From positions 1-49,585 of the forward strand of contig JAISEL010000136.1 of assembly GCA_031264185.1 (NCBI GenBank): a stretch of DNA of 49,585 nucleotides, written 5' to 3'. Positions 1-49,585 of this stretch are shown here, piece after piece. This DNA is from Deltaproteobacteria bacterium (GTDB taxonomy: Bacteria > Desulfobacterota > Desulfarculia > Adiutricales > Adiutricaceae). The position numbers were made by a program, and so were the translations under genes. The stretch's first letter is position 1. Every line of letters starts with the position of its first letter. Under the pieces are notes generated by a model, which saw only the letters and a program-made list of their open reading frames with translations, was not told where the DNA came from and made no database searches.

Positions 1-182
1 CGTTGTCAAACCTGTATTTTCTTATTATGGAGAGCCGACTGTAACTTCTTGGAACCAGTTCTAAATGCTCCAGTATACAAAAAAGAGAAAGAATAAAAAC
101 AGTGACTTTTAAAATCTATGCCCCTCATAGATTCCTGGCTTGACGCATTATAGCTAATTTGCTTAGTAGAAATGGGTAGTGA
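1..182. other. Intergenic, no gene seen
   Basis: AT-rich sequence with no reading frame resembling a protein family. It immediately precedes the GTG that opens the toxin remnant. Confidence 0.5.
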
Positions 183-638
183 GTGTTTGAAGTTGAATTT
201 TATGAATACAGGAAAGGGCGACAGACTGTTATTACCCCGGCGGATAATTTTGATACAAACAAATCATCATAAGGTAAAATCAATGAAGAAATAGATTATC
301 ATAATAATCCGCCGAGGTAATAGGACGTTCCTCCTGATTAGAAGGCCAAAGCGGCAACCAGTAAGACCGCCCGCATCCGATACGGAAAAATGCTGGTTTA
401 TATCAAGACCCTGGAGAATTACGGCATCCAAGTTGGTGAACCAACCTGTCGTCAAGCGCATAGGCGGTAATTTATGAGAATTGCGGCCGCTCTCCAACCG
501 TATTCTCGTTTTAACTGGCCCGGCAGTACCTTTGTTATGTTGCACCATTTCATCAAAAAAACGCCAAAGACGCCGCAGCGAGAAATTGAGCAGGACCGCC
601 AGAATCTGAAAGACCATTTGACCAGTAAGGGAGACTGA
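183..638 (+). pseudogene. HigB/RelE-type toxin remnant, split by a MITE
   Basis: Dead gene for a type II toxin of the HigB/RelE mRNA-interferase family. From a GTG at 183 the frame reads FEVEFYEYRKGRQTV, a typical HigB start, and is then cut by a MITE at 232-320. Downstream, pieces in shifting frames match the rest of the family: KMLVYIKTLENYG (near 385), IGGNL then ELRPLSNRIL after an in-frame TGA (near 463-512), and VMLHHFIKKTPKTPQREIE at the C-terminus. The final TGA overlaps the ATG of the antitoxin remnant (TGATG), as in intact toxin-first operons. The MITE, several frameshifts and stops make a working product very unlikely. Family assignment is from remembered motifs and rests mainly on the C-terminal half. 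Confidence 0.75.
232..320. mobile_element. MITE 1 (89 bp, TA-flanked)
   Basis: A short non-coding element with near-perfect terminal inverted repeats. The left end TTACCCCGGCGGATAA is mirrored by the right end, which finishes CCGCCGAGGTAA. It is flanked on both sides by TA (230-231 and 321-322), the target duplication expected of IS630/Tc1-mariner transposition. Two more copies with the same ends but different interiors lie at 6310-6488 and 6646-6744. This copy sits inside the toxin gene. Confidence 0.85.
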
Positions 639-925
639 TGCCCTACAAAAAAGCCGCCAGCCCGAAATTTCGTGATTTTTCAAATGACGATGCCAACATT
701 TTTTCTGCAGAGCGGGCCAAAATCGACTTCGAGGTGGCCTTGATCGGAAAGCTTACTGCGGCGCGGGAGGCTAATGGGCTGGCTCAGGCCCAGTTAACTG
801 ACGCCGCCGGGCTGGCGCAATCGGCGGGTGCTCGCCTGGAAACCGTAGAAAGCTGCGCAGCAGACTGATAACCTTTTCAAGGTATTGAAACCTATTGGCT
901 GAAAGCTCGCCATTGTGCCGGATGA
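638..925 (+). pseudogene. HigA/XRE-type antitoxin remnant
   Basis: Degraded antitoxin partner of the upstream toxin remnant, overlapping its stop by one base. The first 76 codons read as an N-terminal arm followed by a helix-turn-helix segment (LTAAREANGLAQAQLTDAAG), the usual XRE layout. The frame then ends at 866-868. Shifting frame recovers the expected C-terminus: TDNLFKVLKPIG, a stop, then KLAIVPDE. In intact HigA proteins this tail follows directly on an ARLE-like helix, so at least one frameshift and one nonsense codon have accumulated. If the 76-residue piece is translated it would contain most of the DNA-binding domain, but nothing suggests it is maintained. Confidence 0.7.
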
Positions 926-1295
926 AACAGCATGCTAATTCCATTTTGGCAGAGTGGGTAAATCTAGTGGGAAATATTCTTACCAAATCTATTTTTTATT
1001 CTTTTTTCTGTTTGTTTAATTCGTCTTCAAAGTAGTGCGAGTTGTCATTTTAATGTTGCCAGTTCGGCGGATCTCCGGAAAAGTGAAAATACCGTAAAGC
1101 CGCCAGCGTTCCTAAAAAACTCCGTAAAAAAACAATATTGAGTTTAGCCTATAAAACTATCTTGTCGGCTTTGTTCGAAGCATAATGGGATATGTCTCAG
1201 CCATATTTAATTTCCGTCAAGACCACTATTGACTCCTGTTTGTCAAACAACAGGAATGCTGTTGAGCCGGAAGGTCTCCGCCATAAGCGATTTAA
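926..1295. other. Intergenic, no gene seen
   Basis: No supported gene. Joined across the IS insertion, the flanks (codons for AISDLSE before and LSSGIADFPTIR after) read through in one frame for a short distance, so the IS may have entered an older, already decayed ORF that I cannot identify. Confidence 0.35.
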
Positions 1296-1300
1296 GTGAA
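1296..1300. repeat. Target-site duplication, left copy
   Basis: GTGAA directly abuts the left inverted repeat of the IS. The same five bases follow the right inverted repeat at 2982-2986. Confidence 0.75.
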
Positions 1301-1330
1301 CTGTAGTTCCCTGCGAGTTTTTCTAATTAC
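1301..1330 (+). repeat. IS left terminal inverted repeat
   Basis: Thirty bases, starting CTGTAGTTCCC and ending TCTAATTAC, inverted-repeat partner of 2952-2981. Confidence 0.85.
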
Positions 1331-1445
1331 GGATTCCCAGAAGATGAAATTAAGTATATTCTTATATCAATCTTGACAAGTGATTTATCATATGTTACCA
1401 CGTAATTATAATTTATTTTTCTACTTACATGGTAAGGAGATAAGG

Positions 1446-2947
1446 ATGTACATCGGTTATGATTTAAAAGGTGGCGAGAAATATGCTAAAATCTGCAAAT
1501 CGGAAAGGATTGCAGGCAAGGTTAAGACAACTCAGGTTAGTCTTGGCCGCGTTATTGATGAATCGGCTGGCATCTATAGGAACCGTCAGCGAGGCGTTTT
1601 TACTTACGACTTAAGCACGGACACTTATGGATCCCCTGATCCTACGGTGGTAATCCCCGTTTTAAAGCGTAAAAATACTGCCGAAAAGTTTATCCTTGAT
1701 TTCGGGGATGCTTTTTTTGTAAATTGGTATATTACAAATATCGGTCTGGAACCTGCCATCAACGAAATGAAATATTGGAACTGCGACTCCGTTAAGGCGC
1801 TTTTGATGTTCTATATTCTTTGCAACATGGCCAATTACAATGCAGCTGAATGGTTCAGCGGTAGTTACGCAAGTGTGCTTTACCCGAAAGCTAACCTGGA
1901 AAGCCAGCGGATCAGCGACCTGCTTTCTGCCATAGGGAGAGAAAGCTCATACCGTGCTTTCTTTAACAAGTACACAAAGCTTCTGACCCACCGGGGAAAA
2001 GGCGCAGACGTGTTAATCGACAGCACCGGTTTGCCTAATAGCATCCATTTCCCTCTGACGGCAGTCAGTAATCACAATGGCCAAATCAGCAACGAGATTC
2101 GCATGATTTACGTTGTGCAGCAAGGAACAAATCTCCCCCTGTATTTCCGCTACGCTGCCGGGAATATTATTGATGTTTCGACGTTGACAAAAACCTTACT
2201 TTAATGAAAGCGCTGGGGATAAATACAAAATTCGCTATACTAGACGCTGGGTACCTCACCAATGAAAACATGAAGGAGATGTTTGAGGCCAAGATCTCTT
2301 TTGTTACGAGGATGCGTGAAAACCTAAAGCTATATAAAAAAATTGTATCCGAACACCTCCCCTCGCTTAGATGCGAAGACAACTTAGTTTCATACAACAC
2401 AAGATATGCCTGCATAAAGCGGGCAGAGTGCGAGCCCGTCCCTGGACACCGGGCCTATGCTTATCTTGGTCTAGACTTGTCTATGACATCGCTTGAGTCC
2501 GCAAAACTGTTTGAGCGAGCAGGCAAAAACGGTATTAGCGATACGCAAGTTCATAGGAAGATGAATTCTCACGGCGTGTTTGTCCTGCTATCCACAAGAC
2601 CGATCGCCAAGAACGGAATCCAACCACTGTATTATACCCGACAGCAGATAGAGCAAGTGTTTGACATTTGCAAGAACAACACAAATCTGCTTCCGCTCAG
2701 AATCCAGTCTGAGGACACGCTTCGCGGGCATCTTTTGCTCGCCTTCACAGCCTCAGTCGTCTGCAAAAAATTTCAAGAGGCCCTAAAAGACACGGAGTAC
2801 ACTCCAGAAAACGCATTGCTCGCCTTACGCAACCACAAATGCAAAGTTTTTGGTGATCATGTCCTTACGATGGAAGCTGCCAAACGCGCTAACGCTTTAT
2901 ATAAAATATTCAAAATCGATATCCAGCATAATTACCCGCTGTTGTAA
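1446..2947 (+). pseudogene. DDE transposase of the IS1634-like element, frameshifted
   Basis: Transposase of the surrounding IS, in two overlapping frames: 1446-2204 and 2204-2947, joined by TAATG. The ATG at 1446 is preferred over the upstream in-frame ATGs because AAGGAGATAAGG stands directly before it. The DDE nuclease parts are all present: a first Asp in VLIDSTGLP (part 1), a second Asp in AILDAGYLT just after the junction, and a Glu in QQIEQVFDICKNN. A single -1 change near 2189-2204 would restore one ~500-residue protein. The shift is either a recent inactivating deletion or a programmed -1 event at the A-rich ACAAAAACC. The heptamer there is not a classical slippery site, so decay is more likely. 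Confidence 0.8.
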
Positions 2948-2951
2948 ATTT

Positions 2952-2981
2952 GTAATTAGAAAATCACACAGGGAACTATAG
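2952..2981 (-). repeat. IS right terminal inverted repeat
   Basis: Inverted partner of 1301-1330. It begins four bases after the transposase stop and is followed by the GTGAA duplication. Confidence 0.85.
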
Positions 2982-2986
2982 GTGAA
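2982..2986. repeat. Target-site duplication, right copy
   Basis: GTGAA, identical to 1296-1300. Confidence 0.75.
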
Positions 2987-3171
2987 CTATCTTCCGGAAT
3001 CGCCGATTTTCCGACAATTCGTCAGAATGGCAATTTTTATTAGCCAACAAGGCCGAGTTTCTTCTTCCTCTGGTCAAAATTTCTAAAAGCCCTGCTTCCT
3101 GTCCCGGCCCGTCGGTTCAGTAAATTTTTACCGGTGAACAGCTTGGAAGCAATTTTACAGGCCTCCGGGAG

Positions 3172-4257
3172 TTATTTATTGACCATACAGCTTATGATCT
3201 CTTTGGAAGTAAAGCACTTGTTGCAGGAGACACATTTAGCTTTGGCCGGGTCATTTCTCCAGCGATTAGGCAGATTCGGCTCACAGATCAAAGGCCTGCA
3301 TAAACTGACCGCCGAAATACCGGCATAGAACAATGACCTTTCAATAACCGAAGGCGTTCTGTAGGCGCCGACGGAGATGACCGGAATTTGGGTGACGGTC
3401 TGGGCAATCCGAGCCGCTCCGGGCAGGAAAATGGCCTCTTTGGATTCGTCCTTAACAAAAGGTGAAAATGAGGAAGAGCCTCCGTCTGGAGTGATGCCCG
3501 AGGAAATTTCAATCATATCCAGGCCGCGTTTTGTAAGTTCCTCTGCCGCGTATACACAGTCCTGGGGGGTGATAGTGGGATCAACCCGGTCGCTGAAATG
3601 GATCTTCAGTCCCACCGGAAAATCAGGTCCCACAGCGGCCCTGACGGCCTCGTAGGCGTCAAAAAGGATCCTGGCCCGGTTTTCAATGGGTCCGCCGTAG
3701 CTGTCTTTCCGGCTGTTAAAGTACGGGGACAGAAACGTACAGAGCAGGTACCCGTGGCTGGCGTGGATCTGAACTCCGTCGCAACCGGCCTCTTTGACTT
3801 TTTTGGCCGCTGCGGCAAAATCAAAGGTGACTTTTTGGATGTCCTCCGGGGTCATCTCCCGGTAAGGCTGGCCGTCAACTTCCGCAGCCGAGACCCCGAA
3901 GCGGTCGTAGCCGTCAAGTTTGGCCGTTTTATAGCCGCCGTGGTTTATCTGGACAAAGATAAGGCTGCCTTCGTCATGGACAGCTCTGGCTATCTGGCTC
4001 AGTTTTTCGACATACTGGGGGTGGGTAGTATCGACCATGCTCGGCCCGGTCCGACCCGAAGCAGTGATACCCTCATGGCCGGTGATAATTAGGCCGCTGC
4101 CTCCGGCGGCTAAATCACGGTAGAGTTCCAAAAGCCTGGGAGTGATTAAGCCGTCATCTGCGCCGAACTCAAAAGTGGCGCTTCTGACCAGACGGTTTTT
4201 TACGGTCAGGCGCCCTATTTTAAAGGAATCAAACATGGAAATTTTATCTTGTGTCAT
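3172..4257 (-). CDS. Old Yellow Enzyme family FMN oxidoreductase
   Basis: A 361-residue flavoenzyme of the Old Yellow Enzyme (NADH:flavin oxidoreductase) family: a single FMN-binding TIM barrel expected to reduce activated C=C bonds with NAD(P)H in the cytoplasm. Seen in the sequence: the N-terminal strand and loop LTVKNRLVRSATFE, Gln103 in FVQINHGG, the HASHGY segment at 165-170 containing the substrate-binding His pair, SYGGPIENRARI, and the phosphate-binding C-terminal strands. The C-terminal CVSCNKCF pair of cysteines occurs in the 2,4-dienoyl-CoA reductase-like branch, but the FAD/NADPH domain of those larger enzymes is absent. ATG at 4257 follows AAGGA. It lies 141 bp downstream of a marR-type gene on the same strand, so is probably controlled by it. 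The substrate cannot be told from sequence. Confidence 0.9.
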   Translation of the reverse strand: MTQDKISMFDSFKIGRLTVKNRLVRSATFEFGADDGLITPRLLELYRDLAAGGSGLIITGHEGITASGRTGPSMVDTTHPQYVEKLSQIARAVHDEGSLIFVQINHGGYKTAKLDGYDRFGVSAAEVDGQPYREMTPEDIQKVTFDFAAAAKKVKEAGCDGVQIHASHGYLLCTFLSPYFNSRKDSYGGPIENRARILFDAYEAVRAAVGPDFPVGLKIHFSDRVDPTITPQDCVYAAEELTKRGLDMIEISSGITPDGGSSSFSPFVKDESKEAIFLPGAARIAQTVTQIPVISVGAYRTPSVIERSLFYAGISAVSLCRPLICEPNLPNRWRNDPAKAKCVSCNKCFTSKEIISCMVNK

Positions 4258-4398
4258 GGGGTCCTTTTGGTGATGGGATTTTGGCCGCTTCCAAAGTATT
4301 TAAAATGACCATCCCCGGCCATGGCCGGTCCCTAACTACGGCCTGAAGATTAGGGACAAAAAAGCTGTTCAGCTGAAATAACTCAGTGAACTGAAAAA

Positions 4399-4827
4399 TC
4401 ATAAATCCGATAAGGAGACCAAGAGCTTCTCCAGGGTTTTTAAATTCTCCTGACCTAATTTTTTGGAAAGCGATTCCTGGGCTTTATTCCACAAAGGATT
4501 GGCTGCCTCCAAAGTTTTTTGGCCGGCCGGAGTCAGTTTTAACCGGCTGTTGCGGCTGCCAGGCTCCTTAGTATCTGCGATCAGACCGTCCCGGTACAGG
4601 GGCTTTAAGTTTCTGGCCAGGGTGGATGAGTCGTGTTCGGAAATATCGGCCAGCTGTTTGACGCTGCAGCCTTCGTGGCGGGAGATATTGAACAGAACCG
4701 CGAATTGGTTGACAGTGACTCCCGAGGGAGCCAAAATCCGGTCATAGTATTCGGTGACCACCCCCGTGGCCAGGCGAATTCTTAAGCAATAACAGGGGGA
4801 GAATTTTTTGGTTTTCTTGGTGCCCAT
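4399..4827 (-). CDS. MarR family transcriptional regulator
   Basis: A 142-residue winged helix-turn-helix regulator. The MarR fold is visible: a dimerisation helix (residues ~12-30), helix-turn-helix CSVKQLADISEHDSSTLARNL (in two halves around residue 60), the wing with GLIADTKEPGSRNSRL, and C-terminal helices that complete the dimer interface. MarR proteins usually repress an adjacent enzyme gene and release DNA on binding a phenolic or redox ligand. The downstream reductase on the same strand is the obvious target (inference). A near-consensus promoter lies just upstream, with its start region close to the ATG, so autoregulation is likely. Confidence 0.9.
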   Translation of the reverse strand: MGTKKTKKFSPCYCLRIRLATGVVTEYYDRILAPSGVTVNQFAVLFNISRHEGCSVKQLADISEHDSSTLARNLKPLYRDGLIADTKEPGSRNSRLKLTPAGQKTLEAANPLWNKAQESLSKKLGQENLKTLEKLLVSLSDL

Positions 4828-4853
4828 AGCCCCTCATTTGATGTATATGCCTC

Positions 4854-4881
4854 ATTATACGGCCAAAAAATTTTCTGTCAA
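4854..4881 (-). promoter_or_regulatory. Sigma-70-type promoter of the marR/reductase unit
   Basis: Reading the minus strand: TTGACA (4881-4876), a 16-bp spacer, then TATAAT (4859-4854), 27 bp before the ATG of the MarR gene. Both hexamers are perfect consensus. The sequence between the -10 box and the ATG is short, so a MarR operator overlapping it would block initiation. Confidence 0.8.
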
Positions 4882-5240
4882 GAGTTAAATTTTCTAAAAG
4901 CTAAAATTTTAGACGGCCCAGTTAAGTCAGGAGCCCGCCGTCCCAGCCTTTATTATCCTTATTCCATTAAGCCTTCAAGATGGCACAAGATTATTCAAAA
5001 TTAAGATAAAATGTTTTATTCTTATGTCTAAAACGCAAATCCTAATAGTTTTTTAGCTTCAAATAATTTTGGCGTATTAATAAATAATTTTATAAAGAAA
5101 TATTAATTTATAGTCTGTAAGTTTTTTTTCCGAAAAGTTTAGCCGTGACTATCATAAAGTAACAAAGGCAGATAGAGACTGATAGAGACTGACAGACATT
5201 GATATCCCATCTCAATTTAAAGAATCTAAAAATGTATAAT
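4882..5240. other. AT-rich intergenic
   Basis: No gene seen. It contains a short tandem repeat at 5171-5190 (GATAGAGACT twice, then a diverged GACAGACATT). Confidence 0.5.
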
Positions 5241-5265
5241 TTAAGCCGGGGGGATAAATTATGGC
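5241..5265 (+). repeat. Probable left end of the dead IS630 element
   Basis: TTAAGCCGGGGGGATAAATT closely resembles the MITE end TTAACCCGGCGGATAATT at 6310. About 21 of 25 positions align if two single-base gaps are allowed. It lies immediately before, and overlaps, the transposase ATG at 5261. No TA stands exactly at its outer edge, so the assignment is tentative. Confidence 0.45.
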
Positions 5266-6313
5266 TAAACAGTACTGCGTTGATGAGGATGTTGTATCAT
5301 TTTCCCTCTCTGTTTTTGGGGAAAACGAGTCAGTCAATCAAGTTAAAAAAGTCTTTGCGCCCTTTTGGGCGCTGCAGCCGGGTTGGACGTTGGCGCAACG
5401 CCGATTAGCAGGAGGTCGGTTTAATAGAAATAGGGCTGAGAGGAAGCTGCGGCTAAGGCGATGTCAGTTCCTTCAAATAATGTATGGGGAGGGTGGAGAA
5501 ACTTCCTTATGTCCGCAGAGGCGGAGGCTGAGTTTTTATTTCCATGGGTAGAGATTTCTCTTACTGGTGATCTGGTAAGCCTTGATGCAATTCATACCGC
5601 CCATATTAACGCTGCAGGCCGAGAGACCAGCTGTGTCTGCAACAAATAGGATGCTTAAACGTCATGGGTGGAGAAAAGTTAAGCATGATACCTGACATCC
5701 AAAGAGCGATCCGGCTACTCAAGAGGACTTAAAAAAAACTCAAAGGCTTGGCGGATACCGCTCTTGAAAAAAACCTGAAAGGTCTGCCATTCAGACTGAT
5801 GTTTCTGGATGAGGCACGATTTAGTCGGATGTCTCAGCCTGAATAATGCTGGGGCCTTACCCTTCCAGGCCAATGGCTGCGGTTGCTTTAGTTCGGGAAT
5901 TCAGGTGCGTTTATGCTGTCATTAGCCCATGGGACGGCAGAATCAGTTATTCAACCACTGATAAGATGAATACTGAAAATATGAACCATCATTTGTCTCA
6001 GGTTTCAAAGCAGTTTAGAAATTCTTTTAGCATCATAGTAGTTGATGGTGCTTCTTCACATAGAAGCAAGGATTTAAATATTCCTAAAAATATTTGATTG
6101 ATACAACTTCCTCCGTATAGTCCTGAATTAAATCCTGTCGAACAAATCTGGAGGATGTTAAGAGGACAATATTTTACTGATAAATCATTTAACTCTTTAA
6201 GCGAAGCTATTTTTCAAGCAGAGAAAGGACTGCCAGAAATGGCTTCCGAAAGCGCCGGTCTTTCAAGGCTGACAAATTGGCCCTGGATACATGATATATA
6301 TTTCGCTTATTAA
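5261..6313 (+). pseudogene. IS630 family transposase, decayed
   Basis: Remains of an IS630-family (Tc1/mariner-like) transposase broken into at least four frames. Recognisable pieces in order: the N-terminal helix-turn-helix region (5461-5640, with DLVSLDAIHTAHINAAGRE); the linker RHGWRKVKHDT, stop, HPKSDPATQEDLKK (from 5650); the first catalytic Asp in MFLDEARFSRMSQPE near 5800; the second in IIVVDGASSHRS (6035-6070); and LPPYSPELNPVEQIW with the catalytic Glu after an in-frame TGA at 6095-6097. All three acidic residues survive, but the gene cannot make a full protein. The stop codon at 6311-6313 lies inside the left end of MITE 2. It may be the ancestor of the enzyme that moved the nearby MITEs. 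Confidence 0.85.
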
Positions 6314-6488
6314 CCCGGCGGATAATTATGATAGATCAAATACTCCTTATTATTTATATATGATCACGGTATAATAATTTTTTAACCATACTGCAAATAG
6401 ACTATAGAAACTGCATAAATTTTTGAGTATGCTAAAGACTGAAGAAACAAAGGATAAACTCTTTTATCATAATTATCCGCCGGGATAA
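6310..6488. mobile_element. MITE 2 (179 bp, TA-flanked)
   Basis: Left end TTAACCCGGCGGATAATT, right end finishing ATCCGCCGGGATAA, with TA on both sides (6308-6309 and 6489-6490). A second partial right end, ATCCGCCGGTGTAA, follows at 6490-6503 and is itself followed by TA, suggesting a nested or repeated insertion. The interior is AT-rich, does not match MITE 1 or 3, and codes for nothing. Its left end supplies the stop codon of the IS630 transposase frame. Confidence 0.8.
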
Positions 6489-6645
6489 TATCCGCCGGTG
6501 TAATACAAGAATTAGAAATATACAATTATACTTTACTCTGCAATATTTTTGAATATTCTATAAAAATTATTTTATCAGCAAGTAGCAGTACAGTTGACAA
6601 TAATTTTTTATAAGATATGCACTTAATCTATAATATTATTTTCTA

Positions 6646-6744
6646 TTACTCCGGCGGATAATTTTGATCATAGATAAAATTAAATACGCGAAAGTCAAGG
6701 TGAACCCGAAGAAAATGGACTCTCATAATTATCCGCCGGGGTAA
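6646..6744. mobile_element. MITE 3 (99 bp, TA-flanked)
   Basis: Left end TTACTCCGGCGGATAATTTT and right end finishing ATCCGCCGGGGTAA, flanked by TA at 6644-6645 and 6745-6746. The terminal 20 or so bases match the other two copies while the ~50-bp interior differs. Confidence 0.85.
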
Positions 6745-6746
6745 TA

Positions 6747-7057
6747 ATTAAATATAAGATTAAAAATATTTAGCGAGCAATAAATTCAATGCTTCTAGTT
6801 TGCAACTTTTTGTGCCATCTTGAATGCTCCATGGAATTACAAGCTTATTTTCTGAATATCTCCAAAACCCCACTATTTCTGGACCTGCTTTTTCGCCCTG
6901 TCTGACCGGATGGCCTAATCTTGGACTGCTGCCTGAAGGTCCGTCAGTTCCGTTGGCCGCCTAGAGGCAGAAGGGCGGTTTAGCTGCTTTTTACGGTTCT
7001 GGAGAGTTCTGGAGCAGCAACTTTGGAAAAATTTTTATTTGAGCAATTTTAAAGATG
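6747..7057. other. Intergenic, no gene seen
   Basis: No open frame with family resemblance. The GC content rises in the second half, which may be older coding sequence too decayed to recognise. Confidence 0.4.
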
Positions 7058-7414
7058 TCAGTCTAATTTTACAAAATCGATGATTTCAGAAGGCTTAAAG
7101 ACTGTTTGACAGTTTAAACATTTAATAATTTTATCATAGTAAGATCGGTGAAGGTGCATAACGTTATTGCATTTAGGGCAACAGACAATAATAACATCAC
7201 CGCTGTCGTTATCATCATTGAGGGCATTTTCAATACATTCGTCAGCCGGAAAAGGCCCTGGGTTAGAAATATCCAGTTCATCATCCTTTCTGTAAATAAA
7301 ATGGGAAATAGCGCTTGATATCAGAAAAATTGCCAGCATGAAAGCGACACCAAGTAGACCGAAAAACCTGCCTATCAGCACACATATAACCATAAAAGCA
7401 AAAGTTTTAAGCAT
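7058..7414 (-). CDS. Small membrane protein with a C-terminal zinc ribbon
   Basis: Unrecognised 118-residue protein. The ATG at 7414 is chosen because it follows AAAGGAATAGGG and starts just after the upstream gene stops; an upstream in-frame ATG at 7471 would overlap that gene by 46 bp. A hydrophobic N-terminus of about 40 residues (FAFMVICVLIGRFFGLLGVA onward) should form one long or two short membrane segments. After an acidic linker comes a cysteine module, CCPKCN then CLNCQTVF, spaced like a rubredoxin-type or MJ0042-like zinc ribbon. The upstream neighbour has the same membrane-plus-ribbon plan, so the two probably act together. AT-rich compared with the nuo genes, suggesting acquisition. 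Function unknown. Confidence 0.65.
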   Translation of the reverse strand: MLKTFAFMVICVLIGRFFGLLGVAFMLAIFLISSAISHFIYRKDDELDISNPGPFPADECIENALNDDNDSGDVIIVCCPKCNNVMHLHRSYYDKIIKCLNCQTVFKPSEIIDFVKLD

Positions 7415-7425
7415 AATTAAACGCC

Positions 7426-7833
7426 CTATTCCTTTTTGGTGACAACGAATAGATTCGAACAATTTTTGCAATAAGTTTTCTTGCCGATATAATTATCTTT
7501 TATTGGAAATTGTCTCTTACAAAAAGGGCATTCTGTAAGATAATCATATACAATAAAGTTATCATTCCGGCGGTATGTAATCCTATCGGCAGAAACATTA
7601 TTGTCTTTTTTTATTCTATTCTTGGCATCATAGACAGTTTTGACAACAAAATTAACCATTGATTGAAAAGCTTTGGCAACTAACCAAACAAAAAAAATGA
7701 TAAATAATATGCCAATGGCCCCTAAAATAGTTTTCATATAACCTTCAGACACAGCTTGAGCATATAGATCTGTGGAATACAAACAGAAAAATAATGTTAC
7801 AGTAATATATAATTTTGAAAGTACTGTCTTCAT
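7426..7833 (-). CDS. Signal-peptide membrane protein with a zinc ribbon
   Basis: Unrecognised 135-residue protein, first gene of a two-gene unit. Residues 1-25 look like a cleavable signal peptide (hydrophobic core ITVTLFFCLYS, then LYAQA). A second hydrophobic helix follows (ILGAIGILFIIFFVWLVAKA). A basic stretch leads to a C-terminal zinc ribbon, ECPFCKRQF and YCKNCSNLF, followed by a lysine-rich end. The ribbon is probably cytoplasmic, by the positive-inside rule, with the N-terminus outside. The stop lies 11 bp before the start of the second gene. No clear Shine-Dalgarno sequence precedes the ATG. The membrane-anchored ribbon plan recalls small envelope or stress proteins, but I can name no family. 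Confidence 0.6.
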   Translation of the reverse strand: MKTVLSKLYITVTLFFCLYSTDLYAQAVSEGYMKTILGAIGILFIIFFVWLVAKAFQSMVNFVVKTVYDAKNRIKKDNNVSADRITYRRNDNFIVYDYLTECPFCKRQFPIKDNYIGKKTYCKNCSNLFVVTKKE

Positions 7834-8352
7834 TGTATTAAGTATTTATAAATATAGTAAATAAAACTTTAAATAATAGTTAGAGTGATGAAGGTAATAT
7901 AAAGAATAATATTATCTAAAAAATTCCTGCCCGCCGTCCGTCTTCCTTTTGACCGAACGTCACCGCTTGGATCTTGGCCAGACGCCAGACTTGGCTTGGA
8001 GTGGTCTCGGCGTTTTGACTGCCGGGAACTCAAAATATTCGACCGGCGGCTCCCGCTAAGATTGTACCAGGTCTGCTGTTACTTGCAGACTCAGGCGGGA
8101 AAATCGGATTCTACTCCGGCCATTGACCTGGGGAGTGTTTATTGAAGGCGGTCAGGAAGCCCTGCCGCCTCATTTCTTTTTTAAGGCCGGAACAGCACCC
8201 GTAGACACCAACCGTATCGGCTGAGGAATTCTGTCTTATTATAACATAATTAAATGGTGATTGACAAAATGGGAAAAATGAACGACAATTTATCAAAGAT
8301 TTGAGGACTAATTTGCAGGCGAAAATTATGTCTGTCGTCATAAGGATTGGCA
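7834..8352. other. Intergenic, mixed composition
   Basis: An AT-rich leader (7834-7920) of the zinc-ribbon unit is followed by about 250 bp of GC-rich sequence without a supported gene, possibly a decayed ORF. The 80-codon minus-strand frame at 8111-8353 has no family features. Confidence 0.4.
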
Positions 8353-9215
8353 ATGAAAAAATTATACTCAGGAACTCATTGTTTTCAGAGGCTAATTGAA
8401 GGTAACTATTTTATACGTCGACAAGACCAGGTTTGTATATAACATGGTAAAGAGCGGCAAGGCTTTTTTTTATCCCGCCCCAGAAGGTCCGGAAAATCTC
8501 TCCTTTTGAGCGTACCCTTGAGGCGCTTTTCAGCAGCGGGCCACCTGACCGTGACGGGCCTCCCCAGAGTTTATTTTCTGAGTTGTATCAGGCACCATTA
8601 GGATTACGATTTCACCCAAAAATTTCCGGTCATATCCCTGTCAATGTCCACAGGTTACACCTCCCCTGAGGCCCTGAAAACGGAGATTCTCAATGATTTG
8701 AAAATGATAAGTGATTCTGTGGAATTAGGAATCGCCTCAACTATTCAGGGTTTTGATTCGGCGGACATTATCAAGAAATTGTATCATAAGTACAAAAGAC
8801 AAGTGGTGGTCTTAATTGACGGCTACGGTATGCCGGTCAGTGAAAACCGTGATAATCCAACTGTGGCAGAGGCTAACCGCCAAATACTGAAAGAGTTTCA
8901 CTCCGTCCTTACGCATGCTGACGAGTTTCTGCGGTTTGTTTTTTTAACCGGCGAGACCCGTTTGCGCTATACGGACCTGTCCTGTCGCATGGTGTCAATC
9001 AATTTCAGGACTTGACCTTGCACGATAAATATTCCAGAATTTGCGGCTTTACCTCTGCTGAGATAGAAAACTGTTTCCGGGAACATCTGCCAATTGTCCT
9101 CAATAAAATGAAAGACAAAGGACTTATGCAGGATGCTTTAACGGTGACCGATGTTTTGAAATTAGTAAAACGTTATCGAATTGATGCTGGCATAATAATT
9201 TTACAACAAGTTTAA
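8353..9215 (+). pseudogene. AAA-ATPase-like/DUF1703 protein remnant
   Basis: Broken gene of the AAA-ATPase-like family with a PD-(D/E)XK-type C-terminus, widespread as many copies in gut bacteria. ATG at 8353 follows AAGGA and opens MKKLYSGTHCFQRLIEGNYF. A frameshift leads to YVDKTRFVYNMVKSGKAFF and the Walker A segment LSRPRRSGKSLLLS (near 8480-8510). Another shift gives TLEALFSSGPPDRDGP. The long frame from 8644 carries the Walker B-like VVVLIDGYGMPV and FVFLTGETRL, and a last shift at ~9010 leads to DKYSRICGFTSAEIENCF. The normal LIDEYDKP motif reads LIDGYGMP, so the catalytic acidic residue is gone too. The nuclease domain is not recognisable downstream. At least three frameshifts make it a pseudogene. 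Confidence 0.75.
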
Positions 9216-9491
9216 GGCCTGAATCGGAACGCCGTTTCTTTGGTTGAATCATCTGGGAACCTCTTTTTCGTCATAGACTTGGCGGACAATACTGACGGAG
9301 GTGCGCAGAACAACTTACCGAAGCCCTTGTACGGTCTGTATTTTTATAAGCCAATGGCCTCAAAATCGTGTGATGAGCCGTTATCTGTGAGCGCTAAGGA
9401 GCGGACATATTCTCTTTTTTCTCAAAGACCGCCGAATATTTCAGCTTAATCTGCCGTATATATGCCAAAAGGAAATCCGGAGGCCAGAGGG
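9216..9491. other. Intergenic between dead ATPase and nuoN
   Basis: Probably the decayed 3' part of the ATPase gene plus the end of the nuo operon. The 69-codon frame at 9240-9449 has no recognisable features. I see no strong intrinsic terminator for nuo here. Confidence 0.4.
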
Positions 9492-10958
9492 CTACAGCGG
9501 CAGAAGCTGCCGGCTGGCCTCTAAGATTACCCCAAAAACCGGACTGGGCAGTACTCCCAGTAAAATTACCAGTAAGCCTAGAGCAAGGGCCCCCAGCTGG
9601 CTGAAGGCCGATGTGTTGGCGCGGGCCATGGCGGCCTCTTCCAATGAGCCCTCAGCCGGTTCTTCCGTATAGGCGTGTCTGACCAGGGAGAGATAGTAAA
9701 AAATGGCTATGGCGCTGTTGACGCAGACCACGATGACCAGCCAGTCGTAGCCGTGACCCCAGGCGCTCGTCAAAAGCCAGAGCTTGCCGATAAAGCCCAC
9801 AGTCGGCGGCAGACCTACCAAAGAAAAAGCGCCGGCGGCCAGAGCCAGAGCCAGAGCCGGAGAACGTTTGGCCAGGCCGTTTAAGCTGTCATACGTCAGG
9901 TTCCGGCCGTCGTCGGAGATGCGGCTGATGATCCAGAAAACCAGTAAGTTCATTACAAGATAGGCCATGGCGTAAAAGGCGGCCGCCGCCAAACCTTCCG
10001 GGGTTTTGGAGACCAGACCGACTAAAATATAACCGGCATGAGCTACAGAAGAAAAGCCCAGCATTCTTTTGAGGTCCTTCTGGGCTAAGGCGGCCAAATT
10101 GCCGTAAGTAATGGAGACGGCGGCTAATACGGCCAGGATGTTGGCCAGTGTCTGGCCGGGGGAGATTAAGGCGGCCAGCCTGATTAGGACTATAACCGCG
10201 CCCATTTTAGGCAAAGTGGCCGCATAAGCGGCGGTTTCATTGCCGGCTCCCTGGTAGACATCAGGGCACCAGAAATGGAATGGAAACAGGGCCAGTTTAA
10301 AAAACAGGCCGCCTAAAAACAGAGACAGTCCAAGAACGGCCAGAGGATTGGCCATAGTAAAGTCGCAGCTGGCCAGCTCTTTAATATAGGTCGTGTGCTG
10401 GGCGGCAATGATCCAGGAAAGGCCGTATAAAGCCAGAGCCGTGGCCACCGCACCGAAGAGAATATATTTTAAACCGGCTTCGGCCGCTTCTTTGGAATGG
10501 GAGCGGATAGGAATAAGAATATACAAAGAATAAGAGGCCAGTTCCAAAGCCAGATAGACGGTCACCAGTTCGGCGGCCGAAGCTAAGATAATTAAACCCC
10601 AGGCCGAGAGAGTTAAAAACAAAAAGTAATCGGCTCGGCGGTAATCGGCCAGAGTTGAGGGCGACCAGGCGTTTAAGCAGGCCACTAGATAACCGGCCGA
10701 GACTAACAGTTTAAAGAACTGGGATAAGCCGTCCACCTGATAGGCCTCAAAAAAGAGGCTTGTCTGAGGACAGGTCACCGAGGCGGCGGCTAAGGAGGCC
10801 GAGCCCAGGGCGGCTAAGACCGGCACCCCCCGGACTAAAGCCCGGGAGAGAGCAGCGGCTTTATTTTGGATAATGGCGGCCAGAAAAAGGAGCAGCACGG
10901 CGCTGAAGAAGACGGTTTCCGGCCCCAGATAAGCCCATTGGAAATTAAGATCATTCAT
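9492..10958 (-). CDS. nuoN: Complex I subunit N
   Basis: NuoN, one of the antiporter-like proton-pumping subunits of complex I in the inner membrane. The 488 residues span about 14 hydrophobic helices. The conserved Glu of helix 5 is Glu139 in YLALELASYSLYIL, the lysine-bearing helix appears as FFKLALFPFHFWCPDVYQG, and a second conserved lysine lies in AATLPKMGAVIVLIR. Length is normal for the family. It is the last gene of the nuo operon and starts 5 bp after the stop of nuoM, so translation is probably coupled. The second half contains PTVGFIGKLWLL, the NuoN/MrpD-type motif. No defect is visible. Confidence 0.95.
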   Translation of the reverse strand: MNDLNFQWAYLGPETVFFSAVLLLFLAAIIQNKAAALSRALVRGVPVLAALGSASLAAASVTCPQTSLFFEAYQVDGLSQFFKLLVSAGYLVACLNAWSPSTLADYRRADYFLFLTLSAWGLIILASAAELVTVYLALELASYSLYILIPIRSHSKEAAEAGLKYILFGAVATALALYGLSWIIAAQHTTYIKELASCDFTMANPLAVLGLSLFLGGLFFKLALFPFHFWCPDVYQGAGNETAAYAATLPKMGAVIVLIRLAALISPGQTLANILAVLAAVSITYGNLAALAQKDLKRMLGFSSVAHAGYILVGLVSKTPEGLAAAAFYAMAYLVMNLLVFWIISRISDDGRNLTYDSLNGLAKRSPALALALAAGAFSLVGLPPTVGFIGKLWLLTSAWGHGYDWLVIVVCVNSAIAIFYYLSLVRHAYTEEPAEGSLEEAAMARANTSAFSQLGALALGLLVILLGVLPSPVFGVILEASRQLLPL

Positions 10959-10963
10959 GCGGG

Positions 10964-13060
10964 TTACTCCTCACCGGCAGCCGGGGCCTGACTTAAGTTG
11001 TCTTTTGCCCTCAGAAATGCACTGAGCGTCTCCTGGGCCGCCTCAATGGACAGGGCTTTAAAAATAGGTTCCTTGCCGTCTAAAAGGCAGACCGTAATTT
11101 GTCCGGAATCGGAATCGGCCGGGGCGATCTCCAGGCACTGGCTTTTTAAGCCGGGCGGACCTGTTTCCGGGGACAGTCCGGGTAATGTCTCCTGAGCGCT
11201 CATGAACCGGCCGGTTAAACTTTTTAAAGCTTCAGCGGTTATTATGGGTTCGGATTCAGCCTGTCCCGAACGGCACAAAACCAGATTCCGGGAGGGAACC
11301 GAGACCGCTATTTTCTGGCAATAGTCAGCCGCCTGATCGTCTGAATCCTGGGACGGAGCCGTAGCCGGACTGTCCAGGGAGACATCCGGTCCGGCGCCGG
11401 CGGTTCGGCTGCCGGTCTGGGCATTCAAGGATAAATGACGATCGGTAATTGCGTTTAAATTAGCTGTCTCATACGGTGTTAAAGCCGTAAGCTCCACGGC
11501 CGAGACGGGCAGAGGGGCCGGGTCATTGGCCGGAGAGCGGTCGCTTTCGGCCGTCAGATCTTCTTCGGTAAAGCGGACCGGATCGTTTAAATCTTTGCGG
11601 CTGTCAAAGTTCCCGATAGCTGCCTGGACGCTGGGGGTTATGATGTTTAAAAGACCGGTCGGAGCTAAACCTAAATAAATAACAAAAAAGGCCGGGGCCA
11701 GTAAATAAGCCCATTCCTTTTTCTTCAGATCCGGCCAGTTCCTGCCGGCCGGGGAAGCCGGCTGGCCCCAGGCCATTTTTAAGGTCACTTTTAATATATA
11801 AGCCGCAGCCAGCAGAGCTCCGGGGATAACCAGCAGGCCGACGGTCAGGCTGCTCTGGAAAGCGGCCGCAATGACTAAAAATTCGCCCACAAATCCGTTC
11901 GTGCCCGGGAAGCCGAAAGAGGCCAGGCCAAAAAGTCCCCAGAAGAACATAAAAGCCGGCAAATATTTGCCCAAGCCCAGGTTCCTGGCGATTTCCCGGG
12001 AATGGCTGCGCTCATAGACGGCCCCGATAAGCATAAACATGGCCCCGGTAATGATGCCGTGGTTGAGCATCTGGAAGATAGCCCCGTTGATCCCGTTTAA
12101 GCTGAACAAAAAGATGCCCAGAGTCACAAAGCCCATGTGGGCTACGGAAGAGTAGGCAATAAGCTTTTTGATGTCTTTTTGGCCCAAAGCTATGGCCCCG
12201 CCGTAGAGGATGGAGGCTATGGAAATAGCAATCATCATGGGCGCGAAATACTGGCTGGCGGCCGGAGTTATGGACAGGGAAAATCTTAAAAACCCGTATG
12301 TTCCCATCTTAAGCAGGACCGCAGCCAGAATAACGCTGCCGGCCGAAGGAGCCTGAACGTGAGCCGCCGGGAGCCAGGTATGGAAGGGAAACATGGGTAC
12401 TTTGATGGCAAAGGCCAGAAAGAAGGCCAGAAAGACCCAGTACTGGAAATTAAAGGAGAACTGGCTGTTCATCAGTTCGGGGATGGAAAATGTCCCGCCC
12501 TCGATCCTTAAAGCCACTATGGCCGCCAGCAGTAAGGTTGAGCCGGCTAGAGTATAAAGGAAGAACTTAATGGAAGCGTAGCGTCGTTCGTCTCCGCCCC
12601 AGATGGCGATCATCAGGTACATGGGAATCAGCAGAGCTTCCCAGAAGACATAGAACAGAACCAGATCCAGAGCCGAGAAGACCCCCACGCAGGCCGTAGT
12701 CATAAGCAGCAGGCAGACGTGGAATTCTTTGACTCTTCGGCCGATATAAGTCCAGGAACACAGAACGCATAATGGCAGAGTCAGAATCGACAGCCAGATC
12801 ATAAGGATACTTATGCCGTCTACGCCTAAGCTGTAACTCAGACCCCACTGGGGTGCCCAGTTCAGCAGCTCCTGGAACTGAAAACCGCTGACGTTCCGGA
12901 AGCCTAAAAGGGGCCAGGCCAGGACCACTTCTATTAAAGAGGCCGCCAAAGTCCACAGTCGCACCGCCTTCTCCGTTCTGGCCAGAACCAGCAGGACGGC
13001 CGCCGCCAGAGGCCAGAAGGTCAGGATGGATAAGACCGGGTAATTGAAGCTAGAATCCAT
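10964..13060 (-). CDS. nuoM: Complex I subunit M with a ~210-residue extra tail
   Basis: NuoM, a proton-channel subunit of complex I. Residues 1-487 are a typical NuoM: Glu141 in FYVFWEALLIPMY, Lys220 in FAIKVPMFPFHTWLP, and AAVLLKMGTYGFL, with about 14 membrane helices. The usual protein ends near residue 480-510. This one continues to 698 with a soluble, acidic, Ser/Pro/Ala-rich tail. Around residues 575-610 it has a denser segment containing DYCQKIAVSVPSRNLVLC, and a more structured end (ITVCLLDGKEPIFKALSIEA). The tail follows in the same frame with similar GC and codon character, so it is a real extension, not a misread fusion. It holds no motif I recognise. The start is 68 bp downstream of the NuoL-like gene. 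Confidence 0.93.
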   Translation of the reverse strand: MDSSFNYPVLSILTFWPLAAAVLLVLARTEKAVRLWTLAASLIEVVLAWPLLGFRNVSGFQFQELLNWAPQWGLSYSLGVDGISILMIWLSILTLPLCVLCSWTYIGRRVKEFHVCLLLMTTACVGVFSALDLVLFYVFWEALLIPMYLMIAIWGGDERRYASIKFFLYTLAGSTLLLAAIVALRIEGGTFSIPELMNSQFSFNFQYWVFLAFFLAFAIKVPMFPFHTWLPAAHVQAPSAGSVILAAVLLKMGTYGFLRFSLSITPAASQYFAPMMIAISIASILYGGAIALGQKDIKKLIAYSSVAHMGFVTLGIFLFSLNGINGAIFQMLNHGIITGAMFMLIGAVYERSHSREIARNLGLGKYLPAFMFFWGLFGLASFGFPGTNGFVGEFLVIAAAFQSSLTVGLLVIPGALLAAAYILKVTLKMAWGQPASPAGRNWPDLKKKEWAYLLAPAFFVIYLGLAPTGLLNIITPSVQAAIGNFDSRKDLNDPVRFTEEDLTAESDRSPANDPAPLPVSAVELTALTPYETANLNAITDRHLSLNAQTGSRTAGAGPDVSLDSPATAPSQDSDDQAADYCQKIAVSVPSRNLVLCRSGQAESEPIITAEALKSLTGRFMSAQETLPGLSPETGPPGLKSQCLEIAPADSDSGQITVCLLDGKEPIFKALSIEAAQETLSAFLRAKDNLSQAPAAGEE

Positions 13061-13128
13061 TATTCAGCATCCGTTTGGTTGTCTTAAAGACCGCTGGGAA
13101 CTTAAAAGCACTTATAAAAAGCTAATGC

Positions 13129-14916
13129 CTAAAGCCCGTACCAGAAAAAGGCCATAATCAAAAGGGCCAGAATAACCGTCAGCCCTAAGTACTCCTGAAG
13201 TCTGCCGTTTTGGACGAGAGCCCCTAAGTGGCCTATAAAGCTGACGCTTTTGGCTGAACCGTCCACCACTCCGTCAATGGCTTTTTTATCAAAGACCGAG
13301 GTGCCCAGGCCGAAGGCTTTCAGCAGCCTTAAGCCGACCGTGTTCCAGACATTGGTCCAGAGGCCGTCGAAGAAGGCCAAAGGCCGGCAGACAAAGAACA
13401 GAACCGACCGGCCGATAAGGCGGTAGAAAAGGTCGAAATCCAGGTTCAAAGCCTTGTGGGGAGCAATGACGCCCCGCATGAAATAGAAAGCCAGGCCTGA
13501 GAAACCTAAAAGCATTACGGCCTGAAGGACATTCCAGACTGTCCATGGCTGAAACTCACTGACCGCTTCCGGCCTGGGCAGGTAGCGGTAAAGGATTTCC
13601 GGGCAAAGGCCCTGAGCTACACAAAGAACGGCTAAAATGGCCATGCCGCAGTACATGTTAGCCGGAATGGGCTTTAAAGCCCGCTGGTAATCCGTGGGTT
13701 TTCCTCCCCAGAAAGCAAAGTAGGGCAGCTTTAAGCCGACCGAGATGAACGTGCCTACGGCCGCCAGTTCCAGGCCCAGAGCCACCCAGGTCCGGTGAGC
13801 CTCGGCCGCGCCGGCAATGGTCATGGTCTTGGAGACGAATCCGTTAAACAAAGGCATGCCGGAAATTGACAGAGCGGCCACCATGTACAGAACCATGACC
13901 CAGGGCAGGCGGGCGGCCAGACCGCCCAGCTCATCCAGTTTAGCCGTGCCGGTGGAGAACAGAACTGCTCCGGCCCCCATAAACAGCAAGCCCTTATATA
14001 AGATGTGGGCATAAGCGTGGGCCGAAGCCCCGTTTATGGTCATGGCCGTTCCGACCCCGATACCGGCCACCATGTAGCCTACCTGGGAGACAATGTGATA
14101 GGAGAGGATCCGGCGGGCGTTATTTTCCATGGAAGCGTAAATAACCCCGTAAACAGCCATCACCGTACCGGCTGCGGCCAGTATTTCCCAGCCCGCGAAA
14201 GCTCTGGCCAGCACATAAACTGCTGTTTTGGTGGTAAAGGCGCACATGAAAACCGAACCGGTCACCGTCCCCCGGGGGTAGGCGTCCGGCAGCCAGGCAT
14301 GGAGAGGCACCACGGCGGCGTTAACGCAGAAACCGGTCAGAATAAGCCAGTCGGCCAGCTGGGCTCCGTCGGCCGGAATAGGCCCGAAATCAAAGGAATT
14401 GGCCAGGCGGTATCTGAGCAGGATGCCGGCCAGAAGTATAAGCCCGCCCAGGGTATGGTAGAGAAAATACCGGAACGAGGCCAGAACCGACTCCCTGGTC
14501 CTGTTGAGCATGACTAAAAACGTCGAGCCCAGACTCATAAGTTCCCAAAAAGCGAATAAGCTTAAATAATCCCCGGCCAGAACGCAGCCGAAGCCTCCGG
14601 CCACGTATAAAAGAGCGGCCACATGCTGGCCTTTATCGTTAACGTGTAGGGAGTAGATAAGACCGGCCAGGCTCATGACCGCAAAGACCTGAGCAAAGAC
14701 GGTGGACAGAGCGTCCACGTGGCCCAGCTTGAGAGTCTGGCCCAGCCAGCCGAGGGACAGATGATCGCCCGGCTGATTGGTGAAGACCGCGTAAATGGCC
14801 GCAATGGGCGGCAGAAGCAACAGCCATTTCCAGCGGCGGTTGCCGGGCAGGAAAGGGAGAATGACCGCCATCATCAGAAAGGCCGCCGAGGGATGGAAAA
14901 AATCAGATGTCGCCAT
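13129..14916 (-). CDS. NuoL-like antiporter subunit of complex I
   Basis: A 595-residue antiporter-type membrane subunit that fills the NuoL position. It has about 14-16 helices, the conserved Glu125 in LFAFWELMSLGSTF, VVPLHAWLPDAYPRG for the channel helix, and SISGMPLFNGFVSK. Its C-terminal ~120 residues extend past the antiporter core, with VDGSAKSVSFIGHL and a final hydrophobic helix, resembling the end of NuoL where a lateral helix and anchor helix lie. The N-terminal domain is closer to MrpD-like proteins than to standard NuoL, so I give no symbol. ATG at 14916 has GAGGAT upstream and overlaps the preceding small gene by 14 bp. It should contribute a pumping channel and brace the membrane arm. 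Confidence 0.85.
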   Translation of the reverse strand: MATSDFFHPSAAFLMMAVILPFLPGNRRWKWLLLLPPIAAIYAVFTNQPGDHLSLGWLGQTLKLGHVDALSTVFAQVFAVMSLAGLIYSLHVNDKGQHVAALLYVAGGFGCVLAGDYLSLFAFWELMSLGSTFLVMLNRTRESVLASFRYFLYHTLGGLILLAGILLRYRLANSFDFGPIPADGAQLADWLILTGFCVNAAVVPLHAWLPDAYPRGTVTGSVFMCAFTTKTAVYVLARAFAGWEILAAAGTVMAVYGVIYASMENNARRILSYHIVSQVGYMVAGIGVGTAMTINGASAHAYAHILYKGLLFMGAGAVLFSTGTAKLDELGGLAARLPWVMVLYMVAALSISGMPLFNGFVSKTMTIAGAAEAHRTWVALGLELAAVGTFISVGLKLPYFAFWGGKPTDYQRALKPIPANMYCGMAILAVLCVAQGLCPEILYRYLPRPEAVSEFQPWTVWNVLQAVMLLGFSGLAFYFMRGVIAPHKALNLDFDLFYRLIGRSVLFFVCRPLAFFDGLWTNVWNTVGLRLLKAFGLGTSVFDKKAIDGVVDGSAKSVSFIGHLGALVQNGRLQEYLGLTVILALLIMAFFWYGL

Positions 14917-15187
14917 AGTAATCCTCGGGCTTTTTTATCAGGGGCTGGATAATTTTCTTGACCACCAAAACCAGAATCAGGCCTGCGGCCAGCCCGAAAA
15001 CCGGCCAGAAGAGTGGATATTTATCGTATCCGAAGTGGGGATGATGGTTTTTGATGACCAGGTTTAAAAGGGCCGCCAGAGCCAGGACGGCAAAGAAGAT
15101 CCCCCGCCAGAGCTTTATCCGGCCCGGGGTCAGCTGGGCGGCTAAGAAGCTGCCTAAAAACCCTTTATTTTCATTAGAGGAGGACAC
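14903..15187 (-). CDS. Small two-helix membrane protein in the nuo operon
   Basis: A 94-residue protein with two membrane helices (IFFAVLALAALLNLVI and FWPVFGLAAGLILVLVVKKI) joined by a short loop, NHHPHFGYDKYPL, and a C-terminal PEDYYGDI. GTG start at 15187 follows AGGAG. It sits between two antiporter-type genes and overlaps the next one by 14 bp, so it is translated with them. Its hydrophobic pattern and conserved-looking loop suggest an accessory subunit holding the extra antiporter module to the complex, loosely comparable with MrpC- or MnhF-sized subunits. This is inference: I do not recognise a named family. Confidence 0.75.
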   Translation of the reverse strand: MSSSNENKGFLGSFLAAQLTPGRIKLWRGIFFAVLALAALLNLVIKNHHPHFGYDKYPLFWPVFGLAAGLILVLVVKKIIQPLIKKPEDYYGDI

Positions 15188-15225
15188 TGTTACTCCTAAA
15201 CCTGTAAATCAAAGAGGTCCGGCGG

Positions 15226-16722
15226 CTAAAATCCGCCGAAGACCCGTATGAAGTTCTGGAAGAGACCCGGAAAGAAGCCCAGTAAGACCGAAACCAAACT
15301 GGTCAGGACTAAGGGAATGACCATGCACAGGGGCGCTTCTTTATACTGCCCAATATTGGCGGCCGGGTCGGGAGCCAGAAAAAAGGCCCGGTAGAAAATA
15401 GGCACAAAATAACCGGCGTTTAAGAGGGTCGAGGCCAGGAGGGCAATGAGCAGGATTAACTGTTCCTGCTGCAGGGCTCCGTTAACCAGATACCACTTGG
15501 AGACAAAGCCGCAGACCGGGGGCATACCGATCATGGAAAGGGAGGCCAGACCGAAAGCGCCGAACGTCAGGGGCATCTGGCGGCCCAGCCCGTTCATTTT
15601 CTTTATGGATTTCAGATGGGAGGCCACGTAGATAGCCCCGGCCCCGAAGAAGAGCGTGATCTTGGAAAAGGCGTGGTGCCCGATATGCAGCAGTCCGCCC
15701 TGAACGGATAAAGGCACGGCCAGAGCCACCCCGATAACCACGTACGACAGCTGGCTGACTGTGGAGTAGGCCAGCCGGGCTTTAATGTCGTCTTTGGTTA
15801 AGGCAATCAGCGAGGCCGCCACAATGGTAAAGGCGGCCACGTAAGCGGTGGGCACGGACAGCCCTAAGGAGGTCATGGTATCGGTTCCGAAACCGGACAG
15901 AATAATCCGGCTGACGGAAAATACGCCTGCCTTGACCACGGCCACGGCGTGGAGCAGAGCCGAGACCGGAGTGGGGGCGACCATGGCCGAGGGCAGCCAG
16001 TTATGGAAGGGCATCAGGGCCGCTTTGGCCAGACCGGCGATAAAGAGAACATAGGTCAGACGGACTAAATCCGGGTGAGCGGCCGTCACTTCGGGACTGA
16101 AGATGCCTTTATGGATATCGCCTAAGGGGAAATCCAAGGTTCCGGCTAAAACGTAGGTTAAAACCATGGCCGGCAGCAGGAACAGCTTGGAGGTGCCCAT
16201 TAGGTAGACGAGATACTTCCTGGCCCCCTCAAAGCCTTCTTCATCCTGGTGGTGGGCCACTAAAGGATAGGTAAAGACAGAGATTATTTCGTAGAACAGG
16301 TACAGGGTGAAGACGTTGGCGGCCAGAGCCACTCCCACAGCCCCGAAAATGGCCACGGCAAAACAGAAGTAATATCTGGTCTGGGCGTGCTCATTCAAGG
16401 ACCTCATATAGCCGATATTGTAGCTCGTGGCCAGGACCCATAAAAAAGGAGCGATAAAAGCAAATATAAAGCCCAGGCCGTCCATGGCGAAGGTGATGGT
16501 GATGCCCGGCAGTATCCGGAAAAGTTCGTATCTGAGTATGCCGCCGTCTAAAACTGTGGGGGCGCAGCTTAGAACCAGAGCGAAAGTGATGGTCCCGGCT
16601 ATAAAGGAGATGCCTTCCCGGAGGTTTATGTTCCGGCCGCAGATTAAAACAATGAAGGGGGCCGCCAAAGTCGTCAGGAGGGGCCATAAAACCAGGGATG
16701 ACTCAATGATTTTCACGCTCAC
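15226..16722 (-). CDS. MrpD-like antiporter subunit in the nuo operon
   Basis: A 498-residue antiporter-type subunit of the MrpD/NuoL/HyfB superfamily with about 14 membrane helices. Glu145 lies in YLFYEIISVFTYPLV, the channel helix reads LAKAALMPFHNWLPSAM, and the second-half lysine is in DIKARLAYSTVSQLSYVVIG. It ends near residue 498 without a NuoL-type lateral helix. It is the fourth antiporter-like subunit in this operon; ordinary complex I has three (L, M, N). GTG start at 16722 overlaps the nuoK stop by 4 bp. It may add another ion channel, possibly for sodium, as in Mrp antiporters and some ferredoxin-linked complexes, but ion specificity cannot be read from the sequence. Confidence 0.87.
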   Translation of the reverse strand: MSVKIIESSLVLWPLLTTLAAPFIVLICGRNINLREGISFIAGTITFALVLSCAPTVLDGGILRYELFRILPGITITFAMDGLGFIFAFIAPFLWVLATSYNIGYMRSLNEHAQTRYYFCFAVAIFGAVGVALAANVFTLYLFYEIISVFTYPLVAHHQDEEGFEGARKYLVYLMGTSKLFLLPAMVLTYVLAGTLDFPLGDIHKGIFSPEVTAAHPDLVRLTYVLFIAGLAKAALMPFHNWLPSAMVAPTPVSALLHAVAVVKAGVFSVSRIILSGFGTDTMTSLGLSVPTAYVAAFTIVAASLIALTKDDIKARLAYSTVSQLSYVVIGVALAVPLSVQGGLLHIGHHAFSKITLFFGAGAIYVASHLKSIKKMNGLGRQMPLTFGAFGLASLSMIGMPPVCGFVSKWYLVNGALQQEQLILLIALLASTLLNAGYFVPIFYRAFFLAPDPAANIGQYKEAPLCMVIPLVLTSLVSVLLGFFPGLFQNFIRVFGGF

Positions 16723-17039
16723 GACCCCTTGATGGTTGAAATGGTGTCGGTGGTTGTCCGGCCGAAGCGTCTCTGGACCACCAGGACCATGGCCAGAACC
16801 AGCGTGGCCTCGGCGGCGGCTAAACCCATGACAAACAAGGCCGCCAGCTGGCCGTGGATGTCCAGAAGCCCGCTGACTGAGGAGGTTTTAGCGGCCGCGA
16901 CTATGGACAGGCCGGCTCCGTTCAGCAGAAGTTCAACGGAGATCAAAAGGCCCACCACCGTCCGGCGGGTAATGAGGCCAATCAGCCCCAGGACCAGAAG
17001 AAGCAGTGAGGCCAGGAGGAACAAAGTCAGGGGAGTCAT
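16719..17039 (-). CDS. nuoK: Complex I subunit K
   Basis: NuoK, a 106-residue subunit with three membrane helices linking the peripheral and pumping parts of complex I (homologue of MrpC). The conserved acidic residues of helices 2 and 3 are seen in LLISVELLLNGAGLS and GLAAAEATLVLAMV. The length is standard. The start overlaps the nuoJ stop (ATGA) and the end overlaps the MrpD-like gene, giving tight translational coupling. Confidence 0.95.
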   Translation of the reverse strand: MTPLTLFLLASLLLLVLGLIGLITRRTVVGLLISVELLLNGAGLSIVAAAKTSSVSGLLDIHGQLAALFVMGLAAAEATLVLAMVLVVQRRFGRTTTDTISTIKGS

Positions 17040-17638
17040 GATTTATCCCCCCCAGGATGAGGCCAGGCCAGAAAGACGGCTCCGGCCATGGCCGCCAGTA
17101 ATATGACGGAGATAAGTTCAAAGGGCACCAGATCCATAGACAGAAGCCCCTCGCCTAAGTTGGCCGTGCTGTCGACCGGAGTTCTGGTGGGTATTAAAGC
17201 AGCCGCTTTATAAATGATAGGTCCGGCTAAAACCGGCGGGGCCAGAGCGGCCAGGACGGCCAGAAGTACGTTACAGACGGCCGGGTATCTGGTTTCCTCG
17301 CCGTCGGAAGTGTTTTTAGTCAGCATGATGGCAAAGAAGATTAAGACGCAGACGGCCCCGATGTAGATTAAAAGCTGCATGAAGGCTAAAAAGGGGCTGG
17401 CCAGTAAAAGGTACATCCCGGCCACGCCTAAAAACGTCACCACCAGGCCCATCATGGCCCGGACCAGGTTGCGGGCTAAAACGGCGGTCAGGCCCCCGCC
17501 CAGGATTATTAAAACATACACGGCAAAGGCGGCTAATGCCGTCAGATCCTGACCGGGCAGAACCGGGGCCAAGGACTGCTCCAATTCCGCTAATAAATGT
17601 CCGGCTGACTGGAAAAATTGGCTGATTGTATTATTCAT
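17036..17638 (-). CDS. nuoJ: Complex I subunit J
   Basis: NuoJ, a 200-residue membrane subunit. Five helices are visible, with the conserved third helix LLIYIGAVCVLIFFAIML, which in known structures contains a pi-bulge and helps couple quinone reduction to pumping. A longer N-terminal leader of about 30 residues precedes the first helix. The gene overlaps nuoI by 8 bp and nuoK by 4 bp. Length and hydrophobic pattern are normal. Confidence 0.95.
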   Translation of the reverse strand: MNNTISQFFQSAGHLLAELEQSLAPVLPGQDLTALAAFAVYVLIILGGGLTAVLARNLVRAMMGLVVTFLGVAGMYLLLASPFLAFMQLLIYIGAVCVLIFFAIMLTKNTSDGEETRYPAVCNVLLAVLAALAPPVLAGPIIYKAAALIPTRTPVDSTANLGEGLLSMDLVPFELISVILLAAMAGAVFLAWPHPGGDKS

Positions 17639-18092
17639 TTTTCGGGGGAGCCTCCTTTTCCGTCCTGGCTTTTAGGTCGGCTAAAAGATCAAGCTTTAAT
17701 TCTTCCCTGGAGGTGGCGACCAGATAAACTTTATGGGAAAAGGCCAGGGCTCCGGCCGGGCAGGCTTCCACGCAGGCCCCGCACAGGCAGCACAGGCTGA
17801 AATCGTAGATCCAGCGGGACGGGGCTTTGGCATCGCCTTTAATGACTGTCAGGCAGTGTCCCGGGCAGGCCCGCACGCACATCTGGCAGGATATGCATCT
17901 GGTCTGGCCCGGTTCTTTTCTGCCCCTTGTCAGTTCCAGAGGTCCCCGGAAAGAGGCCAGGATTTCATCGTCCACCACCTGGCGGGGGTAGTGAATGGTC
18001 TTCCTGGGGCTGACCAGGTACCGGCCGGTAATGGACAGGCCCACCAGGAGACTGTAGAGCCCTTTGATATTGTCCCAGATTGCTTTCAGCAT
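17631..18092 (-). CDS. nuoI: Complex I subunit I (two 4Fe-4S clusters)
   Basis: NuoI, the 153-residue iron-sulphur subunit that carries clusters N6a and N6b on the path to N2 in NuoB. Two full ferredoxin motifs are present: CISCQMCVRACP and CCLCGACVEACP. An N-terminal amphipathic helix (IKGLYSLLVGLSITGRYL) anchors it at the membrane surface. The ATG at 18092 has AAGGA five bases upstream; this site lies almost against the end of the TnpB/omegaRNA remnant, so the insertion may have changed the leader of nuoI. It overlaps nuoJ. Confidence 0.95.
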   Translation of the reverse strand: MLKAIWDNIKGLYSLLVGLSITGRYLVSPRKTIHYPRQVVDDEILASFRGPLELTRGRKEPGQTRCISCQMCVRACPGHCLTVIKGDAKAPSRWIYDFSLCCLCGACVEACPAGALAFSHKVYLVATSREELKLDLLADLKARTEKEAPPKNE

Positions 18093-18104
18093 ATATATCC
18101 TTGA

Positions 18105-18265
18105 CCTTTGACATCCTCCCCCGCCTGAAGTCGGGGGATTCCCACAGAGCCAGAAAAGCTGCTGCTCCTGGTAGCCTCAGTGGGTTCCTGCTTCATCGGA
18201 AGACTAACGTCTAACCCTGTGAAGGCAGTAACGACGGCCTGCCCAGCCGCCAAAACGTTTAGCCG
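18105..18265 (-). mobile_element. TnpB C-terminus and omegaRNA/right-end remnant (IS200/IS605 type)
   Basis: A solo end of an IS200/IS605-family element between nuoH and nuoI. On the minus strand it reads the typical TnpB tail: NVLAAGQAVVTAF, DVSLPMKQEPTEATR, GIPRLQAGEDVK. The corresponding DNA ends in the hairpin CCCCCGACTTCAGGCGGGGG (18137-18118 on the minus strand), the signature of the right end and of the 3' part of omegaRNA in these elements. The RuvC catalytic region, zinc finger and transposase are gone. The frame is open from a TTG at 18355 that overlaps the nuoH stop, but the 30 residues before the tail are not TnpB-like. A residual structured RNA within the nuo transcript is possible. 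Confidence 0.8.
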
Positions 18266-18351
18266 GCTGAACTTGCGGCTAAACACCGATCGGAAGGCGC
18301 CTGGCGGCCCAGGTCTCCGGGTCGGAATTTTCCGGCGCTCCGGCTGAAAAC

Positions 18352-19326
18352 TCAAACCAGAAATTTAACCAGGACGGCTGTCAGCCACAGGTTTAAAAGG
18401 CCCAGCGGCAGAAGCCATTTCCAGTTAATATTTAAAAGCTGGTCAAAGCGGACCCGGGGAAATGTCCAGCGGATCCAGACAATGAAGAACATAATCAGGT
18501 AGGCTTTAATAAACGTCCACCAGATGCCGTCCAGAAAAGGCCCTTTGTAGCCGCCCAAAAAGAAAGAGGCGCAGACAAAGGAAACTAAAAGCATGTTGGC
18601 GTATTCCGAGAGGAAGAAAAGCGCAAAGCCCATGCCCGAATATTCGGTATGGAAGCCGGCCGTCAGTTCCGATTCCGCTTCCGGCAGATCAAAAGGGGCC
18701 CGGTTCGTTTCCCCGACCAAACTGACCAGGTAAATGAAGAAGGCCAGTGGCTGCAGGGCGATGTTCCACTGCCAGGGATACTGGCCCTGCTGCCCGACTA
18801 TTTTGGCCAGATCCATGGAGCCGCTCTGGAGGACGACGGCCAAAAGGGCCAGAATCATGGGTATTTCGTAGGCCACGGTCTGGGCTACAGCCCGCCCGGC
18901 TCCAAGTAAGCTGTATTTATTATTCGAGGACCAGCCGGCTAAAAGGTTAGACAGAACTCCCAGTCCGGCAAAGGCCAGGATTAAGACAATGCCTTCGTTA
19001 ATATGGAGAGGGGTCAGGATCGGACCGAAGGGAACGGGCAGGAATAAAAGCAAAACCGGCAGGAAAGCCAGAATCGGGGCCAGGTAATACAGGATAAAAT
19101 CCACATTGCCCGGCAGAAAAACCTGTTTGGCTAAAAGTTTCATGGAATCGCACACCGCCTGAAGAGTCCCCCAGGGCCCCACTTCGTAGGGTCCGGGACG
19201 GCGCTGGATGAAACCGGCCACCTTCCTTTCCATGTAGACCATGACCACCGCGTTGCCGACCATCAGGCCGATTATTAAAAGCACAGCCACGATTATCTGG
19301 ACAAAAATGGCAAGGGAGAGATCCAT
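18352..19326 (-). CDS. nuoH: Complex I subunit H
   Basis: NuoH (ND1), 324 residues, eight membrane helices, forming the quinone cavity at the interface with NuoB and NuoD. The conserved loop YMERKVAGFIQRRPGPYEVG is present after the first helix, followed by TLQAVCDSMKLLAKQ. The acidic loop ETNRAPFDLPEAESEL and TEYSGMGFALFFLSEYANM are also intact. ATG at 19326. It is separated from nuoD by 98 bp that include a terminator-like hairpin, and from nuoI by 259 bp occupied by the TnpB remnant. Its expression relative to nuoABCD may therefore be reduced or regulated. Confidence 0.95.
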   Translation of the reverse strand: MDLSLAIFVQIIVAVLLIIGLMVGNAVVMVYMERKVAGFIQRRPGPYEVGPWGTLQAVCDSMKLLAKQVFLPGNVDFILYYLAPILAFLPVLLLFLPVPFGPILTPLHINEGIVLILAFAGLGVLSNLLAGWSSNNKYSLLGAGRAVAQTVAYEIPMILALLAVVLQSGSMDLAKIVGQQGQYPWQWNIALQPLAFFIYLVSLVGETNRAPFDLPEAESELTAGFHTEYSGMGFALFFLSEYANMLLVSFVCASFFLGGYKGPFLDGIWWTFIKAYLIMFFIVWIRWTFPRVRFDQLLNINWKWLLPLGLLNLWLTAVLVKFLV

Positions 19327-19352
19327 ATGTCAACCTTAAATCCAATTAATGG

Positions 19353-19381
19353 TAAAAAACCCCGGGCCTCAGCGGCCGGGG
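19353..19381 (-). terminator. Terminator-like hairpin inside the nuo operon
   Basis: On the minus strand, CCCCGGCC (from 19381) pairs with GGCCCGGGG (to 19360) around a short loop and is followed directly by six T residues (19358-19353). This is the form of an intrinsic terminator, located between nuoD and nuoH. A second GC palindrome, CCGGGCGCCCGG (19394-19406), lies just before it. Confidence 0.55.
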
Positions 19382-19424
19382 CAAACGGTTCCGGCCGGGC
19401 GCCCGGGCCAAAACCTTAAAAAAA

Positions 19425-20621
19425 TCAGCGGTCCACTTCCGGGATAACCAGATCTAAGCTGCCCAGAATGGCGATGGCATCGGCCAGGAGCGTTCCGGCC
19501 GCCGCCTCGGCAAACAGGGATAAATTGGAAAAACCAGGGGCCCGGAGTTTAACCCGGTAAGGCTTGGGACCTCCGTCGCTGACTACATGGACGGCCACCT
19601 GGCCGCGGGCGCCTTCCACTGCCATATAGCTTTCCCCGGCCGGCAGCTTCCAGTTGGCCTTGGGGGCTTTTTCCATAATATGGGAGCCTTCGGGCAGGGA
19701 GGCCAGAGCCTGTTCAACGATCATTAAGCTCGCCTCTATCTCGCTTAAACGGACGAGATAGCGGCCGAAACAGTCGTTGGCCGGGCCTGCGGGAACGGGA
19801 AAGTCAAACTTATGGTAGACGCTGTATGGAAAGTCTTTTCTGGTATCTCTGGCCAGACCGGCGGCCCTTAAAATAGGGCCCGTAGCCCCGTAGCGCCGGC
19901 AGATGTCAGCGTCCATGGGTCCTATGCCCTCCAGGCGGCGGCGGAGAATAATATTGTCGGTCACCAAGCCTTTGTACATTTTGAGTCTTTCCCGTAAGTA
20001 AGGAATAAACTCTTTGGCTAAAGACTTAAACCGCTCGTCGGCGTCTGTGCAGACTCCTCCGAACCGGAAGCTGGACATGGTTAATCTGGAACCGGTAATT
20101 ATCTGGAGAATGTCATTTATTTTTTCCCGTTCCTCAAAGGCGTACAGGATGGGAGTCACTCCGCCTAAATCCATGACAAAAGCGCCCCACCACAGGAGAT
20201 GGGAACTGATGCGGTTCAGTTCGCAGCTGATAACCCTCAGGTACTCGGCTCTTTCCGGAATTTCTATCCCGGCCAGACGTTCGCAGGCCCCGACAAAAGC
20301 CCAGGTCCAGGCCAGAGGGTGAAGGTAATCGACCCGGCCCATGTTGGGAATAAACTGCCAGGGCGTTTTGACTTCGCCCATTTTTTCGTGCATCCGGTGG
20401 AGATAGCCCAAGACCGGTTCGCAGCGGACAATGTATTCGCCGTCCATTTCGCACAGAATGCGCAGAACGCCGTGGGTGCTGGGATGCTGGGGGCCCAGAT
20501 TTAAGATGATCCGGCCGGGCACGGCCTTTTTCTCAAAGTTCCGGGTATAAAAATCTCCGGCCGTCGTTCCGGGTTCTTCCGTCACCGCCAGAGGATTTAT
20601 GAAATTAAAGCAGCCGGTCAT
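19425..20621 (-). CDS. nuoD: Complex I subunit D (49 kDa homologue)
   Basis: NuoD, 398 residues, related to the large subunit of NiFe hydrogenases; it forms the quinone-binding site with NuoB. The N-terminal loop LNLGPQHPSTHGVLR contains the quinone-site His pair. VLGYLHRMHEKMGE and the later FDFPVPAGPANDCFGRY are also standard. It is a separate protein, not fused to NuoC as in E. coli. The N-terminus has about 35 extra residues before GRIILNL; the ATG at 20621 has GGGGGAATAAA upstream and lies only 1 bp after the nuoC stop, so the longer form is likely real. Confidence 0.95.
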   Translation of the reverse strand: MTGCFNFINPLAVTEEPGTTAGDFYTRNFEKKAVPGRIILNLGPQHPSTHGVLRILCEMDGEYIVRCEPVLGYLHRMHEKMGEVKTPWQFIPNMGRVDYLHPLAWTWAFVGACERLAGIEIPERAEYLRVISCELNRISSHLLWWGAFVMDLGGVTPILYAFEEREKINDILQIITGSRLTMSSFRFGGVCTDADERFKSLAKEFIPYLRERLKMYKGLVTDNIILRRRLEGIGPMDADICRRYGATGPILRAAGLARDTRKDFPYSVYHKFDFPVPAGPANDCFGRYLVRLSEIEASLMIVEQALASLPEGSHIMEKAPKANWKLPAGESYMAVEGARGQVAVHVVSDGGPKPYRVKLRAPGFSNLSLFAEAAAGTLLADAIAILGSLDLVIPEVDR

Positions 20622-20622
20622 T

Positions 20623-21147
20623 TTATTCCCCCAACCCGCAGGCCGCCCCGAAACCGGGATCTATTATTTCCGCCTGCCCCAGAAGGCCCAGTTTACTGAT
20701 GGGCGATAAAGCCCCGTTTTTTTTTCTTAAAGGGGGAGGTCCGGGCAGGTCGTCGGGCAGAAGAAGAGGAATTAAATTTGGATTGTTTTCAAAAACAAGT
20801 CCGAAAAAATCGGCTGCCTCCCTTTCGTGCCATTCGGCTCCCTGGAAGACGGAATACAGGCTGGGCAGCGCCGGTTTCCGGGGTGAGACTAAGACCCGCA
20901 AAGCCAGCCGGCCCGGTTCTTTGAAACTGTCAAAATGATACGTGACGACCAGGCCTTCCAGAGCTTCGAGAGCCGAAATATCCAGCAGAGTATAGCCGGC
21001 CTGCCCCAGTTTTTCAGCCGAACTGATTAAGGCGGCTGCCGGCAGAAAAGCCGAAACAGTTATTCCTTCTTTGGCCGGGTCATGGCGGGACAAGGACAGG
21101 GCCCCGGCTTTCCGCCAGTCATTGAGCCACTGTTCCGGACCGTTCAT
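20623..21147 (-). CDS. nuoC: Complex I subunit C (30 kDa homologue)
   Basis: NuoC, 174 residues, a structural subunit of the Q module. The family signature is present as [21 protein letters not shown], followed by the LLLPDD turn. The segment before it, [20 protein letters not shown] in part, matches the usual beta-rich core. ATG at 21147 has AAGGAG eight bases upstream and overlaps the nuoB stop (ATGA). It ends 1 bp before nuoD. Confidence 0.93.
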
Positions 21148-21686
21148 GAGATCATCTCCTTAGGCTCCGGCCACCAGCGGCGGCCGGTAATGATTTCCTG
21201 GACTTTGAAGATCCCTTCCAGAAAAGCCTCGGGTCTGGGCGGACAGCCGGGAATGTAGACATCGACCGGAATCAGCTGGTCGATCCCTTCAACCAAGCCG
21301 TACTGCCCCTCAAACTTAAAAGGCCCCCCTGAGATGGAGCAGTTGCCGCAGGCCATGACATATTTGGGGGCCGGCATCTGCTCATACAGGCGGACGACGG
21401 CCGGAGCCATTTTTTTGGTCACAGTGCCGTTAACCATCAATAAGTCAGCCTGACGGACCGAGGGCCGGAAAACTTCGGCCCCGAATCTGGCAATGTCAAA
21501 TCTGGCCATGCTGACGGCCATCATTTCAATGGCGCAGCAGGCCAGACCGAACGTCACCGGCCAGATTGACATGGCCCGGTTTAAATCAAAAAACCAGTTA
21601 ACCGGCTTGAGATTGATGATGGGCGGCTCAACCCGGCTTCTGGCCTTCCGGATGCCGTCGACTAATAACTTTTCCGGCGCGGCCAC
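21144..21686 (-). CDS. nuoB: Complex I subunit B (cluster N2)
   Basis: NuoB, 180 residues, carrier of the terminal 4Fe-4S cluster N2. All four ligand positions are seen: the tandem cysteines in [12 protein letters not shown], the Cys in [13 protein letters not shown], and that in [11 protein letters not shown]. The start is a GTG at 21686 preceded by AAGGGGG; it overlaps the end of nuoA by 25 bp. Nothing is missing. Confidence 0.95.
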
Positions 21687-22042
21687 GTAAAAACCCCCTT
21701 GGCTTGGAAATAAATGACAGCCAAAAGCACGAAAAACAGAAAATAACTGAGTTCAATCAGCGGCAGCCAGCCGGGCAGATTGCGGTAGCAGACGGCGACG
21801 GGAAACAGGTACAGGATGTCCACGTCAAAGGCGATAAAGATAAGAGCGTATATATGATAGTTAAAGCCGAAATGATCCCAGGAGCGGCCCAGCGGACGTA
21901 TGCCGCATTCATAGGGCATCTGGTAGTCCCCGCCCCGGTTTCTGGGAGCGATTAAGGCGGCTATAACGAGCGGTGAGGCAGCGAAGACGGCCGCTGCTGC
22001 CAGGAAAACTATAATTGCCAGATGTAGGGAATCAAAAACCAT
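21662..22042 (-). CDS. nuoA: Complex I subunit A
   Basis: NuoA, a 126-residue membrane subunit with three helices and first gene of the operon. The conserved loop and acidic helix are visible: [15 protein letters not shown] and [16 protein letters not shown]. The ATG at 22042 is preferred to a TTG two codons upstream because AAGGA stands six bases before it. A consensus promoter lies about 100 bp upstream. Confidence 0.94.
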
Positions 22043-22141
22043 AGCCAATCCTTAAAAAATCGGTTACTTTATTTTTGTCTGAACCTGAAAAACCGCTGAC
22101 TTGGGAGATGGGTCCATAAATTATCTTAATATATGGCCGAG

Positions 22142-22170
22142 AGTATAAGGAAAAACCGCCTTCGTGTCAA
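22142..22170 (-). promoter_or_regulatory. Sigma-70-type promoter of the nuo operon
   Basis: On the minus strand: TTGACA (22170-22165), a 17-bp spacer, and TATACT (22147-22142). It lies 100 bp before the nuoA ATG. The spacing is ideal, the -35 hexamer is perfect and the -10 hexamer has one difference. Confidence 0.8.
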
Positions 22171-22241
22171 GTGACGGATTTAGATTTTTTAGGGGTTTAT
22201 ATTCTTTTAGTTACCTTTTTTGAATAAATGCGGTATGATTT

Positions 22242-22556
22242 TTACAGAGTATTGACGGTAAGATTCGGCTGCCGTGCGGCCCCGGCCTTTTGCGGACAGC
22301 CCTTGCTCCTGTGATACCGTTCCCTGACTATCTGCTTGGCTCCTGACAGCCCTGCTCCGGTCCGCTCCGTTTTAGCGGGCATATCTTCAGCTTTGGCCGT
22401 CCAAACGTAAACTTTCCGGCCGTTATGGTGATAATTAATAAATATATGGATCTTATCAATCGACTCTTCCGCTGAATTAAAAGACCCCCGCCGGACCGCT
22501 TTGTCTGTGAGTTCACGAAACAGCCTCTCCGCCAGTAACCCGAGGGTTCGGATCAT
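22242..22556 (-). pseudogene. IS630 family transposase, C-terminal fragment
   Basis: Orphan 3' end of an IS630-type transposase. The frame reads LLAERLFRELTDKAVRRGSF, then DKIHIFINYHHNGRKVYVWTAKAEDM, the usual final helix region that follows the catalytic Glu. Nothing upstream (higher coordinates) matches the DDE core, and the last ~35 residues do not look like the family. It differs from the AT-rich IS630 at 5261 in composition and sequence, so it is a separate, older event. It ends about 70 bp upstream of the nuo promoter. Confidence 0.7.
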
Positions 22557-22938
22557 TGGCGGAGCCCGTCACGATCGGCCCAGTCGGCCTGCCCCGCATC
22601 CTCTTATGGAACGCAGCAGGCGCCGTATGGCCCGCCATTGCTGAAATTGGATATGAAGAAAAAGCCCCTGACAGGATGGGCTGATTACAGGAACGGATAT
22701 GGCTTTTTCAGCGCTGTGACTCCGGGCGGCATACGTCCGGGATTTGGAATGGCCTGATTGCGTATAAAATCCGGCGGCTGACGCCGTTTTCCTGCTCTCA
22801 CTGCGCTTCCTCCCGGGTCATTTATATCCGTCCCCGAATAGGCGGGGATATCATCAGACTATTCCGCCGCCGAAGGGGCAGTCCCGCAGCCATTTCCGCA
22901 CTGGGCAGAGGCCGGCAAGAGTTTTTGTCTTCTTTATC
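22557..22938. other. GC-rich intergenic, no gene seen
   Basis: No frame resembles a known protein. Probably decayed coding or transposon sequence. Confidence 0.4.
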
Positions 22939-23268
22939 TCATCCGTTGGCCATCAAATCTTCTTTTTTAAACAAGGTCAGGCCGGCCTGATTAATGTGCC
23001 GCTTCAGGGCGCCGGATTTGATGGTTTGGTAACTCAGGACGTCTACCCTGAACGGCAGGCTGCTTTCCATGAACAGGGTGTAAAGGCGGGCCGCCTCTTT
23101 TCCCTCCACCTGGCCGCACAGGGCCAGATCAATATCGGAATAGGGAAGGTAGGCGCCGGAGGCCCGGGAACCGAACAGAACCGCCCGGTCAAGACGGGCG
23201 GCCAAGGGGGCCAGGATCTCTTTGAGGCGGCCGAGCTGGGCCGGGGTCAAACCGTGGTCAGCCGCCAT
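22939..23268 (-). CDS. MNT nucleotidyltransferase, antitoxin-type
   Basis: A 109-residue minimal nucleotidyltransferase of the MNT (MntA-like) type, usually the antitoxin of HEPN/MNT pairs; known examples AMPylate the HEPN partner. The active-site signature is complete: VLFGSRASGAYLPYSDIDLAL, with Gly-Ser and the Asp-Ile-Asp metal pair. A C-terminal FRVDVLSYQT carries the third acidic position. The ATG at 23268 overlaps the end of the full-length HEPN reading frame by 11 bp, so the two were one operon. The gene itself appears intact even though its partner is interrupted. Confidence 0.85.
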   Translation of the reverse strand: MAADHGLTPAQLGRLKEILAPLAARLDRAVLFGSRASGAYLPYSDIDLALCGQVEGKEAARLYTLFMESSLPFRVDVLSYQTIKSGALKRHINQAGLTLFKKEDLMANG

Positions 23269-23680
23269 AATCCGCCTCTGCTGCCAAAAAAAACATGTAC
23301 AGCTCTTCCATCGCTGCCAAATAACGCCGGGCGGTATCGGCGATCACCTGCTCAAATTTGGAAAAATCATAGGTGTGAGACATTGCGCTGCGTGCGTCCA
23401 TAGCGTCCATCTACACTTGGCCGTCCTGGATCAGCCTGGCCTCAAAAGCCGCCCTGATGACCCTGGCCGGGGTTATGACAGGCAGCGGCACGCCTTCGCC
23501 TTCCAGATAATCTTTCATGGATTTCCAGGCCAGTTCAAAGGCGTATTCAAAGCGCTGGATGCAGCCTTCCTTCTCCAGTTGAGTCAGTTCCCTTTCCGCT
23601 TCAATGGCCTCGCGCAGTAAAATCAAAGCCCGTTTGTAATTTTGGAAGCGAAATAGCCAGCGGGGCGGGCTGTCGATCAT
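23258..23680 (-). pseudogene. HEPN (HI0074-like) toxin with an in-frame TAG
   Basis: HEPN-fold partner of the MNT gene, HI0074-like (called 'nucleotidyltransferase substrate binding'). The ATG at 23680 follows AGGTG. Residues 1-89 give LFRFQNYKRALILLREAIE and FEYAFELAWKSMKDYLEGEG, typical of the family. Codon 90 is TAG (23413-23411). The frame then continues open to a TGA at 23258 and contains the RNase-type RxxxxH motif in DARSAMSHTYDF. Homologues normally have Trp at the TAG position (V-W-x-D), so one TGG to TAG change explains it. As read, the product lacks the catalytic motif. Amber read-through, suppression or pyrrolysine are alternatives without further support here. Confidence 0.8.
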
Positions 23681-23819
23681 ATTTCACCTGAAAAATTTTT
23701 AATACTTTTAAGTTTTCCCAGCAGGCCAGGCCTGATTGCTTCTAAAGCCCGAACCAGGGAGATCCGGCCGTTTTTGATTTAGCCTTACATTTTCGGCTCC
23801 TGGGTAACAGATCAACCGC

Positions 23820-24140
23820 TTATCCCAGGCGGCGCTTGGTCCGCCTCCGGCCGGAGGTTTTGGGCGGAAGGCCTTTCTGCTCCCTGTTTTCCAGATCACT
23901 GGAATCCACAGCTTGATCAATGAGCTGGCCGGGTTCCGGCTTATTGGCGCTTACGGTTTCATTCGGCCGGCGGGCCGAAGACGGCACTAAAAGGATATTG
24001 CGCTCGGCCCGGAAGTCCGCAGACTCTTCAAAACCCGCGCTTTCCGCCACAGGTTCCCGGGTGCGGGTCTCAGACTTACCGGCAATGGATGTCCGAACAA
24101 TCAGCCACGGAACGAGGCGCTTGTGTCCGGCAGCATCCAT
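23820..24140 (-). CDS. Orphan ORF, uncertain
   Basis: A 106-codon frame, hydrophilic, ending in the basic stretch KTSGRRRTKRRLG. I recognise no family. There is no clear ribosome binding site, and the region lies among decayed sequences, so this may be a chance frame or the 3' end of a dead gene, since open codons continue upstream of the ATG (a frame with NIWEDPCILRGG). Confidence 0.2.
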   Translation of the reverse strand: MDAAGHKRLVPWLIVRTSIAGKSETRTREPVAESAGFEESADFRAERNILLVPSSARRPNETVSANKPEPGQLIDQAVDSSDLENREQKGLPPKTSGRRRTKRRLG

Positions 24141-24199
24141 GCCGCCGCGCAGAATGCAAGGGTCCTCCCATATATTGCTTTCAAAACGGATTTAGGGGC

Positions 24200-26208
24200 T
24201 GTTATTTTGGGCCGTGATGAAATCTGACCGTTTTTTAGGGCTGCCGGCTGAAATGACATCAAAGACCTTAATAAATCGCCTGAAGCCTAGTTCAGTATCA
24301 TAACATACAGGCCTGAAGACAGCCACAGCCCAAAATTACAGACTCGGCTTTAAATATATTCCTGAGTCCTAAGAGACCTGGTATAATGCCCGGAGTTCTG
24401 CAGGGCGGCCGCGATTGCCGGGCTTTACAGGGCAGCAGCGGTTTTTTATTGAGAAAAAATGCAGAAGTTTCGGCGGCATTTGTCTTTTATTAAGAATAGC
24501 TGTTTAATGCAAAATATAATTAATAATCAGAATAAGTAGATTTATGCAGTTAAGTTCATGAATTATTACATTTTTTATGAAAGCCCCTTGAATGTCCTAA
24601 AATACGTAATAAAAACAAAGGCTTCCCCGGGCGGATGTGAATCCCTCCTCCCCGCTGCCTTCAGGGCGGCTTTTATGGCGGTTTCCGGGAAAATCCATTG
24701 GGGTCCCCAAAATCAGCAATGAAAACAGGGATTTCACGGGCCGGGGGAAATCTGCGGCCAGCCGGCGGCTCAAATGGACGTAAAGTCGCGGCGGGAACGC
24801 CTTTTCGAGTGTCCCCCCGCCCAGCAGATCCGGGCGTCCAGGAGGTGTCCGCCCGGCAACTGGCGCCTCTGCGGCAGGCTGCAGGTATGACGGATGGGCC
24901 GGGCAGAACTGTCCCGGCGGACTTGGCTCCCGGCCGGTGAGACGCGGCCGGGCGCCGGTCGGGGCCGCAGAGTCGGTCAAGGCTCCCGGCAATGTCCGCG
25001 GTCCCATTGCGTGGACAGGCGCCGAGGGGTGGGGCAATGATAGTCAGGCCGTTTTTCCGGCCTGGAAACAGCCTGCGCCGGGCTGGCGGGTGACGCCGAG
25101 CCCCTGGTCATACCGGCCTGAGGGCGGCTGCGCACAAAGTTCCTTCAGGCCGGACGCGCCCATCCCGGCTGGCCGGAACGGGCGCTGCTGGCGTGAGCCG
25201 TCCGGCCCGCCTGGCCTGTGACGGAAATGTTGGGTTCGCCTTGTCTCCAGAACAGGCCTCGAAAGGCGCCGCCGGTCCTGGCCGGCGAATCTTCCGGGAG
25301 CCATGGGTGAGGCAGGCCGCGGCTCCGGCTGCAGCCTACCCGGAGCCTCGGCCTGGATCCGTCAGAAGCGGAGTCCGGCGAAAGGCTCTGCGAGGAAATC
25401 AGGTCAAACCGGGCAAATGATTCGCCTCCTCCTTAATCGCGCCTGCCTCACTTTGGATTCGCCGGGTATTTTCCCTTCTCGCTTAACGGCGGCCGGCCGC
25501 TGTTTCAGGCAAAGCCAAACTTTGCGGGCATGTATCGCTGATCACTGCGGCAGACCTGAACTTCGGCCGGCGGCGGCAAGTTTTCGGCCTCCCTAAAATG
25601 ACCGCCGCTCTGCTGGTCAGAGTGACGCATCATTCTGAAACGCCTGAAACAGGCAGCGGAAGTCAGCGGCGGCAGCGCCGCCTTCCGCCAAAGACTGGAA
25701 GCGGGTACAGCAGACGGCAGTAAGCGGGAGAGTCCGTGCGCACTGACGAAACAAGCCTGCTGAAAACAAGCAGTCTGCTGAAGGTTCTGATAATTTTCGG
25801 GAACTCAGCAAAAAAAATTATCTCACAGAACTGGCTGAGAAAAATTCTGAAAATATTACGCAATATTACATATTGTTTTAGATCTTCCGGCAAGGATATT
25901 ATGAAATCCAGCTGGTATTGCAAAATTGCTGTTTCTTATGACTCACTGATTTTGCATGATTTTTCCTTGAGCAGGCGGGATATGAACAATTTGCTGAGTG
26001 CAGCAGCATAAACGGAAAAAGCCGCCGGCAGCAGATTTAAAAAGAAGCGGGATGATCTGGCGGCGGAGAAAAAGAAGAGTCAAGGCGGCGAATATTGAAG
26101 CGGCGGCTTTTTTCGTCAGGCATTTATGATAATATCTGAATTCCGCTGAACGAATAATTTTCATTTCGGAAACGGAGCAGCGAAACAAAACAGATAGAAT
26201 AGTCAAAT
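24200..26208. other. Two-kilobase gene-poor stretch
   Basis: No gene can be supported in about 2 kb. 24,200-24,600 is AT-rich. 24,600-25,700 is distinctly GC-rich with several overlapping frames on both strands that lack motifs, sensible hydrophobic patterns or ribosome sites. 25,740-26,200 is AT-rich again. It may be the residue of a lost gene cluster. Confidence 0.5.
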
Positions 26209-26256
26209 GCCGTCTGGCCCTTGGGAAATGATCCCGGGCGGTAAAGGCCAGACGGC
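26209..26256 (-). terminator. Perfect 11-bp inverted repeat after the ISAzo13-like gene
   Basis: GCCGTCTGGCC (26209-26219) and GGCCAGACGGC (26246-26256) form an 11-bp perfect stem with a 26-base loop that itself contains GGGAAATGATCCC. It begins seven bases after the stop of the transposase-like gene. There is no strong T run, so it may be a weak terminator, an mRNA-stabilising hairpin or a transposon end. Confidence 0.45.
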
Positions 26257-26262
26257 CAAGGA

Positions 26263-27474
26263 TCAGATAGCGGCGGCCAGGCGATCATGGGCCTCGTTAT
26301 CTTCACCAAATTCGGGCTGGAAGGCCAGATTCCAGGTGGTCTCCAGGTTAAAGGCGCTTTTTTCCTCCAAAATGGCCGAAGGTTCGGCATAGCGGCTGTG
26401 ATCCAGACGCAAGCCTACAGCCATGGTCCGGACCTCGTCCTTGTGGCCGATAAGTTTGCCCACCGTTTCGTGATCTTTGGGGGCGGCTCCGGACCAGTGG
26501 GAGGAAGTGAAGGAGAAGAGCCGCAAGGAAGGCCTGTTCCATTTGGTCGTACCCGGCGGCAGCCGGTGCAGAGTGACCGAAAGGCCGGTGAAATTGGCCA
26601 GTCTCTGGCTCTCTTTCCGCCAGACGGCCAGTTTTTCCGGGGACTGGATCTCGGTGATTAAGGCTAAAGTCCCGGCCTGGGGATAAAGTTTGGCCCCTTC
26701 AATGTCCCACCAGCCGAAAACGGAGTCCACGGTGAAGGCCAGATTGTCGCAGGCCGTTTCCACGTTGACGCATTCCCGGGCCAGACGGAGATCGTAAATA
26801 CCGGTCGGAAATTCTCCGGCCAGAAGCTGATCGGGCCAGTCGGGGCCCAAAGCTTCCGTCCCCCGTTCGCAGTCGCCCCGGTCCCGGTCCTGACACAGCC
26901 AGGTCGAGTTCTGCCTCTGGGTTTCAATGAAGATGACCGGGCAGTCCTTATCCAAAAGCTCCCTGACCTTCAGGTCCAGAAACTGAAACTGTTCCTGGCG
27001 GACCTGCGAAGATGCGCCGTCTTCAGCCTGGCGGGTGCCCTGGAGCCGGAAGCCTTTCTGGCGTAAGATCTGGGCCACTTTCTCATGGCTTATGGGGTGC
27101 CGGTTATTGGTCAGTTCCTTGGACAGCTGGCGGGTGCTTTTGCCGGTCCACAGCAGGGCGGCCTCCTGAGCATCGCCCTTACTCTGGCAGACGAGAGTTT
27201 CCAAAGAAGCCCAAAGGCCGGGGTCGACTCTTTCAACTCTGGGCCGGCCGGCCCCTGGGCGTCTGGTTTTGCCCGGTTCCAGAGGCGCTTCGTCCAATTC
27301 CCGGAGCCCTTTGGTGATGGTGACACGGGAAAGGCCGCAGGCCCTGGAAACCATGGAGATGCCGCAGCGTCCGATGCGACGGGCTTCGCCGGCCGCGACC
27401 AGGCGGCGTTCCCGTTCGCCTAAATGAGGCCAGACATGATTGAACATCTTGACAAGAGAGTTTTCTGCTTCCAT
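26263..27474 (-). CDS. ISAzo13-type transposase homologue lacking the DDE triad
   Basis: A full-length (403 residues), uninterrupted homologue of ISAzo13-family ('Rhodopirellula') transposases. Recognisable: the N-terminal helix-turn-helix (residues ~38-60, SMVSRACGLSRVTITKGLREL), LLWTGKSTRQLSKEL (108-121), HPISHEKVAQILRQKGF (126-142), YPQAGTLALIT (264-274), and LPPGTTKWNRPSLRLFSF (305-322). The three catalytic positions are all changed. Family VISVDTKKKE reads VIFIETQRQN (Asp to Glu184), LITADGGGSNG reads LITEIQSPEKL (Asp to Ile276), and KWNKIEHRLF reads KWNRPSLRLF (Glu to Ser316). Composition matches the resident genes. No inverted ends were found. An open frame kept after loss of catalysis suggests selection for another role, such as DNA binding. 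The family motifs are from memory. Confidence 0.85.
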   Translation of the reverse strand: MEAENSLVKMFNHVWPHLGERERRLVAAGEARRIGRCGISMVSRACGLSRVTITKGLRELDEAPLEPGKTRRPGAGRPRVERVDPGLWASLETLVCQSKGDAQEAALLWTGKSTRQLSKELTNNRHPISHEKVAQILRQKGFRLQGTRQAEDGASSQVRQEQFQFLDLKVRELLDKDCPVIFIETQRQNSTWLCQDRDRGDCERGTEALGPDWPDQLLAGEFPTGIYDLRLARECVNVETACDNLAFTVDSVFGWWDIEGAKLYPQAGTLALITEIQSPEKLAVWRKESQRLANFTGLSVTLHRLPPGTTKWNRPSLRLFSFTSSHWSGAAPKDHETVGKLIGHKDEVRTMAVGLRLDHSRYAEPSAILEEKSAFNLETTWNLAFQPEFGEDNEAHDRLAAAI

Positions 27475-27522
27475 GTTACTACCCGTCTTTGGAGATATGC
27501 TCCGAATTTTTTAATGATTAAA

Positions 27523-27548
27523 CCGGCCGCCGTTCCACGGGCGGCCGG
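27523..27548 (-). terminator. Terminator of the flavodoxin gene
   Basis: A perfect 9-bp stem, CCGGCCGCC (27523-27531) and GGCGGCCGG (27540-27548), with an 8-base loop. On the minus strand it is followed by TTTAATCATTAAAAAATT. It lies 11 bp beyond the flavodoxin stop and just upstream of the ISAzo13-type gene, which would insulate the two. Confidence 0.6.
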
Positions 27549-27559
27549 GAGGAGGGCAG

Positions 27560-28006
27560 TTAAATGGCCGCCAGGACCGAGCTGCCCCAGTTTTTGATGG
27601 CTGCCGCCGAGTCGCCTGGGTCGCCGTTAATTTTCAGCTTGTCGCCCACCACTTTGGCTCCCAGCGTCCCGAGTTTATCGGTAATGGCGTCCACCGCCCC
27701 GCAGAAGTGGGTGTAGTCTTCATCGCCGCAGCCGAACACCCCGGCCTTGATCCCGGAGCAGCCGATTTTGTCGAAGGATTGGAACAGGGGAATAAAGTCG
27801 TCCTGGAGTTCAATTTCATCCTGTCCCCAGGTCGAGCAGCCGAACAGGACCAGATCCCGTTCGGAGCAGAGACCGTCAGGCTTGGCTTTGCCGGCATTGG
27901 TGGTTTCCACTGAGTGTCCGGCTTCTTTGATCTGGGCGGACAGCTGATTGGCAACCCACTCGGTATTGCCGGTGGTTGAACCGTAAACAATCAAAACATT
28001 GGCCAT
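27560..28006 (-). CDS. Flavodoxin
   Basis: A 148-residue short-chain flavodoxin, an FMN electron carrier that can replace ferredoxin under iron limitation. The phosphate-binding loop is YGSTTGNTE near the N-terminus. The FMN-contacting loops are GCSTWGQDEIELQDDF and FGCGDEDYTHFCGA, closely resembling Desulfovibrio flavodoxin. ATG at 28006 is chosen because AGGAG precedes it; the longer frame to 28048 has no such site. It is monocistronic, with a terminator behind it. It could supply electrons to the nearby NuoEFG-less complex I (inference). Confidence 0.93.
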   Translation of the reverse strand: MANVLIVYGSTTGNTEWVANQLSAQIKEAGHSVETTNAGKAKPDGLCSERDLVLFGCSTWGQDEIELQDDFIPLFQSFDKIGCSGIKAGVFGCGDEDYTHFCGAVDAITDKLGTLGAKVVGDKLKINGDPGDSAAAIKNWGSSVLAAI

Positions 28007-28092
28007 ATTTGATTCTCCTGAATATTTCCCCTGGTTTCCCGGAAGCATTCATGGCCCCGGGAGCGGGTGAGGTGTATTATTGAACAAAGACT

Positions 28093-28125
28093 ATCATAAT
28101 TGAAACTCAGTAGCAATAGCTTTTA
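28093..28125 (-). promoter_or_regulatory. Possible Fur-like operator upstream of flavodoxin
   Basis: An AT-rich dyad with ATTGAAACT and a downstream CAAT half-site, about 90-120 bp before the flavodoxin ATG. A further copy of the arm, AGTTTCAG, lies at 28166-28173. Flavodoxins are often under Fur control and the spacing is suitable, but the match to a Fur box is loose. Confidence 0.25.
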
Positions 28126-28559
28126 GAAAAAATTTTTGTCAGCCGGGGAAAATTTTTTCCATAATAGTTTCAGTATGTTATGTGTTTTTTTTAGCAACTT
28201 TTTTTACGAGACTCCGAAAAAATCAAAAAAATCTTTGTCAATAATTAAAAAAAGATGGTTTCTTAGGCTTCCGGAACCTTAAAAGGCAGCCGAATCTTTA
28301 ACAGGAATTTTATGTCTCTTATATTTTCAAGGAATTATTTTGAAAAATCGTGAGCAGATCCCTGCCCTGAAGATTAATTAGCTGTATTCCTGATTTTTTC
28401 ATCATTTTTACTTGGCATTGGGTTTATACCCAATGCTTCATAGAGCCTTAAGCGCCGTAATTAATAAACAATTGATTCTCTAATCTCTATAATTATTAAA
28501 TCATAAAATATGCATTATATAACTATGTAAAGTCATTTTTTTGATTTTACAGCTATTAT
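28126..28559. other. AT-rich intergenic with a perfect hairpin
   Basis: No gene seen. GCATTGGGT TTAT ACCCAATGC (28415-28436) is a perfect 9-bp stem with a four-base loop and no T run on either strand. Confidence 0.5.
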
Positions 28560-29239
28560 TTACAGCCTTTTGCGGTAAAAAGATGTCTTAACATGCGGAT
28601 GCTCCGGTGCGCCGGAATTGACGCAGATTAGGCGGCTGCCTGTTCTCCCCTTTCCCTGGCTGTAATCAGGCCGCAGGCCTGGCGCCAGGAAGCCTCTGAT
28701 AAGGCGTCTCAGCCTGTTCCGGTTGATCCGGGCATATGAGGCCTGCGGTTCGGGATTTACGCCGGCGAACCGACTGCTCATGCCCCTTTACTGGCGTCAG
28801 CTTTACGCCGCCGCCGCGCCGGGAGCGGAGCGCTTCGGAAACCGGCTCGCGATGAGCGATTAGTTCCTCTTCTGACGGGCTGCCGGGGCCGGCGGCCCTT
28901 GACATACAGAGCGGTGAACGCCTGCAGGCCGGGCAGCAGGATTTTACAGCCTATGCAATATGTCTTTTTGCATTAAAGCCCGCAGTCACGGACGCCGGGC
29001 GGCTTCCAGCCTCCCCGGGTAAGCCGGATGAGGCGGTTGAGGCCGATAAGGCTCAGACGGGAAATCAGCAGTCTTCCTGAACTGAAGCGTCTCTCCTGTC
29101 TCTGAGGCAGGCCTGGCGTTCTGTCAGCTCCTGCGGCAGTCAGGGGCCCAGCTGAGGATTCGGTCAGGATTCGGCGTTTTTTCCGGGGGCTGAGGGGTCT
29201 TGGGGATGTTTTGTCCGCAGCCGGCCGGCAGAAAGCCAG
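28560..29239. other. GC-rich stretch, no gene seen
   Basis: Short frames on the minus strand (28560-28905) lack motifs and ribosome binding sites. Composition is like 24,600-25,700, so this may be similar decayed DNA. Confidence 0.4.
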
Positions 29240-30373
29240 TCAGCTGTTTTTGATTTGCGGGCGGAAAGTCCAGGCTGAGGTCAGGGGGGCGGTTCTGAAG
29301 CGGGCGGCCAAACCTGAGGTTCCCGGGTCAAAGCCGAAAAGGTCCCGCCACATGCGGCCGCTTTCCATGCACAGGTAGACCGTCGTCAGGGGGCACAGGT
29401 GAGGCTTCAGAAAGTTCAGCAAGCTTTTGTACAGAAGGTATCTTAAAGGGCGCGGATAGCGTTTTTTGCCGTCATGGGCCCGGATAAACTCCCCGTCAAA
29501 TAAGGCTGACGGATTATCTTTCAGCAGAATGTTTTTTAACGGCCCTAAATACCGGAAACAGCCCAAAGAAATCCAGGCCACTTTATTCCAGGGCACATAT
29601 TTGTCAATCAGCCCGACCGCTTCCAGGTAACCCCTGCTCCAGCCGGGATAACAGACAATGGGATCAAAATGAAGCCCTATGCTGTAGCCCCAGTCGGCTG
29701 CTTTTCGGGCTGCTTTCAGGCGGGAAATCAAGGGCGCGGCCCTGGATTCGGTCCCGGCCGAAATAAAGGGCGAATTGACGGAAAAGCTTATGACTGTCCG
29801 GCCCCGGTGGTCCAAGGCCAGAAGATGGTCAATGCCGGCGGTCTTGGTTTTTAGTTCAAGAACGCTTTTGGAATAGTTGGAAAAAAGTAAAATTAAGCTT
29901 TCAGAAATATTAAAGCCCCGGTCGAAAACCAAAGAATCGGTAAATTCGCCCGTGCAGAACCGGTAGGATTTTTCCGGATCCTGGGGGCGGCCGGAATTTT
30001 CAATATCATCTAAAATCCGTTTTATTTCGGCCAGTCCGTCGGTTAAAGCGTTCCCGAATCTGAACACGGCCGCAGAGCCCAGGTAAGCGGCCAGAATGCA
30101 GTACTGGCAGCCTAAATGACAGCCCTGGCCTATGTGAATAATATTCAGGCCGCAGCAGTTATACAAAGGAGTGGCCGGACAGGGCCGGATAAAAGAACCC
30201 CGGTGGCGGGTCAAAACCAGATCTCCGGCCGAAAAGGAAGGATAGTCGGCCGCAGTCAGCGGGGCAATGACCTCAGGCCTGTACTGGGGGTAGAAAGAAG
30301 AATCAGCGAACTCTTCTTCGGCCAAATACCGATCAGGCGCCGGACCGGTCTGGCCGTTTAAACGGGGCCTCAT
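29240..30373 (-). CDS. SPL-type radical SAM protein
   Basis: A 377-residue radical SAM protein of the spore photoproduct lyase-like branch. Cys85, Cys89 and Cys92 form the CxxxCxxC cluster motif in GQGCHLGCQYC. FCTGEFTDSL, ELKTKTAGIDHLL, FSVNSPFIS and the later GLHFDPIVCYPGW match the SplB-like TIM barrel. Real SplB repairs UV photoproducts in spores, but this organism shows no other sign of sporulation, and many Desulfobacterota carry such proteins without a known substrate. ATG at 30373 lacks a strong ribosome site. It follows the ParB-like gene by 43 bp and is the last gene of the miaB-purB-uppS-ridA run. Confidence 0.85.
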   Translation of the reverse strand: MRPRLNGQTGPAPDRYLAEEEFADSSFYPQYRPEVIAPLTAADYPSFSAGDLVLTRHRGSFIRPCPATPLYNCCGLNIIHIGQGCHLGCQYCILAAYLGSAAVFRFGNALTDGLAEIKRILDDIENSGRPQDPEKSYRFCTGEFTDSLVFDRGFNISESLILLFSNYSKSVLELKTKTAGIDHLLALDHRGRTVISFSVNSPFISAGTESRAAPLISRLKAARKAADWGYSIGLHFDPIVCYPGWSRGYLEAVGLIDKYVPWNKVAWISLGCFRYLGPLKNILLKDNPSALFDGEFIRAHDGKKRYPRPLRYLLYKSLLNFLKPHLCPLTTVYLCMESGRMWRDLFGFDPGTSGLAARFRTAPLTSAWTFRPQIKNS

Positions 30374-30416
30374 GCGGCTTTGTTCCGGGTTTTGGTTCCG
30401 GCTGTGCTCTTTAATT

Positions 30417-31421
30417 TTAGAAATCTCCGTCCCCCGGCCATTTCAGATCCCACAGGTTTAAAAATGAGGGAGACCGGCTTAATTCGGCCAGTTTCGGACT
30501 TAAATCCTCTAAATCCCGGGCTGATTTTAACGTCAGGGTCAGGGTCAGAAAGAGATCCTCCAAACTGGGATCGGCTTTTAAGCGCACTTCCGGGGGCAGG
30601 GGCAGACTGTCCAGTAATTTATGCCGCCGGGCCGTATAGGCGGCCAACTTAGGAAACCTCAAGGTCCAGAGCTTTTGGCGGAACATTTCGGCGGCCTGGC
30701 CCGGAGTATCCGGTCCCGGGGTCCGATCCAGTGATTTGAAAAGAAAGGAAAAATCGGAATTCCGGGCTCTTTTCAGGTCCAAAAGCCATTCCAGCCACAG
30801 CTTCCGGTTTTGGAGACTGGGCTTATGCTGTTCCAGATAGGCCCAGACCGGTGAGGCATCAGAGCCCAGATCGGAAATTAAAGCGGCTGATTCCAGGTCC
30901 AGCCGGCCGCAGGCCAAAGAACATAAGGCCGGAGGCGGCAGAACGGCCGCTTTATAGTACTGGTCCAAAACTTTATCGGCCCGGGGCAGTTCCAGGAACT
31001 TGATCAGGCTTTTGGCCCGGCCGGAAAGATCATCTGACATGGCCCGCCATAAAAGGGCTTTTTCGGCCGGATTGTAGCTTCGGCCCAGATTGTCGGCCAG
31101 AGCCAGAGACCAAAGACGAAATAAATCGGGCTCCGGATCTTTGGGGACCAGGACGGGGACGGTTTTTGAGCCTAAATCTTTTAAAACTTTCAGCCTTTTT
31201 GAGCCGGCTATGACCGTGTAGCTTTGTCCGGAGCCTTTTATGGCCCACAGGGGCCTTAATATGCCCAGCTCCCGGACAGACTCGGCTAAAAGAGCCGTCT
31301 CTCCGGTCAGACTGAAAGGCCAGGCCCCTGCAATCAGGTCCAGAGGCAGACTGACCGGTTCCGGGCTAAAGTCAGCCGGGCCGGAGACGGGCGCCGGCCC
31401 GGAAGGGACAGTATCTGTCAC
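30417..31421 (-). CDS. ParB/Srx-like nuclease-fold protein
   Basis: A 334-residue protein with a ParB N-terminal-like domain in its first ~120 residues: PVSLPLDLIAGAWPF, then LAESVRELGILRPLWAI, YTVIAGSKRLKVLKDLG and TVPVLV. The middle helical part (residues ~110-200, with ADNLGRSYNPAEKALLWRAM) also recalls ParB-type proteins, but the typical GERRxRA box is altered to GSKRLKV and no helix-turn-helix or centromere-binding region is clear. The GTG start overlaps the ridA stop (GTGA). The gene is chromosomal and not next to parA, so plasmid partitioning is unlikely. Its pairing with a radical SAM gene suggests a nucleic-acid-related role (inference). Confidence 0.75.
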   Translation of the reverse strand: MTDTVPSGPAPVSGPADFSPEPVSLPLDLIAGAWPFSLTGETALLAESVRELGILRPLWAIKGSGQSYTVIAGSKRLKVLKDLGSKTVPVLVPKDPEPDLFRLWSLALADNLGRSYNPAEKALLWRAMSDDLSGRAKSLIKFLELPRADKVLDQYYKAAVLPPPALCSLACGRLDLESAALISDLGSDASPVWAYLEQHKPSLQNRKLWLEWLLDLKRARNSDFSFLFKSLDRTPGPDTPGQAAEMFRQKLWTLRFPKLAAYTARRHKLLDSLPLPPEVRLKADPSLEDLFLTLTLTLKSARDLEDLSPKLAELSRSPSFLNLWDLKWPGDGDF

Positions 31422-31792
31422 TTGACGGCTGCGGCCTCTATTTCCACCTTAGCCCCCCTGGGCAGGGCGGCTACCTGAACTGTAGCTCTGGCCGGATAAG
31501 GGGTGGAGAAAAAGGAGGAGTAGACTTCGTTGACGGCCGTAAATTCGGCCAGATCGGTCATGAATATGCCCACTCTGACCACATCGGCCAGACTGGAATT
31601 GGCGGCTTCCAAAATGGCCCTTATATTGGTCAGACACTGGTGGGCCTGCTCGGCGGCTGTTTTGGGCATTTGGCCGGTCACCGGATCAATGGGCAGCTGC
31701 CCGGAGACGTAGACAGCGTGTCCGGCAACCACGCCCTGACTGTAGGGTCCGATGGCTCCGGGAGCGGCATTGGTGGAGATGGCTGTTTTCAT
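31418..31792 (-). CDS. ridA: RidA family enamine/imine deaminase
   Basis: A 124-residue RidA (YjgF/YER057c) protein, a cytosolic trimer that hydrolyses reactive enamine/imine intermediates formed by PLP enzymes. Family marks: GAIGPYSQGV near the N-terminus, YVSGQLPIDPVTG, the catalytic-arginine strand TDLAEFTAVNEVY followed by PYPARATVQVAALPRGAKVEIEA in two parts. ATG at 31792 follows AAAGGA. It overlaps the ParB-like gene by 4 bp and lies 18 bp after uppS, within one operon. Confidence 0.93.
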   Translation of the reverse strand: MKTAISTNAAPGAIGPYSQGVVAGHAVYVSGQLPIDPVTGQMPKTAAEQAHQCLTNIRAILEAANSSLADVVRVGIFMTDLAEFTAVNEVYSSFFSTPYPARATVQVAALPRGAKVEIEAAAVK

Positions 31793-31810
31793 GAAAAATC
31801 CTTTGGGTTG

Positions 31811-32527
31811 TTAAGCCCGGCCGAATCTTCTCCGGCGGCCCTGGAAATCGTTTAAGGCCAGAAGAAAATCCTCTTCCCCGAAGTCGGGCCATAAGGTGTC
31901 AGTAAAATAAAGTTCCGCATAAGCTAAATGCCACAGGAGAAAATTGGAGATCCTTTGATCGCCTCCGGTCCGGATTAAAAGATCGACTTCCGGCAGGATT
32001 CCGGTCCACAGGCGCCGGGCGAAGTCCTCTTCAGTAACGGCCGAGGGATCGATCAAGCCTTTTTGGGCTTCCTGGGCCAGATTCCTGGCCGCCTGGGTCA
32101 GCTCGGCCCGGCTGCCGTAAGATAAGGCCAAAGAAAGAGTCAGCTCGGTATTGCCGGCCGTCAGTTCCTCGGCCTGGGCCAGAGCTGCCCGGGTGGCCTC
32201 GGGCAGGCGGCCGGTGTCGCCGACTCCCCGCAAGCGGACCCCGGACGTCAGGAGTTCGGCTGTCTCTGAATCCAGATACCGCACTAAAAGAGAAAAAAGG
32301 TTTTCCACCTCCTCTTTGGACCGGGCCCAGTTTTCGGTGGAAAAGGCGTAAAGGGTCAGGTACCTGACTTTCTGGCGGTGAGCGGCTTTTAATATGGTCC
32401 GAACAGGCTCGGCTCCGGCCAGATGTCCCTCGGAGCGGCTCCGGCCCCGGGCTTCGGCCCACCGGCCGTTGCCGTCCATGATAATGGCTACGTGCTGCGG
32501 GGGACTGTGCTCCTGGGAATCTGGCAT
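31811..32527 (-). CDS. uppS: Undecaprenyl diphosphate synthase (isoprenyl transferase)
   Basis: A 238-residue cis-prenyltransferase making the C55 lipid carrier for peptidoglycan and other envelope polymers from farnesyl diphosphate and isopentenyl diphosphate. HVAIIMDGNGRWAEARG contains the catalytic Asp18. YAFSTENWARSKEEV, LIRTGGDQRISNFLLWHLAY and ELYFTDTLWPDF are all complete. Length is normal. ATG at 32527 lies 24 bp after the purB stop. Confidence 0.95.
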   Translation of the reverse strand: MPDSQEHSPPQHVAIIMDGNGRWAEARGRSRSEGHLAGAEPVRTILKAAHRQKVRYLTLYAFSTENWARSKEEVENLFSLLVRYLDSETAELLTSGVRLRGVGDTGRLPEATRAALAQAEELTAGNTELTLSLALSYGSRAELTQAARNLAQEAQKGLIDPSAVTEEDFARRLWTGILPEVDLLIRTGGDQRISNFLLWHLAYAELYFTDTLWPDFGEEDFLLALNDFQGRRRRFGRA

Positions 32528-32551
32528 GAAGTGGCTTACCTGAAAAAGTTT

Positions 32552-33901
<1,350 letters not shown>

Positions 33902-33959
33902 ATGATCCTCTTAATCATTCCGCTTCCGCCTGGCTGATAGACAGCGGAATATTGGCTGA

Positions 33960-35291
33960 TTAACTGACAAGCTGGCCTAAGAGGCTGGCTGTCCAGCCGC
34001 TTTCTATCCTGACCGGAACCAATCGGCCGCAGAGATCGGGCGAACCCGGAAAATTGACTGTCTTTAAGCTCCCAGTCCGGCCGGACATCTGACCTTTTTC
34101 CCGGCCAGGGCCGGCGACTAAGACTTCCACCGTCCGTCCGGCGTAGGATTCATTTATTTCCAAAGTAACGGCTTTTTGAAGATTTTGAACTTGACCGAGG
34201 CGACGGGCCTTTTCTGTCTCAGCCACTTTTCCGGGCATAAGGGCGGCTTTGGTCTGAGGCCGGTCACTGTACATGAAGGAATAAATGGAATCGAATCTGA
34301 CTTGGGCCAGCATCTCCAAAGTCATTTCCAGATCCCGTTCGTCTTCCCCCGGAAAACCGACAATTATGTCGGTGGAAAGGGCCAAATCCGGTTCAGCCCG
34401 GCGCAGGGCGGTTACTGTTTTCAAATATCCGGCCCGATCGTAGCGGCGGCCCATGGCTTTTAAAATTCGGTCCGAACCCGACTGGAGAGGCAGATGGAGG
34501 TGGGGAGCCAAAGTTCGGAGATCTCCGAAAAGGCCGATCAGTTCAGGTGGAAAGTCTTTTGGATGGGAGGTGGTAAACCTCAGGCGCCAGAGTTCCTTAT
34601 AGCTGTCCAATTCCTTAAGGAGCCGGACAAAGGCCGGGCCTTTCTTTGAATCAAGGCCGTCCGGGGCGTAGGAATTGACGTTCTGGCCCAGAAGGGTGAT
34701 TTCCCGGCAGCCGCCGGAAATAAGACTTTCGGCTTCTGATAAAATATCTTTCAAAGGCCGGCTTTTTTCCCTGCCTCTTAGATAAGGCACGACGCAGTAA
34801 GCGCAGAAGTTGTCGCAGCCTTCCATGACTGTAATAAAGGAACTCAGAGCCGAGGCGGCTGATCCGCCGGCCGGGCAGGGTTCGGGGGCTGACTCACTGT
34901 CCGGAGTCTGTCCGGTCAGAATGACGGCCGGTCCCCGTGGATCCAAAGTCTCTAAAATTTCCGGGATTTCGGCCAGCCTGCCCGGTCCGGTGATGAGGCT
35001 TAAAAAGGGGACTTTGCCTAAAAATTCCCGCCCTTCCTGTTCGGCCAGACAACCGCCGACCCCGATAATCAGGTCCGGATTTCTCTTTTTTAACGGCTTC
35101 AGTCCTTTTAAACGGCTGATGACTTTTTGGGCCGCTTTTTCCCGTATGGAGCAGGTATTCAGAAAAATGAAATCAGCTTTATCATTCCCGCCAGCCGGGC
35201 TCCAGCCCTTAGCTGCCAGAAGTCCCGCCAGCCGGCCCGAGTCGTAGACATTCATCTGGCAGCCAAAAGTGGATATAAAATACTGTTTCAT
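33960..35291 (-). CDS. miaB: tRNA-2-methylthio-N6-isopentenyladenosine synthase
   Basis: MiaB, 443 residues, the radical SAM methylthiotransferase that adds the 2-methylthio group to i6A37 in tRNAs. Domains in order: an N-terminal UPF0004 domain with Cys11, Cys47 and Cys81 for the auxiliary cluster; the radical SAM core with Cys159, Cys163 and Cys166 in EGCDNFCAYCVVPY; and a C-terminal TRAM domain (roughly 380-443). YLRGREKSRP and GQNVNSYAPDG support MiaB rather than MtaB or RimO. It is the first gene of the run to the SPL-type gene. A moderately good promoter lies about 100 bp upstream. Confidence 0.94.
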   Translation of the reverse strand: MKQYFISTFGCQMNVYDSGRLAGLLAAKGWSPAGGNDKADFIFLNTCSIREKAAQKVISRLKGLKPLKKRNPDLIIGVGGCLAEQEGREFLGKVPFLSLITGPGRLAEIPEILETLDPRGPAVILTGQTPDSESAPEPCPAGGSAASALSSFITVMEGCDNFCAYCVVPYLRGREKSRPLKDILSEAESLISGGCREITLLGQNVNSYAPDGLDSKKGPAFVRLLKELDSYKELWRLRFTTSHPKDFPPELIGLFGDLRTLAPHLHLPLQSGSDRILKAMGRRYDRAGYLKTVTALRRAEPDLALSTDIIVGFPGEDERDLEMTLEMLAQVRFDSIYSFMYSDRPQTKAALMPGKVAETEKARRLGQVQNLQKAVTLEINESYAGRTVEVLVAGPGREKGQMSGRTGSLKTVNFPGSPDLCGRLVPVRIESGWTASLLGQLVS

Positions 35292-35381
35292 TAAAGCCCG
35301 TTCAAAATGCTGAGTTTACTGCCCCGGAAAAGCGGACTGAAAAACCCGAGCCTCCTGGTCAGAGAGGCATTGGTTAAGTGG

Positions 35382-35410
35382 ATTTAAGCACTTTTCCGTG
35401 GATTTGGCAA
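35382..35410 (-). promoter_or_regulatory. Likely promoter of the miaB operon
   Basis: On the minus strand: TTGCCA (35410-35405), a 17-bp spacer, TTAAAT (35387-35382), about 90 bp before the miaB ATG. Five of six -35 bases and four of six -10 bases match the sigma-70 consensus. Confidence 0.45.
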
Positions 35411-36060
35411 GATCGGATTTTATTCCTTTTTCAATATTAAAGCTTAGTTGGCATAAAATCTAATAATTAATTTATAAATTAACACACCGGCCCCCAAAAA
35501 ATCACATGAAATCAAAGGCTTAAACGAAACATCAATTTGGCAGCACAAGCGGCGCATCGTAATTATAGTATAATTACGATATAAAATTCAATTAATATTC
35601 TTAAGAGGCACTTTAGTGTAAATTTTATCAGGGATTAGCTCGCGTGTTTCGATTTTTAGAGATGCAATCTACAAAAACCCAATTCGCTGAATTTTTTAAC
35701 CTGGATGATTCTAACCGGTGCCGTCTTTGGTGGCAGCCGCAGCTTCCCTTACAGTGACATTCTGTTACTCTGTGAATTCCATAACTGGGGATAAATTACG
35801 GCCGGCATAGTCACTTGGCAGCAGCTGAGGAGTCCGTCAAAGCTCTTAAGGCTGCTGCAGTCCCTTGTTGCTCGGTCATGGTCCATAGCCCCCAGGATTT
35901 TGCGGTGATCCTGGTGTAATCTGCTGTCCACTGGCTCATTGACTTGCCATTGACTTGTTGACTTGCTCAAATTAATAAATTAACTTAGCATCTAATTTTT
36001 CCGCGTCTTCCCGAAATCGTGTGCATTGCCGGCCATTTATTTCCTGCGTCAATCATTCGG
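35411..36060. other. Intergenic with an operator-like palindrome
   Basis: No gene seen. The palindrome at 35556-35580 is listed separately. A 73-codon minus-strand frame at 35749-35970 has no family features. Confidence 0.45.
35556..35580. repeat. 25-bp near-perfect palindrome
   Basis: ATCGTAATTATAG and TATAATTACGAT form a two-fold symmetric site with only the central base unpaired. It lies in an AT-rich spacer, about 265 bp upstream of miaB. The form is that of a regulator operator, but no neighbouring regulator is seen. Confidence 0.6.
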
Positions 36061-36169
36061 CGGCCTCGCGAAAAGTCCCTTTTTCATAAAAGTGCATTTA
36101 TAAATATTTGATATCATTATCTTTTTTGAACCCGACTTCCGGAAAAAAGAGGTTTTTGCGAAGGCATCT
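36061..36169 (+). repeat. Long dispersed repeat, copy A
   Basis: Starts CGGCCTCGCGAAAAGTCCC and ends with GGTTTTTGCGAAGGCATC. An inverted, diverged copy lies at 37018-37109; copy A carries about 16 extra bases in the middle. The core GACTTCCGGAAAA is shared. Confidence 0.7.
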
Positions 36170-36200
36170 GGGATGCTCATTTCATCTGGGATGCTCATTT
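36165..36200 (+). repeat. Tandem 18-bp duplication
   Basis: CATCTGGGATGCTCATTT occurs twice without spacer (36165-36182 and 36183-36200), at the edge of repeat copy A. Confidence 0.85.
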
Positions 36201-37017
36201 GAGGAATTGAAAAATTATTGATTGAAAAAATTATTGTTAATGCAGTGTCTATACCACCCAATTTTATATTAATACGATTAATATTTTCTTAAATAAAAAG
36301 AAAGACTTACTTATATTGCTTTATTTATATTATTACAAACAGTCTTTTTTAAATAATATGATAAATATTTTTGGCTTATAAATAAATTATTCAATTTTTA
36401 TGCATAATTAGTTTCAAATAAAGTAGTATTATTATTTATTTTTGATATCAATTTTTATAGTTTTAAATTTTTTTAATATAATAAATCTAATTATTTTTAA
36501 AATATGCTATTTTTTATCTAAAATAATTTTGCTCCGCGAGGCTTCGGAAACTCAGAAACCGCAATCTGAAGAGTCAAATTTTATTTGCCATGAAAATCCA
36601 TGACCAATAAAGATATCTGAAGAAGTCTATTGTTCATCAATATGGAGGCTTAAAAATTCATGGCAATATTTGGTATTATTATAATAATAGTACTAAATAT
36701 AATTTATATAAATTATATTTAATTAAATACATTAAAAGCAATTTAATATTCTATAAAAATTATAAAAAAATATAATAAGACTAAAAAAACAAGTTTAATA
36801 TATTTAATTTACTAAAAAAGATAATATTTTCACATGGCTTGCAAGAAACCCAAGAGATATGGCGGTTGCTAATTGCGAAAAAATCTCAATAAGGCCGATT
36901 GCCGGCTGGGCGGAAAAAAATTTTTTTATCGCCCGAAAGCGGGTCAAATGTCTTTGGTCATATCCATTAATGACATCCCGAACGCCAGCTGGAATATAAA
37001 CTAATATCAAATATCAA
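36201..37017. other. Very AT-rich island between inverted repeats
   Basis: Extreme AT-richness, especially 36,270-36,830, with no supported gene. It is framed by the inverted repeat copies A and B. The 68-codon minus-strand frame at 36804-37010 looks like chance. Confidence 0.5.
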
Positions 37018-37109
37018 GATGCATTCGTAAAATCCTGTTTTCGGAAGTCGAGTTTAAAAAATGTAATGGTATCAATAATTTTCTAAAAAAAGGGCTTTTT
37101 GCGAGGCCG
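37018..37109 (-). repeat. Long dispersed repeat, copy B
   Basis: Reverse complement starts CGGCCTCGCAAAAAGCCC and ends TTTTACGAATGCATC, matching copy A over about 90 bp with scattered differences. Confidence 0.7.
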
Positions 37110-37737
37110 TCAGTTAATAGGCGCCTCAAGATTAAGACCTTCATCGGCACGGGCCCTAATGCTCAGAACCCAGCTTTATGCTGTCCTGCTCTCTTTCATA
37201 ATCATAAGATATTAGCAGGTCCTGTGTAAAAAAGGCTGGTGCGCCGCCCCCCTCCTTATGGCCATTTTTAGGCTGAGTCTTCATTTACATCACAGCCTTT
37301 ACGCCTGGCTGGACAAACTGCCGCCAGAGGCCAGCGACGAAAGCAGAGAGGCCGGGCTGTTTCAGCCTGACTCTGCCAGGGGCGAGCTGTCAGGGCCCAG
37401 ATCGGGATTGGCCGGATTTCCTGGACAGCATAAACCAGGACCAACTCAACCGGCTGAATTGAGGATCCGGCTTTTATGGCTGCCTAAATCCTTTTTCCAT
37501 CCAGGGCAAAATGAAAAGAAGCTCTCTTAGGGTCATCATGCAAGGGTTAAGCGCTGGATTTGTTTGGACAGCATACCTCAAAGCCCTTCAGGGGTCAGAA
37601 ATTCAAATCGCCGTTTTTGACGGTTAGAGGGGTTAGGGGGAGCTGCTGTCAAGGAGCTGCGGCAGTTGGCTTAGTTTTGAAATTTTCTTGGACAGCTGTG
37701 ATAAATTAAAGGAAAAAACAGCCCTCCGGCCGGTTCA
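37110..37737. other. Intergenic with a sequence shared with 41.95 kb
   Basis: TAGGCTGAGTCTTCATTTAC plus ATC (37269-37291) occurs again in inverse orientation at 41950-41972. A 90-codon plus-strand frame (37258-37530) covers it but has no recognisable features. Otherwise nothing seen. Confidence 0.4.
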
Positions 37738-37772
37738 AAAGGCCGGGTATTTTAAACTGCCCGGCCTTTCTT
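37738..37772. terminator. Bidirectional intrinsic terminator
   Basis: GGCCGGG (37741-37747) pairs with CCCGGCC (37760-37766). The hairpin has TTTCTTT on the plus side and, on the minus side, TTTTG. It can end transcription of the exported flavodoxin gene (minus strand) about 55 bp after its stop. Confidence 0.7.
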
Positions 37773-37825
37773 TATGGGCAAGAAGGGCTGATCATTAATA
37801 GTTTAGGCCTGATTGCCGGCCGGGA

Positions 37826-38455
37826 CTATTCCAGGGTCATATTTAAAAGCCAGGCGCTGACCTCTTCTTCCAGACCAGGCGACTGCATCATTCGCCTGGT
37901 AAAGATCTGGCCGCCTTCCAAAACCTGGGCATTGGTAAGAATTTTAGTCAGATGGTCGTAAGCCTGCCCCGGCCCGCTGCCGGAAGTGCCGAAGGCGATG
38001 ACTTTCTTGCCCATAAAATCCATTCCCACTAAAAAAGCCGCTGTTGGCTCGGCCACATCGCCGAACCACACCGGGCTGCCGACAAAGATGAAGTCATAAC
38101 CGCTCACGTCCGGGTGCGGGGTTTTAACTTTTATATTAGTGCCAGCTTTTTTCAGATTAGTGGTCATTTCGATCAGCTCTTTTTCATTGTCCGGCAGCTT
38201 TTCCTGGGTCTCAATTTTGATCAAATCCCCGCCCGTCACCTGTTTCATTGTCTGGGCCAGTTTTTCGGTGTTACCGGTTTGGGAAAAGTAGATAATTAGG
38301 TTTTTGCCGAAACGGCCGGTGGCGATCAGTTTCGGCGGCCCGTTCTGGTCTTCGGTTTGAGCGGTTCTCCGGGCAGTATCCTGAGCTGATGTCTGAGCCA
38401 AAGAGACTACGAAGAAAGCTAAAAAGAAGAATAAAATCGCGGAAAATTTTTTCAT
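37826..38455 (-). CDS. Exported flavodoxin-like protein
   Basis: A 209-residue protein with a flavodoxin fold (Flavodoxin_4-like) behind a signal peptide. Residues 1-25 are a classical signal: MKKF, a hydrophobic core, SLAQTSAQ. After a polar linker the FMN loop reads IIYFSQTGNTEKL, followed by GGDLIKIETQE and YDFIFVGSPVWFGDVAEP, AFGTSGSGPG. The ATG at 38455 is chosen since the signal peptide begins there; upstream ATGs (38473, 38488) would add charged residues before it. An exported flavodoxin is unusual because FMN and reductants are cytoplasmic; relatives occur in gut bacteria, sometimes as lipoproteins, but no lipobox is seen here. A terminator follows. Confidence 0.85.
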   Translation of the reverse strand: MKKFSAILFFFLAFFVVSLAQTSAQDTARRTAQTEDQNGPPKLIATGRFGKNLIIYFSQTGNTEKLAQTMKQVTGGDLIKIETQEKLPDNEKELIEMTTNLKKAGTNIKVKTPHPDVSGYDFIFVGSPVWFGDVAEPTAAFLVGMDFMGKKVIAFGTSGSGPGQAYDHLTKILTNAQVLEGGQIFTRRMMQSPGLEEEVSAWLLNMTLE

Positions 38456-38618
38456 AAAAATTTTTAACCCCATTGACCGGAAATGCATCCTCTGGCCGGG
38501 GTCTGCGGACCTCCTTTTCGGTCTGATATGATGTCAGAATAATATGGCCGGGGCTCCGGGCCGCCGGCTTAAGCGGTTTAACCGCTATCGGGCTCAGGGG
38601 CAGTGAGGCTGCAATGGC

Positions 38619-40304
38619 TTATTTGTTTTCCTGGCCAAAAATAATCCGAGGCTCAAAATCAGCCTTAACCGGACCGTTTTTTAGATATTTTGCCAGAATA
38701 TCGGAAGTCAGCTGATCGGTTTTGGTCCATTTAAGGCCAGCCAGGGTCTGAAAGCCGTCCCCGCCGTGGGCGATAAAGTCCGGGGCTATGAGGCGGTAGC
38801 GTCCTTCAGGGGTGATATTTTTCCATTCACCGCTGTCTTGGTACCGGATCTCTTTCAGAATGCATTTCTGGTCAGTAACTTCATAGATGATTTTAAGTCC
38901 GGCCACCTGAAGGAACTTACCCGAGTAGCCTTCGGGCAGACCGTCGGCCGAATGCTCAAAAATCTTATTAAGTTCCTGTCCTGATATATCGGCATAAAAC
39001 ACAAAATCTTCGAACGGCAGGGTAGAAAGGACATCGGCTACCGTAATTTCGCCGACCGGCAGCGGATGGCGGATAGAACCGCCGTTTAAAACAGCTATCT
39101 GGGCCTCGGGAAAGTAGCTCAGAAAAGAGTCGGCGACCACATCGCCGGTCCGGCACTCCCGGCGGCGGCAGATTCTTGGGTATTCATCAAGCATGGTTTC
39201 CCGGCCCTGAACATTAATCTGGCCAATTTTTTCGGCCATGAGGTTCTGGGCCGGGAGAGCCAGATCATCCAGTAAAGCGGCCAGAGCCTTATTGGCCGCA
39301 GGAGCCTTCATCTGGGCCAGGGTATCGTCATTGACTGGGATGGGGCTGCCGGACCATTTGTCCGGATAGCCTTTTTCGTCAAAGGTGACTTTTAAGAGGC
39401 CCAGATAACGTCCGTGGGAACCGGACGAAACGATCAGGACTGGGCGGCCGGCCGGAGAATTAACTGTGGTAGGGTAGGGTCCCTGGGCTCTGGGCAGGCC
39501 TTCGCCCAATAAAGTGTGGCTGTGACCGCCGACAATGACATCTATCCCATTGACCTCGGCCGCCAGTTCTTTATCTGCGTCAATCCCCAGGTGGGATATA
39601 AGGATTATTATGTCAGTATCCTGGTCCGCCAGACTTTTGACGGCTTCGGTCAGGGCTGTTTTCTCATCGCTTAAAGTGGCTGTGCTTTTAGATTCAGGGC
39701 TGTTCAAACTGGATGAGACCTGGGAGGTCTGGGTGGTCAGACCGACAAATCCGACTTTTCGGCCCTCTATTTCCATAATCGTCCATGGCTTAAGTTTGGA
39801 GGGGACGGAAAGCGGTTCGGACAAAGTCAGATTAGCCGAAAGGACCTGGGCGTTTAAGCTGGTTAAAAGTCTTCTGAAGGTATTGATCCCCCCGTCAAAT
39901 TCATGGTTGCCAGGCACAAAAAACTGGTAGTTTAAGCTGTTTAAGACCGCCACAGTGGCGGTTTCTTTATTTAAACGCCAAAATAAAGTCCCCTGAAACT
40001 GATCTCCGGCATCTACCAAGATAGACTCCGGATACTCTTTTCTCATGGCCGCTATGGCTCTTTCCAGGCGTAAAGTGCCGCCGGAGCCGCCTTCACAAAG
40101 AGACTGGTAGCAGACCCGGCCGTCCGGCCAGAAACCGCCGTAATTGGCGTGTATATCGTTAGTGTGAAGGATGGTCAGGTTGAGCTGGCCGTCTGTTGGG
40201 GGATCGTCCGACAGGGCCGGAGAAACTAAGACCAAGAGGCTTAAAAAGGCTGTAATCAGAGAAAATACAGAAAATCCGGATCGTAGAGTTAATCTTGATT
40301 TCAT
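38619..40304 (-). CDS. Periplasmic 5'-nucleotidase/UshA-type phosphatase
   Basis: A 561-residue secreted nucleotidase of the UshA/CpdB type. N-terminal signal peptide (hydrophobic FSVFSLITAFLSLLVLVSPALS). The metallophosphatase domain shows all metal motifs: ILHTNDIHANYG, DAGDQFQGTLF, VPGNHEFDGG, ILISHLG and GGHSHTLLG. The C-terminal substrate domain has AVLNGGSIR and AHGGDGFQTL. It would release nucleosides and phosphate in the periplasm. The ATG at 40304 has AGAGG eight bases upstream and is preferred to the TTG just before it. It lies 163 bp upstream of the exported flavodoxin gene on the same strand and may share its transcript. Confidence 0.93.
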   Translation of the reverse strand: MKSRLTLRSGFSVFSLITAFLSLLVLVSPALSDDPPTDGQLNLTILHTNDIHANYGGFWPDGRVCYQSLCEGGSGGTLRLERAIAAMRKEYPESILVDAGDQFQGTLFWRLNKETATVAVLNSLNYQFFVPGNHEFDGGINTFRRLLTSLNAQVLSANLTLSEPLSVPSKLKPWTIMEIEGRKVGFVGLTTQTSQVSSSLNSPESKSTATLSDEKTALTEAVKSLADQDTDIIILISHLGIDADKELAAEVNGIDVIVGGHSHTLLGEGLPRAQGPYPTTVNSPAGRPVLIVSSGSHGRYLGLLKVTFDEKGYPDKWSGSPIPVNDDTLAQMKAPAANKALAALLDDLALPAQNLMAEKIGQINVQGRETMLDEYPRICRRRECRTGDVVADSFLSYFPEAQIAVLNGGSIRHPLPVGEITVADVLSTLPFEDFVFYADISGQELNKIFEHSADGLPEGYSGKFLQVAGLKIIYEVTDQKCILKEIRYQDSGEWKNITPEGRYRLIAPDFIAHGGDGFQTLAGLKWTKTDQLTSDILAKYLKNGPVKADFEPRIIFGQENK

Positions 40305-41342
40305 CAATAGAGCCTCTAATTGCGGTTAAGTGCAGCATTTGAATTAATACCGTGAATATTTGATACGAAAAAAGACAGGCAAAAACACCTGAAACTCTTT
40401 AACAATAGGCATTTGAATTCGTTTAGGTCGGCATCCAAAATTTTAGCCCTGGTTTATAAGTCTGAAATATCTGAACTGCATGTTTTTTTGCACAGACGAT
40501 CGGCTTAAAGGCTTTACGAATTTTGTTGAACAGCGATAAAGACGTTTTGAGTTTATGAAAAACAATTCAGCTGTAGATTTAATTACATAAATGTTATTGG
40601 AATGTATGCCTTCTAAATATTGGGCATTTAAAAAATTGCCGTCCTTGAATTGAAAGCTTATCTTTGATAATCAATTACTTATAACGTTTAAATTACCAGC
40701 AGAATCACCTTTATGTATTAAATATATTTCAACATCAGTAAAACTGAAAATGTCAGTTTTCTGAGAGCAGTAAAGATAAAAAAGATGTGTCCGTCTGAGA
40801 TTAGCACTTTTCTTCCGACCGGGCAAGAACTGTAAGAAGCGAAGGGTGACCAACCGGAGGGAAGCGTCTTTGGATGGGCCGCCTTTCGGCTCAGATGCTT
40901 TATATAATTAATAAACTAACTTTATAATTTATCACTTTATCACATTAAAATTGTTATTTTTCTAAAGAGCTGAAACAATTGAACGGAGAGTGGTTGGTAT
41001 CTCATTTTCCTCGCCTAACTCAAACTGATAAGAGAAGTCGCCGAAAAACAAGTTATTATTGAGCTGTTATTTAAAAATACCAGACAGGTGCCTGGACTGT
41101 CGCGGACCAGCGGTGACGTTTAAAATATGTCTTTGGTTCTCTCCAGGGACATTATTCGCAGAGCCGGTGTTTTTCTGCTTGGATGTATCGGTATAAGGTA
41201 TTTGAACTTGAGTTAACGGAAGTTGGCGGTCAGTTCGAACATCTCCATGGGGTTGACCGCCGAAAACAGTATAGATGATGACAATAAGTTTTGTTAAAAA
41301 TTCTATCGCCGGTTTAGCTTTTGGCTGAAAAGGATCTTACAT
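40305..41342. other. One-kilobase intergenic, no gene seen
   Basis: Leader of the nucleotidase gene followed by low-complexity, AT-rich sequence. A 60-codon minus-strand frame (40671-40853) is not convincing. No RNA gene is recognisable. Confidence 0.45.
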
Positions 41343-41544
41343 ATGTCAGACGATATTAATAATTTCACAGAAGCAGAAATTCTTACTGAAACTTAAAAAG
41401 AATACTGGATTGCTACAGCAGGAGGAAGATCTGGAAACCGCTAAATTTATGATTGATTCTAAACGCTGTCTTTAAGCTGGTTTCATCTCTAATTTAGCTG
41501 CTGGAAAAGCACTTGAGGCAGCATTAGTAAATAACAATTATTGA
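41343..41544 (+). pseudogene. HEPN domain protein remnant
   Basis: A dead gene of the HEPN family. After a start at 41343 (MSDDINNFTEAEIL) and a stop, the shifted frame reads EEDLETAKFMIDSKRCL, stop, AGFISNLAAGKALEAALVNNN. This matches the usual HEPN helix pair, xEDLETAxxLLxSxxYxxAxFxxHLAxEKALKA. The second half of the domain, with the RxxxxH motif, is not seen. An MNT remnant follows about 190 bp later, so this was a second HEPN/MNT pair, unrelated in sequence to that at 23 kb. Confidence 0.65.
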
Positions 41545-41734
41545 GTATTTTATGGCCTTTAAATATTGAAATAAGATATTGATAATTTATAAAATAGTTA
41601 GATAGAATATTAAATTATAAAAAATACACTGGTATATACTTAAATACTGATGATTTTTTATTATAAATAAAATAAAAATTATAATATTTGTAAAATAATA
41701 TGTATAAAAAGTTTTAAAATACTTTTCTCATCAG

Positions 41735-41944
41735 CAAGCAGTATTATTTAGTTTATACGCAAATAATGCAGCTGGAGAGTCTAGTGATATAGATGGAGCA
41801 GTTGTTTTTAACAACTTTAAGGGAGACTTTATAGATGATTCAGCTCTGCTTTAGAAGTTGACTGAAGAAATAAGTTGCCTTATAGAACCTGTATTATTAG
41901 ATAAAAAACCTAGGGTCATAGTGATTTTGTCAAACATATTTTAA
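41735..41944 (+). pseudogene. MNT nucleotidyltransferase remnant
   Basis: Dead minimal nucleotidyltransferase. The frame reads AVLFSLYANNAAGESSDIDGAVVFNNFKG in two halves, with the catalytic DID pair intact but the GS of the nucleotide loop changed. It then has a stop after DDSALL and continues with KLTEEISCLIEPVLLDKK. No start codon can be assigned. Strongly AT-rich. It belongs with the HEPN remnant upstream. Confidence 0.65.
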
Positions 41945-42190
41945 TCAGATGTAAATGAAGACTCAGCCTAGTAAGGGCCAGAAGGCGGGGAACACGTCAG
42001 CCAGTTTTACACATGGCCTGCCAATGCCTCAGAATTATAAAAGTGTTCAGGGCAGCAAAAAGGTAAATTAATCTGCCTATTGACTTTAAAAAGCCGTTTG
42101 GCTATAGTGTCAATTTTCCGGCGGCGGGTATCTGTCTCCAAAGGCAGTTAAAAATCGTATTTTTGACTCATAAATCAGGAAAAACTAAAA
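41945..42190. other. Intergenic before tRNA-Met
   Basis: Contains the inverse copy (41950-41972) of the 23-bp sequence at 37269-37291. No gene seen. Confidence 0.45.
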
Positions 42191-42267
42191 GGCGATGTAG
42201 CTCAGCCGGTTAGAGCATGCGGCTCATATCCGCAGTGTCCGGGGTTCAAGTCCCTGCATCGCCACCA
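42191..42267 (+). tRNA. tRNA-Met (anticodon CAT)
   Basis: A complete 77-nt cloverleaf including an encoded CCA. Acceptor arms GGCGATG and CATCGCC pair fully. The D-arm region is GCTCAGCCGGTTAGAGC. The anticodon stem TGCGG/CCGCA carries the loop CTCATAT with anticodon CAT, and the T-arm has GGTTCAAGTCC. This is elongator-type Met, though a tRNA-Ile with lysidine-modified CAT cannot be fully excluded. It is the probable attachment site of the island to its right. Confidence 0.95.
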
Positions 42268-42577
42268 TAACTTAGAAAAACTTAAGTCCCAATAAGTCTC
42301 ATTTTGCCCCGTAAGCTGCACCATTAAAAGGTTTCCGGGGTTTTCTTTTGTCCTCACCCATACCCCAAAAGCCCCAGAAAAAGCATTAAAATCCTTTACA
42401 GCCAAGATAAAAGCGGGTATATTTCCGGCACAGCCACTTTGGAGCCAGGTCTATGCCCGCTTTGCTGAAAGTCTGAGCCTGCATGGTTTTGAGCTCTTTT
42501 TGGGCTGGCATTGAACCCAAAGCCGCAACAGAATTATATATTCTAGCCTAGGTCATACCCGCTCTACCGGAAGCCCA
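42268..42577. other. Spacer between attachment tRNA and integrase
   Basis: About 310 bp without a gene. A hairpin with GGTTTCCGGGGTTTTC may end tRNA transcription. The 67-codon minus-strand frame here only translates the complement of the tRNA. Confidence 0.5.
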
Positions 42578-43780
42578 ATGCATTCACCCAATACTAATAA
42601 ACTGACAGATGTTCAGATTCGCCGTCTGAAGGCCGGAGAAAAGCCGTATAAAGCCATGGACGGGAAAGGGCTGTATCTCTATGTCCCGACCACCGGGGCC
42701 AAGATTTGGAGGTATAATTTCCGATTCCAGGGGAGACACAAAACCTTGACAATAGGACCTTACCCTGAAGTCAGTCTGGCCCGGGCCAGGGAGAAAACCA
42801 TGCAGGCACGGCAGGCCCTTATCTCCGGAGTCGACCCGGCCGCCCAGAAGAAGGCGGAGAAAGAGGCCGCCAAGACAGGGAGCAGTGACAATTCTTTTGG
42901 GGCTCTGACCCTTGAGTACCTGGAAGTCCACCGGGAAGGGCTGAAGGAAGGTTATCTTAAAAACACCTTCGGCCGCGTCAAACTGCATCTGTTCCCTTAT
43001 CTGGCCCACCGGCCCGTCAATGAGATTGAGCCGCCGGAACTTCTGGCCGTCTTAAGACGGATTGAAGGTCAAGGATTACTGGAGACAGCCCGGCGGATGC
43101 GAACCCTGACCAGTCAGGTTTTCAGATACGCCATCGCCACCGGCCGGGCGACTCGGGACATCGCTTGGGATTTAAGAGGAGCTTTGAAGGCGCCGAAGAC
43201 CAAGCATCACCCGAGCCTGACTAACCCTAAGGACCTCCGCAGGCTGCTGATAGCCATTGACGGTTACCACGGAACTCCGACCGTCAAAGCCGCCTTACGG
43301 TTGGCGCCTCTTGTTTTTGCCCGGCCTGGCGAATTAAGGCGCGCCGAATGGTCAGAGCTTGACCTGGCCAAGCGAGAGTGGAAAATACCGGCCGAGAAGA
43401 TGAAAATGGGCAGACCTCACATAGTCCCCCTCAGCGCTCAGGCTATGTCCATAATCGAAGACCTCAGAACCCGAACCGGCAGGGGGCGGTATCTGTTCCC
43501 TGGCCCGAGGACGGCCGCCAGACCTATTACAGACGCTACCCTGTTAAACGGCCTTCGGAGCATGGGCTTTACCAAAGATGAAATAGTACCCCACGGATTC
43601 AGGAGTATAGCCAGCACTATATTGAATGAGCAGGGATACAGCCCCGACTGGATCGAGCGTCAGCTGGCCCACGTCCCCGGAGGAGTCAGGGCCGCTTACA
43701 ATTACGCTCAGTACCTGCCTGAACGCCGCAAGATGATGCAGGAATGGGCCGACTACCTGGACGGCCTGAAGAAAGACTGA
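42578..43780 (+). CDS. Tyrosine integrase, P4/DUF4102 type
   Basis: A 400-residue island integrase. The N-terminal DUF4102 arm domain (residues 5-85: LTDVQIRRLKAGEKPY, MDGKGLYLYVPTTGAKIWRY) binds arm-type sites. A SAM-like core-binding domain follows. The catalytic domain shows the first Arg in ARPGELRRAEW, HGFR for the HxxR pair, QLAHVPGG for the second His position, and the nucleophilic Tyr in AAYNYAQYLPERR. All are present, so it may be active. It lies 310 bp from the 3' end of tRNA-Met, pointing into the island, the usual layout for islands integrated in tRNA genes. The other attachment site must lie beyond the right edge. Confidence 0.93.
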   Translation: MHSPNTNKLTDVQIRRLKAGEKPYKAMDGKGLYLYVPTTGAKIWRYNFRFQGRHKTLTIGPYPEVSLARAREKTMQARQALISGVDPAAQKKAEKEAAKTGSSDNSFGALTLEYLEVHREGLKEGYLKNTFGRVKLHLFPYLAHRPVNEIEPPELLAVLRRIEGQGLLETARRMRTLTSQVFRYAIATGRATRDIAWDLRGALKAPKTKHHPSLTNPKDLRRLLIAIDGYHGTPTVKAALRLAPLVFARPGELRRAEWSELDLAKREWKIPAEKMKMGRPHIVPLSAQAMSIIEDLRTRTGRGRYLFPGPRTAARPITDATLLNGLRSMGFTKDEIVPHGFRSIASTILNEQGYSPDWIERQLAHVPGGVRAAYNYAQYLPERRKMMQEWADYLDGLKKD

Positions 43781-44028
43781 ACGCAAGAGAACGTTCGCCT
43801 GGGCTTTCTGCTGCACGGACCACGGTTAAAGAGGAAAAATTCTCCATTTGGGCCCATAGGGGGTTTAAGCCGCAAAAAAAGATACGCATGCCAGCAATAA
43901 TATAACGAAGCAGTGCCATGATATCAATTCACGGCTTGACATGCCTTAAAGTCAACCACGGCTTGACCGGCCCTAAAGCCAAACCGGCACAAATTTAGCC
44001 GTAAGCTGCCGCACTGATGCTTGAAACT
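43781..44028. other. Spacer after the integrase
   Basis: No gene seen. A short near-repeat occurs at 43927-43972: CACGGCTTGACATGCCTTAAAG and CACGGCTTGACCGGCCCTAAAG (shown in parts), with GTCAA between, possibly an integrase or regulator site. Confidence 0.4.
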
Positions 44029-45040
44029 GCATTTTGGACTAACTAAAGAACTATCTTCATATGAAGCGGCAGAAAAAGCTTTATTTAAGATTTATAGCGT
44101 ACAAATTAATGATGATTTAGTAAGAAAAGTAATTGATTTTATTGGAAATATTATTTTTAGTAAATATACTCAAAAAGCATAAATTGACTATGAAAATTTG
44201 ATTAACAGGAATATAATATATGATAAAGATAAGATTGACAAGGTTTTTTATATTGAAATTGATGGAACAGCTATTAATACACGGCATAAGAATGCTGATA
44301 ATTCGTCATGGCGAGAAAATAAACTTTATGTAGTATTTTATGATGATAACATTAAGTTTAGCTATAATGATACTACTAAAAAATATTAATACTCTGTTAA
44401 AAAATGTGAATATTCTGTATTTATTGATTTAATTTAGTTTTTAAAAAATATATTTATTCTTACGCACTAAATAATAATTTAAATAGATATAAAGATACTG
44501 TTTTAATCACTAGTAGCGCTAATTGGATTAGTTATTTGAAAGATGAGCTTTTTCCAGAAGCGCAACAGATTCTTGATTTCTTCCATCTTTGTGAGAATTT
44601 GTATTCTTTTACTAAAATTTATTTTAATCATGATGAATCTAAATATATTCCATGGGTTGAAAAATATAAAGCTATGTTTAAAAATGGAAATCATATTCCA
44701 GCAATTAATGAAATACAGCAAATTTCTAAAAACAAAAATATACAATAATCTGGAAATATTTCTAAATATTTGGATAATAATATTAATAATGTTAACTATT
44801 GTGCTTGCATAAATAAAGGGTATTTTATAGGCAGCGGCGCAGTCGAAAGTGGAAATAAAGTCGTTCTCCAAAAACGTCTTAAAGGACATGGGATGAGATG
44901 GAATCCTGATACCGCTCAAACACTGCTCACATTAAAAGCAAAATATGAGAGTGAACTTTGGGTTAAAGATGGTCGTTCCCAGTGAGAGAGTATTTTGGAT
45001 TATCGACAAAATAAAGTCTGTTGTGAAGACTAAATAATGT
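44029..45040 (+). pseudogene. UPF0236/ISLre2-like transposase, decayed
   Basis: Remnant of an AT-rich DDE-type transposase. Pieces in order: LTKELSSYEAAEKALFKIY (44038 on), DKVFYIEIDGTAINTRH and SSWRENKLYVVFY (44235-44340), then after stops SYLKDELFPEAQQILDFFHL and KIYFNHDESKYIPWVEKYK (44530-44680), and finally GYFIGSGAVESGNKVVLQKR with GHGMRWNPDTAQTLL (44815-44930). Several in-frame stops and a frameshift near 44750 rule out a single product. No terminal repeats were located. It has cut off the 5' end of the next gene. Confidence 0.75.
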
Positions 45041-45065
45041 CTATAAGCGTAATTTTTACATAGAA

Positions 45066-46593
45066 AAATCTACATCCAGCGAATACCAGGGCCTCAACCT
45101 GCTTCTGTTGGAAGGCGCCGGCTATGAAGACGAACGCTGGCTGACTTTAAATAATGCCAAAAAGGCCGGTTATCTGGTCAGGAAGGGCTCCAAAGCCCAA
45201 ACAGTCGAAACTGGCCTTTACCAAAAAGGCGGACAAACTGGACGAAAACGGCCGGCCCGTCCTTGATGATCAAGGCAGCCCGGAAAAAGTTGAGGTCAGG
45301 CTGCAGCGGCCCATTGTCCAGTCTTACAGCGTCTTTAACGCCGCCCAGCTGACCCTCCAAAACGGCGAGCCACTGCCGCCGTATAAGGAGGATGAGCCCG
45401 GGATCAGCCGGGAAGATAATGACAAGGAGGTTTTTGCCCTGCTGAATAAAATAGTCGAAAACTCAGGGGTTAAAATCTTCCACGATCAGAAAGAACATAA
45501 TTTCTACGGCAGATCAGCAGAAGGAATTCATCTGGTCCCGGCCAGAGCGTTTGATGAGCCTATGTATTATCACGCAGCTAAAATGCATGAAATGGGTCAT
45601 TGGACCGGGAATATAAAACGACTTGGGCGACACTCTTCAGACGGCTTCTGCAAGGGGGGTTATTCTCAATAAGAAGCGATCGCCGAAATGTTTTCCTGGC
45701 GTCTGGCTAAGACGCTTGGCCTGCCGCATGACCCGGACAATTCCGCAGCCTATGTAAAAGATTGGCTTGGTGATATCCAATCAATACCGGCAAAGGTCAG
45801 ACAGTATTTAGCCGAATCCGAGAAGTGCGTTAAGTTCATCATGGGTTTTGCCCCGGAAAAGTCTCAGACTGCCGGCCAGGATTTGGATTTCTCCCCGGGG
45901 GCGGAAGTTTTGGCCGGAGCCGCCTCCGGAGTTCAGGCCGGGGCGGCGGTGATGCAGGCGGCTCCAGCTGAAAAGGCCCCGATAATAAGCTCCGTTCCTG
46001 GCGTAGTTTTGGCCGTGCCCTACAGCGAAAAGGACGAGGCCAAAAAGCTGGGGGCCAAATTCGACTTCAAAGTTAAGGTCTGGGTGGCTCCGGAAGGCAG
46101 GGATCCCCGGGAGTTCGCCCGGTGGCTGCCCAAAACTGAAATTAAGCCTGAGCCGGTTTTGGGTCCGGAAGCGGATTTTCAGGAGGTTTTGAAGGACAAA
46201 GGCTTTGCGGCGGACAAACCGCCGGTCATGAACGGTCAGGTCCAGAAAATATCCTCGCCGCCTGAGGCGCCCAAAGCTAAAAAAGGCCTGTATAAGGCCG
46301 TCTTAGGAGACCGGCCACGGGGTTTTGTCAACGATCTGTCGGACGGCACCTCAGCTGACTGGATTTATACCGGTCAGAAGCTGGAGTCGCTGGAAGCGGA
46401 AAAAGAGGTCGAAAAATCCTTAAAAGCCAGGCCAAAAGTCAGACCAAAGACCAAGCATGAGGCCAAGCCGGAGACCGGTCTCGGAGCGGAGACCAAAACT
46501 TCTCTGATCAGCAATTCGCCGGAGCCGGACAAACCGAAAAAGACGGCGGCCAAAAGAGCGGCGCCCAAAAAGAACGTCGGCTTAAGCCGGTAA
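45066..46593 (+). pseudogene. ArdC-like zincin with DUF5710-type domain, broken
   Basis: Broken gene of the ArdC/antirestriction-type family. EYQGLNLLLLEGAGYEDERW and LTLNNAKKAGYLVRKGSKAQTVE (45081-45209) are the N-terminal ArdC domain without its start. A frameshift near 45210 leads to FTKKADKLDENG, and the metallopeptidase helix MHEMGHWTGNIKRLGR keeps the HExxH motif (~45590-45625). A TAA at 45670-45672 then interrupts GGYSQ-stop-EAIAEMFSWRLAK; homologues have Glu there. The frame reopens to 46593 and carries VVLAVPYSEKDEAKKLGAKFDFKVKVW, a DUF5710-like domain, and a basic Lys/Ala-rich end. The part from 45688 (301 codons) could still be made as a separate protein. Confidence 0.8.
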
Positions 46594-46651
46594 AGCCGGT
46601 CCGGAGCGTACCGAATTGAACAACCGGCCCGAACCGGAGCGGAGGCAAAAA

Positions 46652-48871
46652 ATGGCTTCTGGAAAATATTTGGAACAAAAACGCCGGGAGGCGGAAGACA
46701 AAATCCACCAGTGGCTGCGGACGATGAGCGGTCCCTGGACGGAGCCGCTGCCGGAACAGGACAAGCCTTCGCCTTGGTTTAATCCCCGTACCAGGACGGC
46801 TTACACCGGCTCGAACCGACTGCTCCTGGCGGCCGGCGGGTTTTCTGATCCCCGCTTTTATACGGTCAGTAACATCCGGGAACTGGATCTCCGGATCAAG
46901 GAAGGGGAGAAGTCGGCCCCTTTGGAATTTTGGCGCCAGACTGCGGAAACAGACAAGCTGGATGAAAACGGCTTTATTGAGCGCGATGCGGACGGACGGC
47001 CGGTTAAAGAGGAAGTCAGACTGGAGAGGCCTTTGCACCGGCAGTGCCTGGTCTGTAACGCCTCCCAGCTGACCGGGGAAAACGGCCTGCCTCTGCCGGT
47101 CTATGATCCCGAGCCGCTGGAATATACTCCCCAGATGATTGGCGAAAGCATTTTAAACGGATGCGGGGTCAAATTTGTTTTTAACCGGACCTCCGGCAGT
47201 TTTTACCATCAGAAGACAGATACGATTTATATGCCGCCCCGGGAAAGATTTGCCGATGCGGCTCATTTTTATTCGAACGCTGTCCGGCATCTGACGGAAA
47301 GTTACAGCCAGCCGTCAAGACTGAATTTTTCGGACCGGGACGGGGACGGCCTGCTGAGGTCGCAGTTGGCCGCCTGGATGATTGCCCAGTCGACCGGCCT
47401 GCCTTACGATCCGGCTGAAAACGAGGCGGCTGTAGCCGAATCTTTAGCCGCCGCCGACAATTTGGAGGCCTTGGATCGGATCTTTCAGGAAGCCAGCCTG
47501 ATTGAGCAGTTTGCGGTCGGCAGCTCCCGCAGCTATTTGCTGGCCATTGAGGACAGCCAGGTTGTGGCCAGGAGGGTGGAAAAGGCCTCGGAACCGGCCG
47601 CCCGGCCTTATTTGATTTCCAGCGGCTGCTGCCCGGCCGGCCATATTCTGAATACGACTGACCGGGATCTTTATTATGCGGAAATTAATGTCGGTCACGA
47701 CAGCCGGTGGAAAATTTTTTCTCCGGATCATCCGGCTGTAAACGACTTCCTGAAACACAAACCCATGACTCAGGCGGCTCTGGAGTCCGGCCTGCTGGAT
47801 TACTCCAAAGTCAAAGACTTTTTGGGCCGCACTTTAACCGATCATGCATCCGTTGAAGAATTTGCCGCAGCCTTAAAGCAAAACGGCCGGTCCGAGATTT
47901 CGGCCGACAAGCTTAAGCCGGAAATACAGGCTGAACTGGATCAGGCCGTAGCCCGGGAAAAACAGGCCGTGGCCGCGATGAAGGCCCGGGGACAGAAATA
48001 CCGCCTGGAAACAATGGTCGTCCCCACGGGCCTGAGCCCCAACTCCAGCACCAGGAATCCGGAAAGGTCGCCCGAAGAAGTCTGCGCTGTTCTGAAGACC
48101 TTAAACGGTCATACCTTACTTACTTATGACAGCCAGCCGCCCGGCCCGGAGAGACTGAATTTTTCCTTCTGCCGGGCTGATGAAGCCGGTCTGGTCAATT
48201 TTGACGAACTGCTGGGTCCGGACAAAGAGGGCGTTTATTCCTTATCCAAAGAAGAGTTCCTGAAAAGGTTCAGTTCCCGTGACTTTAACCGGGCTGATCT
48301 GGCTGAAAATGTTCAGGCCGAAATAAGACAGGCCATTGATGCCTTCAAGGACAGCCTGAACCGGACGGCCCCGGCGGCCGGGACGGCTCTGTCACCCGAA
48401 CCGTCATCCGAACCGGTCCCGGAACCGGCTGCCGCCGCCGGGATCACGTTTGATGAGCCGGTATTGGAATTAAGCCCGAACGGGGCCGGCTTAACGGGGG
48501 AGGAGGAAGCCGCCTTCAGTCAGATTCTGGCGGATTTCCGGCAGGAAACAGCGGCTGATCCGCAGTACGGAGCCGGCCGGAGTCTCACCCTTGAGGCTTT
48601 CAGCCGGGATAACCTTTTGGTCACGGAATTGGGACCGCCGGACGAAGGCCTGGACCCTGACCGGGAAACAGAGAACCGCTATGAGGTCACTTTAGAAAAA
48701 ACCGCTCCCGGGGTCAGTGAAGTCTATGCTCTGCAAATAGCTGTGACCAAAGAAGGGAGATATCTCTTTGATCATCTCAAAGCCTATGATGATTTAAGAC
48801 CGGTCATTGAGGCCGAAAATTTAAGGCTCAGCCGGCAGTCCGGGCCTCAGTCGGCGACCGGCGACCCCTGA
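46652..48871 (+). CDS. Large ArdC-like paralogue lacking the HExxH motif
   Basis: A 739-residue protein. The ATG at 46652 is preferred because GGAGG stands seven bases before it; a TTG at 46616 lacks such a site. Residues ~5-300 follow the broken upstream gene closely: YTGSNRLLLAAGGFSDPRF, IKEGEKSAPLEFWRQ, TDKLDENGF, LVCNASQLTGENGLPLP, GCGVKFVFNRTSGSFYH and LAAWMIAQSTGLPYDPAENE. Where the neighbour has MHEMGHW, this protein has VRHLTESY, so both the catalytic Glu and the second His are lost. The C-terminal half (~310-739) has no family I know; it is acidic, with a Pro/Glu-rich linker near 580-610. It may act as a binding protein in island transfer or antirestriction (inference). Confidence 0.75.
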   Translation: MASGKYLEQKRREAEDKIHQWLRTMSGPWTEPLPEQDKPSPWFNPRTRTAYTGSNRLLLAAGGFSDPRFYTVSNIRELDLRIKEGEKSAPLEFWRQTAETDKLDENGFIERDADGRPVKEEVRLERPLHRQCLVCNASQLTGENGLPLPVYDPEPLEYTPQMIGESILNGCGVKFVFNRTSGSFYHQKTDTIYMPPRERFADAAHFYSNAVRHLTESYSQPSRLNFSDRDGDGLLRSQLAAWMIAQSTGLPYDPAENEAAVAESLAAADNLEALDRIFQEASLIEQFAVGSSRSYLLAIEDSQVVARRVEKASEPAARPYLISSGCCPAGHILNTTDRDLYYAEINVGHDSRWKIFSPDHPAVNDFLKHKPMTQAALESGLLDYSKVKDFLGRTLTDHASVEEFAAALKQNGRSEISADKLKPEIQAELDQAVAREKQAVAAMKARGQKYRLETMVVPTGLSPNSSTRNPERSPEEVCAVLKTLNGHTLLTYDSQPPGPERLNFSFCRADEAGLVNFDELLGPDKEGVYSLSKEEFLKRFSSRDFNRADLAENVQAEIRQAIDAFKDSLNRTAPAAGTALSPEPSSEPVPEPAAAAGITFDEPVLELSPNGAGLTGEEEAAFSQILADFRQETAADPQYGAGRSLTLEAFSRDNLLVTELGPPDEGLDPDRETENRYEVTLEKTAPGVSEVYALQIAVTKEGRYLFDHLKAYDDLRPVIEAENLRLSRQSGPQSATGDP

Positions 48872-48885
48872 ACCGCCACGGGGTC

Positions 48886-49585
48886 ATGATCAGCAGAAAT
48901 CTGATGAAGACCGTCTTTAACAACTATTTTGGAAAAAATCATGTCCGGCCGTCCGGTTCCCCCGCTCCGAAAGAGCAGATGTGGCGCGATGCCAAAGAGC
49001 TGCCGCTTTTGGATCCCGAAGCCCAAAAACTGGTGTCGTCGGTGATGGAACTGGCCTTGGAGCCCAGAGTGCTTAACGGCCTGAACAGCAGCCGGATTTT
49101 TGATCTGCCCGAAGAGCTCGGCCGGGCCGCCTGCCTGGTCACCAGCACCCCCTACGGCTTTAATTGTTTCCGTCCCAACCGGCTGAATGACTTTGCGGAA
49201 GTCTATAATTTAGCCATTAAAAAGGATCCCCTGGATCCGGCGGTCATTCTGCCGACCCATATCCTGATCGGTTTGGACAAACAGGGCAATTACCGCTTGA
49301 TTCCCGAGGATGATACCTACCGGACGCAGGCAGCCGTGCCTCTGGGGGCGGCCAAAAGCTTCCTGAAACGCCTGGAGAAGGCCTATTTGGAAAATACCGG
49401 CCTGAACCTGACAGAAGCCGTCCTGACTGACAGAAAAATCGCTGGAGAAAAGACTGAACTGGCGGTAGACTTCCAGGATCGCCGCGTGGCAACGGCTTTA
49501 GGGGCTCTTTACAATCCCGTGAAGTCGAAATTTTATATCCTGCCCGGGATGGATGAAAATAAGTTTGCCCGGTGGATTCCAAAGG
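48886..49585 (+). CDS. Island protein with a DUF5710-like segment, partial
   Basis: Open frame from an ATG at 48886 to the edge of the window (at least 233 codons), 14 bp after the previous stop. GGGGTC precedes the start, a weak ribosome site. It begins MISRNLMKTVFNNYFGKN. Residues ~190-233 read ELAVDFQDRRVATALGALYNP and KFYILPGMDENKFARWIPK, matching the layout of the DUF5710-like domain of the broken ArdC gene (YSEKDEAKKLGAKFD and FARWLPK). The first ~190 residues are unfamiliar. It is collinear with the two ArdC-like genes and probably part of the same cargo operon; the end is not seen. Confidence 0.7.
   Translation, partial: MISRNLMKTVFNNYFGKNHVRPSGSPAPKEQMWRDAKELPLLDPEAQKLVSSVMELALEPRVLNGLNSSRIFDLPEELGRAACLVTSTPYGFNCFRPNRLNDFAEVYNLAIKKDPLDPAVILPTHILIGLDKQGNYRLIPEDDTYRTQAAVPLGAAKSFLKRLEKAYLENTGLNLTEAVLTDRKIAGEKTELAVDFQDRRVATALGALYNPVKSKFYILPGMDENKFARWIPK

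Follow-up and report, generated by a model that had tools for sequence, protein, structure and literature searches.

Whether an unbroken transposase frame that has lost its catalytic residues is a dead insertion sequence, a working enzyme or a gene put to another use was the question raised by an open reading frame at 26263..27474 of the window, the 49,585-nucleotide stretch of DNA analysed here, which is the entire contig C3 of a 4.4-Mb, 166-contig genome. The first-pass annotation, made from the sequence alone, had described an intact frame of 403 codons with host-like composition, assigned it to the ISAzo13 family with all three catalytic residues replaced, and proposed a possible domesticated transposase. 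The frame held up, running on the minus strand (27474..26263) without an internal stop, as did the family, since the protein scored 238 bits against NF033519 (ISAzo13 family transposase, cut-off 200) and 162.7 bits against PF07592 (cut-off 26.9) and so exceeded both curated cut-offs. Its composition was indeed host-like, with a GC3 of 0.70 compared with 0.71 for the neighbouring flavodoxin gene. No second ISAzo13-like ORF was found in the window; elsewhere in the same genome many ISAzo13 copies are broken, with stops, and functional-looking copies are present in several genomes, the window's genome among them.

The window protein and its orthologues are referred to here as clade A. In an alignment with functional relatives, in which the triad sites read VISV(D), ITA(D)GGGSN and KWNKV(E)HRLF, the window protein had E184, I276 or E275, and S316, the second position (Asp2) being subject to a one-residue alignment ambiguity. 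ISAzo13 transposases annotated on Rhizobium, Streptomyces and Mesorhizobium plasmids kept D, D and E in the same alignment run. The replacement first described, Glu184, Ile276 and Ser316, applies to the window's genus, with E275 as an alternative to Ile276, but not to the other genera, which retain Asp2. No alternative DDE triad was seen in the alignment of clade A proteins, and a catalytic Asp/Asp/Glu placed elsewhere, which would have made the protein an active transposase, was not recovered. The window protein met the family-homology cut-offs and failed the DDE triad criterion of a functional ISAzo13 transposase; on the ORF, profile, alignment, conservation and predicted structure it was annotated as a catalytically dead, ISAzo13-derived protein of 403 amino acids.

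Full-length, unbroken clade A orthologues were found in 23 of the 37 genomes of the taxonomic family (window counted), at 45–65% identity and one copy per genome, and clade A fragments lay at contig edges in 3 further family genomes. No member was found in 26 other genomes of the class. When 297 genomes sampled from the phylum were searched, the highest-scoring match beyond the family (447 bits) was a D-D-E transposase. The catalytic Glu was lost in 23/23 orthologues, with Ser, Ala, Cys, Gln or Asn in its place, so that the catalytic loss is shared with 22 other family genomes; Asp1 was changed to Glu in 21 of the 23, loss of Asp2 was confined to the window's genus, and the KWN motif together with Asp2 was still present in many orthologues.

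Selection was estimated as Nei-Gojobori dN/dS from close pairs only, because many distant clade A pairs were near dS saturation. The closer pairs gave 0.07–0.39 over the whole gene, and 0.02–0.17 over residues 1–150 compared with 0.10–0.57 over the remainder. Mean column conservation was ~0.91 over residues 1–75 and ~0.46 over residues 176–225. When neutral substitution was simulated, 0 of 2000 frames were still open at a distance of at least 0.43. As judged from sequence comparison, purifying selection on clade A is clear and is strongest over the N-terminal, putatively DNA-binding half. The first-pass annotation had allowed that the gene would be merely a young dead copy if no orthologue shared its substitutions or if dN/dS was near 1; this reading is ruled out, because orthologues exist and dN/dS is well below 1. 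The orthologue pattern expected of a domesticated transposase, in which intact genes occupy one locus in different species and evolve under purifying selection, was observed.

The gene had also been described as sitting alone next to a flavodoxin. The flavodoxin does adjoin it, but the gene is not solitary, being the second of a conserved two-gene unit. In the window the flavodoxin gene (27560..28006, minus strand, 148 amino acids) is co-directional with the clade A gene and lies 85 bp upstream, and a flavodoxin gene stood directly upstream on the same strand, 6–450 bp away, at 22 of the 23 full-length loci. At the exception, in genome G014, the clade A gene lies at least 1 kb downstream of ribH and other genes, with no flavodoxin; in genomes G011 and G029 only the flavodoxin is present. 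Across the 37 genomes both genes were present in 23, clade A only in 3, flavodoxin only in 2 and neither in 9 (Fisher p = 8e-5), an association that partly reflects adjacency and missing contigs. By neighbour comparison, complex I genes lie downstream of clade A in several genera, nuoA being first in 9 loci including that of the window, where nuoA (21665..22048) opens the minus-strand operon that also holds nuoD (19428..20621); genus g7, for which G027 was inspected, has cytochrome bd genes nearby in place of complex I. Other genes were recorded in the surroundings. Between nuoA and clade A, at 22939–23680 on the minus strand, is a gene for a small nucleotidyltransferase-domain protein, beside an 89-amino-acid ORF that resembles an MNT/HEPN-type toxin-antitoxin partner. 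Upstream of the flavodoxin, at 29240–30373 on the minus strand, is a gene for a spore photoproduct lyase-like radical SAM protein (PF20903), which also occurs in sister genomes, adjoining a ParB-like gene.

Functional relatives in the same family carry clear ~25-bp inverted ends (consensus AGGCGGYGGGNAAAAATAAACTTTACA) on elements of ~1.3 kb. Around clade A genes no comparable ends were found, the best candidate scoring 12 out of 41 bits, close to what shuffled sequences gave, in agreement with the earlier remark that none were visible. The mobility-loss criterion for a domesticated transposase, a single copy per genome without terminal inverted repeats (TIRs), was met. Operators derived from TIRs were also sought near the clade A gene; no candidate clearly exceeded the shuffled range.

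The clade A tree grouped by genus, in FastTree and in a reduced iqtree analysis, which matches the expectation of vertical inheritance. Two further dead lineages were recognised. Clade B (11 genomes, L103–L113, for example L106:575-1609) has the same N-terminal region as clade A and a catalytic domain that is further degraded, with Asp1 changed to Glu or another residue, Asp2 to Tyr, His or another residue, and Glu lost. In 7 genomes it immediately precedes a CysM-like cysteine synthase gene on the same strand, after which come, in order, genes for a JAB protease, a ThiS/SAMP-like carrier and ThiF/MoeB; most of the remaining clade B loci are short contigs. In the reduced iqtree analysis clades A and B were sisters with 100% ultrafast bootstrap, and the pair grouped (99%) with functional transposases from a different family in the phylum. 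Clade C, restricted to genus g7 (L143, L154, L159, L161, L162 and L164), reads VLSxES and VGRGG and has a conserved context of a response regulator gene and a gene for a conserved putative membrane protein. Its origin is unsettled, because it was placed with clades A and B in FastTree (0.95) and elsewhere in the reduced iqtree analysis (98).

These relationships bear on the possibility that the dead transposase is retained to repress active ISAzo13 copies, limiting their transposition by binding to inverted repeats or by poisoning multimers. Such a role would be in keeping with the conserved DNA-binding region and with the functional-looking copies found in several genomes, including the window's. 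Against it, G014, G021 and G031 have clade A but no other match to the clade A profile; moreover, its nearest functional relatives in the tree come from another family of the phylum rather than from copies in its own genome, and the tight linkage to flavodoxin is left unexplained. Repression of ISAzo13 is considered unlikely, while keeping some weight.

The structure of the window protein was modelled with AlphaFold2 together with its orthologues (pLDDT 79.6), and a model of functional relatives served as control (pLDDT 70.6). Residues ~1–140 of the window protein make up a bipartite helical region inferred to bind DNA, with helices modelled at residues 2–60, 85–95 and 114–139, and residues ~155–390 an altered catalytic domain. 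In the model the C-terminal domain is remodelled and residues 316–324 form a beta strand, where the control has a helix (319–330) around Glu321; the helix that carries the catalytic Glu is thus predicted to be lost. For residues 166–357 of the control, the top-ranked matches were all to catalytic cores of retroviral integrases and mariner transposases (Z up to 8.9), whereas the altered catalytic domain of the window protein gave no match to such cores. The matches of the window protein to mariner (Mos1), SETMAR DNA-binding-domain and paired-domain structures involved mainly residues 13–142; the N-terminal region also resembled the TrpR DNA-binding fold. All had Z values of ~5 or below, which are weak and were taken as supporting evidence only. 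A Foldseek search with the whole model returned no match with E ≤ 0.001, and a PDB sequence search with the clade A profile returned no real match.

A remodelled catalytic domain and a redox-related operon would also be compatible with a transposase-descended protein that no longer binds DNA and has become an accessory or structural component of the flavodoxin or respiratory system. This is doubtful at best, in that the putative DNA-binding region is the most conserved part of clade A and the sister clade carries the same region at an unrelated cysteine operon; the position of clade B at an unrelated biosynthetic operon makes a regulator likelier than a redox accessory protein. An old, unselected dead copy hitch-hiking beside flavodoxin would explain the loss of catalytic residues but not a dN/dS far below 1 or open frames in 23 of 23 genomes, and with no frame left open in the neutral simulation at these distances it is already refuted unless the alignments are wrong. 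Equally little credence is given to a still-active transposase with non-canonical catalytic residues, which could draw on the Asp2 and KWN motif of many orthologues but faces a single copy everywhere at a fixed locus without TIRs, a Glu that is never present and the predicted loss of the catalytic helix.

The flavodoxin promoter was compared across the 23 loci. In the window, a dyad (ATTGCTACTGAGTTTCAATT, 28098..28117, minus strand) occupies the −35/−10 spacer; the motif was present and near-invariant in 23/23 promoters, where a version of CTATTGCAATTGAGAATCAGTTA is followed by the −10-like TAAACT. Copies with one mismatch lie upstream of feoA in the window's genome and of a TonB-dependent receptor gene in a sister genome, and the motif was therefore read as a Fur-type box, by its form and its targets and without a demonstrated regulator. 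A second element (CATAACATACTGAAACTATT, 28163..28182, minus strand; consensus TAAC-N5-GAAATnATT) was position-locked: in all 23 promoters it lies 71–75 bp ahead of the box's TGAG core, with an information content of 12.3 compared with 8.2–8.5 for shuffles. G011 has this element at its flavodoxin promoter and G016 has it at the promoter of an unannotated conserved RNA; no clade A was found in either genome, so the element is probably bound by something other than clade A. Binding of the Fur-type box by clade A is likewise unlikely, because the box occurs in genomes without detected clade A and upstream of feoA and the TonB receptor gene. Searches of the flavodoxin promoters and of the region upstream of nuoA identified no clade A binding site; upstream of nuoA no motif was convincing (information content 11.3 compared with 10.0–10.5 for shuffled sequences).

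The unannotated conserved RNA-like element is ~130 nt long and has the form GCCTCCCACCTGT ... ACCGGGACTGGGCCGG hairpin ... TTTT. It is preceded by a Fur-type box and by the upstream element known from the flavodoxin promoters; in most of the RNA's promoters this element lies ~50 bp upstream of the box. In the window's genome it lies at about 3535–3720 of L005 (G000:C12, near 46250–46400); it was also found in L232, L233, L234, L237, L238, L251, L253, L255, L256, L257 and L262, and in several genomes it stands between riboflavin synthase and pyrF-region genes. It matched nothing in Rfam up to E = 1 and looks like an iron-regulated small RNA.

Domestication of clade A is strongly supported: the orthologues, the catalytic loss and dN/dS all favour the domesticated-transposase reading with which the analysis began. 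The account regarded as probable is that of an ancient exapted ISAzo13 transposase, immobile, non-catalytic and vertically inherited, which is kept as a DNA-binding regulator with flavodoxin. Sequence alone establishes that clade A descends from ISAzo13, has lost its active site, is under purifying selection and keeps an operon-like synteny with flavodoxin, and that a common motif marks the flavodoxin promoters; co-transcription with flavodoxin, response to iron, DNA binding, regulatory role, cellular function and targets are inferred, in the absence of expression or binding data. During domestication the N-terminal DNA-binding region, which would once have recognised transposon ends, may have been kept and hardened; the inverted repeats, the DDE active site and, by prediction, the helix bearing the catalytic Glu were lost. 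When iron falls, a Fur-type repressor would leave the flavodoxin promoter, and flavodoxin and the transposase-derived protein would then be made together; the clade A protein would bind specific DNA as a transcription regulator of a redox or respiratory switch, with its own operon and the adjoining nuo or cyd genes as candidate targets. A perfect 9-bp GC-rich inverted repeat between the flavodoxin stop and the clade A start (27523..27548), read from the sequence, may form a hairpin weakly resembling a terminator or attenuator, and is counted against this account, as are the lack of an assignable target site and the genomes that have only one of the two genes. Taken together, clades A and B have the appearance of a new set of transposase-derived gene regulators. 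A wider proposal, on which opinion is evenly poised, is that of a bacterial transcription factor family derived from a dead DDE transposase, in which a single ISAzo13 domestication followed by duplication gave rise to at least two lineages, clade A (flavodoxin and iron) and clade B (cysteine), with clade C as a third that may be an independent domestication.

An automated label of "ISAzo13 family transposase" can conceal real host genes. Since clade A is a vertically inherited case whose functional relatives still carry their ends, the route from transposase to transcription factor becomes directly testable, including whether operators descend from transposon ends. Eukaryotes offer well-documented cases of transposases becoming regulators. 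In the open-access literature searched, no DDE transposase from a bacterium was found to have become a regulator, and the papers on ISAzo13, judged by title, are IS surveys and genome reports. A 2022 review of mobile-element recruitment in prokaryotes (PMC8987985) names Xre and ribbon-helix-helix proteins in the available part of its section on co-opted transcription factors, and the term "DDE" is absent from its text. The clear bacterial precedents found, within the open-access literature searched, were TnpB-derived TldR and the tyrosine-type TnpA_REP.

TldR proteins are homologues of TnpB that have lost nuclease activity and were exapted to repress transcription under RNA guidance (Wiegand 2024, cited in PMC13418256). 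They resemble clade A in being a bacterial transposon enzyme with an inactivated catalytic site, retained DNA binding and a strong association with non-transposon genes, and differ in that TnpB has a RuvC nuclease and a guide RNA, whereas clade A derives from a DDE transposase with helix-turn-helix DNA recognition. TnpA_REP (RAYT), reported to be the first domesticated transposase from prokaryotes (PMC8266576), is like clade A a domesticated prokaryotic transposase, but it is a tyrosine (Y1/HUH) enzyme tied to REP sequences, whereas clade A is of the DDE type and has lost its active site. Among domesticated mariner-like DDE proteins the comparison is with SETMAR (Metnase), derived from the Hsmar1 transposase, whose DNA-binding domain on TIR DNA was among the best structural matches of the N-terminal part of the window protein; SETMAR is a primate fusion protein, and clade A, unlike it, is bacterial, unfused and encoded in an operon. 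To the ISAzo13 family transposases themselves (NF033519/PF07592) clade A is homologous over nearly its whole length and retains their N-terminal helix-turn-helix region, but it stands apart from them in having no catalytic Glu, no inverted repeats, a single copy per genome, a fixed flavodoxin operon and vertical inheritance.
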